Assembly: GCA_024123955.1 (NCBI GenBank)
Contig: CP099652.1
Span: 3,224,001 to 3,288,000 of the forward strand
DNA: 64,000 bases
Direction of reading: 5' to 3'
Source of the DNA: Oxalobacteraceae bacterium OTU3CINTB1
GTDB lineage: Bacteria; Pseudomonadota; Gammaproteobacteria; Burkholderiales; Burkholderiaceae_D
The position numbers and the translations under genes were made by a program. The notes beneath the pieces were generated by a model. The model was not told the DNA's origin. It saw only the letters and a program-made list of their open reading frames with translations, and did no database searches. Numbering within the stretch: position 1 is the first letter of the stretch; every line of letters starts with the position of its first letter. Shown in pieces: positions 1 through 64,000 of this stretch.

Positions 1-687
1 GTGAACTCGGAAACCGACTTCGTCGCCAAGAACGACGACTTCCTGAACCTGGCCAACACCGCCGCCAAGCTGGTCGCGGAAAACAACCCGGCCGACGTCG
101 CCGCGCTGCTGGCCCTGCCAGCTGGCAACGGCCAGACCCTGGACGAGGTGCGTGCCGCCTTGATCGGTAAAATCGGCGAAAACATGTCGATCCGCCGCTT
201 CCAGCGCTTCGAAACGACCGCCAAGCTGGCCTCGTACCTGCACGGCACCCGCATCGGTGTTGTGGTCGAGTTCGACGGCGCCGACGAGCAAGTCGGTAAA
301 GACGTCGCCATGCACATCGCCGCGATGAAGCCGGTGTCGCTGTCGGCCGACCAGGTTCCTGCCGAACTGATCGAAAAAGAGCGCTCGGTCGCCCAGTTGA
401 AGGCTGACGAGGATGCTGCCACCGCCGCCGCCGCCGGCAAGCCTGCGCAGTCGCCGGAAATCGTCGCCAAGCGCCTCGAAGGCTCGGTCCAGAAGTATCT
501 GAAGGAAGTGTCGCTGCTGAACCAGGCGTTCGTCAAGAACGACAAGCAGTCGATCGAGCAGATGCTGAAAGAAAAAGCGACCACCGTGAAATCGTTCACG
601 ATGTACGTCGTCGGTGAAGGCATCGAGAAGAAGGTCGATGACTTCGCCGCAGAAGTGGCCGCTCAAATGGCCGCTTCCCAGGGTTAA
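1..687 (+). CDS. tsf: Elongation factor Ts, C-terminal part (5' end lies before the window)
   Basis: EF-Ts is the guanine-nucleotide exchange factor that regenerates EF-Tu-GTP in translation. The window opens inside the gene: the first codon GTG reads as Val of [11 protein letters not shown], the conserved TDFVA motif of the EF-Ts core that normally follows an N-terminal UBA-like domain of about 75 residues, so it is not a true start. The 228 visible residues cover the core and the C-terminal module and end at TAA 685-687. A strong hairpin terminator follows at once. The order tsf-pyrH-frr is the usual one in proteobacteria. The identification is secure; only the 5' end is missing. Confidence 0.97.
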
Positions 688-692
688 TAGTG

Positions 693-719
693 AAAACGGG
701 CCGCGAGGCCCGTTTTTTT
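693..719 (+). terminator. Rho-independent terminator after tsf
   Basis: A GC-rich 7-bp stem (ACGGGCC at 696-702, GGCCCGT at 707-713) with a 4-nt loop is followed by an unbroken T run. It lies 8 bases after the tsf stop codon and separates tsf from pyrH. Confidence 0.9.
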
Positions 720-724
720 AGCCC

Positions 725-741
725 GACAAGATAATCTTGTC
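725..741. repeat. Short perfect inverted repeat upstream of pyrH
   Basis: GACAAGAT at 725-732 and ATCTTGTC at 734-741 form an 8-bp palindrome around a single A. It lies between the tsf terminator and pyrH and could be a dyad operator. No regulator is known to me for it. Confidence 0.4.
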
Positions 742-770
742 TGTAACACCAGTTGTCCCCGGCGGCCGTC

Positions 771-797
771 GCGCCTATCTCAAGGTATGATAGGCGC
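771..797 (+). repeat. Hairpin in the pyrH leader region
   Basis: GCGCCTATC (771-779) and GATAGGCGC (789-797) form a perfect 9-bp stem with a 9-nt loop, 52 bases before the pyrH start. There is no T run, so it is not a terminator. It may be an mRNA leader structure or a protein-binding dyad. Confidence 0.45.
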
Positions 798-849
798 CGG
801 CAGCCTTCCCTGAATCAACCCCACATACACACTTTAGGAGCCCCGTCTC

Positions 850-1566
850 ATGTCCAAACCAGCCTACAAGCGCGTCCTCCTCAAACTGTCCGGCGAAGCC
901 CTGATGGGCGATGATCCTTACGGCATCAACCGCGGCACGATCGAACGGATGGTCGCCGATGTGGCCGAGGTCGCGAAAATGGGCGTGGAACTGGCGATCG
1001 TCATTGGCGGCGGCAACATCTTCCGCGGCGTCGCCCCCGGCGCCCAAGGCATGGACCGCGCCACCGCCGACTACATGGGCATGCTCGCCACCGTCATGAA
1101 CGCGCTGGCGCTGGCCGACGCGATGCGCCATGTCGGCATCACCGCGCGCGTGATGTCGGCCATCGGCATCGAACAGGTGGTCGAGCCGTACGTGCGCCCG
1201 AAGGCGCTGCAGTACCTGGAAGAGGGCAAGGTCGTGGTGTTCGCGGCCGGCACCGGCAACCCGTTCTTCACCACCGACACGGCCGCCGCGCTGCGCGGTT
1301 CCGAGATCAGCGCCGAGATCGTGCTGAAGGCCACCAAGGTCGACGGCGTCTACACGGCCGATCCGAAGAAGGACCCGAACGCCACCCTGTACCACTCGAT
1401 CACCTTCGACGAGGCGATCGCCAAGCACCTCCAAGTCATGGACGCGACCGCTTTTGCGCTGTGCCGCGACCAGAAATTGCCGATCAAGGTGTTCTCCATC
1501 ACCAAGCCAGGCGCGCTCGCACGCGTCATCATGGGCGAGGATGAGGGTACACTGGTCCACGTGTAA
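850..1566 (+). CDS. pyrH: UMP kinase
   Basis: Hexameric bacterial UMP kinase (amino-acid kinase fold), which converts UMP to UDP with ATP in pyrimidine nucleotide synthesis. The 238-residue length is typical. The N-terminal phosphate-binding segment reads [10 protein letters not shown]. The glycine-rich [11 protein letters not shown] loop follows near residues 55-65, and the [16 protein letters not shown] segment, which contacts nucleotide, lies near residues 133-150. ATG at 850 is preceded by TAGGAG. It stands alone between the tsf terminator and frr, 47 bp upstream of frr, and is probably co-transcribed with it. Two dyads lie in its upstream region. Confidence 0.98.
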
Positions 1567-1613
1567 CGTCTTTAATACCATCATCATTTATATCCGATCA
1601 CAGGAGAGCAGCA

Positions 1614-2174
1614 ATGTCCGTAGCTGACGTTAAAAAGAATGCGCAAGAACGCATGACCAAATCGCTGGAAACCTTGCGCGCCGATCTGGCCAAGGTCCGC
1701 ACCGGCCGCGCCCATACCGGGATCCTCGACCACGTGATGGTCGAGTACTACGGTTCGCCGACGGCGTTGACCCAGGTGGCCAACGTCACCCTGATGGACG
1801 CGCGCACCATCGGCGTGCAGCCGTTCGAAAAGAAAATGGCCTCGACCATCGAAAAAGCCATTCGCGACGCCGACCTGGGCCTGAACCCGTCGTCGCAGGG
1901 CGACATGATCCGCGTGCCGACCCCGCCGCTGACCGAGGAACGCCGCAAGGAAATGGTCAAGCTGGTCAAGAGCGAAGCCGAGGACGCCAAAATCGCGGTG
2001 CGCAACATCCGCCGCGACGGCAATGAATCGCTCAAAAAGCTGGTCAAGGACAAGGCCATCTCCGAAGACGACGAGCGCCGCGCCTCCGACGACGTGCAAA
2101 AACTGACCGACAAGTTCATCGCCGACATCGACAAGATGGTTGTCGAAAAAGAAAAAGAAGTGCTGACGGTCTAA
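1614..2174 (+). CDS. frr: Ribosome recycling factor
   Basis: RRF acts with EF-G to split post-termination ribosomes. The 186 residues match the family length. The conserved start of the long three-helix bundle ([19 protein letters not shown]) and the domain II segments with [13 protein letters not shown] are present. ATG 1614 follows AGGAGAG at a good distance. It lies downstream of pyrH in the usual order. After the stop at 2174 the normal uppS-cdsA block is separated by a palindromic repeat array instead of a short spacer. Confidence 0.98.
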
Positions 2175-2215
2175 ACCCTCAAGGCGCCAGCTGTCGACCC
2201 GCAGTCCCCGGCTTA

Positions 2216-2281
2216 GGGGTCGGACCCCGTACGGGGTCCGACCCCGTACGGGGTCGGACCCCGTACGGGGTCCGACCCCGT
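2216..2281. repeat. 17-bp palindromic tandem repeat array, about 3.9 units
   Basis: Four consecutive copies of a 17-bp unit, GGGGTCSGACCCCGTAC, begin at 2216, 2233, 2250 and 2267. The last is cut after GT. S alternates G, C, G, C, so the array also has an exact 34-bp period. Each unit is itself palindromic around S and the linker GTAC is palindromic, so any pair of units can form a long hairpin on either strand. The array sits between frr and uppS. It resembles short intergenic palindromic repeats I recall from Oxalobacteraceae genomes, but no copy-number count was possible. No transposase lies beside it. Confidence 0.9.
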
Positions 2282-2321
2282 CACGCTTTTGGGGTGCGGG
2301 TTACCGTGCTACCTTGTTTTT

Positions 2322-2349
2322 TTGCGTCACACCTGCAATACTTTATACT
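2322..2349 (+). promoter_or_regulatory. Candidate sigma-70 promoter for the uppS operon
   Basis: TTGCGT (2322-2327) and TATACT (2344-2349) are spaced 16 bp apart and lie 17 bp before the uppS start. The -10 box matches five of six consensus bases, the -35 box about four. The position just after the palindromic array suggests a fresh start of transcription there. Confidence 0.4.
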
Positions 2350-2366
2350 TTGGCACCAAAGTTTTC

Positions 2367-3118
<752 letters not shown>

Positions 3119-3119
<1 letters not shown>

Positions 3120-3955
3120 TGCTGAAAACACGGATTATTACCGCGGTGCTCTTGCTGGCGGTGTTGCTGCCGGTCCTGTTCTTCAATTATTTCCCCGCGT
3201 TCGCCGTGGTCGTCACCTTGTTCGTCGGCGCCGCGATGTGGGAGGGCGCGCGCCTGTTCGGCCTGTCGCCCACCGCCGCCAAGGTCACCGGCGTGGTCAG
3301 CTGCGGCCTGTTCGTGCTGCTGATGTACAGCGCCAAGCCGGGCGCCGTCACCGCGCTGTACGGCGTGGCCGCGCTGCTGTGGCTGATCCGCTATGCGCCG
3401 ACCCTGGGCCTGGGGCTGCCGCCGCTCAAGGGCGCGGCCAACTGGTCGATGGCCATCACCTTCAGCTTCGCCATTTTCGCCTGCTTCTTCGCCATCGTCG
3501 GCCTGTACATGGTATCGCCGCTGTACCTGCTGTCGGTGCTGGCCCTGGTGTGGATCGCCGACATCGGCGCCTATTTCTCCGGCAAGGCCTTCGGCAAGCG
3601 CAAGCTGGCGCCGACCATCTCCCCCGGTAAATCGTGGGAGGGCGCCATCGGTGGCGGCATCGCCGTGCTGGCGATCGCTTCGCTGACCATCGTGCTGGCC
3701 GCTTCCGTTCCGTGGTTGCAGGACACCTTCGCCGTGCGCCTGCAGGCGCGCTTCGGCTGGGCGCTGACCCTGCTGGCGCTCCTGGTCGTCGTCGCCGCCT
3801 CCGTCATCGGCGACCTGTTCGAATCCCAACTCAAGCGCCGCGCCGCCATCAAGGACAGCAGCAACCTGCTGCCGGGCCACGGCGGCGTGCTCGACCGTGT
3901 CGACGCGCTGATCCCCGTGCTGCCGCTGGCCGCGCTGCTGACCGCCTGGCTCTGA
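3119..3955 (+). CDS. cdsA: Phosphatidate cytidylyltransferase
   Basis: Makes CDP-diacylglycerol from phosphatidate and CTP, the branch point of phospholipid synthesis, in the inner membrane. The 278 residues contain about eight hydrophobic segments. The C-terminal family signature is intact: [11 protein letters not shown] followed by [11 protein letters not shown] near residues 225-255. The start ATG at 3119 overlaps the uppS stop codon (TAATG), which fixes the start; a longer in-frame reading from 2969 would lie inside uppS. Eleven bases separate it from dxr. Confidence 0.97.
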
Positions 3956-3966
3956 AAGACATTCCT

Positions 3967-5148
3967 ATGCAACGCATCACCATCCTTGGCGCCACCGGTT
4001 CGATCGGCGTGTCCACGCTGGACGTGCTCGCCCGCCATCCCGAACGCTATTCGGTCTACGCGCTGTCCGCGCACAGCCGCGTCGACGAACTGGCCGCCCA
4101 GTGCGTCCAATTCCGTCCGCTGCGCGCCGTTGTCGGCACGGCCGACGCCGCCGAGCGCCTGGGCGCGCTGCTGCGCGCGGCCGGCGTCGCCACCGAGGTC
4201 GAATACGGCGAGACAGCCCTGTGCGCCATCGCCAGCGCTCCCGAGGTCGACAGCGTCATGGCCGCCATCGTCGGCGCCGCCGGCCTGGCGCCGACCCTGG
4301 CCGCCGCCCGCGCGGGGAAGAAAGTGCTGCTGGCGAACAAGGAAGCGCTGGTCATGTCCGGCCAGCTGTTCATCGACGCGGCCGCCGAAGCCGGCGCCGT
4401 GCTGCTGCCGATCGACAGCGAACACAACGCGATTTTCCAGTGCCTGCCGTCGTCGTACGGCCGCCAGCCGGGCGCCAGCGGCGTCGCCAAGATCCTGCTG
4501 ACCGCTTCCGGCGGTCCGTTCCTGACGCGCGCCGTCGAGACCCTGGAAGACGTCACGCCGGAGCAGGCCTGCAAGCATCCCAACTGGTCGATGGGCCGCA
4601 AGATCTCGGTCGACTCGGCCACGATGATGAACAAGGGCCTGGAAGTGATCGAGGCGCACTGGCTGTTCGGCGCCCCGGCCGACCAGATCGACGTAGTCAT
4701 CCACCCGCAGTCGGTGATCCATTCGATGGTGTCGTATGTCGACGGCTCGGTGCTGGCGCAACTGGGCAACCCCGACATGCGCACGCCGATCGCCCACGCG
4801 CTGGCCTACCCGGAGCGCATCGACTCCGGCGTCGCCCAGCTCGACCTGACCCAGATCGCCACCTTGCAGTTCGAGCGTCCCGACTTCGCCCGCTTCCCCT
4901 GCCTGGCGCTGGCCTTCGACGCCCTGCGCGCCGGCGGCACGGCGCCCGCGCTGCTCAACGCCGCCAATGAGATCGCGGTGCAAGCCTTCCTCGACCTGAA
5001 GATCGGCTTCCGCCAGATCGACCGCGTGATCGCGCAGGTGATGGAAAAGCTGCCGCACGGCGCAGCCGATAGCATCGAGGCTGTCATGGCGCAGGACGCG
5101 CTGGCGCGCGACGCCGCCGAAACCATCATCGCCGGGATGGCAAAATGA
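3967..5148 (+). CDS. dxr: 1-deoxy-D-xylulose-5-phosphate reductoisomerase
   Basis: Second enzyme of the MEP isoprenoid pathway, forming 2-C-methyl-D-erythritol 4-phosphate with NADPH and a divalent metal. The 393 residues start with the Rossmann motif [14 protein letters not shown]. The substrate and metal region includes [11 protein letters not shown], followed by [18 protein letters not shown] 3967 gives the family N-terminus; the frame is open further upstream inside cdsA, but that part is not protein-like. The TGA stop overlaps the rseP start by four bases (ATGA). Confidence 0.98.
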
Positions 5149-6581
5149 ATTTCCTGCAAACCGTGCTGGCGTTTGTCGTCTGCCTCGGCTCCCTGATCGT
5201 CTTCCACGAATTGGGGCACTACCTGGTGGCGCGCTGGTGCGGCGTCAAGGTGCTGCGCTTCTCGGTCGGCATGGGCAAGGTCGTGTGGTCGCGCCGCTTC
5301 GGCCCCGACCAGACCGAATGGGCCGTGTCGGCGCTGCCGCTGGGCGGCTACGTCAAGATGCTCGACGCCCGCGAGGGCGACCTGACGCACCTTCCGCCGC
5401 AGGACCTGAAGCGCGAGTTCACGCGCCAGAACGTGTGGAAGCGCATCGCTATCGTCGCCGCCGGCCCGCTGGCCAATTTCCTGATCGCGATCGTGCTGTT
5501 CGCCGGCCTGTACATGTATGGCGTGGAAGAGCCGGTCAGCAAGATCAGCGTGCGCGCCAGCGAGGTGGCCGTGCTGGCGACCGACGCTACGGTGGCAACG
5601 AACGACGCCGATGCGGGGCAGGGCAAGCAGGCCGCCTCCGCCACGCCCGCGTGGCAGGCCGGCCTGCGCAGCGGCGACCTGGTCACCGCCATCAACGAAC
5701 AACCGGTGACCGTCTGGTCCGAGCTGCGCTGGAACCTGATGCAGTCGGCCATCGACAAGAAAGAAGCGCGCCTGACGGTCGAACGTCCGGGCGAGGGCCG
5801 CCGCCACTTCGTGCTGCCGGCCGACGTGCTGGCCGCGCTCGACCTCGACGGCGACGTGCTCGGCAAGCTGGGCCTGGGCGTGGCGCGGCCGGCGCCGGTG
5901 GTGCAGCAGGTGCTGCCGGGCGGCGCGGCCGAGCGCGCCGGCCTGCGGATCGGCGACCTGCTGCTGTCGGTCGGCGGCACGCCGGTGGCCGACGGCATCG
6001 CCTTCATCGACATCATCCGCGCCTCGGCCGGCAAGACGGTGGACGTGGTGGTGCGGCGCGCCGGCCAGCCGGTCACACTGGCCGTCACGCCCCAGGCCGA
6101 GCAGGCAAAAAGCGGCAAAGGAACTGTAACAGTCGGTAAGATCAGCGCTTACGTCGCTTTGCAGCCGGATATGATCGTCGTGCCATCGTCGCCGCTCGAG
6201 GCGGTGGGCAAGGCCATGGCCCGCGTCTGGGACACTTGTACGATGACGCTGAAGATGATCGGCAAGATGATCGTCGGCGAGGTCTCGCTCAAGAACGTCA
6301 CCGGCCCGATCACGATCGCCGATTACGCCGGCCAGACCGCGCGCATGGGCGTGGTCAGTTATTTAAGCTTTATCGCCTTCATCAGCATCAGTTTAGGGGT
6401 CATGAATTTGCTACCGATTCCGGTTCTAGATGGGGGGCATTTGCTGTATTATTCGCTGGAAGTTTTAACTGGGCGTCCTGTGCCGGAACGTTTTAACGAG
6501 ATTGCACAGCGAGTTGGCATCGGTTTGCTGATGACGTTAATGCTGTTGGCGGTATTTAACGACGTCGCCCGGCTTTTATAA
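5145..6581 (+). CDS. rseP: RseP-type site-2 intramembrane zinc metalloprotease
   Basis: Inner-membrane protease that cuts anti-sigma factors and signal-peptide remnants within the membrane (site-2 step of the sigma-E pathway in E. coli). The zinc motif HELGH is at residues 21-25 in the first membrane helix, and the third ligand region PIPVLDGG lies near residue 429. Two PDZ modules sit between (about 115-220 with an Ala/Asp-rich insert, and about 245-320). The length, 478, is slightly above the roughly 450 usual. It overlaps dxr by four bases and precedes bamA. Base composition falls near the 3' end. It is a plausible processing enzyme for the anti-sigma factor at 24.5-25.3 kb, though this is only an inference. 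Confidence 0.96.
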
Positions 6582-6615
6582 AGTAGTTCGTTGATTTAGC
6601 CATTGAATAACCCCA

Positions 6616-8952
6616 ATGAAATTATATTCTGACCGTATTACTTCACCTTCTTTACGCCGCAGCCTGATCGGCGCCGCCGTCCTGGCGCTGTGCGCCGGCC
6701 GTGCCATGGCGATCGAACCGTTCGTCATCAAGGACATCCGCGTCGAAGGTATTCAGCGTACGGAGGCCGGCACCGTGTTCAGCTACCTGCCGGTGCGGGT
6801 GGGCGAGACCTTCAACGACGACAAGAGCGTCACCGCCATCAAGGCGCTGTACGCCACCGGTTTCTTCAAGGACGTCAAGCTCGAAGCCGACGGCCAGGTG
6901 CTGGTGGTGCTGGTCGAGGAACGCCCGGCCATCTCCAAGGTGGAGTTCACCGGCACCAAGGAATTTGAAAAAGACACGCTGGTCAAGGCGCTGAAGGACA
7001 TCGGCGTCGGCGAGGCCAAGATTTTCGACAAGGCCTCGGTTGACCGCGCCGAGCAGGAATTGAAGCGCCAGTACCTGTCGCACGGCCTGTACGGCGTCAA
7101 GATCGTCACCACCGTCACGCCGATCGAGCGTAACCGCGTCAACATCACGTTCGCGGTCGACGAGGGCGACGTCGCCAAGATCAAGCAGATCAACATCGTC
7201 GGCAACAAGGTGTTCGACGATAAGGAATTGAAGCAGCAGCTCGCGCTCAACACCGGCGGCTGGTTCAGCTGGTACACCAAGGCCGACCAGTACTCCAAGA
7301 CCAAGCTGACCGGCGACATCGAGTCGCTCAAGTCCTTCTACCTCGACCGCGGCTACATCGAGATGAACATCGACTCGACGCAGGTGTCGATCACGCCGGA
7401 CAAGAAGGACATCTACATCACGATCAACATCACCGAAGGCGAGAAGTACACCGTCTCCGGCATCAAGTTCGAAGGCGAGACCTTCGGCCGCGAAGAGGAA
7501 CTGCGCTCGCTGGTCCTGCTGCGCAACGGCGAGACCTATTCCGGCGCGCGCCTGACCGCGACCAACAAGCTTATCTCCGACCGCCTCGGCACCTTCGGCT
7601 ACGCCTTCGCCAACGTCAACGCCAATCCGGACATCAACCGCGAAAAACGCGAAGTGGCGTTCACCTTCTTCATCGATCCGGGCAAGCGCGCCTACGTGCG
7701 CCACATGAACATCGCCGGCAACACCACCTCGCGCGACGAAGTGATACGCCGCGAGTTCCGCCAGTTCGAATCGTCCTGGTACGACGCCAACAAGATCAAG
7801 CTGTCGCGCGACCGCGTCGACCGCCTGGGCTACTTCAAGGACGTCACCGTCGACACGCCGGAGGCGCAAGGCACCTCCGACCAGGTCGACGTCAACCTGA
7901 CCGTGGTCGAAAAGCCGACCGGTAACTTCCAGATCGGCGGCGCGTTCTCGCAGTCGGAGAAGTTCACCTTCCAGGCGGCGATCCAGCAGGCCAACTTCGC
8001 CGGCTCGGGCACCACCGTCGGCATGGAACTGAACACGTCCAAGTACAGCCGCACGATTTCGTTCTCGCAGACCGACCCGTATTACACCGACGACGGCGTT
8101 TCGCGCTCGTACGAAATCTATCTGCGCACGCAAAAACCGCCGGCGCTCAACACCGGTTACTACACGATCAAACAGCAGGGTGGACGCGTCAGCTACGGCG
8201 TACCGTTCTCCGAAGTCGATACGGTCTTCTTCGGCATCGGCCTGGAACGCTCGAACATCGAGACCGACGCCACGTCGCCGACCCGCTTCCAGCAGTACGT
8301 GCGCGACATCACCGGCATCCAGAGCGGCATCGGCAGCGCCAAGACCAACGCCGTGCCGCTGACGATGGCGTGGGCGCGCGACAGCCGCGATTCGGCGCTG
8401 ACGCCGACGGTGGGCCGCTACCAGCGCGCCAACCTGGAACTGGACATCATCGGCCAGCAGAAGTACTACCGCGCGGTCTACGAGCAGCAGTGGTACAAGC
8501 CGCTGTTCTCGAAGGTGACGCTGGCGCTCAAGGGCGAGATCGACTACGGCCGCGGGCTGCGCGACAGCTCGTATCCGGTGTTTAAAAACTTCTACGGCGG
8601 CGGTATCGGTTCGGTGCGCGGCTACCTGAGCTCTTCGCTGGGCGCGGTCGATCCGCGTTACGGCGACGCGCTGGGCGGCGCCTCGCGCTTGATCGGCAAC
8701 GCCGAGCTGCAGATGCCGTTCCCAGGCTCCGGCCAGGACCGCAGCCTGCGCTGGTTCGCCTTCCTCGACGGCGGCCAGGTCTACCAGGAAGGCGAGAAGA
8801 TGCGCCTGCAGCAGCTGCGCTATTCCTCCGGCCTGGGCATCAGCTGGATTTCGCCGGTGGGCCCGCTCAAGTTGAGTTATGCTAAGCCTTTGAACGCCAA
8901 GGAAGGCGACCGCCTGGAACGCTTCCAGTTCCAGATGGGTAGCGGCTTCTGA
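6616..8952 (+). CDS. bamA: Outer membrane protein assembly factor BamA
   Basis: Central subunit of the BAM complex that folds and inserts outer-membrane beta-barrels. The 778 residues contain a signal peptide ending near AMA (about residue 32), five POTRA repeats to about residue 425 (first one FVIKDIRVEGIQRTEAGTVF), then a 16-strand Omp85 barrel. The barrel carries the conserved GGIGSVRGYLSSSLG loop-6 motif and ends in FQFQMGSGF with the C-terminal Phe typical of barrels. It sits between rseP and skp as in most proteobacteria, 34 bases after rseP. Confidence 0.98.
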   Translation: MKLYSDRITSPSLRRSLIGAAVLALCAGRAMAIEPFVIKDIRVEGIQRTEAGTVFSYLPVRVGETFNDDKSVTAIKALYATGFFKDVKLEADGQVLVVLVEERPAISKVEFTGTKEFEKDTLVKALKDIGVGEAKIFDKASVDRAEQELKRQYLSHGLYGVKIVTTVTPIERNRVNITFAVDEGDVAKIKQINIVGNKVFDDKELKQQLALNTGGWFSWYTKADQYSKTKLTGDIESLKSFYLDRGYIEMNIDSTQVSITPDKKDIYITINITEGEKYTVSGIKFEGETFGREEELRSLVLLRNGETYSGARLTATNKLISDRLGTFGYAFANVNANPDINREKREVAFTFFIDPGKRAYVRHMNIAGNTTSRDEVIRREFRQFESSWYDANKIKLSRDRVDRLGYFKDVTVDTPEAQGTSDQVDVNLTVVEKPTGNFQIGGAFSQSEKFTFQAAIQQANFAGSGTTVGMELNTSKYSRTISFSQTDPYYTDDGVSRSYEIYLRTQKPPALNTGYYTIKQQGGRVSYGVPFSEVDTVFFGIGLERSNIETDATSPTRFQQYVRDITGIQSGIGSAKTNAVPLTMAWARDSRDSALTPTVGRYQRANLELDIIGQQKYYRAVYEQQWYKPLFSKVTLALKGEIDYGRGLRDSSYPVFKNFYGGGIGSVRGYLSSSLGAVDPRYGDALGGASRLIGNAELQMPFPGSGQDRSLRWFAFLDGGQVYQEGEKMRLQQLRYSSGLGISWISPVGPLKLSYAKPLNAKEGDRLERFQFQMGSGF

Positions 8953-9022
8953 TGCGGGCGGGTGCGACTTTGCAGCGAACCCACAGCGTACACCGTACCA
9001 ATATTTACCTCGGAGAAACAAG

Positions 9023-9547
9023 TTGAAGACTGCATCCGCTAATCTGACCAAATATCTCGCCGTGCTTGCGCTGGGGTGGAGTGCATTGGCGCCGGTGCAG
9101 GCCCAGACCTCGGCCTCGCGCATCGCCTGGCTGAGCCCTGAGCGTATCTACAACGAGTCCAAGCTGGCCAAGCTGGCCAGCGAGAAGCTGCAGGAAGAGT
9201 TCAAGAGCCGCGAGAAGGCCATGCAGGACATGGCAGGGCGCCTGAAGACGGCGTCCGACAAGCTGGAGAAGGAAGGGCCGGCGCTGTCCGAGGCCGACCG
9301 CGTCAAGCGCCAGCGCGACGTGTTCGAACTCGATAAGGAATACCAGCGCCGCCAGCGCGAGTTCCGCGAGGACCTGAGCCAGCGCACCAACGAGGAGCGC
9401 CAGGCCATCTCGGACCGCGCCACCAAGATCATCCGCCAGATGGCCAATGTCGAAGGTTTCGACATCGTGCTGCAGGACGCGGTATGGGCGAGCCCGCGCA
9501 TCGACATCACCGACAAGGTGCTGGCGGCGCTCGATAAAGACAAATAA
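9023..9547 (+). CDS. skp: Periplasmic chaperone Skp/OmpH
   Basis: Holdase that carries unfolded outer-membrane proteins across the periplasm to BamA. The 174 residues begin with a signal peptide (cleavage near VQAQ, about residue 28). A short beta segment, RIAWLSPERIY, follows, then a long charged coiled coil (about residues 50-140) rich in Lys, Glu and Arg, as expected for the tentacles. The start codon is TTG at 9023, preceded by CGGAGAAACAAG. It is 70 bp after bamA and 23 bp before the chosen lpxD start, in conserved order. Confidence 0.94.
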   Translation: MKTASANLTKYLAVLALGWSALAPVQAQTSASRIAWLSPERIYNESKLAKLASEKLQEEFKSREKAMQDMAGRLKTASDKLEKEGPALSEADRVKRQRDVFELDKEYQRRQREFREDLSQRTNEERQAISDRATKIIRQMANVEGFDIVLQDAVWASPRIDITDKVLAALDKDK

Positions 9548-9570
9548 ATCACACAAGATTGGATACCCCG

Positions 9571-10626
9571 ATGGGCACTCGACTGGGAGAATTGGTCGAA
9601 CGCTTCGGCGGGCAGTTGATGGGTGACGCGAACCTGGAAGTGTCCGGGATCGCGCCATTGACCGACGCCGGCGTTTCGCACATCAGCTTTCTGAGCAACA
9701 GCAAACTGCGCGCACAGGCGCTGCAGACGGCGGCGGCGGCATTGATCGTCTCGCCCGCCGATGACGAATTCATCGCCGCCGGCTACACCGGCGCGCGCAT
9801 CGTCACCCCCAACCCGTATGTATATTTCGCCAAGGCGGCGCAGTATTTCCACTCGCTGACGGCCATCGTGCCGCCGGCGGGCATCCACCCGACCGCCTTC
9901 ATCGGCGAGGGCGCGCAGATCGCCGCCACCGCCCACATCGGACCGAAGGTGGTGGTGGAGCCGGGCGCCGTCATCGGCGAGCACGCCGTCATCGACGCCG
10001 GCTGCTACATCGGACGCGAAGCGGTGATCGGCGAGGGCACGCACTTCTTCGCCAACGTCACCTTCCACGCCTACTGCCAGATCGGCGCGCGCGGCATCAT
10101 CCACTCGGGCGCCGTGATCGGCACCGACGGTTTCGGCTTCGCCAACGAGAAGGGCGTCTACATCAAGATCCCGCAGACCGGCCGCGTGATGATCGGCGAC
10201 GACGTCGACATCGGCGCCAACACCACGGTCGACCGCGGCGCATTGGCCGACACGGTGATCGAGGACGGCGTCAAGCTCGACAACCTGATCCAGATCGCCC
10301 ACAACTGCCATATCGGCGCGCACACGGCGATGGCCGGCTGCGTCGGCATGGCCGGCAGCACCACGGTGGGCAAGTACTGCACCTTCGGCGGCGCCGCCAT
10401 GATCAACGGCCATATCACCATCGCCGACCACGTGAACGTCGGTCCGTCGACGATGATCCCGCGCTCGCTGACGGAACCAGGCACCTACATCGGCTACTAC
10501 CCGATGTCGCGCCCGGCCGAATGGGAAAAGTCGGCCGTCATCGTGCGTAACCTGTCGGCCATGCGCGACAAGGTGCGGGCGCTGGAAAAAACAATTAAAA
10601 CACTGACGAATCAAGAAGAGAAATAA
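9571..10626 (+). CDS. lpxD: UDP-3-O-(3-hydroxyacyl)glucosamine N-acyltransferase
   Basis: Third step of lipid A synthesis: transfers a 3-hydroxyacyl chain from ACP to the 2-amino group of UDP-3-O-acyl-glucosamine. An N-terminal uridine-binding domain (about 1-100) is followed by a left-handed beta-helix of hexapeptide repeats. The catalytic His segment [13 protein letters not shown] lies near residues 235-247. I place the start at ATG 9571 (351 residues) because [14 protein letters not shown] matches the family N-terminus. A TTG at 9559 would add four residues and cannot be excluded, since neither has a strong ribosome site. It lies in the lpxD-fabZ-lpxA-lpxB block. Confidence 0.96.
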
Positions 10627-10628
10627 TT

Positions 10629-11138
10629 ATGACCACCACTCCGGAAACCACCGAATCGTCCTGCACCAAAAAGTGCCTGGATATTCACGCGATCAAACAG
10701 TACCTGCCGCACCGTTATCCGATGCTGCTGGTCGACCGCGTGCTGGATTGGGAGGCCAACAAGCGCATCACGGCGATCAAGAACGTCACCGTCAACGAGG
10801 AATTCTTCAACGGCCACTTCCCGCACAAGCCGGTCATGCCGGGTGTGCTGATGATCGAGGCGATGGCGCAAACGGCGGCCATCCTGTCGTTCCTGTCGAT
10901 CGGCGTCAAGCCGGACGAGAACTCGGTGGTCTACTTCGTCGGCATCGACAACGCGCGCTTCAAGCGTCCGGTCGAACCGGGCGACCAGCTGGTGATGAAC
11001 GTCGAGATCCTGCGCCACGCGCGCGGCATCTGGAAGTACAAGGCCGTGGGCACGGTCGACGGCCAGCTCGCGCTCGAGGCGGAACTGATGTGCACCATCC
11101 GCAGCGCCGTCGACGCCAGCCAGCCTATGGGGAAGTAA
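10629..11138 (+). CDS. fabZ: 3-hydroxyacyl-[ACP] dehydratase FabZ
   Basis: Hot-dog-fold dehydratase of type II fatty acid synthesis. It competes with LpxA for hydroxyacyl-ACP, which explains its place between lpxD and lpxA. The 169 residues contain the active-site segment [19 protein letters not shown] (His and Glu) near residues 65-80 and the [14 protein letters not shown] motif near residue 25. The extra 20 or so N-terminal residues ([15 protein letters not shown]) are a Thr/Ser-rich extension beyond the roughly 145-150 usual. ATG 10629 is two bases after the lpxD stop. Confidence 0.97.
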
Positions 11139-11140
11139 GC

Positions 11141-11932
11141 ATGTCGAAGATTCACGCCACCGCCATCGTCGATCCCAAAGCGGAACTCGACAGCAGCGTC
11201 GAAGTCGGGCCGTACTCGGTCATCGGTCCGAACGTGCGCATCGGTTCGGGCACGGTCGTCGGCCCGCACGTGGTCATCGAAGGCCACACCAGCATCGGCA
11301 GCGACAACAAGTTTTTCCAGTTCTCGTCGATCGGCGCCGCGCCGCAGGACAAGAAGTGGTCGGGCGAACCGACCCGCCTGACCATCGGCGACCGCAACAC
11401 CATCCGCGAATTCTGCACCTTCAACACCGGCACGGTGCAGGACAAGGGCGTCACCTCGCTCGGCAACGACAACTGGATTTCCGCCTACGTGCACCTGGCG
11501 CACGACTGCCAGGTCGGCAGCAACACGATCTTCTCGAACAACGCGCAGATCGCCGGCCACGTCGAAATCGGCGACTGGGTGATCATGAGCGGCTTTGCCA
11601 ACGTCCACCAGTTCTGCAAGATCGGCGCGCACGCCTTCGTCGGCATGAGCACCTCGCTGACCCAGGACGTGCCGCCGTTCGTGCTGTTGAACGGTAACCC
11701 GGCGCAGGCGCACGGCGTCAATATCGAGGGTCTGAAGCGGCGCGGTTTCACGCGCGAGCAGATCAACGGCATCCGCACCGCGTACAAGCTGATTTACCGT
11801 TCCGGCTTGACCCTGGAAGAAGCCAAGGCGGCGCTGTTGGCGGAGGAAGAGGCGTCGCCGGCGGCGGTGGCCGAGCACATCCGGTCGATGCGCGAATTCC
11901 TCGGCGTCGCCAGCCGTGGCATCGTCCGCTGA
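11141..11932 (+). CDS. lpxA: UDP-N-acetylglucosamine O-acyltransferase
   Basis: First committed step of lipid A synthesis: 3-O-acylation of UDP-GlcNAc from hydroxyacyl-ACP in the cytoplasm. The 263 residues form a left-handed beta-helix of hexapeptide repeats from the N-terminus (IHATAIVDPKAELDSSVEVG). The catalytic His is in YVHLAHDCQVGSN near residue 124, and a helical C-terminal cap follows. ATG 11141 lies two bases after the fabZ stop and behind GGGGAAG. It is followed one base later by lpxB. Confidence 0.97.
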   Translation: MSKIHATAIVDPKAELDSSVEVGPYSVIGPNVRIGSGTVVGPHVVIEGHTSIGSDNKFFQFSSIGAAPQDKKWSGEPTRLTIGDRNTIREFCTFNTGTVQDKGVTSLGNDNWISAYVHLAHDCQVGSNTIFSNNAQIAGHVEIGDWVIMSGFANVHQFCKIGAHAFVGMSTSLTQDVPPFVLLNGNPAQAHGVNIEGLKRRGFTREQINGIRTAYKLIYRSGLTLEEAKAALLAEEEASPAAVAEHIRSMREFLGVASRGIVR

Positions 11933-11933
11933 C

Positions 11934-13094
11934 ATGACGCAGCCGGAACGACCGCCACTATCGCTGGCGGTTGTCGCCGGCGAGCCTTCGGGCGACGTGC
12001 TGGCCGCGCGCCTGTTATCGGGACTGCGCCCGCATCTGCCGGACGCGCGTTTCCACGGCATCGGCGGCGAGCAGATGATCGCGCAGGGTTTCGAATCGCA
12101 CTACCCGCTGGACACGCTGACGGTGCGCGGCCTGCTGGCCGTGATCCCGCGCTACCCCGAGATCAAACGCATCCAGAACGAATTGCGCGACCGCCTGCTG
12201 GCCGAGCGGCCGGCGGCCTTCATCGGCGCCGACTATCCCGGTTTTAACCTGGGACTGGAGATGCAGCTCAAGGAGGCGGGCATTCCGACCATCCACTACA
12301 TCGGGCCGCAGATCTGGGCCTGGCGCGGTGGCCGCATCAAGAAAATCATCAAGGCGGTGTCGCACATGCTGGTGGTCTTCCCGTTCGAGGAGGAGATCTA
12401 CCGCAAGGCGGGAGTGCCGGTCAGCTATGTCGGCCATCCGCTGGCCGAGCTGATACCGATGGCGCCGGACGAAGCGGGCGCGCGCCGCGTTCTGGGCCTG
12501 CCGGAAGATGCCAACGTCGTGACCATCATGCCCGGCAGCCGCATGTCGGAATTGAAGTACAACACGGCGGCCTTCATCGGCGCCGCCAAGCTGCTCAAGG
12601 AGCGCGACCGCTCGTTGCGCTTCGTCGCGCCGATGGCGGGCGAACGCCAGCGCCGGTACTTCCTCGAACTGGTGGCGCAGGCCGGCCTGCAGGACGTGGA
12701 AGTGCAGCTGCTGGACGGCCAGTCGCACACCGCCATCGCCGCGGCCGACGCCGTGCTGGTGGCGTCGGGAACGGCGTCGCTGGAGGTGGCGCTGTTCAAG
12801 AAGCCGATGGTCATTGCATACAAGATGATGGCGGCCGAATACCAGATCCTGCGCCACTTCGGCTACCAGCCGTGGATCGGATTGCCGAACATCCTGGCGC
12901 GCGAATTCCTGGTGCCGGAAATGGTGCAGCATGAGGCCAGCCCGCAGGGGCTGGCCGACGCCATGTGGAAGCAACTGAGCGACGTGCCGCATCGCCTCAA
13001 GCTGGTGCAGCGCTTCAGCGACATGCATCACAGCCTGCTGCGCAACAGCGCGGTGGAGAGCGCGGCGGCCGTGCTCAAGGTCATTTCAAGATAG
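11934..13094 (+). CDS. lpxB: Lipid-A-disaccharide synthase
   Basis: GT19 glycosyltransferase that joins UDP-2,3-diacylglucosamine and lipid X into the tetraacyl disaccharide of lipid A at the inner membrane face. The 386 residues start with SLAVVAGEPSGDVLAARL, the family signature. The HYIGPQIWAWRGGRIKKI and IMPGSRMSELKYN segments also match. ATG 11934 was chosen because it sits one base after the lpxA stop. A GTG at 11916 would add six residues and overlap lpxA. It ends the lpx block, nine bases before rnhB. Confidence 0.97.
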   Translation: MTQPERPPLSLAVVAGEPSGDVLAARLLSGLRPHLPDARFHGIGGEQMIAQGFESHYPLDTLTVRGLLAVIPRYPEIKRIQNELRDRLLAERPAAFIGADYPGFNLGLEMQLKEAGIPTIHYIGPQIWAWRGGRIKKIIKAVSHMLVVFPFEEEIYRKAGVPVSYVGHPLAELIPMAPDEAGARRVLGLPEDANVVTIMPGSRMSELKYNTAAFIGAAKLLKERDRSLRFVAPMAGERQRRYFLELVAQAGLQDVEVQLLDGQSHTAIAAADAVLVASGTASLEVALFKKPMVIAYKMMAAEYQILRHFGYQPWIGLPNILAREFLVPEMVQHEASPQGLADAMWKQLSDVPHRLKLVQRFSDMHHSLLRNSAVESAAAVLKVISR

Positions 13095-13103
13095 AGAATC
13101 AAC

Positions 13104-13817
13104 GTGAAAAATCAACATCCCGGTCTGTTCGACGATCTGCCCGATTCGGCCGACGAGATCATTTGCGGCGTCGATGAAGCCGGCCGCGGCCCGCTGGCCG
13201 GGCCGGTGTTCGCCGCCGCCGTCATCCTCGACGTCTCGCGGCCCATCGTCGGCTTGCGCGACTCGAAAAAGCTGACCGAAGCCAAACGCGATTTGCTCGC
13301 GCCGCTGATCAAGGCGCAGGCGCTGGCCTGGGCCATCGCCGAGGCGTCGGAAGAGGAAATCGACAAGCTCAATATCCTGCAGGCGTCGATGCTGGCGATG
13401 CGGCGCGCGGTGGAGGCGCTGAAGACCGTGCCGACCTTGGCCCTGATCGACGGTAACCGCTGCCCGGTCATGAAAATCCAGAGCATCGCCGTCATCGGCG
13501 GCGACGACAAGGTGGACGCGATTTCGGCGGCGTCGATCCTGGCCAAGACAGCGCGCGACGCCGCGCTGGTTGCGCTGCACGCGCAGTATCCGCATTACTG
13601 CTTCGACCAGCACAAGGGCTACGGCACGGCGCTGCACATGGAGCGCCTGCGCGAGCACGGCGCCTCGCCGGTGCACCGCCGCTCGTTCGCGCCGGTGCGC
13701 GAGGTGCTGGAGCTGCACGCGATGCGCAATGGCGTCGTCGTCGAGACCGTGAAAGTGACGCAAACGGTGCAAACCGCGTACACCATGGACTTGCTGCCCG
13801 CCGGAGGTTTCGCATGA
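13104..13817 (+). CDS. rnhB: Ribonuclease HII
   Basis: Cleaves RNA in RNA-DNA hybrids, including single ribonucleotides in DNA. The active-site acidic motif is seen in [15 protein letters not shown] near residues 22-36, with further conserved parts [10 protein letters not shown] and HKGYGT. The 237 residues are some 30 longer than usual, with a Val/Thr-rich tail after the core ([16 protein letters not shown]). The start is GTG at 13104 ([13 protein letters not shown] follows). It overlaps the next gene by four bases (ATGA), so the methyltransferase is translationally coupled. Confidence 0.96.
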
Positions 13818-14599
13818 AGACCATCACCTCGCGCGGCAACGCGCAATACAAGGAACTGGTCAAGCTGGCCGGCAGTTCGCAGGCGCGGCGCAAGTCCGGG
13901 CGCACCTTGCTGGACGGCGTGCATTTGTGCCAGGCCTATTTGCAGCTGCGCGGCCTGCCGGAGCAGTGTATCGTCAGCGAGACCGCCTTGCAGAACCCCG
14001 AAGTGATGGACATCGTCGGCCAGCTCGAGGCGAAGCACGCGCACGTGCTGGCGCTGCCCGATGCGTTGTACAACGCCGTCAGCCAGGTAGAACACGGCGT
14101 CGGCGTGATGTTCTCGGTGCAGACGCCGGAGCGCGCCGTCACCGAGCCGCTGGCCGTATCGGCGGTGCTGCTCGATAACGTGCAAGACCCCGGCAACGTC
14201 GGCTCCATCCTGCGCAGCGCGGCGGCGGCTGGCATCAAACAAGTCTACTGCAGCGCCGGCACCGCGTTCTGCTGGTCGCCGAAAGTGCTGCGAGCGGCGA
14301 TGGGGGCGCACTTCGTGCTCGATATATTCGAGAACGTCGACCTGGCCTCGTTGGTGTCCACGTCGAAGGTGACGTCGCTTGCGACCAGCGGCTACGCCAC
14401 GCAGCGCCTGTACGACGTCGATCTGCGGCAGCCGGTCGCGTGGCTGTTCGGCCATGAGGGGCAGGGCGTGGCGGACGATCTGCTATCGATGGCGACGCAC
14501 CAGGTGGTGATCCCGCATTTAGGCCAGGTGGAGTCGCTGAACGTCGCCGCATGCGCGGCGGTATGCTTTTTCGAACAAGTCAGGCAGAATCAACTGTAG
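13814..14599 (+). CDS. TrmH/SpoU-family RNA 2'-O-methyltransferase
   Basis: SAM-dependent 2'-O-ribose methyltransferase with the SPOUT trefoil knot, acting on rRNA or tRNA. An N-terminal substrate-binding domain ([18 protein letters not shown]) precedes the catalytic domain. The three SpoU motifs are visible: [17 protein letters not shown] near residue 118, FGHEGQGV near residue 214, and [18 protein letters not shown] near residue 233. The 261 residues resemble RlmB/TrmH-like 23S rRNA enzymes, but the target nucleotide cannot be read from sequence. It overlaps rnhB by four bases. Confidence 0.92.
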
Positions 14600-14619
14600 A
14601 ACGTTTGATCGGAGCCGTC

Positions 14620-15819
14620 ATGGATATCGCGCAGTTGCACTTTCTTGTAGCGGAAGGGGATCAAGTACAACGACACGCGCTGGCCGATATCCTGGTTCAC
14701 CTGGGCGTGGGCCGGATCACGCAGGCGCCCGACGGCTACACGGCACTGCGCCATTTCAGCGCCGGCATCACGCCTCCGGTTGATATCGCCATCCTCGACC
14801 TGGCGCTGCCGGGCATGGACGCGCTGGAGCTCATACGCCGGCTGGGTGAGGCGAAAAGCACGGCCGGCATCATCATCGTCGGCGCGCAAACCAACGCGGT
14901 GCTGTTCTCGGTCGAGACCATGGCCGACGCCTACGGTGTCAATGTTCTCGGCGCGATCGGCAAGCCGGTCATCGGCAGCCGCCTCGAAGCGCTGGTAGCC
15001 AACTATTTGCATCGCCCGGAACCCCACGCCGCCACCGCCAAGGTGCATCCGATGTCGTTCGCCGAAGTGGGCGCCGGATTGCAGGCGCGCGAATTCGATC
15101 CCCACTTCCAGCCCAAGATAGAACTGGAAACGGGGCAGGTCCAGGGCCTGGAAATGTTCGCGCGCTGGCGCCATCCGCTGCATGGCGTACTGGGGCCGGC
15201 ATCGTTCATGCCGGCGCTGGAGCAGAACCGGCGCATCGACTTTCTTGACTGGAGCATGATCGAAAAGTCGGTCGGCGCCTGCCGCACCCTGCACGACCAA
15301 GGCATCCCGATCTCGTTTTCGATCAACGTCGATCAAAGCACGCTAGCGCACCCTCAATTCATGGAGCAGATCGCGGCGTGCCTTACGCGGCACAGCATCC
15401 TGCCCGACTACATCACCTTCGAGATGACCGAATCGTCGGTGCTGACCACCGACCCGCACTTCCTCGAGCGGCTGCTGCGGCTGCGGATGAAAGGCTTCGG
15501 CCTTGCCATCGACGATTACGGCACGGGGCGCAGCAATTTGCAGCTGCTGGCGCGCATCCCGTTCTCCGAACTGAAGATCGACCGCAGCTTCGTCGACGGC
15601 GCCTCCAAGAAGCAAGCGATAGGAACGGTGCTGCGCTCCTGCCTCGGCCTGGCGCGCAGCCTGGACCGGCGCTCGGTGGCAGTCGGCGTCGAAACCAAGC
15701 AGGACTGGGACTTCCTGCAAGGGCTGGGCTGCACCTACGCCCAAGGTTACTACATCGCCAAACCGATGCCGGTCGAAGAATTCCCCGCCTGGCTCGCCGA
15801 CTGGCAGCACTTCTTCTAG
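14620..15819 (+). CDS. Response regulator with EAL (c-di-GMP phosphodiesterase-like) output
   Basis: REC-EAL protein of 399 residues. The receiver domain (about 1-130) has acidic residues at 12-14, a phospho-acceptor Asp at about 60 (AILDLALPGMD) and the Lys of the GKP motif. The EAL domain (about 145-390) keeps the Asn in FSINVDQST, the Glu in TFEMTESS, and DDYGTG followed by KIDRSFV and GVETKQD. Its signature motif reads EMF (GLEMFARWRHP) instead of EAL, keeping the metal-binding Glu. Hydrolysis of c-di-GMP is therefore plausible but not certain. ATG 14620 follows GGAG with five-base spacing. No histidine kinase lies next to it. Confidence 0.9.
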   Translation: MDIAQLHFLVAEGDQVQRHALADILVHLGVGRITQAPDGYTALRHFSAGITPPVDIAILDLALPGMDALELIRRLGEAKSTAGIIIVGAQTNAVLFSVETMADAYGVNVLGAIGKPVIGSRLEALVANYLHRPEPHAATAKVHPMSFAEVGAGLQAREFDPHFQPKIELETGQVQGLEMFARWRHPLHGVLGPASFMPALEQNRRIDFLDWSMIEKSVGACRTLHDQGIPISFSINVDQSTLAHPQFMEQIAACLTRHSILPDYITFEMTESSVLTTDPHFLERLLRLRMKGFGLAIDDYGTGRSNLQLLARIPFSELKIDRSFVDGASKKQAIGTVLRSCLGLARSLDRRSVAVGVETKQDWDFLQGLGCTYAQGYYIAKPMPVEEFPAWLADWQHFF

Positions 15820-15824
15820 AACGG

Positions 15825-16874
15825 CTATTTCGCGGCGTTGAGCATGCCGGTGAACGCCGGCTTGGGCTTTTGCTGGCGGTCGAACAGCAGCGGCGAGTCG
15901 TGGCGGCCTTCGTACTCGCCGTGATTGAGCCAGGTGTGGCTGTCGGAGATGCCCCACAGCGTCACCGCGCGCAGGTCGGGATGCGCCAGGAAGACCTTCA
16001 TCAGCGCCGCATAGCGTTCGCCCTGCAATTGCAGCAGTTTTTCCTCGGTGTCCGACAGCGACTTGGCTTGATACCGGTACAAGCTCACATCCAGCTCGGT
16101 GACCTGGTTCTCCAGGCCTAACTGAGCGAAGCTGGTCAGCGATTTATCGATCGATTCCCCTGACGGGCTGAATACCGAAACGTGCATCTGATGCCCGACA
16201 CCGTGCACCGGCACGCCTCGTTCGAGCAATCCCTTGACGATCCGTTCCAGGCACTGGCGCTTGGCCGGTTCCTCGGTCGAATAGTCATTGATATACAGCC
16301 GCGCCTTCGGATCGGCCGCATGGGCGTAGCGGAAGGCCTGCTCGATATACGCGTCACCTGTCGCGGCAAACCATTTGTCCTTGCGCAGGCAGTTGGGCTG
16401 CTTCTCGTCGATGACTTCATTGACCACATCCCAGGCGTACACCGCGCCTTTGTAGCGGCCGACGACCGTGTCGATATGCGACTTCAAACGCGCCAGCACC
16501 AGATCGCGCGACGCCGGTTTGCCTTCCCTGTCGGTCCACATCCATTCTGGCGTGCGCAGATGCCACAGCAGCGTGTGGCCGCGCATCGCCATGCCGCGTC
16601 CCTGCGCGTAGGCCACCAGCTTGTCGGCGGGCGCGAAATTGTATGCGCCTTCCTTGGGCTGGATATCGGCCGGCTTCATGACGTTTTCGGCGACGATGCT
16701 GTTGAAGTGCGCCGCCAGCAGCGGCGCTTCGGTGGACGTCAATTGCGACGGCTCGATGGCGGCGCCGATCGTCAGCCGGCCCGCGTAGGCTTTCGCCAAA
16801 GAGGGCGTCTCCTGCGCGGCCCCGTTTAAAACAACAGTCCCCAACAGCATGGTCAACGCGGCGCGGCCGATCAT
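15825..16874 (-). CDS. Secreted endo-1,4-beta-xylanase, GH10
   Basis: GH10 xylanase, which cleaves internal beta-1,4-xylosidic bonds. The 349 residues carry an N-terminal signal peptide (to about residue 20, GAAQ). The retaining catalytic pair is Glu153 in WDVVNEVID (acid/base) and Glu260 in VTELDVSLY (nucleophile). RGHTLLWHLRTPEW is the conserved subsite motif. ATG 16874 is one base after the ppsR stop, with a GGGAG ribosome site inside the ppsR tail, so it reads as a second gene of the ppsR transcript. This is an odd partner, since ppsR is normally alone. It converges on the EAL gene with five bases between. Confidence 0.95.
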   Translation of the reverse strand: MIGRAALTMLLGTVVLNGAAQETPSLAKAYAGRLTIGAAIEPSQLTSTEAPLLAAHFNSIVAENVMKPADIQPKEGAYNFAPADKLVAYAQGRGMAMRGHTLLWHLRTPEWMWTDREGKPASRDLVLARLKSHIDTVVGRYKGAVYAWDVVNEVIDEKQPNCLRKDKWFAATGDAYIEQAFRYAHAADPKARLYINDYSTEEPAKRQCLERIVKGLLERGVPVHGVGHQMHVSVFSPSGESIDKSLTSFAQLGLENQVTELDVSLYRYQAKSLSDTEEKLLQLQGERYAALMKVFLAHPDLRAVTLWGISDSHTWLNHGEYEGRHDSPLLFDRQQKPKPAFTGMLNAAK

Positions 16875-16875
16875 G

Positions 16876-17724
16876 TCAGTACTCCCGACGGTTAGGTTTG
16901 ATCTCTTGCAGGATCGTGGTCGAAATCTCCTCGATCGACTTGGTGGTCGACGACAGCCAGCGGATGCCTTCGCGCTTCATCATCATTTCCGCCTCGTTGA
17001 CCTCATAGCGGCAGTTCTCGATCGACGCGTACTTGCTGCCGGCGCGGCGTTCGTTGCGGATCTCGGCCAGGCGCTCCGGCGTGATCGTCAGGCCGAAAAT
17101 CTTCGGCTTGAAGTCGTACAACGACGACGGCAGCTTGCCGCGCTCGAAATCGTCCGGGATCAGCGGATAGTTGGCCGCCTTGATCCCGTACTGCATGGCC
17201 AGATACAAACTGGTTGGCGTCTTGCCCGAGCGCGAAACGCCCACCAGGATCACGTCGGCCGAGGCCAGGTTCTTGTGCGATTGGCCGTCGTCGTGCGCCA
17301 GCGAGAAGTTGATCGCCTCGATGCGGTTTTTGTATTCTTCGCTGTCGACGATGTTATGCGAACGGCCGATGGTGTGCGTCGATTTGACATTCAATTCTTG
17401 TTCCAGCGGGGCAACAAAAGTCTGGAACAAGTCCATATACATGCCTTTGCAGGCGCGGATCACGTCCGACAACTGCGTCTGCACCAGGGTCGAAAAAATG
17501 ATCGGACGTTGACCGTCGGTTGCAAAAGCCTCGTTGATCTTGCGCGCCGCGTCGTGCGCCTTGTCCAGGGTATCGATGAACGGCAGGCGCACCTGGCGGA
17601 AGCGCAGCTCGAACTGGGTCAGGACCGAGTGACCAAAAGTTTCAGCCGTGATGCCGGTGCCGTCCGAGACGAAGAACACGGTGCGGGCGGACGACGGCAG
17701 GGGAGGACGTTGTTCTTGTGTCAT
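16876..17724 (-). CDS. ppsR: Phosphoenolpyruvate synthase regulatory protein (bifunctional kinase/pyrophosphorylase)
   Basis: Switches PEP synthase off and on: ADP-dependent phosphorylation of a Thr on the His-phosphorylated enzyme, and Pi-dependent dephosphorylation. The 282 residues start the domain with [19 protein letters not shown] and carry the P-loop GVSRSGKT at residues 162-169. The C-terminal segment NPRYEV-like ([11 protein letters not shown]) is conserved. It is divergent from its target ppsA, 174 bp away, which is the usual arrangement. The xylanase gene follows with one base between. Confidence 0.97.
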
Positions 17725-17836
17725 GTGATGTAAGCCTGTCAGGATTGTGAATCGTCAATTTGGGCCGCAAGCTGTAGAATGGACGCCATAGGTAAGATTG
17801 TGCTGCACGACGACCAGAATAACAAGAATGAAACAC

Positions 17837-17853
17837 TGTACCGGGAAGGTACA
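17837..17853. repeat. Inverted repeat in the ppsA leader
   Basis: TGTACC (17837-17842) and GGTACA (17848-17853) flank five bases, 46 bp before the ppsA start. It may be an operator or a small leader hairpin in the ppsR-ppsA divergent region. No regulator can be named. Confidence 0.3.
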
Positions 17854-17898
17854 CGTCTGCGCACCGCCGCAAGATTTCTATCATCAAAAGGTGTCAAT

Positions 17899-20328
17899 AT
17901 GTCTAACGCAGCATTGAAGGAGCAAAATAACGAAGCGGTTTACGTCGCATCGTTCGAAAATTTGCGCATGACGGATGTCGAATCCGTCGGCGGCAAAAAC
18001 GCCTCGCTGGGCGAAATGATCAGCCAACTGGCGGAAGCCGGTGTGCGTGTTCCGGGCGGCTTCGCCACCACGGCGCAGGCGTTCCGTGACTTCCTGTCGC
18101 ATAGCGTCGACGGCGGCAAGCCGCTGGCCGAGCGCATCGCCGACCGCCTCGCCGATTTGAACATCGACGACGTGCGCTCGCTGGCGCAAGCGGGCGCCGA
18201 GATCCGTCAATGGATCGTCGAAACCCCGTTCCAGCCACGCCTGCAGCAGGAAATCGAGACCTTCTACGACAAACTGGTGGCCGATTCGAGCACCGAAATG
18301 TCGTTTGCCGTGCGTTCGTCGGCCACCGCCGAGGATTTGCCGGACGCCTCGTTCGCCGGCCAGCAGGAGACCTTCCTCAACGTCGTCGGCATCGACAATG
18401 TGCTCGACGCGATGAAGCACGTCTTCGCTTCGCTGTACAACGACCGCGCGATTTCGTACCGTGTCCACAAAGGCTTCACCCACGCCGAAGTGGCCTTGTC
18501 GGCCGGCGTGCAGCGCATGGTCCGTTCCGACCTGGGCGCGGCCGGCGTGATGTTCACCATCGATACCGAATCCGGCTTCAAGGACGTGGTCTTCGTCACC
18601 TCCAGCTATGGCCTGGGCGAGACGGTGGTGCAGGGCGCGGTCAATCCGGATGAATTCTACGTCCACAAACCGATGCTGGAAAAAGGCAAATCGCCGGTCA
18701 TCCGCCGCAACATCGGCTCCAAGCTGCTGAAGATGGAGTTCACCAACGAAGCCAAGGCTGGCCGCTCGGTCAAGACCGTTGACGTTCCTGTCGAAATGCG
18801 CAACCGCTACTCGCTGAACGACACCGAAGTGGTGGAACTGGCCAAGTACGCCGTCATCATCGAGAACCACTACGGCCGTCCGATGGACATCGAGTGGGGC
18901 AAGGATGGCCGCGACGGCAAACTGTATATCCTGCAGGCGCGTCCTGAAACCGTTAAATCGCAGCAGAAGGCGACCGACGTGCAGCAGCGCTTCAAACTGA
19001 AATCGAGCGGCACCGTGCTGACCTCGGGCCGCGCGATCGGCCAGAAGATCGGCGCCGGTCCCGTGCGCGTGATCCACGACCCGGCCGACATGGAACGCGT
19101 GCAGCCGGGCGACGTGCTGGTGGCCGACATGACCGATCCTAATTGGGAACCGGTCATGAAGCGCGCCTCGGCGATCGTCACCAATCGCGGCGGCCGTACC
19201 TGCCACGCGGCGATCATCGCCCGCGAGCTGGGCGTGCCCGCGGTCGTCGGTTGCGGCGACGCCACCGAGATCCTGAAAGATGGCACCTTCGTCACCGTGT
19301 CCTGCGCCGAAGGCGACGAGGGCAAGATCTACGACGGCCTGCTGGAAACGGAAGTTTCCGAAGTGGCGCGCGGCGAACTGCCCAAGCTGTCGACCAAGAT
19401 CATGCTCAACGTCGGCAATCCGCAGCTGGCGTTCGACTTCCAGTCGGTGCCGAACGCCGGCGTCGGCCTGGCGCGTCTGGAATTCATCATCAACAACAAC
19501 ATCGGCGTTCACCCGAAAGCGATTCTGGAATACCCGAACATCGATGCGGACCTGAAAAAAGCGGTGGAGTCGGTCGCGCGCGGCCACGCCTCGCCGAAGG
19601 CCTTCTACGTCGACAAGCTGGCCGAGGGTATCGCCACCATCGCCGCCGCGTTCTGGCCAAAACCGGTGATCGTGCGCCTGTCCGACTTCAAGTCGAACGA
19701 GTACAAAAAGCTGATCGGCGGTTCGCGCTACGAGCCGGACGAGGAAAATCCGATGCTGGGCTTCCGCGGCGCGGCGCGTTACCTGGCCGAGGACTTCGCC
19801 GGCGCGTTCGAAATGGAATGCCAGGCGATGAAGCGCGTGCGTAACGACATGGGCCTGACCAACGTCGAGATCATGGTGCCGTTCGTGCGTACGCTGGGCC
19901 AGGCCGAGAAGGTCGTCAACCTGCTGGCCAAGAACGGTTTGGTTCGCGGCGAAAACGAACTGCGTCTGATCATGATGTGCGAAGTGCCGTCCAACGCGAT
20001 CCTCGCCGACCAGTTCCTGGAGCACTTCGACGGCTTCTCGATCGGTTCCAACGATCTGACCCAGCTGACCCTGGGCCTGGACCGCGACTCGGGCATGGCG
20101 CTGCTGGCGGCGGACTTCGACGAGCGCGATCCGGCCGTCAAAGCGCTGCTGTCGCTGGCGATCAAGGCGTGCCGCGCGCAGGGCAAATACATCGGCATTT
20201 GCGGCCAGGGTCCTTCCGACCATCCGGACTTCGCGGTCTGGCTGATGGAGCAGGGCATCGAGTCGATGTCGTTGAATCCGGACTCGGTGATCGACACGTG
20301 GCAGAAGCTGGCCGCGCTGCAGAAATAA
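17899..20328 (+). CDS. ppsA: Phosphoenolpyruvate synthase
   Basis: Makes PEP from pyruvate and ATP (to AMP and Pi), the entry to gluconeogenesis. The 809 residues have the ATP-grasp nucleotide domain first ([32 protein letters not shown]). The swivelling His domain follows with [15 protein letters not shown] (catalytic His), then the C-terminal PEP/pyruvate barrel with [17 protein letters not shown] and the Cys of [12 protein letters not shown] 17899 was chosen because [10 protein letters not shown] and an AAAGG site fit; the frame is open 40 codons further up but that part is leader. It is regulated post-translationally by the neighbouring PpsR. Confidence 0.97.
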
Positions 20329-20417
20329 GAATAAAGTTTGACGCAGGCTGAAAATGGTATAGACTGGAGTTGTCGAATTTAGTTGCAAAATACTCTATCA
20401 ATACATTCTGTCCTGCT

Positions 20418-20460
20418 GCAAAAACCCTCGTGTCCCACTCCGGGAAGCGGGGGTTTTTGC
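20418..20460 (+). terminator. Terminator after ppsA
   Basis: GCAAAAACCC (from 20418) pairs with GGGGTTTTTGC (to 20460) around a 22-nt inner region. The T run inside the right arm makes it a usable intrinsic terminator about 90 bases after the ppsA stop. It could work in both directions. Confidence 0.65.
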
Positions 20461-20502
20461 ATTTTTCAACCGTCTTTGATGTACGCACAGAAGGAGATCA
20501 TC

Positions 20503-20934
20503 ATGGCTGAGTGGAGTTACTGGCTCGTCGCCGCCGGCGCGGCCGTCATCGTGGAACTGTTCATCGGCACGTTCTATCTGCTGATGATCGCGATCGGCCT
20601 TGCCGCCGGCGCGCTGGTGGCGCTGTTGGGCCTTGGCGTGGCCGCGCAGACGCTGGTGGCAGCGCTGGTGGGCGTGGGCGCCACCGTCGCCCTGCGCCGC
20701 AGCCGTTTCGGCCGAACCGGCGGCCAGGTGCGCGCCGAGCGCGATCCCAACGTCAATATGGATATCGGCCAGACGGTCAATGTGCCGGCATGGCAGGATG
20801 GTTCGGCGCGCGTGATGTATCGCGGCGCCTTGTGGGACGTGGAGCTCGATCGCAGCGCGTCGGGTCCCAACCCCGCGCCGGGCCAATACAAAATATGCGA
20901 AGTGCGCGGCAGCCGGCTGATTGTGGCCGGCTAA
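20503..20934 (+). CDS. NfeD-like C-terminal domain membrane protein
   Basis: Short NfeD/YbbJ-type protein of 143 residues: two to three hydrophobic helices (about 6-65), then a small OB-fold domain (about 80-143, with VMYRGALWDVELD and CEVRGSRLIVAG). Such proteins pair with SPFH/stomatin proteins and are thought to act together in membrane microdomains or membrane-protein quality control. The partner gene follows 23 bp downstream. ATG 20503 is preceded by AAGGAGATCATC; the frame is open upstream through the terminator, so a longer form is unlikely. Confidence 0.9.
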   Translation: MAEWSYWLVAAGAAVIVELFIGTFYLLMIAIGLAAGALVALLGLGVAAQTLVAALVGVGATVALRRSRFGRTGGQVRAERDPNVNMDIGQTVNVPAWQDGSARVMYRGALWDVELDRSASGPNPAPGQYKICEVRGSRLIVAG

Positions 20935-20957
20935 GATTCATTCACTGGAGAGTTTAG

Positions 20958-21908
20958 ATGGATATCAGTTTTGGTAACGTAAGCCTGGTCCTGTTTGTCC
21001 TGGCGTTGGTGTTCGTATTCAAGACCATCAATGTGGTGCCGCAGCAGCACGCGTGGGTGGTCGAGCGGCTTGGCAAATATCACGCGACGCTGGGGCCGGG
21101 CCTCAACATCGTGATCCCGTTCGTCGACCGCATCGCCTACAAGCATGTACTCAAGGAGATCCCGCTGGACGTGCCGCCGCAGGTCTGCATCACCAAGGAC
21201 AACACGCAGTTGCAGGTGGACGGCATCCTGTACTTCCAGATCACCGACGCAATGCGCGCCTCCTACGGTTCGTCGAACTACATCGCCGCCATCACGCAGC
21301 TGGCGCAGACGACCTTGCGCTCGGTGATCGGCCGCATGGAGCTGGACAAGACCTTCGAGGAGCGTGACCACATCAACACCACGGTGGTCAACGCCATCGA
21401 TGAATCGGCCGCCAACTGGGGCGTGAAGGTGCTGCGCTACGAGATCAAGGACCTGACGCCGCCGAAGGAGATCCTGCACGCGATGCAGGCGCAGATCACC
21501 GCCGAGCGTGAAAAGCGCGCACTGATCGCCGCTTCCGAAGGCCGCAAGCAGGAGCAGATCAACATCGCCAACGGCGAACGCGAAGCGCAGATCGCCCGCT
21601 CGGAAGGCGACAAGCAGGCCGCCATCAACCGCGCCGAGGGCCAGGCCGCCGCCATCGTCGCGCTGGCGGAAGCGAATGCGTCGGCGCTGCGCCAGGTCGG
21701 CGCGGCGATCCGCGAGCCGGGTGGCGAGGACGCGGTCAATCTGAAAGTGGCGGAGCAGTATGTCGGCGCTTTCAGTCAGCTTGCCAAAACCAATAATTCG
21801 ATTATCATCCCGGCCAATTTGGGTGAGATGAGCGGCTTGATCGCGACCGCGATGCAAGTGGTGAAGACGCAGAAGGACGCGTCGCTGATCAAACCCGCCA
21901 AAGCATAA
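20958..21908 (+). CDS. qmcA: SPFH/Band 7 (stomatin-like) membrane protein, QmcA type
   Basis: Stomatin/prohibitin-family protein of 316 residues. One N-terminal membrane helix (about 5-25) precedes the SPFH domain starting at VVPQQHAWVVERLGKYHATL (about 30-180), followed by an Ala/Glu/Arg-rich coiled coil (about 185-245) that drives oligomer rings. The best match I know is E. coli QmcA/YbbK, an inner-membrane protein with its bulk in the periplasm, encoded next to an NfeD-like gene, as here. It is probably one operon with the NfeD gene and the following DUF4259 gene. Confidence 0.9.
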   Translation: MDISFGNVSLVLFVLALVFVFKTINVVPQQHAWVVERLGKYHATLGPGLNIVIPFVDRIAYKHVLKEIPLDVPPQVCITKDNTQLQVDGILYFQITDAMRASYGSSNYIAAITQLAQTTLRSVIGRMELDKTFEERDHINTTVVNAIDESAANWGVKVLRYEIKDLTPPKEILHAMQAQITAEREKRALIAASEGRKQEQINIANGEREAQIARSEGDKQAAINRAEGQAAAIVALAEANASALRQVGAAIREPGGEDAVNLKVAEQYVGAFSQLAKTNNSIIIPANLGEMSGLIATAMQVVKTQKDASLIKPAKA

Positions 21909-21918
21909 GGAGCGGATG

Positions 21919-22335
21919 ATGGGTACATGGGCGGTGGACGCCTTCGGCAACGACTACGCGCAGGACTGGGCGCAGGATTTGCAGGAGATTAGTAATCTGG
22001 ACGCGGTCGAAGACACGCTGAACACGGCGCTCGACACCGGCGCCGGCGAGCTGGAAGCGCCGTTCGCGGCGGAGGCGCTGGTGGCCATCGAAGTCCTCGC
22101 GCGGCTTCAGGGCAAGGGCGGCGCGGCCAGCGAGGACAGCGCAGCGGTGGACGAATGGGTCGAGGCGCGCAAGCCGAAAGCGCGCCGGCGCGCGGATCTG
22201 GAGGAGAAGGCCTTGCAGGCCATCGCCCGCATCCTGTCCGACCAATCGGAACTGCGCGAGCTGTGGGCCGAGAGCGAACATTACGAGGCATGGCGCGCGT
22301 CCGTCGAGGAATTGCGCGCGCGCGTGCAGCCCTGA
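21919..22335 (+). CDS. DUF4259-like protein
   Basis: Protein of 138 residues beginning MGTWAVDAFGNDYAQDWAQD, which matches the N-terminal pattern of DUF4259 proteins (MGTW..x.F.ND.A.DW). The function is unknown. It is soluble, acidic and helical, with no signal peptide. I start at ATG 21919 because the AAGGAG site is six bases before it; the adjacent ATG 21916 is only three bases from that site. It is eight codons or so behind the SPFH gene and likely shares its transcript. It converges on the porin gene with ten bases between. Confidence 0.75.
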   Translation: MGTWAVDAFGNDYAQDWAQDLQEISNLDAVEDTLNTALDTGAGELEAPFAAEALVAIEVLARLQGKGGAASEDSAAVDEWVEARKPKARRRADLEEKALQAIARILSDQSELRELWAESEHYEAWRASVEELRARVQP

Positions 22336-22345
22336 AAGCGCCGCC

Positions 22346-23050
22346 TTAAAACGCGTAGGTCAGCCCAAGGCTCCAGGATCTGGGCGGGTGCACCGGATAA
22401 AGTGCATAGCGCCGGCCGTCATCCTGCACATATTCGCGGGCGATCTGCACCGTCCAGTTACCGAACGGGATGCCGACGCCAAGGCGCGCGTCGATGCGCG
22501 AGGACGTCGGAATGCCGGGCCAGTAGCCGCCGCTGATGTTATGCAGCACGCCCGCGTGGGCGATCAGGTTGAAGCGCGGATGCACCGGGTAGAAGGCGCT
22601 GACCTCCGCATACACGGTCTTCACCGGAAAGCCCAGGTACTTCGGCGAGTAATAGATCCGCGTGCTGCCGCGCTCGAAGCTCAAGCCGGCGTAGCATTCC
22701 GAGAAGTCGTTCTGGTGCGCCTGCGTGTAGGTGATGCGGCTGCAACCGGCCTCCCAGCTACCACCCGACTGCAGGCGTCGCGCATAGCCGGCGTAGCCTT
22801 GCAGCTTGTAGCCTTCGGCGTCGCCGATGGTCATGGCGCTGGCGAACCCGCCCAGATACCATCCCGCCACGCCGTCGATATTGACCGTGACCTGCGGCAC
22901 GGCGTTGCCCTTGCCGGGGTTCTGTCCGCGATACCGGTACTCCGACTGCAGCGCCACGCTGCCGCTGATATCCATCTCCGCCTGCGCGCGCGCCGGCGGC
23001 GCCAGCGCGCAGAGGCAGGCGAGGGCGAAGGCCGCGCCGGGTAACGTCAC
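22346..23050 (-). CDS. TorF-family putative outer-membrane porin
   Basis: Predicted small beta-barrel of 234 residues: signal peptide (ALACLCALAPPARAQA), then alternating strands with SGSVALQSEYRYRGQN and GYARRLQSGGSWEAG. It ends in SLGLTYAF with the C-terminal Phe typical of outer-membrane barrels. The pattern matches the conserved family called TorF/gcw_chp putative porins; the transported solute is unknown. I start at GTG 23050, which overlaps the protease stop as GTGA. A start at 23128 would put a non-signal-like stretch before the signal peptide. It is the last gene of the sigma-factor operon. Confidence 0.8.
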   Translation of the reverse strand: MTLPGAAFALACLCALAPPARAQAEMDISGSVALQSEYRYRGQNPGKGNAVPQVTVNIDGVAGWYLGGFASAMTIGDAEGYKLQGYAGYARRLQSGGSWEAGCSRITYTQAHQNDFSECYAGLSFERGSTRIYYSPKYLGFPVKTVYAEVSAFYPVHPRFNLIAHAGVLHNISGGYWPGIPTSSRIDARLGVGIPFGNWTVQIAREYVQDDGRRYALYPVHPPRSWSLGLTYAF

Positions 23051-24549
23051 TGGGTGGCGCCGCGCTGGGTCAGTTTGGCTGGGCAGCGGCAGCTGCAATG
23101 GTCGATAAGATGGGAGATGGTGGCGCATGCGTCAATATTAACAGCGTTCAACACTTCTGGCGGTTGCAGCATACGCCGCAACTGGGCGGGCGTGGCGCCC
23201 GGTTGCAACTCACCCAGCAGCGCCAGCATGCCGGAAACGTGGGCCGCCGCGTACGAGCTGCCGCTGACGAAGGACCAGCGCGCGCCCGGCGCGGTGGTCG
23301 GCACGTCGTTGCCCGGCGCGAATAGCGGCCGCTCCAGGCCGGCCGCCGCCGCCGTCTGCTCCATCAGCGCGGCCGCGCTCACCGGCGCGAAATTGCCGGA
23401 TACCTTTACGCTCGGCTGCGAGGCCACGGCCAGCACGCCGCGATGACTGGCAGGGAAGGTCGGCGCGCTCGCCTGCGCGTCCACCGCCCCGACCACGCCG
23501 ATGCCGCGCTGGAGCGCGACGTCCAGTAAACGGTCCAAAAGCCTGTCGGGCGGACCGGACAGGCTCAGGTTGATGACTTTGGCGCCGTTGAGGATCGCGT
23601 AGTTGAGCGCCTTGCTCAAGGTGAAGCTGTTGCAGCGGGTGCTTTGGTTGGGCAGTTGCCAACAGGCCCGCAAGCCCATCAATCTGGCCTTGGGCGCCAC
23701 GCCGAGGATGCCGCCGTTGCCGCTGCGCGCCGCGATGATGCCGGCCACGGCGGTGCCGTGGATTTCCGGCGGCGGCTCGCCATTGTCGACGAAGTTGGCG
23801 TTGACCGCCAGTTGCCCCTGCAGATCCGGGTGGCTGCCGTCGATGCCGCTGTCGATCACCGCGACCCGGACTTCGCGGCCGGTGGTGTAGCGGTGCAGGT
23901 CGGAGACATGCCAGTAGCGCGCGGCTGGTTGCACCGGATACAGCACGTCGGCGGCGCCGGCCCCTGCGCCGGGCGGCAAACCTGCCACCGGCACGACCGG
24001 ATTCGTCGATGCGGCCGGTGCGACCTGCGGCCCGGCGTTGCCGCCGGGAGCTCCGCGGGGCGCCTGTTCGGCCATGCCTTCGAACCTGGCCACCGGTTGC
24101 GCCCATTCAACCTGGGGATCGCGCGACAGCTGCTCGATGATCAGGCCGGCGTCGGCGTCGTCCTTGTAGCGCATCACGTAGCAATCGATGCCGAGCAGCG
24201 ACATGGCCCAGCCTTCGACCACCGTCATGCCGTGCTGTTGCGCCAGCGCTTCGGCGCGGCGCCGGCGTCCGCCGCTGCCGCTGTCGTCCATGTAGCGGCC
24301 GCCGTAGGTGGCGTCCGGACGGTAGTGCGTGGCGGGCAGGCGCAGCATCACCAGCAGCTGGTTGGCGCCCGGATCATGGGCGCCGTCGTCGGCGGGCGGC
24401 AGGATGCGTTCGTCGCCCGCCGGCGGCGCGGCGCTGGCTGCGGGAGCGGCTGCTTGCGGCTCACCGGCGCGTGCCAGGACGGTGCCCGCCGCCGCCGGTG
24501 CCAGCACGGCGGCGAGCAAGGCGGCCAGCACGATGGCGCGCGCGTTCAA
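23047..24549 (-). CDS. Subtilisin-like serine protease (S8) with N-terminal pro-domain
   Basis: Exported S8 protease of 500 residues. A signal peptide or anchor (about 5-26) and an Ala/Pro linker precede a pro-domain-like region (about 62-155, NQLLVMLRL to EWAQPVARF) and a catalytic domain (about 215-465). The triad is Asp233 in VAVIDSGIDGSHPDL, His264 in HGTAVAGI and Ser432 in SGSSYAAAHVSG. Two oddities appear: the usual Pro after the Ser motif is Ala, and the oxyanion-hole Asn seems replaced by Asp357 (VVGAVDAQ). The C-terminal tail is Cys-rich. The start is TTG 24549, overlapping the anti-sigma stop (TTGA); upstream codons are not protein-like. The substrate is unknown. Confidence 0.88.
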   Translation of the reverse strand: MNARAIVLAALLAAVLAPAAAGTVLARAGEPQAAAPAASAAPPAGDERILPPADDGAHDPGANQLLVMLRLPATHYRPDATYGGRYMDDSGSGGRRRRAEALAQQHGMTVVEGWAMSLLGIDCYVMRYKDDADAGLIIEQLSRDPQVEWAQPVARFEGMAEQAPRGAPGGNAGPQVAPAASTNPVVPVAGLPPGAGAGAADVLYPVQPAARYWHVSDLHRYTTGREVRVAVIDSGIDGSHPDLQGQLAVNANFVDNGEPPPEIHGTAVAGIIAARSGNGGILGVAPKARLMGLRACWQLPNQSTRCNSFTLSKALNYAILNGAKVINLSLSGPPDRLLDRLLDVALQRGIGVVGAVDAQASAPTFPASHRGVLAVASQPSVKVSGNFAPVSAAALMEQTAAAAGLERPLFAPGNDVPTTAPGARWSFVSGSSYAAAHVSGMLALLGELQPGATPAQLRRMLQPPEVLNAVNIDACATISHLIDHCSCRCPAKLTQRGATQ

Positions 24550-25304
24550 GGTGTGCCGCCGTCGTCGAGCGCCTCGGCCAATTTGACGGCAGGATCGGCG
24601 CGCAGCGCTTGCAGCGCGCGGTCGCGGTTTTCTTGCGGCACGCTGATCAGGTAAGCGTCGGTCACGGTCGGGCCGTCGACCACGCGCGCGCCTTGTGCTT
24701 GCAGGATGCGCCGCAGTTCGCGTTCGGTGGTGGTGGGCTGGAACATCACCACCAGGTTGCCGACCGGACTGGCGCCGATACTGTTGCCCAGCACGCGATA
24801 CGCGGGCGGGGCCTCGTCCGGACGCGCCAGCAGCGCGACCAGGCCGATGATCAGCACCCATTGCGCGGCCACCGCCCAGCGCAGCCAGATCGGCTGGTTG
24901 GCCGCGCCCATGGCCCACCAGCGCCGCGGCACCACCGGCGCAGGCGCAGGCGCATCGGCCAGCGGCTTGGCATCGGCGGCTGGCGCGATCGTGGCACTGC
25001 CCGTCGGCGCCGGGTTGGCGCGCAGCGGGGCATCGTCAATCTCGTCCACCGGGCCCAGCGCGGGCAAGATCCGCGCCCACGCACGCTCCATGTCCACACC
25101 CGGCGGCAGGGCGGTGTCGGCGCTCCCTTGGTCCAGCATCTCGCGCTCCCATTGCAAATCCTGACGGCATTGCTCGCACGTGTGCAGATGCGCTTCCACG
25201 CGGTGCGCGTCGTCCGGTTCCAGTTGCGATGACGCATACCACGGCAGCAGCTCCTGCACCGCCTGGTGAGCCGGGACATCCAGTCTGAAGACTCGCCCGT
25301 TCAT
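24546..25304 (-). CDS. Zinc-finger anti-sigma factor with single membrane helix
   Basis: Membrane anti-sigma factor of 252 residues. The cytosolic N-terminus has a zf-HC2-type ZAS motif (His39, Cys43, Cys46 in AHLHTCEQC). A Pro/Ala linker, one membrane helix (about 141-160) and a periplasmic domain of about 90 residues follow. That domain reads as beta-alpha-beta-beta-alpha-beta (NLVVMFQP, ELRRILQAQGARVV, DAYLISVP, RALQALRADPAV) and resembles the pro-domain of the protease encoded next. ATG 25304 overlaps the sigma stop as ATGA. It presumably holds the upstream ECF sigma factor inactive until cut. Confidence 0.87.
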   Translation of the reverse strand: MNGRVFRLDVPAHQAVQELLPWYASSQLEPDDAHRVEAHLHTCEQCRQDLQWEREMLDQGSADTALPPGVDMERAWARILPALGPVDEIDDAPLRANPAPTGSATIAPAADAKPLADAPAPAPVVPRRWWAMGAANQPIWLRWAVAAQWVLIIGLVALLARPDEAPPAYRVLGNSIGASPVGNLVVMFQPTTTERELRRILQAQGARVVDGPTVTDAYLISVPQENRDRALQALRADPAVKLAEALDDGGTP

Positions 25305-25885
25305 CGCCCGTTCTCTCTCTCGTTCCACAACAAATCCTTCAATCTGTGCCGCGCGTGAAACATCCGGGTTTTGACCGTGTTCACCGGACAATCGACCACT
25401 TCAGCGATGTCGCTGTAGGCCATCTCATGATAATAGGTTAGCACCATCACCGCGCGCTGTGCGGCGGGCAACTGATCCAACGCCTCGGCGACCGTGTTCT
25501 GCAGTTGCAGGCGGGTGATCGTCTGCTCCGGCTGGTTGCCGCTTTCATCCTCGTACAGCGACGCATCGGACTCCACCGGATCGTCGCTGCCGCGCAAGCC
25601 CTTGAGGGTCTTGCGGTAGGCGATGGCGAAAATCCATGTGGAAGGTTTGCAACTGCCGTCGAAGGTCTCGGCTTTTTGCCAGACCACCAACATGGTGTCG
25701 TTGACAATTTCCTCGATCAGTGTGGCATTGCGGGTCATCCTTCCGATAAAGCGCGACAGGCGCGAAAAATAACTTCGGTACAACTGTTCGAACGCGGCAC
25801 GATCCCCGCCCGCTATCCTGCCCAGCAGGCACGCCTCGTTCGCATCCGGTAATGAGCCCGTCGACAGGCCCTGTGATTGACGCAT
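25301..25885 (-). CDS. ECF-type RNA polymerase sigma factor
   Basis: Extracytoplasmic-function sigma factor of 194 residues with region 2 (about 30-95, FEQLYRSYFSRLSRFIGRM, then EEIVNDTMLVVWQKAETFDG) and region 4 (about 125-185, LDQLPAAQRAVMVLTYYHEM, then VNTVKTRMFHARHRL). ATG 25885 is preceded by GGAGG; the frame is open 27 codons upstream but lacks sigma features. It is first in a four-gene operon with its anti-sigma factor, protease and porin. ECF factors usually drive their own operon; I could not identify a convincing promoter in the 147-bp gap to the divergent sirtuin gene. Confidence 0.9.
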   Translation of the reverse strand: MRQSQGLSTGSLPDANEACLLGRIAGGDRAAFEQLYRSYFSRLSRFIGRMTRNATLIEEIVNDTMLVVWQKAETFDGSCKPSTWIFAIAYRKTLKGLRGSDDPVESDASLYEDESGNQPEQTITRLQLQNTVAEALDQLPAAQRAVMVLTYYHEMAYSDIAEVVDCPVNTVKTRMFHARHRLKDLLWNERENGR

Positions 25886-26032
25886 CCGCCATCCTCCATT
25901 GTTTGCCGTAGATGCCGTTCCGCCGACAAATGGTTCTACTAAACAGTAAATATATATGCGCAACAAGCGGTAAGCGGCGATGCCGGGTCAAAACCTGTCC
26001 ATCCCGCATGCTACCACCCGGATTCGGCTACC

Positions 26033-26860
26033 ATGGCATTCATGAACCTGAACGCCCACATCGACCAGCTGCAAACGTTTTTACACCAGCACCGGCGCGT
26101 GCTGGTCCTGACCGGGGCCGGCCTCAGCACCGACTCCGGCATCCCCGACTACCGCGACAAGGATGGCGTCCGGCGCGGCCGCACGCCGATCCAGGGCCCG
26201 GATTTCCGCCGCGACGAAAGCGTGCGCCGCCGTTACTGGGCGCGCAGCATGGTCGGCTGGCCAACATTGGCGCAGGCCGCGCCCAACGTCGGCCACCGCG
26301 CGCTGGCCGCGCTGGAGGAGGCCGGCCGCATCGACGGCTTGATCACGCAAAACGTCGACGGCCTGCACCAGCGCGCCGGCAGCCGCAATGTGATCGAGCT
26401 GCACGGCAATATCCACGGTGTTGTCTGTCTGGACTGCCGGCGGGTCGTCGAACGCGCCGCGATCCAGACGGAGTTGCTGGAAGCGAATCCCGGCCTGTTC
26501 GCGGTCGACGCCGAGGTGCGGCCCGACGGCGACGCCGAGGTCGAGCTCCAGGCGTTGCAGCACTTCCATGTGCCGGTGTGCGCACATTGCGGCGGCACCC
26601 TGCAGCCGGATGTGATCTTCTTTGGGGATAATATTCCGGCAGAGCGCACCGCCAACGCGCTAGCCATGATGGAGCACGCCGACGCCTTGCTGGTGGTCGG
26701 TTCGTCGCTGATGGTATTTTCGGGCTACCGCTTTTGCAAGCTGGCGGCCGCTGCGGGCAAGCCCATCGCGGCGATCAACCTGGGCAAGACCCGCGCGGAC
26801 GACCTGATCGGACTGAAGGTGGAGGCGGCCGCGGCGGACGTGCTGCCGCGCCTGGTGTAA
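26033..26860 (+). CDS. NAD-dependent protein deacylase, sirtuin family (class II/SIRT4-like)
   Basis: Sirtuin of 275 residues that removes acyl groups from lysine using NAD. The motifs are complete: LTGAGLSTDSGIPDYRD (NAD fold), TQNVDGLH, the catalytic His in IELHGNIHG, and the structural zinc site CLDC ... CAHC. FFGDNIP and VVGSSLMVFSGYRF follow. The arrangement and the roughly 45-residue spacing between cysteine pairs recall class II bacterial sirtuins rather than CobB. ATG 26033 and ATG 26042 are both possible; the longer is given. It is divergent from the sigma operon and converges on the FlgO-like gene. Confidence 0.93.
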   Translation: MAFMNLNAHIDQLQTFLHQHRRVLVLTGAGLSTDSGIPDYRDKDGVRRGRTPIQGPDFRRDESVRRRYWARSMVGWPTLAQAAPNVGHRALAALEEAGRIDGLITQNVDGLHQRAGSRNVIELHGNIHGVVCLDCRRVVERAAIQTELLEANPGLFAVDAEVRPDGDAEVELQALQHFHVPVCAHCGGTLQPDVIFFGDNIPAERTANALAMMEHADALLVVGSSLMVFSGYRFCKLAAAAGKPIAAINLGKTRADDLIGLKVEAAAADVLPRLV

Positions 26861-26872
26861 GCTCGGGGCGAG

Positions 26873-27427
26873 TTAGTTCCGCTGCAACATCGAGCGGACG
26901 ATGGCTTCCTTGGCCAGCACATAGTCCTGGCCGGCCAGCACCAGGTTGGAGTTCGGCTGGATCACCTTGACGTTGATGAACACCATGTCGCTGGTTTCCG
27001 CATAGGAACCGACCACGATCGCCTGGGCATTGTGCGCGGTGGCCACTTCGCCGATTTCGCGGGTGAGCATCAATTCGCCCTGATTGCGCTTCAAATAGAC
27101 GTTGTTGCGCAGTTTCATCTCGATCATGCGCATGCCGCCCTGCGCCAGGCGGGTCGACACCTGCTCCGACACCAGCCGGCCCAAGGTCGTGGTCTGCTCC
27201 AGCGCGTCGATGTTGACGATGGTTGCCATGATCAGCGGCTTGTCGGCGGTCAGCTTGCCGCTGAGTTGATGCATCAGCGAATCGGCGGCCTTGTAGTTGG
27301 CGTCGATGAACTGGTTGGACGAGATCGTCGAATAATTGCCTTCCTCCTTGGTGGCGGTGGAAGAGCAGGCCGCCAGCAGCAACGGCAGCGCCAGCGCGGC
27401 GGCGCGGGCCAGGGATGTCATCAGCAT
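26873..27427 (-). CDS. FlgO-family lipoprotein
   Basis: Predicted lipoprotein of 184 residues with lipobox LLLAAC at about residues 16-21. A domain resembling FlgO follows (FIDANYKAADSLMHQL, MATIVNIDALEQTTTLGRLVSEQVSTRL, IVVGSYAETSDMVFINVKVI), seen in outer-membrane proteins linked to flagellar or envelope assembly. No flagellar genes are in the window, so the role here is open. Its ATG overlaps the stop of the preceding lipoprotein gene by one base, so the two are one unit. Confidence 0.82.
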   Translation of the reverse strand: MLMTSLARAAALALPLLLAACSSTATKEEGNYSTISSNQFIDANYKAADSLMHQLSGKLTADKPLIMATIVNIDALEQTTTLGRLVSEQVSTRLAQGGMRMIEMKLRNNVYLKRNQGELMLTREIGEVATAHNAQAIVVGSYAETSDMVFINVKVIQPNSNLVLAGQDYVLAKEAIVRSMLQRN

Positions 27428-28116
27428 TACATGTCTCCGCGTACTTTGAAGGTACGGGTCAATTTGGTGAGTTCGGCGTCCGGCTCGAGGACGCCGTACA
27501 GTTCGCGGTCGGAATCGGCCACGTAATAGGCCGACGTGGTGCGCGCCAGATAGCGGTACTGGTCGGACACGGACAGGGTGACGATGATCTCGGTCTTCGG
27601 CGTTTGGCCGGGGGCGAACTGGGCGTTATTGAGGTCGTACGGGTCCCAGCCGGCGTTGATCGCGTCCTCGTCGGACATCGGCGCCGGCGACAGCTCGGCC
27701 ATCGACACGCCGCCGGGCAGGGCGGTGCGCTCGCCGATGGGACGGTATTGCGGACGGTGGGCGGCGAAGGTGACGGCCTGGATGTCCAGATCGATCTTGA
27801 GCGAACCGGCCGGCGTGCGCGTGACGACATAGCCGTCGTTCACCAGCGAGGTCGTCAGCTGGGTGACCAGCGCGCGCTGGAAGGCGTTGGAATCGGCGGG
27901 CTCGTTGATGAAGACCGGGCGGGGCGGGCTCTTTTTGAGCTGGGCCACCAGGCGTTTTTCGATGCTGTTCGACACCACGCCCCAATGGTAGGCCGCTTGC
28001 AGCTTGGCCTGCTTGGTGACGGGGAAGTTCGCGGCCAGCGGCGTGGGCGTGTAGCGCGCCGCACATCCTGACAGGACCAGTCCGGCTGCCAGAGCCATTG
28101 CAGTTTTCAGCGCCAT
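27427..28116 (-). CDS. Hypothetical lipoprotein paired with the FlgO-like gene
   Basis: Predicted lipoprotein of 229 residues: a signal peptide with lipobox LVLSGC near residues 13-18, then a soluble domain without a motif I can name. A short stretch (VNDGYVVTRTPAGSLKIDLDIQAV) looks like the strand-helix pattern of outer-membrane lipoproteins with a TolB-N/FlgO-like fold. Gene coupling (TAATG) to the FlgO-family lipoprotein suggests that both act in the same envelope complex. ATG 28116 places the lipobox correctly. Confidence 0.75.
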   Translation of the reverse strand: MALKTAMALAAGLVLSGCAARYTPTPLAANFPVTKQAKLQAAYHWGVVSNSIEKRLVAQLKKSPPRPVFINEPADSNAFQRALVTQLTTSLVNDGYVVTRTPAGSLKIDLDIQAVTFAAHRPQYRPIGERTALPGGVSMAELSPAPMSDEDAINAGWDPYDLNNAQFAPGQTPKTEIIVTLSVSDQYRYLARTTSAYYVADSDRELYGVLEPDAELTKLTRTFKVRGDM

Positions 28117-28242
28117 TGTTGCCTCATCGTCAAAAGTCCACCGTTATCCGGGACCGCGAAAGGTGAGCGGCGGCCGCGAATGTAAAATCATCCAGCGTCC
28201 AGTTTAGCATGGATGTTTCCGATTAGAAATTCTGAAGGCGAT

Positions 28243-28267
28243 AAAAAACCCGGTTAGGGACCGGGTT
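28243..28267 (-). terminator. Terminator after smpB
   Basis: On the minus strand ACCCGGT and ACCGGGT arms (28260-28266 and 28248-28254) form a 7-bp stem with a 5-nt loop, followed by six T residues (28248-28243). It lies 32 bases beyond the smpB stop. Confidence 0.85.
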
Positions 28268-28298
28268 GTGTACGGAGCGCGCAACAGTTTTGGCGGTT

Positions 28299-28748
28299 TT
28301 AGCGGCTGTGGGTCTTCATCGCGGCCGCCACTTCGCGTTTGCCGTCGCGATCTTTCTCGGTGGCGCGCTTGTCGTGCATTTTTTTACCCTTGGCCAGGCC
28401 GATTTCACATTTGACCCTGCCGCCCTTGTAATGCAGGTTGAGCGGCACCAAGGTGTAGCCGGAGCGCTCGACCTTGCTGATCAGCTTGTCCATCTCCTGG
28501 CGGTGCAGCAGCAGCTTGCGGGTGCGCACGGCCTCCGGGCTGATGTGGGTCGACGCGGTGGGCAGGGCGCTGATGTGGGCGCCGAACAGGAACAGCTCGT
28601 CGCCACGGATGGTGACGTAGGCTTCCTTGATCTGCACGCGGGCGTCGCGGATCGCCTTCACTTCCCAGCCTTCGAGCACGATGCCCGCTTCGTAGCGGTC
28701 CTCGATGAAGTAGTCAAAAAAGGCTTTTTTGTTATCGGCTATGGTCAT
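28299..28748 (-). CDS. smpB: SsrA-binding protein SmpB
   Basis: Binds tmRNA and delivers it to stalled ribosomes for trans-translation. The 149 residues show the conserved N-terminus ([20 protein letters not shown]), [18 protein letters not shown] and the basic C-terminal tail ([18 protein letters not shown]) that enters the mRNA channel. ATG 28748. It is divergent from ratA, the arrangement common in beta- and gammaproteobacteria. The tmRNA gene itself is not in this window. Confidence 0.97.
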
Positions 28749-28847
28749 GGGGTTCGTAAATCAGCTGAAAACCCGTGCGGGTCGGTTAAACTACTGCTTC
28801 GCGTCAAAAAACGCGACTAATTCAACATCATAGCAAATGGTTAGCCA

Positions 28848-29282
28848 ATGGCAGTAGTGCACAAATCAGTTTTCCTCGGTTACAGCGCCCAGCAGATGTT
28901 CGACCTGGTGGCCAACATCGATGACTATCCCAAGTTTCTGCCGTGGTGCAGCGGCGTCGAGATCCGCGAGCGCCGCGACAACGTGGTGGTGGCCAGCATC
29001 GGCATCAACTATCACGGCGTCAAGCAAAGCTTCACGACCTCCAACGAGAACACGGCGCCGACCGCCATCAAAATGAAGCTGGTCGACGGTCCTTTCAAGT
29101 GCCTCGACGGCGTGTGGACGTTCAAGGCGCTGCGCGAGGACGCCTGTAAAATCGAGCTCGACATGCGCTACGAATTCTCCGGCACCCTGCTGGACAAGCT
29201 GGTCGGGCCGGTGTTCGGCATGATCGCCAACAGCATGGTCGATTCCTTCTGCAAACGGGCGGAAACCGTCTATGGCGGCTGA
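28848..29282 (+). CDS. ratA: RatA/COQ10-like START-domain protein
   Basis: Polyketide-cyclase/START-fold protein of 144 residues, family of E. coli RatA (reported to block 70S ribosome association) and of mitochondrial Coq10 (ubiquinone binding). Typical segments are YSAQQMFDLVANIDDYPKFLPWCSGVEI split across residues 12-39, FKCLDGVWTFKAL and GPVFGMIANSMVDSFCKRAE at the C-terminus. Which of the two roles applies cannot be decided from sequence. It is divergent from smpB and overlaps the next gene by 11 bases, the usual smpB/ratA/rnfH-like cluster. Confidence 0.92.
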   Translation: MAVVHKSVFLGYSAQQMFDLVANIDDYPKFLPWCSGVEIRERRDNVVVASIGINYHGVKQSFTTSNENTAPTAIKMKLVDGPFKCLDGVWTFKALREDACKIELDMRYEFSGTLLDKLVGPVFGMIANSMVDSFCKRAETVYGG

Positions 29283-29556
29283 ACTGATCGACGTACAAGT
29301 GTGCTACGCCAGCGACGCGCTGCAGTTCCTGCGCGATTTACGGGTCCCTGTGGGCACCACGCTGGAGCAGGCCATCGCCGCCAGCGGCGTGCTGGCCGAG
29401 GTGCCGGCGATCGACCTCACCACGATGCAGGTCGGCATCTACGCCAAGAAGAAGCCGCTGGACACGGTGCTGCGAGAGCACGACCGCGTTGAAATCTACC
29501 GCCCGCTGATCGCCGATCCCAAGAACGCCCGCCGCCGCCGAAAGGCCGCCGCCTGA
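29272..29556 (+). CDS. RnfH-family (UPF0125) ubiquitin-like protein
   Basis: Small beta-grasp protein of 94 residues, family RnfH/YfjF. Characteristic parts are DVQVCYASDALQFLRDLRVP, VGIYAKKKPLDTVLREHDRVEIYRPL and a basic tail PKNARRRRKAAA. The function is not established; it is usually next to ratA and smpB, as here, with an 11-base overlap with ratA. Downstream is a 170-bp gap with repeat-like sequence. Confidence 0.92.
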   Translation: MAAELIDVQVCYASDALQFLRDLRVPVGTTLEQAIAASGVLAEVPAIDLTTMQVGIYAKKKPLDTVLREHDRVEIYRPLIADPKNARRRRKAAA

Positions 29557-29560
29557 CAGC

Positions 29561-29620
29561 CCGGGGTCAAGTCTGTCATTCGGACACGGCCTGGTCAGTT
29601 AGCAGTTCGGTGATGACAGA
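29561..29620. repeat. Possible degenerate palindromic repeat remnant
   Basis: TCTGTCAT (29572-29579) is repeated inverted as ATGACAGA (29613-29620). The left part begins GGGGTCAAGTCTGTCA, which resembles intergenic palindromic elements I recall near REP-type tyrosine transposases in related bacteria. No transposase is present. The assignment rests on memory and weak symmetry. Confidence 0.25.
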
Positions 29621-29726
29621 ATTCGACGCTGTGCTTGCCCAAACGCCGTATGTCGGCGGCGCGGCAAGCCGCGACGCCGACTGGCATCAGCTACAATGTT
29701 GGCTCACTGTAAATACTGCGGAGCCA

Positions 29727-30401
29727 ATGATCGAAACGCACACCGCACCACAAATCCTGCACCGGGCCGGCGTTGTGCTGCTGGTCGTCGGGGCAGTCGA
29801 TATCGCCTACATGATCTGGTGCCTGTCCACCGGCGCCAGCTATTCCTACAGCATGACCATTCCCGCCGTGATCGCCGGCGTGCTGCTGATGCGCGGCAGT
29901 CTCAGGGCCGCCTCCGCGCTGATCTGGATCGCCGCCATCCTGCTGCCGATGGCCCTTGCCAGCGGCGCGATGTCGCTCATGCAGCCGCTCGACCTGACCT
30001 TGACCCAACTGCGCGTGGCGCCCGCCGCGCATTTCGGCGCGGCGCTGCCGCTGGTGATCTTCTGCGGCCTGCTGTATTGGCTGCTGCAACAGCTCGGCCG
30101 CCAGCCCGTGCAGGCGGCGATCCAGTCGTCGGGCCGCCGCAAGCCCGCCGTCAACGTCGCGCTCACCGTCGGTGTCGGGCTGGCGATGCTGGCGCTAACC
30201 GGCAAACAACTGAGCCACAACGGCGATTTGAGCCGCAAGGCGGAACAGCTGGCGCTGGAAAAGCACGGAGACCAGTTCCGCTACCATGCCACCAGCGTGA
30301 CGCCGCGCGCCGACATGGAAGGCACCTTCGTCGAGGCCAAGGTGCAGGCCTGGCGCGCCGACCGCGTCGACACGGTCGACGTGTTCTGGAAAGAAAAATA
30401 A
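29727..30401 (+). CDS. Hypothetical inner-membrane protein (paralogue 1 of 2)
   Basis: Predicted membrane protein of 224 residues with about five hydrophobic segments (about 12-32, 40-60, 65-85, 100-120, 145-165) and a soluble C-terminal tail (about 170-224). The tail contains AEQLALEKHGDQFRYHATSV and VDVFWKEK. I do not recognise a named family. It shares QPLDLTLTQLRVAP and the end pattern with the next gene, so the two are tandem paralogues. ATG 29727 follows GGAG; a longer open frame to 29610 would run through the repeat-like spacer. Confidence 0.65.
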   Translation: MIETHTAPQILHRAGVVLLVVGAVDIAYMIWCLSTGASYSYSMTIPAVIAGVLLMRGSLRAASALIWIAAILLPMALASGAMSLMQPLDLTLTQLRVAPAAHFGAALPLVIFCGLLYWLLQQLGRQPVQAAIQSSGRRKPAVNVALTVGVGLAMLALTGKQLSHNGDLSRKAEQLALEKHGDQFRYHATSVTPRADMEGTFVEAKVQAWRADRVDTVDVFWKEK

Positions 30402-30419
30402 CCAACCGCGAGGTACGCC

Positions 30420-31250
30420 TTGAATCAACCGGATTTCTCCCGTTACGACGAGGAACAGCTGCGCCAGGTGCGCAGCCGTATCGACGCCGACCGTTTTCCC
30501 GAGCGTATCGCGCAAATCGATGCGCGCCTGGCCGAATTGGCGAACGCGCCGCCGCAGCCACCTGCGGACGCTAAACGCCACGTCGCCGACCGCGCCAGCT
30601 ATCTGCCGCCGATGCGCCGCGCGGGAATGCTATGGCTGGCGCTGGCCATCGCGACGCTCGGCTTCGGCTTCTGGAGCGCGCCGCCGGGGGCGGCACTTTC
30701 TCAATTGAATATTTCCGGGATTATCGTCGCCGCGTTCCTGATGGGCGGCAGCCTGCGCGTGGCGGTGGTGATGCGCTGGCTGATGTGGCTGGGCGTGGCG
30801 GCGGCGGTCATGATGGTGCCGCTGACCTTCAGCCAGCCGCTCGACCTGAGCCTGACCCAGCTGCGGCTGGCGCCGGCGCTGTATCTGGGCACCGTGTTGC
30901 TGACGGTGGCCCAGGCTGCCTTGATGATCTATTCGCTGCGCCTGCTGGGCGATCCCGCCATTCAAGCCGCGCGCGATCTGGAGGGCCGCCGACGCTTCGA
31001 CATGCGCGTTCCGTTTGCGCTCGGCGTGGTGCTGGGCGCGGCCATGCTGTTTTTCCTCAACGGCCAACTATGGGGCGAGCGTGGCCGGCACGCGGAGCAG
31101 CTGGCGATGGCGCAGGGCGGGCCCGGCTACCGCTACCACGCCCACTATATCTTCATCAACTACAACCAGAACGGTGCGTTCGTGACGGCGAACGTCACCG
31201 CATGGAATGAACAGACTGTCGGCAACGTCGCGGTCAACTGGAAAGAGTAG
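30420..31250 (+). CDS. Hypothetical inner-membrane protein (paralogue 2 of 2)
   Basis: Predicted membrane protein of 276 residues: a charged helical N-terminus (about 1-60, DEEQLRQVRSRIDADRF), about five membrane helices (about 68-210), then a short C-terminal domain (GGPGYRYHAHYIF, AWNEQTVGNVAVNWKE). It aligns with the upstream neighbour over QPLDLSLTQLRLAP, AEQLAMAQGG and VNWKE, but has the extra soluble N-terminus. The start is TTG 30420, behind GAGG. Function unknown. The two genes, 18 bp apart, look like one unit. Confidence 0.65.
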   Translation: MNQPDFSRYDEEQLRQVRSRIDADRFPERIAQIDARLAELANAPPQPPADAKRHVADRASYLPPMRRAGMLWLALAIATLGFGFWSAPPGAALSQLNISGIIVAAFLMGGSLRVAVVMRWLMWLGVAAAVMMVPLTFSQPLDLSLTQLRLAPALYLGTVLLTVAQAALMIYSLRLLGDPAIQAARDLEGRRRFDMRVPFALGVVLGAAMLFFLNGQLWGERGRHAEQLAMAQGGPGYRYHAHYIFINYNQNGAFVTANVTAWNEQTVGNVAVNWKE

Positions 31251-31315
31251 AGCCGCGACGCCGCCGGCGCCGCTCGGTTTCCGCTGCTTGGCTGCCGCTA
31301 CTTAGCTTCCGCTTA

Positions 31316-33580
31316 TTAACGTCCGCTGATGTTCAGCGTACGCGCGTCCAGCTTGACCTTGACGGTGGCCGCAGGCTTGGCGCCCGCCGATTCGGCCAGG
31401 GTCACGATGTACTCGCCGCCGGCGATCTTCCAGGTCTTGCTGGCGCTGTCGTACATGGCCAGCAGGCGCGGATCGATCTTCACCTTGGCCTTGCCGCTGG
31501 CGCCGGCCTTCACCGCCACCTTGTCCCAGCCGCCCAGGCGCTTCGGCGCTTCCCAGCCGCCGGCCGCCGGCGACACATACACCTGGCCAACCGCCTTGCC
31601 GTCGCGCTTGCCGGTGTTCTGCACGCTGAAGCTGACGTCGATGCCGGCGCCGTCGGACGACTTGTTCGCGCTCAGGTCCGCATAGGCGAAGCTGGTGTAC
31701 GACAGGCCGTAACCGAACGGGAACAGCGGCTTGTGGCCTTTCAGGTCGAACCACTTGTAGCCGACCGCCGCGCCTTCGATGTTGTAGTCGGTGGTGATCT
31801 TCTCGATGATGTTTTCATCCTTGGTCACCGCGTCGCCGTCCATCACCGGACGTGGCAACTGCGTCACCGAAGCCGGGAAGGTGGCCGGCAGGCGTCCCGA
31901 CGGATTGACTTCGCCGGTCAGCACGCGCGCGATCGCCGCGCCGCCGCTGGTGCCCGGATACCAGGCTTCGACCACGGCGCCGACGTTGTTCAGCCACGGC
32001 ATGACGACCGGGCCGCCGGTTTGCAGCACCACGACGGTCTTGGCGTTGGCCTTGGCCACGGCCGCGATCAGCGCGTCCTGCTTGTTCGGCAGGTTCAGGT
32101 CCGGCGCGTCGATGGCTTCGGCCATCCACTGGTTGCCGAACACGATGGCGACATCGCTCGCCGCCGCCAGCTTGGCGGCGGCGGCGGCGTCCTTGCCGTC
32201 GTTGTAGACGATTTTGGCGCCCGTGCGCGTGCTCAGTTCCTGCAGCGGCGACGAGCGGTGGTAGACCATCGGTCCTGGGAAGAAGGCCGGGCCTTCGTTG
32301 GCGACCGGCGACAGGCCGACCGGATAGACCTGGGCCGAGCCGCCGCCCGACAGAACGCCGACGTTGGCATGGCCACCGATGATGGCGATGGTGCGCACGT
32401 TGGCGCCCAGTGGCAGCAGGTCGTTGCTGTTCTTGAGCAGGACGATGGCTTCCTCGGCGTCCGATTGCGAGATCTTGCCGTTGGCGGCGAAGTCGATGCC
32501 CGCTTCGTCGGTGGTCGGCGTGACCACGGGATGCTCGATCAAGCCGTTGGCGAACATGGCGCGGGTGATGCGCTTGACCATGTCGTCCAGGCGCGCCTGC
32601 GGCACGTGGCCGTTGACCACCGCCTCCTTCAGCGCTTCGTTGAAGTAGGCCGATTTGTCGAACGGGTGGCCCGATTGCTGATCCAGTCCGTGCATCGCGG
32701 CCGGAACGGTGGAGTGGGTCGCGCCCCAGTCGGACATGACATAGCCCTTGAAGCCCCAGTCCTGCTTCAGCACCTGGTTCAGCAGGTAGTCGCTCTCGCA
32801 GGCGTAGGAACCGTTGACGCGGTTGTACGCGCACATCACGGAACCCGGATCGCCGCGCTCCATGGCGATCTGCAACGCCAGCAGGTCCGACATGCGGCCG
32901 GCGGTGTCGTCGATCTTGACGTTGATGTTATTGCGGTTGGTTTCCTGGTCGTTGAAGGCGAAGTGCTTCAAGGTCGAGACCATGTGGTTCGACTGGATGC
33001 CGCGAATCTGCTCGCCGACCATGACGCCGGCCAGCAGCGGATCTTCGCCGCCGTATTCGAAGTTACGGCCGTTGCGAGGCTCGCGCAGCAGGTTGACGCC
33101 ACCGGCGAGCATGATGTTGAAGCCCGTCTTGCGCGCCTCGCTGCCGATCATCGCGCCGCCGGCGAACGCCAGTTCCGGATTCCAGGTGGCCGTGGTGGCC
33201 AGGCCGGAGGGCAGGGAAGTGCGCTGGTAGGGTTTTTTGGATGCGGCCTGGGTGGCGACGCCGACGCCGGCGTCGGCCTGCCATTGCGGCGGCAGGCCCA
33301 GACGCTCGATGCCCGGAATGAAGCCGGCCGAATCCTTGCGGCCTTCCTTTGGCGCGATGTGTTTTTTGGACTCGAAATCGGTGGAGAAGTAGCCGAACAC
33401 GGTCTGGATTTTTTCATCCAGCGTCATCGCCTTGACCAGCTGCTCGGCGCGCGCGTCGGGCGTCAGCTTTTTGTCGAGCCATGGACGCTTGGCGTCGGCG
33501 GCATGGGCCGCTCCGCTTAACGTGGAAGACAGCATGAGGGGATAAACCAGTGCCAGTGACAGCCAGAGACGCTTCTTCAT
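31316..33580 (-). CDS. Periplasmic beta-glucosidase, GH3 (BglX-like)
   Basis: GH3 beta-glucosidase of 754 residues with a signal peptide (cleavage after about residue 27, SGAAHAA), so it acts in the periplasm or outside. The (alpha/beta)8 domain has KHFAFNDQE near residue 205, and the nucleophile Asp284 is in VMSDWGATHS. The second alpha/beta sandwich domain and a C-terminal fibronectin III-like domain (NTGKRDGKAVGQVYVSP) follow. It is the last gene of the minus-strand sugar locus, 27 bp behind the GH94 gene. A role in trimming cello-oligosaccharides fits the locus; the actual linkage specificity is not readable. Confidence 0.93.
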   Translation of the reverse strand: MKKRLWLSLALVYPLMLSSTLSGAAHAADAKRPWLDKKLTPDARAEQLVKAMTLDEKIQTVFGYFSTDFESKKHIAPKEGRKDSAGFIPGIERLGLPPQWQADAGVGVATQAASKKPYQRTSLPSGLATTATWNPELAFAGGAMIGSEARKTGFNIMLAGGVNLLREPRNGRNFEYGGEDPLLAGVMVGEQIRGIQSNHMVSTLKHFAFNDQETNRNNINVKIDDTAGRMSDLLALQIAMERGDPGSVMCAYNRVNGSYACESDYLLNQVLKQDWGFKGYVMSDWGATHSTVPAAMHGLDQQSGHPFDKSAYFNEALKEAVVNGHVPQARLDDMVKRITRAMFANGLIEHPVVTPTTDEAGIDFAANGKISQSDAEEAIVLLKNSNDLLPLGANVRTIAIIGGHANVGVLSGGGSAQVYPVGLSPVANEGPAFFPGPMVYHRSSPLQELSTRTGAKIVYNDGKDAAAAAKLAAASDVAIVFGNQWMAEAIDAPDLNLPNKQDALIAAVAKANAKTVVVLQTGGPVVMPWLNNVGAVVEAWYPGTSGGAAIARVLTGEVNPSGRLPATFPASVTQLPRPVMDGDAVTKDENIIEKITTDYNIEGAAVGYKWFDLKGHKPLFPFGYGLSYTSFAYADLSANKSSDGAGIDVSFSVQNTGKRDGKAVGQVYVSPAAGGWEAPKRLGGWDKVAVKAGASGKAKVKIDPRLLAMYDSASKTWKIAGGEYIVTLAESAGAKPAATVKVKLDARTLNISGR

Positions 33581-33607
33581 ACGATTACGATGTCCTTATA
33601 TTTCGAT

Positions 33608-35989
33608 TTATAGGTCCGCGCGCGGGATTAAAACCTCGAGCGCGTATACTCCACCCGCAACGATACCGGTCACGCGCGGTTCAGGCAATCGTTTTCCGTC
33701 CAGCGTGACCTGAATTTCGCCCACGTCGCCGCGGCGGATCGACACCTCGAACGTCGCGTAGCGGAAGTGGCGGGTGACCTTGATGCCGTCCCAGTGCTTG
33801 GGAAGCTGCGGATCGACCAGCAAACCGTCGGTATCGCCTTTCAAGCCGCACAGCCCCTCGATGAAGCAGCGGTACGCCCACGACACGGTGCCGGTGTTGA
33901 ACAACTGGCTGGAACGGCCGGCCGTGCGCGGATACTGGTGGTAGGCGCCGCGATAATAATTCGGGATGAACACCGGCAGCTGGCCGCGCTGCAGGTAATC
34001 GGCCTCGCTCGGGCCGGGGATCATCTGGCGCAGCAGCTTGTAGGCGCGGTCGCCTTCGCCGACCGTGTACAGGCTATAGATGTAGAAGATCGAGGCGTGG
34101 TTGTAGACCGCGCCGTTTTCGGCCGAACCGGGGTGCTTTTGCGTCACGCGGCCCACATCGTCGCGCATGGCGCTGTAGGGCGGCGCGAACATCGCCACGC
34201 CGTACGGCGTGTCCAGCTGCTGCTCGACCTGCGCCATCATCGCCGCGCGCTTGCCGGCATCGGCCGCGCCGCCCAGCATCGCCCAGGCCTGCGGGTTCAG
34301 ATAGATGCGGCCTTCCTTGTCCTTGCTGATGCCGAAGGTGACGTTGTCGTCGGTGATGCCGCGCGCGTACCAGTCGCCGTCCCACAGGTGCTCGTTGGCC
34401 GCGCGGTTGACCGTCACGGCGCCGGCGCGGAAGTGTTTCGCGCTTTCCGCCAGCGAGGCGTTGGCCGTGGCGCTTTTTTCGCAGATTTCGGCCCACAGGT
34501 TCAGCGCGTAGGCGGTGGCCACCGTCAGCCAGCCCGACACGCCGCGTCCCTTGTAGCCGACCATGTTCATCGGATCGCACCAGTCGCCCTGGGCGATGTA
34601 GCTCAAGCCGCGCTTGTCGCGCGCCTGCAGCAGCCAGTCCATCGCGCTGCTCATGCGCTCGGAGACGGTGATGGCGACGCCGCTGTCGTGGCCGACGACG
34701 TCCTCGTTGAGGATGTCGTAGTCGCCGGTTTCGTCCAGGTACACCTTGAGCGCCACCGGCAGCCACACGCAATGGTCGGTGTGCGGCACCTGGTTGATGT
34801 ATTTGAGCTCCGCGCCCTCGGCCAGCAGGATCCCGTCCGGCATCGCGCCGCTGGCCTCCTGCTGCGACAGCGCATGCAGGAAGGCCGCGCGCATCACGCC
34901 GGGCTTGATGAAGCTCATGCCCATATTGTCCTGCAGGTAGTTGCGGGTCTGCGGATCGGTGCTGAGGCGATTGACGTCGCCGTGGTAGAACACCTGGCGC
35001 GGCAGCCAGTTGTTGACGAAGTTATCGAGTTCCTTGTCGGGCGTCTCGATGCGCAGGCATCCGCGACCGCCGGCGATGTAGTCGGCGTAGTCCTTGCGCG
35101 CGTTGTCGAAGGCGGCGGCGCCCAGGTATTTCTCGCGCATGGCGATGATTTCCGCGTCGTCGAAGGCCGGGCCGAAGATGAAGCGGTAGTCGTGCGACTG
35201 GCCTTCCGCCAGCGCCAGGCGGTATTGCACCACGGCGGCCGGGGTTTCATAGCGCGCGTCGCCATTGGCCAGCAGCGGCTCCTGGATCGCGCTTGGATAA
35301 TGCAGGCCGCCTTCGCCCTCGAACGCCTGTTGCTGCACTTCCCACGCCTCCGGCGCCTGCTCGCACAGGAAGTAGGTCTTGTCCTTGAAATCCTTCTGCT
35401 TGAAGTAGTCGGTGACTTTTTGATACGGCGTCACGCTGCTCGCCACCACGCCGCCCAGGTCGGCGCGATATTCGCCCGACTGGTTCATCCACGACATGTA
35501 ACCGATCGGGAAGTAGGGATAGACACTCAGTTTGCGCGCGCGGCCGGACAGATTGGTCACGCGCAGCGACCACAGTTCCACCACGTCGGTGGTCGGAATG
35601 CTCAACGTCAGTTCCACGCGAAGGCCCAGGTGCTCGATGGTCCATTCGATGTCGCTTTTGCCGACCGAGAAATTGAAGCTGTCGACCGGCGTGCGCACCG
35701 GTTCATACGGCGCCGAGAACAACTCGCCCGTTTCCTCGTCCTTGATGTAGAAGAAGCGGCCCGGATGATGGGCGTAGTAGTTCTGCTCGGGTTGCATGAA
35801 GGTCTTGGCCTCCAGGTTCGGCGCGTAGGCGTACTTGGCGGGTTCCGGCTGCATGTACTGGGCGACGGCGTAACCCCGGCAGGTCACCTGGATCATCATT
35901 TTCTGGTTCCACAGGAAGCCGGCGGCGCGCGGCATGGCCGTGGCGCTGGTCAGTTCGAAGCGGTCGCCATTGTGGGTTGGGCGTAGCAT
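33608..35989 (-). CDS. GH94 disaccharide phosphorylase, probably cellobionic acid phosphorylase
   Basis: GH94 inverting phosphorylase of 793 residues without a signal peptide, so cytosolic. An N-terminal beta-sandwich (about 1-300) precedes an (alpha/alpha)6 barrel. The likely catalytic Asp472 lies in [12 protein letters not shown], matching the DWxD motif of cellobiose phosphorylases. AENGAVYNH (about 623-631) is the phosphate-site region. An Arg614-Lys618 pair lies just before it (GRVTQK). As I recall, an Arg and Lys four residues apart bind the carboxylate in characterised cellobionic acid phosphorylases. The neighbouring gluconokinase fits that product. Similar proteins are often labelled NdvB or cyclic glucan synthase. 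Confidence 0.8.
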
Positions 35990-36033
35990 GAGACGGTCTC
36001 CGTAATAAAGCTTAAACTAAATGGAATGTGGGG

Positions 36034-37380
36034 TTATGCCGGCTTGGCCTTGCGTTGTTCCAGCTCGGCCTGGAGCTCAACCAGCTTTGTGTTGTCGAGG
36101 TTATAGAAGAACATGACCACGACGGCCAGCACCGCGAAGGCGGCCGGGATGAACGACATCAGCCAGACGATGCCGGCCTGCGAGCCGACCGACTGCGCCG
36201 CGTTGGCGACATACCCGAGCTGCGTGAACAGCGAGCCGATGACGGCGACGGCGATCGCGGTGCCCAGCTTTTGCGAGAAGGTGGCGGCGGCGAAGGTCAT
36301 CGCGGTGGCGCGGCGGCCGGTGCGCCATTCGTTGTAGTCGGCGGTGTCGGCGTACATCGAGAAGGCCAGCGGCGACTTCGGTCCCAGCGCCAGGCCCATG
36401 CCGATCTGCAGCGCGAACATCAACGTCACCTGGTCCTTCGGCACGAAGAAGAAGGCCGATGACAGCACGGCGGTGATGCTCATCAAAATCATCATCAGCT
36501 TTTTCTTGTCGACGAAGCGCGTAAGGAAGGGCGTGATCGAGGCGCCGACGGCGGCCGAGATCATATATGCCGGCACGAAGCCCTGCATCAGTTCCGGGCG
36601 CCCCACCACGTACTTGAAGTAGTAGGCCGCGCTGGTGGTGCGCAAGGTGATGGTGATCATGATGATCAGCGCCAGGAAGAACAGCACCACCCACGGCCGG
36701 TTGCGCGACAGGTCGCGGATGTCCTGGGCGACGTTGGATTTTTGCGAGGGCGGCGGCGCGATGCGTTCGCGCGTGTTCAGGAACGTCAGCACGAACAGGC
36801 CGGAGGCGAATATGCTCCACACCAGCATCGTCAACTGCCATCCAAGTTTATCGTCGCCGGCGCCCAGCCACGATACCATCGCCGGCGTGGCGGCGGTGAC
36901 CAGGGTGCCGCCGGCGAAGGCGAAGATGAAGCGCAGGCCGTTGACGGTGGAGCGCTCCTGCGGATCGGCCGACAGCACGCCGGACAGCGCGTTGTACGGG
37001 ATGTTGATGCAGGTGTAGCAGACCATCATCAGCAGATAGGTGCCGTAGGCCCAGACGATCTTGCCGTCGTGGCCCAGGTCGGGCGTGGTGTAGGTGAGGA
37101 TGGCCGCGCAGGCCAGCGGCACCGGCACCCAGACCAGGTAGGGGCGGAATTTGCCGAAGCGTGTGCTGGTGCGGTCGGCGGCGGCGCCGATCATCGGGTC
37201 GGTGAAGGCGTTGATGATTTTGATCGTGAACATCATCGACGCCGCCGCGCCGGCCGAGATGCCGAAGACGTCGGTGTAGTAGATCAGCAGGAAGGTCGCG
37301 ATATTGGTCCAATAAAAATTGAAGCCCATATCGGCGATGCCGTAGCTGATCTTTTCACGCCAGGTCAGTTGTTTATTCAC
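36034..37380 (-). CDS. GPH-family sugar:cation symporter
   Basis: Glycoside-pentoside-hexuronide:cation symporter of 448 residues with about twelve membrane helices. The N-terminal pattern WREKISYGIADMGFNFYWTN and the loop INAFTDPMIGAAADRTSTRFGK are typical of the MelB/GPH group. It is encoded directly before the GH94 phosphorylase (44 bp), so the likely cargo is the disaccharide that enzyme cleaves, here proposed as cellobionate. The start is GTG 37380 with an AAGG site. A hairpin terminator lies 56 bp upstream, so its promoter is probably separate from gntK. Confidence 0.88.
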   Translation of the reverse strand: MNKQLTWREKISYGIADMGFNFYWTNIATFLLIYYTDVFGISAGAAASMMFTIKIINAFTDPMIGAAADRTSTRFGKFRPYLVWVPVPLACAAILTYTTPDLGHDGKIVWAYGTYLLMMVCYTCINIPYNALSGVLSADPQERSTVNGLRFIFAFAGGTLVTAATPAMVSWLGAGDDKLGWQLTMLVWSIFASGLFVLTFLNTRERIAPPPSQKSNVAQDIRDLSRNRPWVVLFFLALIIMITITLRTTSAAYYFKYVVGRPELMQGFVPAYMISAAVGASITPFLTRFVDKKKLMMILMSITAVLSSAFFFVPKDQVTLMFALQIGMGLALGPKSPLAFSMYADTADYNEWRTGRRATAMTFAAATFSQKLGTAIAVAVIGSLFTQLGYVANAAQSVGSQAGIVWLMSFIPAAFAVLAVVVMFFYNLDNTKLVELQAELEQRKAKPA

Positions 37381-37435
37381 AGTCGCCTTGTCTTAACGAT
37401 ACCCGACAGTTTAACGCCGTCGATTCTTGCACATG

Positions 37436-37469
37436 TAAAAACAGGCAGTGGAGCCGGAACTCCACTGCC
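37436..37469 (-). terminator. Hairpin terminator between gntK and the symporter gene
   Basis: GGCAGTGGAG (37444-37453) and CTCCACTGCC (37460-37469) form a perfect 10-bp stem with a 6-nt loop. On the minus strand the stem is followed by a short T-rich run (37440-37436, interrupted soon after). It is a likely terminator or attenuator of the gntK transcript, about 165 bases past its stop. Confidence 0.6.
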
Positions 37470-37569
37470 CGAACAGGGCGGAACGCCGGGACCGTACCTA
37501 TGCGCGCATGCATACGCACGGTCCAGCGCGGCGGGAGACGCCACCCCGAGAGAGCTCGGTTTGCGGCCG

Positions 37570-37638
37570 TCAGCAGGGGGCTGGCGGCGCGAATTGGGGG
37601 GTAATGCTGATAGCGGTAACCGGGATGGATGTCATCAT
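37570..37638 (-). CDS. Possible 22-residue peptide overlapping the gntK stop
   Basis: An ATG-ATG start overlaps the gntK stop as ATGA and opens a frame of 22 codons ending in TGA at 37570 (peptide MMTSIPVTAISITPQFAPPAPC). The overlap geometry is that of a translationally coupled gene, and GGAG lies just before it in the gntK tail. No family is known to me, and so short a frame may be chance. Confidence 0.25.
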   Translation of the reverse strand: MMTSIPVTAISITPQFAPPAPC

Positions 37639-38156
37639 GTCTCCTGCTTGTTGGTTTTTAAGATCTCCCGCACCAGTTCGGACGGGTCCTTGCTAATGTC
37701 GAGCACGATGCCGGCTTCGTCGGCCTGCAACGGTTCCAGCGCCGCCAGCTGGCTGTCCAGCAGCGAGGTGGGCATGTAGTGGCCGGGGCGCGCCGTCATG
37801 CGCGCGGCGATCAGCTCGCGCGGCCCGTGCAGATGGGCGAAACGCAGTTGCGGGTCGGCGCCGCGCAGCAGATCGCGGTAGCGGCGCTTCAAGGCCGAGC
37901 ACGACAGTACCAGGCCTGAATGGCGGTCGCGCGCCGCGACAATCTCGGCGTGCAGCGCCTTGAGCCAGTCGGCGCGGTCGTCGTCGGTCAGCGCCATGCC
38001 TGCCGACATCTTGGCGACGTTGGCGTACGAGTGATAGGTGTCGCCCTCGAGGAAGGGCGCCCCCAGCGCGGTGGCCAGTTGCAGCCCGACCGAGCTCTTG
38101 CCGCAGCCGCTCACGCCCATGACGACCCAGCGGACCTGCGTTGTTTGATTACTCAT
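37635..38156 (-). CDS. gntK: Gluconokinase
   Basis: Phosphorylates D-gluconate to 6-phosphogluconate, feeding the Entner-Doudoroff or pentose phosphate route. The 173 residues are standard. The P-loop GVSGCGKSS is at about residues 14-22, followed by FLEGDTYHSYANVAKMSAGMALTDDDRADWL (split substrate and lid region) and CSALKRRYRDLLR. It stands between a LacI-family gene and the GPH symporter. Gluconate is one product expected from cellobionic acid phosphorolysis by the GH94 enzyme nearby. A perfect LacI-type palindrome lies 14 bp before its start. Confidence 0.96.
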   Translation of the reverse strand: MSNQTTQVRWVVMGVSGCGKSSVGLQLATALGAPFLEGDTYHSYANVAKMSAGMALTDDDRADWLKALHAEIVAARDRHSGLVLSCSALKRRYRDLLRGADPQLRFAHLHGPRELIAARMTARPGHYMPTSLLDSQLAALEPLQADEAGIVLDISKDPSELVREILKTNKQET

Positions 38157-38169
38157 AGTTATGGGTGCA

Positions 38170-38183
38170 TGTTAGCGCTAACA
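38170..38183. promoter_or_regulatory. LacI/GntR-type operator before gntK
   Basis: TGTTAGCGCTAACA is a perfect 14-bp palindrome with the central CG typical of LacI-family operators. It agrees with the ATGTTA-N4-TAACAT form I recall for E. coli GntR sites (here ATGTTAGCGCTAACAG). It sits between the regulator gene and gntK, just upstream of the gntK start codon, where a repressor would block transcription. Confidence 0.75.
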
Positions 38184-38301
38184 GATTGTTTGTAGTGTAA
38201 GCTTTTGACGGGATTTGTAAACAAGATTCTATGGTGCGCCGCATCAAGGCAAGGGTGTGTGGGGCTCCGCAGCAATGCGGCGCCCGGCCGGCTACCCTGG
38301 C

Positions 38302-39330
38302 TCAGGCGCTTTCCCTGGCCATCAGCGTGAAGCCCAGGTCGATTTGGCGGTTGGGCGGCGCCTCGCCTTTGATGACGGCGCGCAGCAGGGTGGCCGCCTC
38401 GAAGCCGATGCGGTAGCGCGGCGTGCCGATCGTGGTCAGCGACGGGTTCATCCAGGCAGAGGCGGGCAGGTCGTTGAAGCCGCAGATCGCCAGCTGGGTC
38501 GGCACGGAGATGCCGCGCCGCTGGCATTGATAGATGGCGCCGTGCGCCAAGTCGTCGTTGCAGCAGAAGATGGCGTCGCAGTCCGGCGACTGGGCCAGCA
38601 TACGCCCCAGCAGCTCGGCGCCGAGCGCGATGGTCGACGGCTCGGCCACCATGACCTCCAGCCGCACGTCGGCCAGGCCGGCCTCGTTCATGGCCTGGCG
38701 ATAGCCTTCGGCGCGGCGCAGCGTACGCTCGTCGAGCTGCGCGCCGATGAAGCCGATGCGCTTGTGGCCCTTGTCGAGCAGGTAGCGCGTCATCGCCTGG
38801 CCCGCCTGGAACTGGGAGAAGCCCACCGTCAGCTGGGCTGGATCGGTGGACATGTCCATCATCGACACCACCGGCACGCGCGAATTGGTCAGGATTTGCT
38901 GCACCCGGTCGCTGTGCGACAGCCCCGACAGCAGCATGCCGTCCGGATTCGACTGCAGGTAGGTGCCGATCAGTTTTTCCTCTTCCTGGTCCGAATAGCG
39001 GGTGTTGCCGATCAGGATCTGGTAGTCGTCGGCGTCGAGCGCGTCCTGGATGCCGGCCAGCACCTCGGTGAACACGGCGTTCGACAACGACGGCACCAGC
39101 ACGGCGATCACCTTCGATTGCGACGAGGCCAGCGCGCGGGCGGCGCGGTTGGGCACGTAGCCCAGTTCGATCACCGCCTTGTCGACCCGGTCGCGCAGCG
39201 CCTGGGACACCATGTCCGGCTGGGTGATCGCGCGCGAGGCGGTCATGGTCGCCACGCCGGCGTGTTTCGCCACCATCGCCAGGGTGATGCGGCCGCTGGC
39301 GCGGCTCCTGCCCGCTTGTGATTTCGTCAT
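38302..39330 (-). CDS. LacI-family transcriptional regulator, probably gluconate-type repressor
   Basis: LacI/GalR regulator of 342 residues. The helix-turn-helix is at about 15-40 (ITLAMVAKHAGVATMTASRA), followed by the hinge helix VPNRAARALASSQS and a periplasmic-binding-protein-like effector domain (about 70-335) with CDAIFCCNDDLAHGA and ICGFNDLPASAWMNPSLTTI. This layout is close to GntR of E. coli. It is immediately upstream of gntK in the same direction, with a matching operator between. It likely represses the locus until gluconate or a derivative binds; the inducer is an inference. Confidence 0.9.
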   Translation of the reverse strand: MTKSQAGRSRASGRITLAMVAKHAGVATMTASRAITQPDMVSQALRDRVDKAVIELGYVPNRAARALASSQSKVIAVLVPSLSNAVFTEVLAGIQDALDADDYQILIGNTRYSDQEEEKLIGTYLQSNPDGMLLSGLSHSDRVQQILTNSRVPVVSMMDMSTDPAQLTVGFSQFQAGQAMTRYLLDKGHKRIGFIGAQLDERTLRRAEGYRQAMNEAGLADVRLEVMVAEPSTIALGAELLGRMLAQSPDCDAIFCCNDDLAHGAIYQCQRRGISVPTQLAICGFNDLPASAWMNPSLTTIGTPRYRIGFEAATLLRAVIKGEAPPNRQIDLGFTLMARESA

Positions 39331-39349
39331 CGGTAATACTTATAGTGGT

Positions 39350-39363
39350 ATTGATAGCGATAT
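39350..39363. promoter_or_regulatory. Imperfect LacI-type palindrome before the regulator gene
   Basis: TGATAGCGATATCA is symmetric at ten of its 14 positions (outer arms TGATA and TATCA) with a CG core. It lies 20 bp upstream of the regulator start, a position suited to autoregulation. Weaker than the site at 38170. Confidence 0.4.
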
Positions 39364-39403
39364 CATACGGCAGCTTACGCCGAAAGGAAGAGGGGGAAAG
39401 TGC

Positions 39404-39937
39404 TTATTGGCAGCCAGCCAACACTTTTTGATTCTTTTTACCGAATTCGGCGCGCTCCTGGTCGCCCATGATGCCACGTTCACCGTTTTTGTCGACATTG
39501 GCCATGCGCACGCCGTCCTCGAGCATGCGCTGGTTTTGCCGGGCAAGATCGCAATTGGCGGCGATATCGGCTTTTTGGCGGACGTCGTCGGCGGCTTTAC
39601 GCTCGGCGGCGGCGGCATCGGCGCGGCGTTTGTTGAACGCCTCGTTGCGCGCGGCCAGCGTCGGCGCCGGCCTGGGGCCCGCGTTGGCGGCGCCGGATTC
39701 GGCAGGCGATCCCGCCGCCCCGTCCGCATCGGCCGGCGCCGGTTCGGCGTTGGGATTGAACAAGGGCTTGCCGGGCGCCTTGAGGATGCGCTTGGCCGGC
39801 ACCGACGGCGGCGGCGGGCGGTCGGACAGCTGTTTGACGCCCTTGTCGTCGATCCACAGATATTGGCCGAACGCCGCCGGCACGGCTGCGGACAGCGCGC
39901 TTGCCAGCAGGGCAAGGGAAGTGAGACGAAAACGCAT
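39404..39937 (-). CDS. DUF4124-type secreted protein
   Basis: Exported protein of 177 residues: a signal peptide (MRFRLTSLALLASALSAAVPAAFG), then a short DUF4124-like domain (QYLWIDDKGVKQLSDRPPP) common in betaproteobacterial periplasmic proteins. A low-complexity Ala/Pro region and a charged helical C-terminus (about 105-177) with two cysteines (CDLARQNQRMLEDG; LAGC) follow. Function unknown. ATG 39937 was chosen because it starts the signal peptide directly; twelve more codons are open upstream. Confidence 0.8.
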   Translation of the reverse strand: MRFRLTSLALLASALSAAVPAAFGQYLWIDDKGVKQLSDRPPPPSVPAKRILKAPGKPLFNPNAEPAPADADGAAGSPAESGAANAGPRPAPTLAARNEAFNKRRADAAAAERKAADDVRQKADIAANCDLARQNQRMLEDGVRMANVDKNGERGIMGDQERAEFGKKNQKVLAGCQ

Positions 39938-40113
39938 GGCGTGCTCCACGGGTGCAGGCACAGATTTCGCCACGAATAGTGCTTGGTGTCAATCAATACC
40001 GCGCGCTGGCGGCCGATGCTGCCAGGCGCGGCCCCCGCATGTCGCGGCCGCCGCGTGGCGGAGATGGTACCGGGACGGCCCGGCGGCACCGGTTGCAGCG
40101 TGAACCTTGTCGG

Positions 40114-40827
40114 TTACGCCTCAACGGCCCGTCGTGCCTTGACGTAGCGCACGCGCATCGCCAAGGCCGCCAGGCCCAGGCTCAGCATCGCCACCGGCGG
40201 TAATTCGGGCACCGGGCTCGCTTGCGGCACGGTCTCGAACGACAGCGTGAACGAGGTAAGGTTTACGGAACCGTAGCTGGTATTCAGGTTGTAGTAGTTG
40301 AACGCATACGCGAACAAGGTGTCGTAGTTGCCGGCGGCGCCGGTGAAACTGGCCGATCCGGTGAGCGTGCCGCCGGTTGGCAGGGTCGACTGCGCCCCGT
40401 CGCCGGCGTAAATCTGGCCGAGGTGCACGGAATCGAAGGGTCCGCAACTGTCGCAGTTGGGCTTAAGTACGTCGATGGTGGACGAGAATGAACCCGTGTA
40501 ATCGCCCTGGTAAGGCCATGGCAGCGGTGGCGCGGCGAGTTGATAGCTGGCCTGGAACGACATGCTCATATTACCGGTCAGCGCTTTGCCCTCGTGCGCA
40601 CTGACGATGAACAGGTCCTTGTAAATGCCCGGGGTCCAGTTGCCGTCCGGCGCGTAGGGGCCAGCGCTTGCAAAGGTGAATGAATTACCGGAGTTCGACA
40701 CGGCGACGTAGTTCGGGTTGTAATAAAGGTCCACATCGGCGCCATTGGCGACCTGGGCGACGGCCGGCGCCGCCATGGCGGCCAGCAGCGCCGCCACTGA
40801 AAGGACATGAAATATCGATTTACCCAC
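40114..40827 (-). CDS. Exported protein with PEP-CTERM-like sorting tail
   Basis: Secreted protein of 237 residues: a signal peptide ending near APAVAQ (about 24), a beta-rich, Ser/Thr/Gly-rich body with a CDSC pair, and a C-terminal tripartite tail. The tail has SPVPELPPVAML, a hydrophobic helix, then RVRYVKARRAVEA. It resembles the PEP-CTERM signal recognised by exosortase, but the motif reads VPELPP in place of VPEP. No exosortase gene is in the window. It is divergent from a second, canonical PEP-CTERM gene. Confidence 0.75.
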   Translation of the reverse strand: MGKSIFHVLSVAALLAAMAAPAVAQVANGADVDLYYNPNYVAVSNSGNSFTFASAGPYAPDGNWTPGIYKDLFIVSAHEGKALTGNMSMSFQASYQLAAPPLPWPYQGDYTGSFSSTIDVLKPNCDSCGPFDSVHLGQIYAGDGAQSTLPTGGTLTGSASFTGAAGNYDTLFAYAFNYYNLNTSYGSVNLTSFTLSFETVPQASPVPELPPVAMLSLGLAALAMRVRYVKARRAVEA

Positions 40828-41092
40828 GTTATTTTCCCCTTAGATGATGAAATGCATCTTATTTCGCAATAATATCAATATGCCAAAACCGCATGTCACT
40901 ATACCGAAGCGCTGTGACGCCAATCTCTCCGAATGTCACAATGTAGAAATATTTATAACAAATCAAGGCCTAGTGCTAATGGCGCCCGGCGTTTTCAATG
41001 CAAGTGCAGCAAAAAATTAAACAGATGATATTTTAATTAGCAAAAATATAATATAATGTTGGTGCACTTTTGCGACTTTCGATAGGATGACG

Positions 41093-41797
41093 ATGAAGAT
41101 GATGAGAATGCTAGGCGCTTTGCTTTTGTTTGCCTGTGCCAGCGGCATGGCCGTCGCTACCACGGTGACGCTGGACTTCGAGGGCTTGGTGCCGCAGCCG
41201 CGGCTCTTTCAGGGCACCCATGGCATCGGCGGATTTTATAATGGCGGCCAAAGCGGCTATGGCACCGCCGGCCAGAATTACGGGGTGGGATTTTCCGGCG
41301 CTGCGGTTGGCATCTGCCTGAGCACCGCCAGCGACCCGTGCACCAACGGCTCGCATGGCGGCCACGGCGATCCGGCATCTGCCTATACCGCGCTGGGATT
41401 CCAAAGCGATGACGCGTACGTCAATGTCGCCGACGGGTTTGTCGGCACCTTGTACTTCAACTACGCTTCGCCGTTCGTGGTGCAGACCGTCAATGTCTGG
41501 GAGGGCTACGGCGCCAGCGGCAACCTGCTGGCTTCGCTGACGCTGGCGCGGACCCCGGACGGGCGCGTGGTGGCGGAATGCGGTTTCGGTAATCGTTACT
41601 GTCCCTTTGTCGCGGCCGACCTGTCGTTCACCGGCGTAGGCCATTCGTTCAGTTTCACGGGCGCCGGCCGCAACATCGTCGTCGACGACATCACCTTCAC
41701 GGTCGCCCCGGTACCGGAGCCGGAAACCTATGCCTTGCTGCTGGGAGGCCTCGGGTTGCTGGGACTGACGGCGCGCCGCCGCAAGGTTCGCGCTTAA
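41093..41797 (+). CDS. PEP-CTERM protein sorting domain-containing protein
   Basis: Exported protein of 234 residues: a signal peptide (MKMMRMLGALLLFACASGMAVA split at about residue 22) and a beta-sandwich-like body (VTLDFEGLVPQPRLFQG, and NIVVDDITFTVAPVPEPETY). It ends with the canonical PEP-CTERM tail: VPEPETYALLLGGLGLLGL then ARRRKVRA, a sorting signal for exosortase and surface or exopolysaccharide-linked display. ATG 41093 has AGGA six or seven bases before it. The upstream region is clearly AT-rich with two overlapping TATAAT boxes at 41047-41057. Confidence 0.9.
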   Translation: MKMMRMLGALLLFACASGMAVATTVTLDFEGLVPQPRLFQGTHGIGGFYNGGQSGYGTAGQNYGVGFSGAAVGICLSTASDPCTNGSHGGHGDPASAYTALGFQSDDAYVNVADGFVGTLYFNYASPFVVQTVNVWEGYGASGNLLASLTLARTPDGRVVAECGFGNRYCPFVAADLSFTGVGHSFSFTGAGRNIVVDDITFTVAPVPEPETYALLLGGLGLLGLTARRRKVRA

Positions 41798-41814
41798 GCC
41801 AGCGCACGCCGAGA

Positions 41815-41836
41815 CACCGCCTTCGGGCGGCTTTTT
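41815..41836 (+). terminator. Terminator after the PEP-CTERM gene
   Basis: CCGCC (41817-41821), TTCG-type loop, GGCGG (41826-41830), then CTTTTTC. It lies about 20 bases after the stop codon. Confidence 0.8.
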
Positions 41837-41887
41837 CATTGGCGGGCGGGGCCGCGAACCGCGCCGGGGAAACGCTGCAATAAGTTC

Positions 41888-43415
<1,528 letters not shown>

Positions 43416-43426
43416 GCAGTCCTTGC

Positions 43427-43453
43427 AACGCCGGCTAGCAAGCCGGCGTTTTT
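43427..43453 (+). terminator. Terminator or attenuator between guaB and guaA
   Basis: AACGCCGGCT (43427-43436) and AGCCGGCGTT (43441-43450) form a perfect 10-bp stem with a 4-nt loop, followed by TTT. It starts 12 bases after the guaB stop and lies 29 bases before guaA. Confidence 0.85.
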
Positions 43454-43481
43454 CCATTCCAGACCTCTTCTGTAGACATCC

Positions 43482-45092
<1,611 letters not shown>

Positions 45093-45140
45093 TGTTTAGC
45101 CCGGTAGCCGCTGGCAACGTCGCGTAGATGGATGAGACCA

Positions 45141-45166
45141 GGCCCCTAACTCTCAGGGGCTTTTTC
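45141..45166 (+). terminator. Terminator after guaA
   Basis: GCCCCT (45142-45147) and AGGGGC (45155-45160) pair around a 7-nt loop, followed by five T residues. It lies about 50 bases past the guaA stop and separates it from the convergent oxidoreductase gene. Confidence 0.85.
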
Positions 45167-45234
45167 ATTTTGGATGCAGTTGCATCGTCCGGTAAATGAG
45201 TGGTCGATAGTTTCGGCTGGAGTATTAGTGGAAT

Positions 45235-46230
45235 TTACGGGCCGCCTCTGCCACCGACTGCGGCATACACCTGGCCGGTCGCATAGCTCGATTCGTTCGA
45301 AGCGAGCAGCACGTAGATGCCCGCCAGTTCCGCCGGCTGGCCCGGCCGTTTCATTGGCGTATCGGCGCCGAATTCCGGCAATTTATCCGGCGGCTGGCCG
45401 CCCGTGACCTGCAGCGGCGTCCAGAAGGGGCCGGGCGCGACCGCGTTGACGCGGATGCCTTTCGGCGCCAGCTGCTTGGCCAGTCCCTTGCTGAAAATCA
45501 TGATCGCGCCCTTGGTGGCCGCATAGTCGATCAGGTTTTCGCTCGGCTCGTAGGCGTTTACCGAGGCGGTGTTGATGATCGTGGCGCCAGGCTTGAGCAG
45601 CGGCACGGCGGCCTTGGTGATCCAGAACATCGCGTACACATTCGTCTTGAAGGTCTCGTCGAACTGTGCGGTGGTCATGTCGAGGATGGAGTCGCGCGAG
45701 AATTGGCGCGCGGCGTTGTTGACGAGGATGTCGAGGCCGCCCAGCTCGCGCGCGGCATCGGCCACGAGCTTTTTGCAGAACGCCTCATCCTTGATGTCGC
45801 CCGGGATGGCGACCGCCTTGCGGCCCTCGGCACGTATCAGCGCTACCACTTCGCGCGCATCCGCTTCCTCCGCCGGCAGGTAGTTGATGGCCACGTCCGC
45901 GCCCTCGCGCGCGTAGGCGATCGCGGCGGCGCGCCCGATGCCGGAATCGCCACCCGTGAGCAGCGCCTTGCGGCCCTTGAGCCGCCCCGAACCCTTATAG
46001 CTGGTTTCGCCATGGTCGGGGCGTGGATTCATCTTGCTGGTCAAGCCAGGCCAGGGCTGCTGCTGTTTCGGAAACGGTGGCGCGGGATAGGCGGTGAGCG
46101 GATCTTTCGGCGGCACATCGGCGCCGGCGTCAGCCCCGCTCTTGGCAAGCGATGGCGCCATCGCCGCGCCGAGAAGACCGGTTGCCGCCGCGCCAACGAC
46201 CGCGCGCCTGCTTGAATTTGGTTTATCCAT
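45235..46230 (-). CDS. SDR-family oxidoreductase with twin-arginine-like leader
   Basis: Short-chain dehydrogenase of 331 residues, close in layout to the YghA/GSP39 group (about 290 residues). It has a preface ([20 protein letters not shown]), the NAD(P) motif [20 protein letters not shown] and the NNA stretch LVNNAARQ. The catalytic Ser is in [12 protein letters not shown] and Tyr-x3-Lys in DYAATKGA. The N-terminus [20 protein letters not shown] looks like a Tat signal peptide, unusual for an NAD(P)-dependent SDR. ATG 46230 is better placed behind AAGGAG than the adjacent ATG 46233. The substrate is unknown. Confidence 0.88.
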
Positions 46231-46434
46231 CATGGCTCCTTTCCAATGGGTGTGACGTCATCTTTCCGGCTTTTCCGGAGGCGTACTGTGCGTTGTCTCG
46301 CATAACGTCGTTCTCCGTGCAAATCGCATGGCGAACCCGCTGGCCCCCATTTTTATGCCGGAAAATGTGCGGCACTTCGCATACAGCCGGCACGCCAAAA
46401 AGTATCCTGAATTTCATTTTCAAAGGAGAGCGTC

Positions 46435-46665
46435 ATGCCTACAGGTGCCAATGCGAAGCGCGAACGGGAATACAAAAAGATCGAACGCAAATTTAAGAAG
46501 GAGGGCCGTTACAAGGGCCGGGAGGAGGAGGTCGCTTCGCGTATCGTCAATAAACAGCGCGCCGAAGCGGGCGAGACGAAGAAACACACGCACAAGCCTG
46601 CCCGCCGGTCCGCCTCGCGGCGCAAAAGCAGCGGCGCGCGGGCCGCTTCCCGTCGCGGAAAATGA
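46435..46665 (+). CDS. Small highly basic protein
   Basis: 76-residue, very basic, helical protein: NAKREREYKKIERKFKKEG, then YKGREEEVASRIVNKQRAE, then a Lys/Arg/Ser-rich tail (RRSASRRKSSGARAASRRGK). Similar short proteins are sometimes labelled plasmid stabilisation protein, without functional proof that I know of. The tail looks like a nucleic-acid-binding, histone H1-like extension. ATG 46435 follows AAAGGAGAGCGTC, an ideal ribosome site, which supports a real gene. It precedes the hydrolase gene by 21 bp. Confidence 0.7.
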   Translation: MPTGANAKREREYKKIERKFKKEGRYKGREEEVASRIVNKQRAEAGETKKHTHKPARRSASRRKSSGARAASRRGK

Positions 46666-46686
46666 TCAAAGGGAGGGGCATTGGTC

Positions 46687-47595
46687 ATGGCTCAGCTACC
46701 CATCTTACACCGCGTGTCCGCAGGTGTCCTGGATGTCGCGTATTACGAGGCGGGTCCTGCGGATGGCGTGCCGACCGTTCTTCTCCATGGCTTTCCCTAT
46801 GATGCTCATGCCTTTGACGAGGTGACGGCCAGTCTCGCCGGTGCAGGGCACCGTTGCATCGTCCCGTTTTTGCGTGGCTATGGCGCGACCCGGTTTCTGT
46901 CGCCCGATACGCCGCGCTCGGGTGAGCAGGCGGCGCTTGGCGCGGATCTGCTGGCATTGATGGATGCCCTCCATATTCAAAAAGCCATTCTCGGTGGTTA
47001 CGACTGGGGTGGCAGGGCTGCCTGTATCGTGGCTGCGTTATGGCCGCAGCGGGTCGTCGGTTTGGTCAGCGCCGGCAAGGGCTACAACATTCAGGACATC
47101 TCAGCCGCCGCCGAGCCAGGTATGCCGGAACAGGAAGCACGCGACTGGTATCAATACTACTTTCACACCGAGCGGGGCCGCAGAGGCCTGGATACGAACC
47201 GGCGCGAGATCTGCCGGCTGCTCTGGAAGACATGGTCACCATCCTGGTCCTTTGATGAGGACACATTTGAGCGGACCGCAGTCTCTTTCGATAATCCCGA
47301 CTTCGTCGATGTGGTGATTCATTCCTACCGGCATCGGTATGGCGTCATCGAAGGCGATCCGGCCTATGCAGGGATCGAAGCGAGATTGGCACGCCAACCC
47401 GATATTTCGGTTCCGAGCATCGTGCTGCTGGGCGCGGACGATGGCGTCGATCCTCCGCCTCGGGAAGACGAGGATGCTGGGAAATTCAGCGGAGTCTATG
47501 CGCGCCGCGTACTGCCTGGCGTTGGGCACAACGTGCCGCAGGAAGCGCCGATCAGTTTTGCTGTCGCAATTCGGGAACTGGTCGAGCGGAGCTGA
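46687..47595 (+). CDS. Alpha/beta hydrolase (epoxide hydrolase/dehalogenase type)
   Basis: Alpha/beta hydrolase of 302 residues. The oxyanion motif HGFPYDAHAFDE is near residue 33. The nucleophile position is occupied by Asp in LGGYDWGGRAACIVAAL, as in epoxide hydrolases and haloalkane dehalogenases. The catalytic His is in VLPGVGHNVPQEAP near the C-terminus. The substrate cannot be inferred. ATG 46687 follows GGAGGGG at eight bases; TTG 46681 would add two residues. It is convergent with the following minus-strand gene. Confidence 0.88.
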   Translation: MAQLPILHRVSAGVLDVAYYEAGPADGVPTVLLHGFPYDAHAFDEVTASLAGAGHRCIVPFLRGYGATRFLSPDTPRSGEQAALGADLLALMDALHIQKAILGGYDWGGRAACIVAALWPQRVVGLVSAGKGYNIQDISAAAEPGMPEQEARDWYQYYFHTERGRRGLDTNRREICRLLWKTWSPSWSFDEDTFERTAVSFDNPDFVDVVIHSYRHRYGVIEGDPAYAGIEARLARQPDISVPSIVLLGADDGVDPPPREDEDAGKFSGVYARRVLPGVGHNVPQEAPISFAVAIRELVERS

Positions 47596-47614
47596 TCAGC
47601 ACCTTGGTTTGCGC

Positions 47615-48199
47615 CTATCCCTTGATCTCCGTCGGCGGCGTCACGTTCGTGGGCATTTTCATTCCCTGGTCGTGCAGGTAATTCGCGAGATCGAGGGAAT
47701 GGTCGGCGATGTCCCAGCGGACGACCATCCCGTTTTCAATCCGCAGCATAAAGCTCTCGACCGAGGTGCCGCCCTTGCCGGTTGGCGCAATGCCGTTGAA
47801 GGGTCCGCCGTCATGCTTCCAGTGCAGATTGATGGTGACCAGGCCCCGGTCGCCGGCGACGAAATGATCGATGAGGTCGATTCGCGGGCGGAACGCGAGC
47901 CCGAACGATTTCTGCCATCGCTTCAGGTTCTGCAGGCCGACGATATTGCGCCCGGCGGGACTGTTGGCGACCACGTCGGGGTGGACCACTGCGTCCCACC
48001 GGTCGAGCTCATCTGCCGCGAGCGCTTTGTAAATTTCTAGTGCAATATTGGCCTCGGGCGCCGATGCGGGGCGCGGTATGGCCGCCGGTTGCGTTGCAGC
48101 CCGCCCGATATTGAGCAGGCCCGTCGCGGCAATCGCACCGCTGGCAAGCATGACGCGGCGTGCCAGGGATACCGCACTTTGAGATTTCAGCTGATTCAT
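47615..48199 (-). CDS. Exported NTF2/SnoaL-like protein
   Basis: Protein of 194 residues: an N-terminal leader with an RR motif (SLARRVMLASGAIAATGLL), possibly a Tat signal, then a SnoaL/NTF2-like domain (about 50-180). The domain includes IYKALAADELDRWDAVVHPDVVANSP, FVAGDRGLVTINLHWKHDGG and GMVVRWDIADHSLD. Such folds serve as small-molecule isomerases, hydrolases or binding modules; none is assignable here. ATG 48199 has GGAGG just before it; 15 more open codons upstream are not leader-like. Confidence 0.75.
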   Translation of the reverse strand: MNQLKSQSAVSLARRVMLASGAIAATGLLNIGRAATQPAAIPRPASAPEANIALEIYKALAADELDRWDAVVHPDVVANSPAGRNIVGLQNLKRWQKSFGLAFRPRIDLIDHFVAGDRGLVTINLHWKHDGGPFNGIAPTGKGGTSVESFMLRIENGMVVRWDIADHSLDLANYLHDQGMKMPTNVTPPTEIKG

Positions 48200-48315
48200 T
48201 TTTCCTCCGGTGTAGGTAAGTGGAAAACATAGTAGCCGCCGCAAGCGCCGCTGATAATGGACCTATGTCGAATAACCTTGATTCGATCCCGGAATAGATC
48301 GGATCGGCGTGCCGT

Positions 48316-49218
48316 TCAGGAGGAGGTGGCCGCGCCGGCCTGGAGCGCGGCGGCGAAGTAGTCGGTAACGCAGCGTACGCGCGAAGAGACCAACCGGCGA
48401 TTTGCCCAGATCAGGCTGATGTCCAGGGCTTGTTTCGAAAAATCATCGAGTACCGTGATGATGTCGGGATGGCGCAATTCGTCGCAAAGCGACATGCGCG
48501 TGAACAGCCCGATTCCAACTCCGGCCAGCACCCCGGCCCGTATCGTTTCGATGCTGTTCGACCGGAGGTTGCCGGAGACGGGAACGCTATATTGCCCTTG
48601 CGGTCCGACAAACGGCCAGGTTTCGGCATTGCCCGTGCCTTCGTAGACCAGGCAATTATGGTGGGCCAGATCCGCAGGGGTGGCAGGGATGCCGTGCTGG
48701 TCGAAGTAGCGGCGGGCTCCGACGCAAACCAGGCTGGAGGTCGCCACGCGCCGCACCACTGCATCGAGTTCATTGACAGCGCCGACGCGGATGGCAAGGT
48801 CGATGCGGTCGTCGACCATGTCGCGTACGGAGTCCGACAGGACAAGATCGACTTTCAGCTTCGGATAACGGGACAGCAGATCCGGTAGGAGGGGCAGGAT
48901 ATGAAGGCGGCCGAAAGTTGCCGCCACCGCGATTCTGATTTGGCCTGCGACATTCAAGGTCCGGTTGGTAAGTTCGCGGTCGGCCGAATCGATCTCCTCG
49001 AGCAGTGGCTTGGTCCGCTGGTAATAACTCTGTCCATCGTCGGTCAACGTCACGCTGCGGGTGCTTCGGTTAAATAACTTCACCCCCAGTCTTTTTTCCA
49101 GCGAGCCGACGAGCTTGCTGATCGAGGACTGCGTGTCGCCCGTCCGGCGTGCGGCGGCGGAGAAGCCCCCGGTTTCGACGACCGCGACAAACGCAGCCAT
49201 TTCATGAAAACGGTCCAT
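48316..49218 (-). CDS. LysR-family transcriptional regulator
   Basis: LysR regulator of 300 residues: the winged helix-turn-helix at about 1-60 (AAFVAVVETGGFSAAARRTG, then LVGSLEKRLGVKLFNRSTRSV) and a substrate-binding domain typical of the DsdC/CrgA-like subgroup (about 90-290). It is divergent from the SDR gene at 49372 with a 153-bp intergenic region, the classical layout for a LysR regulator and its target. The inducer is unknown. Confidence 0.92.
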   Translation of the reverse strand: MDRFHEMAAFVAVVETGGFSAAARRTGDTQSSISKLVGSLEKRLGVKLFNRSTRSVTLTDDGQSYYQRTKPLLEEIDSADRELTNRTLNVAGQIRIAVAATFGRLHILPLLPDLLSRYPKLKVDLVLSDSVRDMVDDRIDLAIRVGAVNELDAVVRRVATSSLVCVGARRYFDQHGIPATPADLAHHNCLVYEGTGNAETWPFVGPQGQYSVPVSGNLRSNSIETIRAGVLAGVGIGLFTRMSLCDELRHPDIITVLDDFSKQALDISLIWANRRLVSSRVRCVTDYFAAALQAGAATSS

Positions 49219-49371
49219 GGTTCCTTGCCGTGAAAGTTGAATAGCGGGACGGAACGAGGATATTCATTCCATTCCAGAATCTATCTCATTCAAAATATCG
49301 CAATTATCATCCTGTGACAATGGAATTATGATGGCGCTCGTTATCAATCATTAAGCAATGTGAGAAAAACC

Positions 49372-50145
49372 ATGAGCACATCGGAAAATGGAAGCGAACC
49401 CTTCGCGAACTCGCCACTAAGCCTTGCCGAGAAAAAGGTCGTGGTCGTCGGCGGAAAAACCGGCATTGGTTTGGGCGTCGCGCGTGCGGCGCACGCGGCG
49501 GGCGCGTCCGTGACGGTCGCCAGCCGGCGGACCGCGTCGGACGCCGAACGTCCGCAACTTGCTGATTTCAACCAGGTGGTGCTGGATATCAGCGACGAAC
49601 CGGCGGTGCGCGACGCATTCGACGCCATCGGACCGTTCGATCATTTGGTTGTCACGTCGGGGCCGGCCTTCGGAACCTGGGAAACGTTCATGGCGGACGA
49701 TATGCGCGGCGTGCGCAGCTACATGGACACCAAGTTCATGGGCAGCTGGGCCTGCGCGCGTTACGCTGCGCCCCATCTGAAGGCGGGCGGTTCGATTACT
49801 TTCCTCACCGGCGGCTTGGCGGCGCGGGCAAAAAAAGGCCTGGCGGCGGTGGTTGCCGCGTTTGCGGCGGTGGAATCGCTGTCCGGTTCACTGGCGCTCG
49901 AGCTGGCGCCGATCCGCGTCAACACGATACGTCCCGGCTACGTCGACACGGACCTGTGGAGTGGCTTATCCGCTAGCGAGCGCATTGATCTGAAAGAAAG
50001 GGTGCGGAACACTTTTCCGGCGCGCCGGGTGGGTACGGCGGAGGATATCGGGCACGCCGCGCTGTTTCTCATGTCCAATCCTTATGTCACAGGTACCGTC
50101 ATCGAGGTATCAGGCGGGGAAAACCTGGTGCCCAGCGTGTTCTAA
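49372..50145 (+). CDS. SDR-fold protein lacking the Tyr-x3-Lys catalytic motif
   Basis: Rossmann-fold SDR of 257 residues. The cofactor motif VVGGKTGIGLGVARAAHAAG and the PG motif IRPGYVDTDLW are intact. In the segment where Tyr-x3-Lys should stand, the sequence reads KKGLAAVVAAFAAVESLSGS. By alignment to SLALELAP the Tyr position is Val and the Lys position is Phe. A subfamily of SDR-like proteins with this pattern exists, of unclear activity. ATG 49372 chosen over GTG 49360. It is divergent from a LysR regulator and converges with the next gene, overlapping it by four bases at the stops. Confidence 0.85.
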   Translation: MSTSENGSEPFANSPLSLAEKKVVVVGGKTGIGLGVARAAHAAGASVTVASRRTASDAERPQLADFNQVVLDISDEPAVRDAFDAIGPFDHLVVTSGPAFGTWETFMADDMRGVRSYMDTKFMGSWACARYAAPHLKAGGSITFLTGGLAARAKKGLAAVVAAFAAVESLSGSLALELAPIRVNTIRPGYVDTDLWSGLSASERIDLKERVRNTFPARRVGTAEDIGHAALFLMSNPYVTGTVIEVSGGENLVPSVF

Positions 50146-50981
50146 CGGGCCTGGCCGGGAGGCAGGTTCAGGCGCAGCCGGCCGTTCAGCTGTAGCGCCC
50201 TGATATCGGCACCGAACGTTTCCTCGATCAGGCGCGCTTTGAGTCCGGTAATTTCGGCTTGCCTCAAGGCCCGCTCCAGAATCGGCCGATAGCGCGCGGC
50301 CGTTGCGTCGAGATAGAAAATGAAGTCGGCTTGATACGCCAACAGCAAATGCTGCTCCACAACCAATTCCTGATGCGCGCGCGCCTCTTCCAACACCTCG
50401 GTGACGCCGCGCGGAAGATAGTCGACGCGGCGGTTTCCCGCAGCGACCATCGCGTAAATCGTACTCCATGGCGCGGTGTGCTCGTAGAGCGGCAAATCCG
50501 ACGCCTTGAACACCTTGGCATCGTGCCAGCCGGCACCTAGCCCGGCTATGAGTCTGGTGCGCTTCAGATCGCCTACGGATCGGACCCGTGCGAACGCTTC
50601 GGCATCGGTTCGACGGATGAGCAGGACACGCTGGCCGATCAGCCCATTGGTCAGCGCGTTACGCACCGGGACGAGCTCCTTGCTGCCATCCTTGTCCTTC
50701 GACTGGATGCCGTAAAAAAGATTGATATCACCCTGGCCCAGCATCCACCACATGCGGCGGGCGGGGATGTCCTTGACGTATTGGATATTGTAGGGTTGTT
50801 TGATCAGCTTCAATGACTCTTCGAGCAGGCGGACGAAGTAGTCCGCGCGGCCATCGGACACCACGGCGACCCGTAATTCGAGCGGTGCGACGCCTGAAAC
50901 CGGCACGGGCGCCGACGTCGATGAGGCCGATAAGCACAGGGCGCATGCGGCAAGGAAAATGGAGCGTAGCGCACGTATCAT
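50142..50981 (-). CDS. Periplasmic substrate-binding-like protein
   Basis: Exported protein of 279 residues: a signal peptide (SIFLAACALCLSASSTSA) and a domain of the SBP_bac_3-like type (about 35-260; ELRVAVVSDGRADYFVRLLEESL, DIPARRMWWMLGQGDINLFYG). No permease or ATPase is nearby, so it may be an orphan binding protein or sensor-type module. ATG 50981 overlaps the stop of the upstream esterase gene as ATGA, so the two are translationally coupled. Confidence 0.75.
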   Translation of the reverse strand: MIRALRSIFLAACALCLSASSTSAPVPVSGVAPLELRVAVVSDGRADYFVRLLEESLKLIKQPYNIQYVKDIPARRMWWMLGQGDINLFYGIQSKDKDGSKELVPVRNALTNGLIGQRVLLIRRTDAEAFARVRSVGDLKRTRLIAGLGAGWHDAKVFKASDLPLYEHTAPWSTIYAMVAAGNRRVDYLPRGVTEVLEEARAHQELVVEQHLLLAYQADFIFYLDATAARYRPILERALRQAEITGLKARLIEETFGADIRALQLNGRLRLNLPPGQAR

Positions 50982-51955
50982 TGTCGGGACGCCGCCGACG
51001 CGTCGGGACTGTCGCCTGTCAGTAATTTGCCATCCGCCGCGCGGGCGTAGCGGGAGAAGAACTTCCACATGGCTTCCTCATCGGCAAGCCATGTATGGCC
51101 GCCTCCCTCGGTGATATAGGCGGTGACCATGGCGCCGTCCTGGCAGCCATCGTAGAGCTCCTGGTAGACGTTTGCCGAGATCCGTCGTGTGACAGGGCGG
51201 CGCTCGCAGCGATTGAGTCCGGCCCATCGCATTTCAGCGGCATGCATGGAGTACTGCCAATATTTGGCGCCACCGCCGGCAATCGGGTTGGTCGTATCGC
51301 TGTCGCCGGCAAACGTCACAACGGGAACAGCGGATTCCGGCCGGCAGCTGTCCGGGTCGGGCTGTCGCGGGTCCGACGCAAGCGGCGCGCCCGCGCGCAG
51401 GCCTACCACCGGAGCGATGGCGGCGAAGCGTGTCGACGCGACGCATCCCAGCCAGCTTGCCATGCGGCCGCCACCGGAAAAGCCTGTCGCGTAGACGCGG
51501 CTGCGGTCGACCAGTCCTTGTTCGGCAAGCAAATCGAGGATCGACAGCAGATATTTCACGTCATCCCGGTCGCCAGCGCCGGGCGCCGCGCCGCCAGCGG
51601 TCACCACGCCGGGTATATTCCACGCGAATCCCTGGGCGAGCCGTATCGCGCCGGTCGGCGCCGCGATGATAAAGCCGTGCTTGTCGGCCAAGGTTTTGAG
51701 GTTGGAGCGGCGCAGTATGGATGCTCCTTCGCCCGAGCTCCCGTGCAGCAAGAACACTAGCGGGGCCGGCGCTCCCGCTTTGACCGTCTCGGGACGATAC
51801 ACGACGAACGGCGATGCGCCGGGGACGTCGATTTGATGCTCGGCCTGTTGAGCCTCCCTTGCTTGCGCTGCCGACAAGCCGCCCGTCAGGCAGAGCGCGG
51901 CAACGCCTGCGGATATCAATGCATTGATTGTGGGCAGGCGGTCGGCAACGGTCAT
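50978..51955 (-). CDS. Secreted PHB-depolymerase/feruloyl-esterase-like hydrolase
   Basis: Secreted alpha/beta hydrolase of 325 residues with a signal peptide (to about residue 32). It has PLVFLLHGSSGEGASILRRS, the nucleophile Ser in YATGFSGGGRMASWLG, the Asp region VVTFAGDSDTTNPI and the His in TEGGGHTWLAD. This pattern belongs to the LpqC/esterase-PHB depolymerase group, which includes feruloyl and acetylxylan esterases. With the GH10 xylanase and other glycosidases nearby, a plant-polymer ester role is possible but unproven. It heads a two-gene unit with the binding protein. Confidence 0.85.
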   Translation of the reverse strand: MTVADRLPTINALISAGVAALCLTGGLSAAQAREAQQAEHQIDVPGASPFVVYRPETVKAGAPAPLVFLLHGSSGEGASILRRSNLKTLADKHGFIIAAPTGAIRLAQGFAWNIPGVVTAGGAAPGAGDRDDVKYLLSILDLLAEQGLVDRSRVYATGFSGGGRMASWLGCVASTRFAAIAPVVGLRAGAPLASDPRQPDPDSCRPESAVPVVTFAGDSDTTNPIAGGGAKYWQYSMHAAEMRWAGLNRCERRPVTRRISANVYQELYDGCQDGAMVTAYITEGGGHTWLADEEAMWKFFSRYARAADGKLLTGDSPDASAASRQ

Positions 51956-52126
51956 TCGGTCTCTCCAGGCGCGGTCGGGAAAACTCGCAGATTACTCGAT
52001 TGTAGTCGGAAGTGCGCTCCGGATGGGCGTCGTCGTCTATCCAGGCGACTCGGGGGAGGGCGGTCTATCTCGCGATTTTTGAAATTAAAGTTTGACTCGC
52101 TGTCACGTGTAAGATATTGTTGACAC

Positions 52127-52459
52127 ATGAAACTGAAAACGCCATCCCCAACCGGAGACCAGCTGCTGGAAATGCTGTCGGCGCTATCGAACCCGCACCG
52201 GTTGCGCATCGTGGCGGCACTCACGTCTGGCGGCCGCAATTACGTCAGCCAGCTGGCGCGCGAACTCGGTATCAGCCGCCCGTTGCTGCATCTGCATCTG
52301 AAAAAACTGGAAGACGCCGGCCTGGTCACCAGCAAACTGGAATTGTCCGCCGACGGCAAGGCGCTGAATTATTTTGAAGTGCCCGATTTCAGCGTCCAGC
52401 TCACGCCGTCCGCGATCGCCGAGGCGGCGCAGTCCTTGTCCACCCATCTCGAAACCTAG
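52127..52459 (+). CDS. ArsR-like winged-helix regulator
   Basis: Winged-helix protein of 110 residues, ArsR-type: LLEMLSALSNPHRLRIVAAL, the recognition region YVSQLARELGISRPLLHLHLKKLEDAGLV and a wing with KALNYFEV. No metal-binding cysteines are present, so a metal-sensing role is not supported. It is followed after eight bases by two membrane-protein genes that it may control. ATG 52127 has no clear ribosome site and lies only six bases after a -10-like box, so either the mRNA is leaderless or the true start is an internal ATG at 52172. Confidence 0.85.
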   Translation: MKLKTPSPTGDQLLEMLSALSNPHRLRIVAALTSGGRNYVSQLARELGISRPLLHLHLKKLEDAGLVTSKLELSADGKALNYFEVPDFSVQLTPSAIAEAAQSLSTHLET

Positions 52460-52467
52460 AGGCTTTT

Positions 52468-52704
52468 ATGTCCGAACCTATCTATTTGCTGACGATATTC
52501 CTGCTACCAATGACGGTGCTGCTGATTTTCGGCATGCGCTTCATTGTGCAGCTCAAGCAAGCCAAGTTGCGCCAGCAAAGCGACAACGACTACCGCCTGC
52601 TGGCCGAACGCAGCGTGGCCGCGCAGGCTGAAACGGCCGCCGCGCTGGCGGATTTGAAGTCCCGCGTCATCGCCATCGAAAAAATTCTGAAAGAAGTCGA
52701 GTAA
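52468..52704 (+). CDS. Small membrane-anchored coiled-coil protein
   Basis: 78-residue protein: one N-terminal membrane helix (about 6-28, LLTIFLLPMTVLLIFGMRFI), then a charged coiled coil (about 30-78, KLRQQSDNDYRLLAERSVAA to IEKILKEVE). Family not recognised; similar short proteins accompany ArsR-like genes in related bacteria, as I recall. ATG 52468 is eight bases behind the regulator stop with a modest AGAGG site. It is probably the second gene of a three-gene operon. Confidence 0.7.
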   Translation: MSEPIYLLTIFLLPMTVLLIFGMRFIVQLKQAKLRQQSDNDYRLLAERSVAAQAETAAALADLKSRVIAIEKILKEVE

Positions 52705-52726
52705 TCCAATCTCAAGGAGCTTCGCC

Positions 52727-53143
52727 ATGCAAGCAGTATCGCTGACCCGTCTGTATATGTTGAGAATCGTGTACCTGATCATCGCCGTCGGACTGGGCTT
52801 GGTGATCTGGCCCGGCGTGATCCACCACGCGCAGCCATGGGGCGTGGCGCAAGGCTTCGTCAACTGCATGCTGGCGGCGTTCGGCTTGCTGTGTGCGCTG
52901 GGCATCCGTTACCCGCTGCAAATGCTGCCCGTGTTGTTGTGGGAACTGACCTGGAAAACCATCTGGCTGCTGGTGGTCGCGCTGCCGGCGTGGCGCGCCG
53001 GCCCGCTGGACCAGTCGATGCTGGAAAACCTGTTCGCGGTCGGACTGGTCGTCATCATCCCGATCGCCATGCCGTGGGGCTACGTGGCCGCCAGGTACTG
53101 GAAGCAACCGGGCGACCGCTGGAGCCGTTCAGTGTCGCACTGA
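52727..53143 (+). CDS. Hypothetical four-helix membrane protein
   Basis: 138-residue membrane protein with about four hydrophobic helices (about 12-30, 42-62, 70-92, 104-125), linked by a short Trp/Arg-containing loop (LLWELTWKTIWLL). The pattern is a DUF-type integral protein that I cannot name. ATG 52727 follows CAAGGAG. It is third in the ArsR-like gene cluster. It converges on the PLP enzyme gene with 48 bp between, in which I see no terminator. Confidence 0.7.
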   Translation: MQAVSLTRLYMLRIVYLIIAVGLGLVIWPGVIHHAQPWGVAQGFVNCMLAAFGLLCALGIRYPLQMLPVLLWELTWKTIWLLVVALPAWRAGPLDQSMLENLFAVGLVVIIPIAMPWGYVAARYWKQPGDRWSRSVSH

Positions 53144-53191
53144 GCGCGAGCGCGGCCGGACGGCTCGCGGCGAGTCGCCGGCCGCGAGCGC

Positions 53192-54469
53192 TTACGCCTT
53201 GGCGGCGAGCACACGGATGGCGGCAACCAGCCGGTCCAGGTCCGACGTGCGGGTGAAGAAGGCCGGCGTCACGCGGATGCAGGCGCCGCCCACCGGGCCG
53301 CTGCGCGCGACGGTGAAAATGCCATGCTCGTCCATCAGCCGTTTGGCCAGCGCCACGTTGTCCTCGAAACTGGTCTTGCCGCGCAGGCGGAAGGAGGTCA
53401 CCGCGCCGTACATGCCGGGCTCCTCGGGCGTGAGGATCTGCACGCCCGGCACGTCCAGCACGCGCCGCACCCAGTAGTCGCGCAGTTCGCGCAGTCGGGC
53501 GCTGCGCTCGGCCAGCGGAATCTGGCCGTGGTATTTCAGCGCGGCGGGGATGGTCATGACGCTGGCGGCGTTGACCGTGCCGGAATGGACGCGCGCGCGG
53601 ATGTCGGTGGCCGGGTAGCTGCTGTTGCCCAGCTGGATATCGATGTCTTGCAGGCGCGATTCGCGGATGTACAGGAAGCCCAGCCCCAGCGGCGCCCCTA
53701 TCCATTTGTGCAGGTTGGCGCCGACGAAATCGGCGCCGAGGTCCGGGATGCGGAAATCGAGCTGGCCCCAGGACTGCGCGATGTCGACGATGACGTCGAC
53801 GTTGCGGCGCTTGGCCAGCGCGACGATCTCGGCCACCGGTATCACCAGGCCGGTGCGGTGGCTGATGTGCGTCAGCAGCAGCAGGCGGGTGCGCGGATGC
53901 TGCCGCAACGCCTGTTCGTAAGTGTCGATCACCACATGGCGCGTGGCCGGTTCGGGAATGCGCACCGTCGCGACATTGGCGCCGCGACGGCGCGCCAGGT
54001 CGTTCATCGCGTCGATCATGGTGTCGTAGTCGAGGTTGCCGACCATGACGGTGTCGCCGGCCTTGAGCGGCCGGTAATTGGCGATCAGGTTTTGCAGCGA
54101 CTCGCTGGCGCCCCGGGTGATGGCGATTTCCCCGGTGGCGACGCCGGCATGCGCGGCCAGGCTGGCGCGGATGGCTTCGATTCCGTCGCGGTCGAACTGG
54201 CTGCGCAGATAGCGCGAGTTCTGCCGGTTCAAGGTGTCGATGTTGCGTTTGAAGTCGTCGGCCACCGGCGTCGGCATGATGCCGTAGTAGGCGTTCTCCA
54301 GATTGATGAAGTCGGGCGCCACATCGTAATGCGCGGCCAGGCTCTCCCATTTGCCGGAGGCTTCGGTTGCGGCGGCGCCGCGCGGTGCGGCGGCGAGGCC
54401 GACACCGCCAAGGGCCAGGCCGGCGACATCGCGCAACCAGTGACGTCGGTTTCGGGGGAGGGTGATCAT
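53192..54469 (-). CDS. Exported class-V aminotransferase-fold PLP enzyme
   Basis: PLP-dependent enzyme of 425 residues in the class V fold (isopenicillin N epimerase/NifS-like group). The PLP Lys is seen in GANLHKWIGAP. Phosphate and ring contacts include AITRGASESLQNL and VIVDIAQSWGQLDF. The N-terminus (PRNRRHWLRDVAGLALGGVGLAAA) looks like a Tat signal peptide, implying export of the folded holoenzyme. Such secreted homologues exist, but the substrate is unknown. ATG 54469 is better spaced from AAGGAG than ATG 54472. Confidence 0.85.
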   Translation of the reverse strand: MITLPRNRRHWLRDVAGLALGGVGLAAAPRGAAATEASGKWESLAAHYDVAPDFINLENAYYGIMPTPVADDFKRNIDTLNRQNSRYLRSQFDRDGIEAIRASLAAHAGVATGEIAITRGASESLQNLIANYRPLKAGDTVMVGNLDYDTMIDAMNDLARRRGANVATVRIPEPATRHVVIDTYEQALRQHPRTRLLLLTHISHRTGLVIPVAEIVALAKRRNVDVIVDIAQSWGQLDFRIPDLGADFVGANLHKWIGAPLGLGFLYIRESRLQDIDIQLGNSSYPATDIRARVHSGTVNAASVMTIPAALKYHGQIPLAERSARLRELRDYWVRRVLDVPGVQILTPEEPGMYGAVTSFRLRGKTSFEDNVALAKRLMDEHGIFTVARSGPVGGACIRVTPAFFTRTSDLDRLVAAIRVLAAKA

Positions 54470-54523
54470 CATGCTCCTTGATTTCGATTATTGGTTACTC
54501 GAAATTATTGCACTATTGGCCCG

Positions 54524-54542
54524 TAGTTGCAATATAGTTGCA
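54524..54542. repeat. Direct repeat upstream of the PLP enzyme gene
   Basis: TAGTTGCA occurs at 54524-54531 and 54535-54542, 11 bp apart (one helical turn), in an AT-rich stretch before the PLP enzyme gene. It could be a tandem regulator site; no partner is known. Confidence 0.25.
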
Positions 54543-54610
54543 TTTAGATTTTTCCGACGGATCGGACCCTCCCACCAACGTTGTCTGTCATGGGAGGGCT
54601 ACGGAAACAC

Positions 54611-55621
54611 CTATGGTTTCGCAGGGCCGCCCAGGCGCAACATCAGCACGCTGTGCGGCGCCAGCCTCGCTCGCAGCGTGCCGCTGGTGTCGCCCGTCTT
54701 TTTGCTCCACAGGTCGGACCAGCGGTAGACGTTCTCCTTGAAATCGACCGACCGCTTGCTCAGGTCATCGGTCAGCACTTGCTTCTTCCAGTCATGTTGA
54801 ACGTCGGCCGCCTGGTTGGAACGGTTCAGGAACATCAGTGCCCATTCGCCACCGTCGAGCGGCTTGGCATAGACCTCCAGCGGACCGTCGGCCAATACGC
54901 GCAGCGCTTGAATACCCAGCTTGTCCTGGCTCACCGCGATCACGCCGGGGTTGGTCAGGATGCGGCGGGTCGACTCCGACATGGAACGCAGGTCGTTGCC
55001 CAGGATCAGGGGCGAGGCCATCATGGCCCAGATCGACAGATGGGCGCGGTCTTCATCTTCGCTCATGCCGTTGCCCACTTCGAGCATGTCCATGTCGTTC
55101 CAGCGGCCGGGCCCGGCGAACTTGCGCAGGTTGTCGTCGGCATGCTTGTCGAGGATGCGCAGCACGCCCAGGCCGGTCGAAAAGCCGGGACTGAACTGGC
55201 AGTCGAAGCAATTATAGATATCGGGCGTGGTGCGCCACGAATGGCCGACCTGGCCGGCCCATTCCCACGGCTTGCTCATGCCCCATTCGCAGATGCTGAA
55301 CACCATCGGACGGCCGGCCTTGGCGATCGCGTCGCGCATCGTCGTGTAGGCCGCTTCGGCGTTCAAGCCCGGGGTGTCGCACCAGTCGTACTTGACGTAA
55401 TCGATGCCCCAGCGCGCATAGCTCCGCGCATCCTGGTACTCGTGGCCGCGGCTGCCGGGACGGCCGCCGCAGGTGGTCGCGCCGGCGTCCGAGTAGATGC
55501 CCAGTTTGAGTCCCTTGCCATGCACATAGTCCGCCAGCGCTTTCATGCCGGACGGGAAGCGCTTGGCAACCGGTCTCTCAACGATGAACTGCATTCTGCC
55601 GGCCTTGTGCATGGGCCGCAA
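54611..55621 (-). pseudogene. 5'-truncated GH27 alpha-galactosidase
   Basis: Open frame of 336 residues that enters the GH27 barrel at KRFPSGMKALADYVHGKGLK. The usual N-terminal signal peptide and first barrel strands (the MGWNSWN and VNIDDGW segments, about 100 residues) are absent. The nucleophile Asp79 (VKYDWCD), the second acid region (GRWNDMDMLEVGNG) and the C-terminal beta domain remain. The first 20 residues are unrelated and the start would be a TTG. No missing piece is found in other frames upstream. It lacks export and substrate-binding parts, so I read it as a decayed gene. The breakpoint is at about 55560-55600, next to the promoter region of the TonB receptor. Confidence 0.8.
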
Positions 55622-55970
55622 TTCTCAAAATCATCAATGTGGGGAGTCATTTTTCGTGCGCGGGTGAGGCTAAATCGCACAAATGCGACATTCACATGAA
55701 AAAAACGCAAGATGCTTTGAGTCGAACGAGGTTTTGCGATAAAGTGAGCCACTTCAAAGCTTTCTTTTCCTTGCGTTTGGCTTTCGAAATATGTTTAAAG
55801 CGAGCTTTGGGTCAAGATCATGCGGTGCGAAATAAAACGAAAGTGTCAATCAGGTCAGCGCACGCCAGCGGTTGCAGGGTTCCATCCCCTGAGGTGTAGG
55901 CGCGTTCGGACAGTCTTTTGGTTTGCCCCGCATCGCCTTCGCTGCTCCGACAACTTAAAGGAACCGTTTA
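55622..55970. other. 349-bp gene-free region before the TonB receptor
   Basis: No credible gene is seen on either strand. Its first part is unusually AT-rich for the window and holds several AAAGC/GCTTT motifs (such as 55757-55763 and 55797-55808). A short open frame (55543-55752, minus) overlaps the truncated GH27 gene out of frame and is not convincing. The region probably holds the promoter and operator of the galactoside locus. Confidence 0.6.
55797..55808. promoter_or_regulatory. AAAGC-GA-GCTTT dyad upstream of the TonB receptor gene
   Basis: AAAGC (55797-55801) and GCTTT (55804-55808) flank two bases, with the even-spaced symmetry of LacI/GalR-type sites. It lies 163 bp before the receptor start. 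A related AAAGCTTT palindrome is at 55757. No regulator is encoded nearby. Confidence 0.3.
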
Positions 55971-58814
55971 ATGAGTCACCTGCACCGCCGCGCGCACGCC
56001 GCCACTCATCCTCGCCTGGTACTGAATCCACTCACTTCCGCCTGCTTGCTCGCACTGGCGGCGGTCGCCGCGCCGGCGCGCGCCCAGCAGGATGCCGTCA
56101 CCCCCGATGGCGAGGAGGTTGCCAAGGTTGTCGTGACCGGCGCCCGCGCCAGCCTGCAGCAGTCGCTGGCGCTCAAGCGCAACTCCGCCGTCGTGCAGGA
56201 CAGCATCAGCGCGACCGAACTTGGCCGCTTCCCCGACAACAACGTGGCCGATTCGCTGAGCCATATCACCGGCGTTTCGATCTCCCGCACGGCCGGCGGT
56301 GAAGGGCAAAAGGTCAGCATTCGCGGTCTGGGTCCCGACTACACCATCACCACCTTCAACGGCCGCCTGCTGGGCACCGACAGCGCGGGCCGCTACTTTG
56401 CCTTCGACGTCTTGCCGGCCGACGTCATCAGCGGCGCGGATGTCGTCAAGTCGACCCAGGCGCAGTTGATCGAAGGCGCCATCGGCGGCCTCGTGAACCT
56501 GCGCTCCGCCAGCCCGTTCGACCAGAAAGGCCAGCGCGGCCTGCTGCGCGCGGAAGCCGACCGCAACCAGATGAGCAGCCTGAACGGCAAGAAGCTGTCC
56601 GGCACCTACAGCAACACTTTCGGCGACCAGCTCGGCGTGCTGCTCGGCGTCGTCTACGCCAAGCGCGACGTGCGCACCGATACGGCCGGCAACGACGGCG
56701 GCTGGTCGCGCAATCCGATCCCCAGCGACCCGAGCCAGTTCTGGGAGTCGGGCAATACCTGGGGCGGCGCCATCGATCCCAACGGCAACGGCATCCTCGA
56801 CCGCGACGAAGAAGGCCTGATCGGACCCGGCCAGTTCCGTTTCGGCTCCATCATGGAGAAGAAGGAGCGCTTGGCGTTCTCGGGCAAGGTGGAGTGGCGG
56901 CCCAGCAGCGACGTCAAAGTGGTTGTCGACGGTTTCAAGACCCGGCTCGACTCGCCCCAGGTCGGCTACCAGCTGTCGTTCTACCCGCTGTTCGCGCCGG
57001 GCCGCTGGTCGGACATGAAGGTCAGCAACGGCGTCGTGTCTGACCTCACCTTGTCGGGTGCCGACCCGGAAATGCGGCTCAACCCGGAGATACTCAACAA
57101 GACCGAGTACCGCGTGGTCGATACGGCGATGGTTGGCGCCAAGGCGGACTGGAAGATTTCGCCGGCGCTCAAAGTCACGGGCGACATCTACGAGTCCACG
57201 TCCAAGCGCCATTCCGGCGGCAAGGACAGCTACGTCGTGCTGCGCATGAACCAGCCCAACGTCACGCGCATCCGGCTCACCGGCGCCGCCGTGCCCGATG
57301 TGACGACCACCTTCGCCGACGGCCGCGACCTGCAGAGCGGCCTGGCGCAGGGCCTGTTCAAGGCCAGCGATTTCAACACCCACTTTTACAGCCGGGCGGG
57401 CGACAACATCGACGACCGCATCCGTGGCGCAACGGCAAGCGCCGAGTGGAAGCTGGATCGCTTTAACATCAGCCAGCTGAATTTCGGCCTGAGCCAGACC
57501 AATCGCAAGAAGTCGCGCGACATGGTCAACAACGCCTTCAATGGCGGCCAGGATCATTACTCGGGACAGAACGCGATCGACGTGGGGACCCTGGGCGGCA
57601 ACGTCATCAACCAGACCCTGACCCCCAAGGGATTCCTGTCTGGCGTGGGCGGCAACTTTCCGCGCAGCTTCCTCGGCTTTGACATCGCCAACTATGCGCA
57701 GGCATTGCAGGCCTACGACGGCAAGCCGCGTCCGGGCGGCGGCGTCTACAGCTCGGCCTTGTCGGCGCCTGCCTGGAACCCGCTGGAAAGCTACCGCGTC
57801 GGCGAGAAGACCACTGCGGCCTACGTGCAAGCGGATCTGGCCGGCGACAGCTGGAACGCCGACCTCGGCGTGCGCTTGGTGCACACCAAAACCACCGCGC
57901 AGGCCTGGGACGCGAAGATCACCGACATCATTGAAAATGGCGCCTTCAACTACACGGCCGTCTACGCCACGCCGTCGGCTGTCGAACAGGATTCCAGCTA
58001 CACTTTCGCGCTGCCGGCGGCCAACTTCACCTACATGCTCACCGACGCCCTCCAGTTGCGGCTCGGCGCCGCCAAGACGATGGCGCGCCCGTCGGTGGAC
58101 AAGCTCGCTCCTTCCAGTACCACCGCCAGCATTTCCTGGGGCGACTTCACGCAGATCTACGGCGGCAATGCCGAGCTCAAGCCGTACACCGCGCGCCAGG
58201 CCGACGTCTCGCTGGAGTGGTATTTCGCCAAGGACTCCGCGTTTACGGTCGCCGTCTACCAGAAGAACATCAAGAACCAGATCACCAGCCTCTGGTTGTC
58301 GGGCCAGGACATCGGCGCGCCCGGCGGCCGGTTGTTCAACGTGCAGCGTCCCGTCAACGGCGACAAGGCCACCGCGCGCGGCGTCGAGATCGGCCTGCAA
58401 TACCTGTTCGACAATGGCTTCGGCGTACGCGCGCAGTACACGCGCAACCGCTCGCGCAGCTGGGTGAACGGTACCGAACGCCCGCTCGAGGGCATCGCGC
58501 CAGCGACCGCGTCGTTGGGCTTGCTGTACGAACGGGGCCCGTGGAGCATGAGCACCACGGCCGACTACACCGATGCCTTCGTCACCGCCACCAATGTGAT
58601 CGGCGCCGGCTTCAACGAGACGGCCAACGCCGTGACGTGGCTGACCGCCCAATTGGCCTACGAGGTTAACAAGTCGCTGCGCATCAGCATCGAAGGCAAC
58701 AACCTGACCGATGCGGTGCAGAAGCCTACGCTGGGCAACGGCACCATCAGCCTTCCCAACGGCTATTACCGCTACGGCCGATCCATCACCTTGGGTGCAA
58801 GCTTGAAGTTTTGA
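55971..58814 (+). CDS. TonB-dependent receptor
   Basis: Outer-membrane active transporter of 947 residues. A signal peptide (to about residue 38, APARAQ) is followed by VVVTGARASLQQSLALKRNS, then the plug (about 60-190, with GRFPDNNVADSLSHITGVSI and VSIRGLGPDY). A large 22-stranded barrel follows, ending RSITLGASLKF with the C-terminal Phe. The plug pattern is that of the oligosaccharide-type receptors common in Xanthomonas and Caulobacter. The GH27 gene follows after 32 bases in the same direction, so galactosides are the likely cargo. ATG 55971 is the first ATG of the frame. Confidence 0.95.
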   Translation: MSHLHRRAHAATHPRLVLNPLTSACLLALAAVAAPARAQQDAVTPDGEEVAKVVVTGARASLQQSLALKRNSAVVQDSISATELGRFPDNNVADSLSHITGVSISRTAGGEGQKVSIRGLGPDYTITTFNGRLLGTDSAGRYFAFDVLPADVISGADVVKSTQAQLIEGAIGGLVNLRSASPFDQKGQRGLLRAEADRNQMSSLNGKKLSGTYSNTFGDQLGVLLGVVYAKRDVRTDTAGNDGGWSRNPIPSDPSQFWESGNTWGGAIDPNGNGILDRDEEGLIGPGQFRFGSIMEKKERLAFSGKVEWRPSSDVKVVVDGFKTRLDSPQVGYQLSFYPLFAPGRWSDMKVSNGVVSDLTLSGADPEMRLNPEILNKTEYRVVDTAMVGAKADWKISPALKVTGDIYESTSKRHSGGKDSYVVLRMNQPNVTRIRLTGAAVPDVTTTFADGRDLQSGLAQGLFKASDFNTHFYSRAGDNIDDRIRGATASAEWKLDRFNISQLNFGLSQTNRKKSRDMVNNAFNGGQDHYSGQNAIDVGTLGGNVINQTLTPKGFLSGVGGNFPRSFLGFDIANYAQALQAYDGKPRPGGGVYSSALSAPAWNPLESYRVGEKTTAAYVQADLAGDSWNADLGVRLVHTKTTAQAWDAKITDIIENGAFNYTAVYATPSAVEQDSSYTFALPAANFTYMLTDALQLRLGAAKTMARPSVDKLAPSSTTASISWGDFTQIYGGNAELKPYTARQADVSLEWYFAKDSAFTVAVYQKNIKNQITSLWLSGQDIGAPGGRLFNVQRPVNGDKATARGVEIGLQYLFDNGFGVRAQYTRNRSRSWVNGTERPLEGIAPATASLGLLYERGPWSMSTTADYTDAFVTATNVIGAGFNETANAVTWLTAQLAYEVNKSLRISIEGNNLTDAVQKPTLGNGTISLPNGYYRYGRSITLGASLKF

Positions 58815-58846
58815 CTATCTCAATGAAAACAAGTAAAGGGTTACGC

Positions 58847-60817
58847 ATGCCAGATTGCCGGTCCAATAACGGAAAATTACACCGGCCCGCTGTCGTTCGC
58901 GGGCTGCTGGCGGCGGCGCTGGCCATGCTGGTCATGCCGGGCGTCGCCATGTCCGGCGACGATCCACTGGCGCCGGCGGCGCGGTGGGAAGGACGCGCAG
59001 GGGGAGGGGCGGCCACGCCGCCGATGGGCTGGAACAGCTGGAATGCGTTTCGTACCGAAGTCGACGAGGACAAGGTCATCGGCGCCGCCCGGGTGCTGGT
59101 CGACAGCGGGTTGGCGGCGCTCGGCTACCGGTATGTCAACGTCGACGATGGCTGGTGGCTCAAGCGACGCCAGGGCGATGGACGTTTGCAGATACGCACG
59201 AATATCTTCCCGTCGGCAGCCACCGGAGGCAAGGATGGGACCAGTTTCAAACCGTTTACGGACAAGCTGCACGCCATGGGCCTGAAAGCCGGCATTTATA
59301 CCGACATCGGTCGCAATGCCTGTTCGCAGGCCTATGACCTGCACTCGCCCAATCTGCCGCAAGGCACGACCGCCGAGCGCGAAATTGGACTCGATGGGCA
59401 TGTCGAGCAGGACATCGAACTGTATTTCAAGGAATGGGGCTTCGATTACATCAAGATCGACGCTTGCGGCCTCGCCGACTTCGTGCCCGGCTCGCCGTTG
59501 GTGGCACAGCAGCAGTACCGCGCTGTCGCCCCGCTGATCGACCGCGGCGCGATCAACCGCACCGATAGCGACGCGGTGCGGGCCCGGTACGAGGCGGTTG
59601 CCGCGGCCCTCAAGGCCGCCAATGCGGACGACGACTACATCCTGTCGATCTGCGCCTGGGGCATGGCGAATGTCCGTTCGTGGGGCAAGGACGTCGGCAA
59701 CCTGTGGCGCACGAGCAGCGACATCACGCCCAGCTGGACCAGCATGCTGCATAACTTCGACAGCGCGGCGAAGCGCGCGCTCTACGCCGGCCCCGGCCAC
59801 TGGAACGATCCGGACATCCTGCACATCGGGCACGAGGCTTTCGATGCGGACCATTTGGTGGAAGCGCGCTCGCACTTTACCTTGTGGGCGATGATCAACG
59901 CGCCGCTGCTGATCAGCTACGACCTGCGCACTGGACCGGCTTCGCTGCTGGGCGTGCTGGGCAACGCGGATCTGGTTCGCCTCAACCAGGACAAGGCGGG
60001 ACACCAGGCGGTGGTGGCCTACGACTCCGACGATGCGCAGATCATCGTCAAGACGCTGGGCGAGGGCGACCGCAAGGCCGTGGCGCTGTTCAACCGTGGC
60101 GCGACGCCGACCCCGGTGGTCTTGCTCGCCAGTCATCTGAAGTTGGCCGACGATGCGCCGGTCGTCCTGCGGGACCTTTGGACCAAGGAGCGGTCGACCT
60201 TCAGCGGCGAACAGGCGTTCACGTTGGCCCCGCACGAAACGCGCGTGTTCGAAGCGACCGGCAAGCGGCGCTTGTCGAACGGCGTCTACCTGTCCGAAAT
60301 TCCCGGCGCGATCAACGTCGCCGTCGATGGCACCCGGCAGCCGGAGCTCGACCCGACCATCCATCGCATGATCGACCCCTGGACCGGCACGCGCTCCGGT
60401 GGAACGCGACCCCAGTACGCGGGCTGGGGCGGCGCGCAGGCGGACACCACGCCTTTCGGCCAGACGCTGCAGATTGCCGGACAGCCGTTCGAATCCGGCC
60501 TCGGCGTGCTGTCCAATTCACGGCTTCAAGTCCGCAACGACGCTGGCCATGCGCTGCTGATGGCGTCGGTGGGCGTGGATGATTCCTCCGGCAAGGCGAG
60601 TCCGGGCGTACGGTTTTTTGTCTATGGCGATGGCAAGCTGCTTGCCGAAAGCCCGGTGACGGTCTGGGGCGGCAAGGCGGCCCCGATCAGGGCCGATATC
60701 AAGGGCGTCAAGCTCATCGAGTTGGTGGCGCGGAACACGAAGCGGGAACCGGTGCAGCCGACGGTGGCGACCTGGGGCGATGTGCGTCTGGTCACCGACG
60801 CCGCTGCGGCGCGTTGA
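58847..60817 (+). CDS. Secreted GH27 alpha-galactosidase with C-terminal NPCBM module
   Basis: Exported alpha-galactosidase-type enzyme of 656 residues. It has a signal peptide (about 14-37) and a GH27 barrel (about 55-370) with PPMGWNSWNAF at 58-68, VNVDDGWW at 98-104 and nucleophile Asp205 in YIKIDACG. The second acid lies in GHWNDPDILHIG. A beta domain and an NPCBM-like carbohydrate-binding module (about 485-650, VGVDDSSGKASPGVRFFVYGD) follow. ATG 58847 has AAAGGG at a good distance; TTG 58811 and ATG 58823 are weaker. It lies 32 bases behind the TonB receptor and probably supplies it with released sugars. Confidence 0.92.
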   Translation: MPDCRSNNGKLHRPAVVRGLLAAALAMLVMPGVAMSGDDPLAPAARWEGRAGGGAATPPMGWNSWNAFRTEVDEDKVIGAARVLVDSGLAALGYRYVNVDDGWWLKRRQGDGRLQIRTNIFPSAATGGKDGTSFKPFTDKLHAMGLKAGIYTDIGRNACSQAYDLHSPNLPQGTTAEREIGLDGHVEQDIELYFKEWGFDYIKIDACGLADFVPGSPLVAQQQYRAVAPLIDRGAINRTDSDAVRARYEAVAAALKAANADDDYILSICAWGMANVRSWGKDVGNLWRTSSDITPSWTSMLHNFDSAAKRALYAGPGHWNDPDILHIGHEAFDADHLVEARSHFTLWAMINAPLLISYDLRTGPASLLGVLGNADLVRLNQDKAGHQAVVAYDSDDAQIIVKTLGEGDRKAVALFNRGATPTPVVLLASHLKLADDAPVVLRDLWTKERSTFSGEQAFTLAPHETRVFEATGKRRLSNGVYLSEIPGAINVAVDGTRQPELDPTIHRMIDPWTGTRSGGTRPQYAGWGGAQADTTPFGQTLQIAGQPFESGLGVLSNSRLQVRNDAGHALLMASVGVDDSSGKASPGVRFFVYGDGKLLAESPVTVWGGKAAPIRADIKGVKLIELVARNTKREPVQPTVATWGDVRLVTDAAAAR

Positions 60818-60845
60818 TGCTGCGCCGTCCTGCCGCTGCGGTCCC

Positions 60846-62585
60846 TTAACCGGCCGGCTGCGCGGCCAGCCATTGAACCAGCGCGGCGCTCTCGAGCGGC
60901 CGGCTGTACAGGTAGCCCTGGCCCTTGTCGCAGCCCTGGCCATGGGCCACGCCGGCCTGTTCGACGGTTTCGATCCCTTCGGCCACCGTGTTCATGCCCA
61001 GGCTGCGCGCCACCAGCACCGTCGCTTCGATCAATACCTTGTGGTGGGCGCTGCCGGCCGCCAGGGTGATAAACGAGCGGTCGATCTTGACGGTGTCGAC
61101 GGGCAGCAGGTGCAGGCTCGACAGCGATGAATAACCGGTGCCGAAATCGTCGAGCGCCAGCTTCACGCCCAGCCTTTTCAGGCCGAGCAGTTGCTGCTGG
61201 ATGTCGGCGCCTTGCGCCGCCAGGCTCTCGGTGATCTCGAGCTGCAACTGCTGCGCCGGCATGCCGCTGGCGGCGAGGATGGCGGCGACCTTGTCGCACA
61301 GGTCGGACTCGGCCAGCTGCGCGCGCGACAGGTTGACCGCCAGCAGACGGGGCGCACCGGCGCCCAGCTGGCCTTGCCATGCGACGAAATCGCGGCAGGC
61401 CGTGGCCAGCACCTGCTCGCCGATCGCATGGATCATGCCGGTCGATTCGGCAACGCCGATGAACTCGATCGGCGCGACCAGGCCGCGCACCGGGTGGCGC
61501 CAGCGCACCAGCGCCTCGACGCCGGCGGCGGGATCGATCCGGCCGTCGTCCATCAGGCCGACCACGGGCTGGTACACATTGAACAGTTCGCCGCGCTCGA
61601 CCGCCGTGCGCAAATCCGCCTCCAGGCTGCTGCGCAACAAGGCTTGATCGCGCATGTCCTGCTCGAACCGCACCATGCGGTGGCCGCCCTGCGACTTGGC
61701 CACCGTCATCGCGATCGCCGCGTCGCGCAGCAGGTCGTCGGCATCGCGCGAGCCCCCCTCCAGCATCACCATGCCCAGGCTGCAGGTCAGGGCCAGTTCG
61801 CGGTCGCCGACGCGATAGGGCTGGCCGAGGCGTTCGAGCAGGCGGGCGGCGATGCGCCCGACCACCGCCGGTTCCGGCAAGCCGTCGAGCAGCACGGTGA
61901 ATTCGTCGCCGCCCAGGTGGGTGGCGGTTTCGGTGGCGATGCCGTCGTCGCTGACGCGGCCGCCGGCGCGCAGCGTCGTGCGCAGCCGCTCGGCAACCAG
62001 CGCGATCACCTGGTTGCCCACCGCATTGCCCAGCGTATCGTTGACTTGCCTGAAGCGGTCCAGGTTGAGCAACAGCAGCGCGCCGTGGTCGCCGCTGGCG
62101 TCCCGCCCGCGCGCGGCCATCTTGCGCAGCAAGGCCAGCGTCCCGGCCCGGTTGGGCAACTGCGTGAGCGTGTCCACCTGCGCCGCGCGCGCCAGCATGC
62201 TGCGTTCGCGCACCACCTCCTGGGTGGCGTCCAGCAGCACCGCCATCAGGCGGTTGTTGTCGAGTTTGAGCAGGCCGAGCGAGAGCACGGCTGGGGCCTC
62301 GGCGTGGTTGCCGGCGTCGTCGACGCCGATGCGCAGGCCCTCGCAAATGACGCCCTGCGGCGCGGCGAAGTCCGCGCACCGCTGCGGCAAATCGGGCGCG
62401 TGGCGGCGCAGCACGTGGAAAAAGTTGTCCATCTCGCCGTCCGGCGCGAGCGGCATCAGCAGGCGCGCCGCCATCGGGTTGAGCATTTCGATGGCGCCGT
62501 CCTGCTGCAGCTGGATCAGCGCCACCGGCGCCCGATACAGGAACTGGATCAGCGCCTCGTAGGCGAGGTCGGTGTCGCCGCTCAT
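60846..62585 (-). CDS. PAS-like/GGDEF/EAL cyclic-di-GMP protein
   Basis: Two-enzyme c-di-GMP protein of 579 residues. An N-terminal sensor-like domain (about 8-125; YEALIQFLYRAPVALIQLQQ) precedes GGDEF (about 135-305) with the intact motif THLGGDEFTVLL and EAL (about 320-570). EAL keeps AGVEALVRWRHP, LAVNLSRAQLAESDL, LEITESL, ALDDFGTGYSSL, KIDRSF and AEGIET. All EAL metal ligands appear present, so phosphodiesterase activity is likely; GGDEF may be active or regulatory. ATG 62585 overlaps the upstream gene stop as ATGA. Its sensor domain is paralogous to that of the neighbour. Confidence 0.93.
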   Translation of the reverse strand: MSGDTDLAYEALIQFLYRAPVALIQLQQDGAIEMLNPMAARLLMPLAPDGEMDNFFHVLRRHAPDLPQRCADFAAPQGVICEGLRIGVDDAGNHAEAPAVLSLGLLKLDNNRLMAVLLDATQEVVRERSMLARAAQVDTLTQLPNRAGTLALLRKMAARGRDASGDHGALLLLNLDRFRQVNDTLGNAVGNQVIALVAERLRTTLRAGGRVSDDGIATETATHLGGDEFTVLLDGLPEPAVVGRIAARLLERLGQPYRVGDRELALTCSLGMVMLEGGSRDADDLLRDAAIAMTVAKSQGGHRMVRFEQDMRDQALLRSSLEADLRTAVERGELFNVYQPVVGLMDDGRIDPAAGVEALVRWRHPVRGLVAPIEFIGVAESTGMIHAIGEQVLATACRDFVAWQGQLGAGAPRLLAVNLSRAQLAESDLCDKVAAILAASGMPAQQLQLEITESLAAQGADIQQQLLGLKRLGVKLALDDFGTGYSSLSSLHLLPVDTVKIDRSFITLAAGSAHHKVLIEATVLVARSLGMNTVAEGIETVEQAGVAHGQGCDKGQGYLYSRPLESAALVQWLAAQPAG

Positions 62586-63913
62586 GCCGGCGCTGGCGCT
62601 TGCCACGCGGCCACCCGGTTGCGTCCGCCCCGCTTGGCCGCGTACAAGGCCTCGTCGGCGCGCTTCATCAGGTCGTCGAAGCCGGCCAGCGTGTCGTCCA
62701 TGACGGCCACCCCCAGACTGATCGAGTACGCGATCGGCTGCTGCGCGTAGGTGACCGGCGCCGAGGCCACCTCGGCGCGCAGGCGCTCGGCGATGGCCAG
62801 CGCGTCGTCCAGCGCGACGGAAGGCAGGATGATGGCGAATTCCTCGCCGCCGATGCGCGCCAGCACGTCCACCTGGCGGCACACGCGGCGCATGGTTTGC
62901 GCCAGATGGGCCAGCACCGCATCGCCGGCCGGGTGGCCGTGGCCATCGTTGACGGCCTTGAAATGGTCGGCGTCGATCACGATCAGCGCCACCGGGCGCA
63001 CCGCCTTCTTGCGGCGCGTCAGCTCCAGCTCGGCCGCCTCGAAGAACGCGCGCCGGTTCGACAGGCCGGTCAGGTGGTCGCTGTAAGTGGCCTTGCGCAG
63101 GTTGTCGCTGGCGTCGCGGCAGTCGGAAATGTCGCGGATGATCATGCAATAGGCCGGCTCGTCGTCGGCTGCCGGGCCGCCGGCGGGAACGTCCTCGTCG
63201 CCGCGCAGCGGCAGCGGCGAAATCATGGCGCTGCCCCAGAACTCGCTGCCGTCGGCGCGCCGCCGCAGGCCCTCGTCCAGGGTCCAGCCGTTTTCGTCGG
63301 CCTCGCGCAGGCGGTCCAGTTGCTGCGCCTCGGTGGTGGCGCCGTCGGGATAGAAACGCGCGTAGTTTTGGCCTTTGATGCCGGCCGAGTCATAGCCGGT
63401 GACGCGCTCGATGCTTTCGTTCCAGGACTCGACCCGTCCCTGGCGATCCAGGCTGACCAGCGCATAGTCGGTGATGTTGGTGATGATGGCATTGAGCCAG
63501 GCGTCGGTCTTGCGCAGTTGGCGCTCGCGGCGGTCCTGCACGGTGACGTCGGTGAGCACCGCCATCAAGCGATCGGCGTTCAGTTTTAAAACGCTGAGCG
63601 ACATGACCTGCGGTCCGGCGCCGTTGTCGTCCGCATGCAAATACAGGCGAACGGCGTCGCACACCTGTCCCTGCGGGGCGGCGAAACTGGCGCATTGCGA
63701 GCGCAGGTCGGGCGCCACCGGCGCCAGCGCCTCGAACAGGTTGGTCAGCCCGCCATCGCGGCTGAGCGGCATGAGCAGCTGCGCCGACAAGGGATTGAGC
63801 ATCTGGATGGCGCCGTCGGCCGCCAGCTGCACCAGGCCCACCGGCGCCAGGTACAGGAACTGCAACAGCGCCTCGTATTCCTGCGCGTCCGGATGTTCGG
63901 CGAGGGCGCTCAC
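62582..63913 (-). CDS. PAS-containing diguanylate cyclase
   Basis: Protein of 443 residues: a duplicated N-terminal sensor-like domain (about 10-130, YEALLQFLYLAPVGLVQLAA), a PAS/PAC domain (about 140-265, ITDYALVSLDRQGRVESWNE) and a GGDEF domain (about 275-435). The catalytic motif reads ARIGGEEFAIIL (GGEEF), with the signature DHLTGLSNRRAF before it, so cyclase activity is expected. The start GTG 63913 overlaps the upstream stop as GTGA. With the following GGDEF-EAL gene it makes a synthase/hydrolase pair in one operon. Confidence 0.93.
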   Translation of the reverse strand: MSALAEHPDAQEYEALLQFLYLAPVGLVQLAADGAIQMLNPLSAQLLMPLSRDGGLTNLFEALAPVAPDLRSQCASFAAPQGQVCDAVRLYLHADDNGAGPQVMSLSVLKLNADRLMAVLTDVTVQDRRERQLRKTDAWLNAIITNITDYALVSLDRQGRVESWNESIERVTGYDSAGIKGQNYARFYPDGATTEAQQLDRLREADENGWTLDEGLRRRADGSEFWGSAMISPLPLRGDEDVPAGGPAADDEPAYCMIIRDISDCRDASDNLRKATYSDHLTGLSNRRAFFEAAELELTRRKKAVRPVALIVIDADHFKAVNDGHGHPAGDAVLAHLAQTMRRVCRQVDVLARIGGEEFAIILPSVALDDALAIAERLRAEVASAPVTYAQQPIAYSISLGVAVMDDTLAGFDDLMKRADEALYAAKRGGRNRVAAWQAPAPA

Positions 63914-64000
63914 GGCCGCTGCACCAGCACGTATGCCAGCGCCGCGCCGGGCTGGTACAGCAGCCGCAGCTTGACCTTGGTCGGGCGCATGCGCAAGGTC
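63910..64000 (-). CDS. C-terminal fragment of an upstream operon gene (cut by window end)
   Basis: The last 29 codons of a minus-strand gene enter from the window edge and end in TGA at 63910-63912, overlapping the diguanylate cyclase start as GTGA. The visible tail (TKVKLRLLYQPGAALAYVLVQ) is a basic, beta-like stretch that I cannot assign. The overlap shows that the cyclase is not the first gene of its operon. Confidence 0.6.
   Translation of the reverse strand, partial: TLRMRPTKVKLRLLYQPGAALAYVLVQRP

Follow-up and report, generated by a model that had tools for sequence, protein, structure and literature searches.

Many anti-sigma factors still lack an assigned site-1 protease and a known signal. 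The locus described here raises the question of whether an operon may itself supply such a protease, as it offers a candidate protease together with a candidate docking domain of known inhibitory fold. Is the state of the protease sensed through that domain and, if so, does it set the release of the sigma factor? The original prediction was that the periplasmic domain of the anti-sigma factor mimics the pro-domain of the protease encoded next, so that protease activity controls sigma release. The observation behind it is confirmed by our analysis, and its interpretation is partly supported. Positions refer to the window, that is, the whole stretch of 64,000 nucleotides that was analyzed.

The operon occupies positions 22346–25885 on the minus strand, in the order ECF sigma factor, zinc-finger anti-sigma factor, S8 protease and TorF-like porin, and the gene calls and coordinates predicted earlier are right:

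25912..25936, minus strand: candidate autoregulatory promoter of ECF type (GAACC-N16-GCAT), lying 26 bases 5' of the sigma start codon
25301..25885, minus strand: ECF sigma factor, 194 residues (P0003), PF08281 and PF04542 over cut-off
24546..25304, minus strand: membrane anti-sigma factor, 252 residues (P0001), zf-HC2 and PF22148 over cut-off
23047..24549, minus strand: S8 (subtilase) protease (P0002), TTG start overlapping the anti-sigma stop, PF00082 107.6 bits
22346..23050, minus strand: TorF-type putative porin, GTG start (23050) overlapping the protease stop, TIGR02001 and PF09694

Successive genes share 4-base start/stop overlaps (ATGA, TTGA, GTGA). The porin, identified by TIGR02001 (64 bits, cut-off 47.15) and PF09694 (48 bits, cut-off 24), had been proposed as the envelope output of the system; it does belong to this operon, but its gene lies immediately 3' of the protease gene in 39 of 41 close loci and in only 9 of 40 wider places. 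The porin is thus a lineage feature and was dropped as a necessary part of the module. A conserved promoter-like motif, GAAC[CT]-N16/17-G[TC]A[TC], picked after inspection of the upstream sequences, is present 5' of the sigma gene in 36/39 related loci, against a background of 0.022 per 290 nt. When a longer pattern was searched with up to three mismatches allowed, the operon's site was the single match in its own genome. A looser pattern matched 26 times versus 14 for the control, one of these at 2 mismatches; true regulon targets are thus indistinguishable from noise, and the idea of a wide regulon readable from the motif was abandoned.

The anti-sigma factor has three recognizable parts:

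25164..25262, minus strand: zinc-finger anti-sigma (ZAS) part, residues 15–47, zf-HC2
24825..24890, minus strand: predicted transmembrane helix, residues 139–160, a helix in the model and a hydrophobic stretch
24549..24764, minus strand: periplasmic prodomain-like domain, residues 181–252, up to the anti-sigma C-terminus, PF22148 and model

The ZAS domain (PF13490, 33.9 bits) was also found in 35/35 related anti-sigma factors (set A2) at E ≤ 0.1, and the gene lies directly 3' of the ECF sigma gene, the position expected of ZAS anti-sigma factors. By domain and gene position, the protein is a putative inhibitor of its cognate ECF sigma factor. Its AlphaFold2 model consists of a helical N-terminal part, the helix 139–160, which lies in a stretch judged hydrophobic by eye, and the periplasmic domain.

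The protease is divided as follows:

24076..24366, minus strand: pro-domain, residues 63–159 of P0002, predicted model
23107..23910, minus strand: catalytic domain, residues about 215–482 of P0002, Pfam and alignment; oxyanion-hole Asn not conserved

All 36 of the related proteases match PF00082 and retain the catalytic triad D234/H265/S433 (P0002 numbering). An oxyanion-hole Asn is usual in active subtilases; in the window's branch GAVD replaces AAGN. Membership of the S8 family rests on the S8 domain and the triad, and the activity of the protease is uncertain.

The motifs quoted in the original prediction (NLVVMFQP, LQAQGARVVDG and AYLISVP in the anti-sigma factor, QLLVMLRL and CYVMRYKD in the protease, for example) occur in order in both proteins, and the claim of a common beta-alpha-beta-beta-alpha-beta pattern is borne out by structure prediction, in which the anti-sigma periplasmic domain and the protease pro-region share a fold. 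AlphaFold2 places the elements of the former at strand 184–188, helix 194–203, strands 207–210 and 217–221, helix 224–236 and strand 240–245 (10-residue pLDDT means 81–97 over residues 181–250), and those of the latter at strand 65–71, helix 87–106, strands 109–117 and 122–129, helix 135–143 and strand 148–153 (pLDDT means 88 at 61–70, 49–59 at 71–90 and 85–97 over 91–160). In the predicted model the pro-domain of the protease is placed against its catalytic domain in the manner of pro-subtilisin (3whi superposed on residues 63–480).

That the anti-sigma domain resembles a subtilase pro-domain, as had been claimed, agrees with its match to PF22148 (Fervidolysin_NPro-like; 28.3 bits, cut-off 21), a family detected at E ≤ 0.1 in 32/35 related anti-sigma factors. 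On the protease the same profile scores 14.9 bits, below the threshold of 21, and it reaches E ≤ 0.1 in 10/36 related proteases. When the anti-sigma model was compared with the PDB, subtilisin prosegments ranked top, with unrelated chains within 1 Z; RslA and ChrR were also among the matches. The nearly equal scores of unrelated ferredoxin-like chains suit the main alternative, namely that the domain responds to some other signal as a general periplasmic sensor of ferredoxin-like fold, that the S8 protease belongs to the sigma regulon purely as an output, and that the resemblance is that of a common small fold. We regard this as possible, if rather unlikely. The only other Pfam family over the domain at E ≤ 1 is DUF5733, far under its cut-off (12.4 versus 27 bits), which argues against an ordinary sensor, as does the profile-level kinship of the two domains in group I, which clearly exceeds that of shuffles.

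A profile-profile comparison of the anti-sigma domain with the protease pro-domain scored 26.7 (200 column shuffles ≤16.7), and within the window's branch the score was 30.3 (40 shuffles ≤15.4). A point against the relation is that the anti-sigma domain scored 21.7 (probability 5%) on the protease catalytic domain, which is also over the 200 shuffles (≤16.7). In a second S8 branch the comparison was not distinct from shuffles. The kinship of the two domains proposed earlier holds at the profile level for the window's branch. It is clear in one protease branch only, and a resemblance in all branches was discarded. Covariation between anti-sigma factor and protease is suggestive only, because the two genes are inherited together.

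Is the pair also conserved? The co-occurrence survey proposed at the outset found the pairing in 41/41 readable close loci, at 18/18 strong matches to the protease among 399 genomes of Burkholderiales, and, phylum-wide, in 58 of the 73 places bearing the domain that could be assessed, where an S8 gene adjoins the anti-sigma domain gene. The last count speaks against an ordinary sensor. The remaining 15 of 73 places have the domain family without an adjoining S8 gene, three of them with a caspase-like gene next (L106, L111, L166), and two genomes (G489, G710) carry the domain and no S8 protease of the window protease's family at E ≤ 1e-10. Operons with one domain only had been named beforehand as evidence against the idea, and they exist in part; a strict S8 requirement was given up. 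The domain thus accompanies the S8 branch of the window, a second S8 branch or caspase-like genes, or stands by itself, as a general sensor might. Such a sensor would also fit Sinorhizobium meliloti, where, according to PMC6180224, overexpression of RpoE6 (ECF26) leads to induction of SMa0142, the neighboring serine protease gene; the stretch around SMa0142 contains no ORF matching the window's anti-sigma domain at E ≤ 1.

Our tentative reading, to which we give a little less than an even chance, is that the anti-sigma domain docks on the cognate S8 protease as a trans-acting pro-domain and that the state of the protease sets sigma release, with autoregulation. Our inference on docking, inhibition and cleavage, and on which way the switch turns, is as follows. 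The operon would form an autoregulated, self-contained module of ECF sigma and anti-sigma factor, in which the subtilase-pro-domain-like domain acts as the periplasmic sensor and docks in trans on the cognate periplasmic protease. The free C-terminus of the anti-sigma factor, which in the predicted model has about the same position as that of a processed prosegment, could enter the active-site cleft in a product-like manner. The 13-residue tail has a fixed length in the window's branch; as a general feature it was dropped (10–16 residues in the wider group I, 8–12 in group II). As long as the protease is engaged with its own pro-domain, with the anti-sigma domain or with another substrate, sigma would stay bound; once there is more free mature protease than docking sites, the protease would cut the anti-sigma factor at site 1, and a second cut by RseP would release sigma and induce its own operon. 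For this finishing cut, also part of the original prediction, the genome holds a candidate gene:

5169..6539, plus strand: M50 site-2 protease (RseP type), encoded outside the operon, candidate enzyme of the second cut, PF02163 240.9 bits

The same gene, the conserved pairing and the one predicted membrane helix would also suit a plain site-1 protease that cuts the periplasmic domain as a degradable bait, with no pro-domain-like inhibition. We consider this improbable: it leaves unexplained both the pro-domain resemblance and the constant length of the tail within the window's branch, and the anti-sigma factor is kept in S8-less operons. A membrane-held folding chaperone acting in trans, as pro-domains do in cis, seems very improbable. 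The propeptides of mesophilic subtilases are both chaperone and inhibitor according to PMC10580911, and the gene overlap would favor coupled translation, but the protease retains its own predicted pro-domain, which leaves no obvious need for another.

If docking in trans is correct, protease activity, sensed via a pro-domain mimic, would join the bacterial routes from envelope event to transcription. The module occurs in environmental bacteria of many genera, and it is conceivable, though we lean against it, that it represents a Pseudomonadota-wide class of sigma switches in which the anti-sigma factor bears a pro-domain mimic that senses the activity of a dedicated periplasmic protease, inhibits this protease and is eventually destroyed by it. 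Replacement of the partner by another S8 branch or by caspase-like proteases would then make a modular protease-sensing design.

As originally stated, we found no described system of this form: a prodomain-like anti-sigma factor did not appear in the literature searched, and the S8 neighborhood may be tabulated in the ECF re-classification. An ECF sigma gene beside a serine protease gene is already in print. In S. meliloti RpoE6-EcfR6/SMa0142, as here, the ECF sigma gene adjoins a serine protease gene, which the sigma factor induces there; unlike in the window operon, the protease gene is divergent. The ORF taken for SMa0142 by position in an unannotated record matches the S8 profile (106.9 bits). 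The accessible portion of PMC6180224 calls the sigma/serine protease arrangement widely conserved among ECF26, likens the C-terminal domain of EcfR to RsiW and treats the mechanism of activation as hypothetical. As in the window operon, subtilase domains are encoded in the neighborhood of ECF54 sigma factors (PMC8999054, in the part available). Like RseA/DegS/RseP and other anti-sigma factors subject to RIP, the present system combines an ECF sigma factor, one predicted membrane helix and an S2P gene in the genome; unlike in RseA/DegS/RseP, the site-1 candidate is a co-operonic S8 subtilase, and a term search of the available text of two RIP reviews (PMC10202637, PMC7593790) found neither "subtilisin" nor "subtilase". 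POIA1 and yeast proteinase B inhibitor 2 are stand-alone prosegment-like subtilisin inhibitors; they are fungal, separate proteins, outside transcription-control proteins. The closest likeness in predicted fold, length and C-terminal register is to subtilase pro-domains (PF22148; subtilisin BPN' prosegment, 1spb, to which 65 of residues 181–252 align), whereas here the domain, usually ending in Pro, belongs not to the protease but to a membrane anti-sigma factor with a gene of its own.

The predicted operon of sigma factor, anti-sigma factor, subtilase and porin at 22346..25885 is borne out by gene order, the common minus strand, overlaps of four bases at every junction between adjacent genes, and Pfam families. 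The genes, with two others of the window, are:

25885-25301, minus strand, ECF sigma factor (Pfam sigma-70 regions 2 and 4)
25304-24546, minus strand, anti-sigma factor (zf-HC2 and PF22148)
24549 to 23047, minus strand, S8 protease with a TTG start (Peptidase_S8)
23050 to 22346, minus strand, TorF-type porin with a GTG start (Gcw_chp)
5169-6539, plus strand, RseP-type M50 site-2 protease gene, outside the operon
26033-26860, plus strand, Sir2-like reading frame, named by eye and divergent from the sigma gene

The Fervidolysin pro-domain family, PF22148, scores 28.3 bits on the anti-sigma factor (cut-off 21) and 14.9 bits, below the cut-off, on the pro-region of the protease. At E<=0.001 the anti-sigma factor has 366 relatives in the protein database; among the 120 listed, Duganella and Rugamonas predominate where the organism is named. 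Upstream of sigma, 36 of 39 loci carry GAAC[CT]-N16/17-G[TC]A[TC] (background rate 0.022 per 290 nt), a pattern set after viewing the same upstream sequences (a stricter first version matched 26/39). In the window's own genome a looser pattern has 26 matches against 14 in the control, and a longer one matches only the site of the operon. The motif and this sole long-pattern site support autoregulation of the operon by its sigma factor from a candidate promoter.

The original prediction called for a survey of whether the anti-sigma periplasmic domain and the protease co-occur. Scanning GTDB genomes for two anti-sigma patterns, of which one was built from the domain itself, yielded 45 loci. An S8 gene adjoins the anti-sigma gene in 41, and in all 41 an in-frame protease start codon overlaps the anti-sigma stop by four bases; in the other four the contig ends too soon (L042, L044) or only the zinc-finger part is matched (L045, L046). 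In the reverse direction, with at most four candidates scored per genome in 399 Burkholderiales genomes, 38 protease places were listed. All 18 above 300 bits have an anti-sigma place of the order search next to them, as do 7 of the 20 with weaker scores. Starting from the domain, the regions fetched cover 40 of the 46 places that the order search had found, 20 of the 24 from the class search and, in 20 regions, 21 of the 31 from the phylum search. The domain is absent from 4 of the 80 regions, none of which has an S8 gene, and contig ends make three of the remaining 76 unjudgeable (L088, L162, L165). An S8 gene stands beside the domain in 27/35, 13/18 and 18/20 assessable places of the respective searches (58/73 in total); several share a genus, so the places are not independent. 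Across the 6.87 Mb of the window's own genome there are ten S8 matches, corresponding to about nine genes, and chance S8 neighbours should therefore be rare. The observation stands and is more general than could be known from one sequence, with 15 of the 73 domain places lacking S8.

In three of these 15 a caspase-like (PF00656) gene takes the place of S8, next to the domain:

L106:5883-6848, plus strand
L111:4953-5756, minus strand
L166:5081-6475, plus strand

In three more (L110, L115, L191) a caspase-profile match lies farther away. Two genomes, G489 and G710, have a group-I-like anti-sigma domain with a longer tail (loci L151, L157) and contain no member of this S8 family at E<=1e-10. S8 lies upstream of sigma in L177 and L180; in L184 the anti-sigma reading frame lies between sigma and S8, on the opposite strand to both.

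The proteases were assigned to two groups from S8 motifs and the scores of fetched places. Group I is the window's kind and lacks the oxyanion Asn; group II proteins are long and often proline-rich in the N-terminal part, and keep AAGN in most rows shown. The triad is present in both wherever the aligned pieces are complete. Absence of the oxyanion-hole Asn with the D/H/S triad kept is seen in the window protease (23047-24549), in related S8 genes and in those of L077-L099; the window's branch has, for example, GAVD or ASAD instead of AAGN.

The anti-sigma domain was predicted to mimic the protease pro-domain, and profile-profile comparison (hhalign; controls were column shuffles, reversed columns and the catalytic domain) shows this clearly in one branch only. 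The anti-sigma domain scores 26.7 (probability 47%) against the pro-domain, compared with 21.7 (5%) against the catalytic domain, at most 16.7 in 200 shuffles and 11.4 with reversed columns. In wider sets, group I domains (28 rows) reach 30.3 (66%; maximum of 40 shuffles 15.4) against group I pro-domains (56 rows) and 20.5 (9%; shuffles to 14.7) against those of group II (20 rows). At shuffle level, with probabilities below 2%, are group II domains (18 rows; 15.8 against pro-domains I and 15.5 against pro-domains II, with shuffles up to 15.7 and 16.3) and domains without adjacent S8 (13 rows; likewise 16.0 and 16.3, with shuffles up to 18.4 and 15.2). The domain sets are mutually homologous (probability >99%), and PF22148 is found at E<=0.1 in 32/35 related anti-sigmas, 7/25 more distant ones with S8 and 2/8 without S8. 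The main rival reading, an ordinary sensor domain with the protease as output, would fit the S8-less places more readily than the group I match, and we regard it as somewhat doubtful. Our tentative preference, itself short of an even chance, is that the domain is a pro-domain-like site on which the cognate protease would dock in trans.

Partial Mantel correlations given sigma (38 loci, 999 permutations) were 0.27 between anti-sigma and catalytic domains (4 permutations as high), 0.15 between the zinc-finger part and the catalytic domain (49) and 0.16 between anti-sigma domain and pro-domain (56); such covariation lends weak support to a domain-protease link.

Residues 181-249 of the anti-sigma model align structurally with residues 7-74 of the subtilisin BPN' prosegment (1spb). 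From the offset of the range ends, the C-terminal Pro252 would correspond to about residue 77, where the 77-residue prosegment ends, and Glu244 to about residue 69, a Glu that caps a subtilisin helix. In 32 of 35 relatives 13 residues run from Val240 to the C-terminus, and 27/35 end in Pro. Glu at 244 occurs in 25/30 group I domains (plus one Asp), 0/20 of group II (8 unaligned there), 5/15 S8-less and 1/16 other domains. Passages of PMC10580911 describe propeptide C-termini entering the cleft product-like, altered potency on swapping the last six residues of POIA1 and YIB2, and, from a study cited there, lowered binding of the Tk-subtilisin propeptide with a C-terminal Pro. The last point either favours docking that is weak or reversible in this system, or counts against a product-like docking mode.

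The original prediction knew of no described system of this form. No description of a prodomain-like anti-sigma factor was found in the literature searched, and term searches of two RIP reviews (PMC10202637, PMC7593790) did not find the words subtilisin or subtilase. An ECF sigma factor beside an S8 gene is, however, already known. The ECF54 context includes subtilases, with control without an anti-sigma factor proposed in the review PMC8999054. In S. meliloti, according to section 7 of PMC6180224, the serine protease gene SMa0142 is divergent from rpoE6 and induced by RpoE6 overexpression, an arrangement widely conserved in ECF26. On pSymA an S8 ORF (L195:7423-8832, minus strand; 106.9 bits with the S8 profile) adjoins the presumed rpoE6, identified by position in an unannotated record. 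No ORF of this S. meliloti stretch matches the anti-sigma domain at E<=1; an ECF sigma factor with an S8 neighbour is common to both systems.
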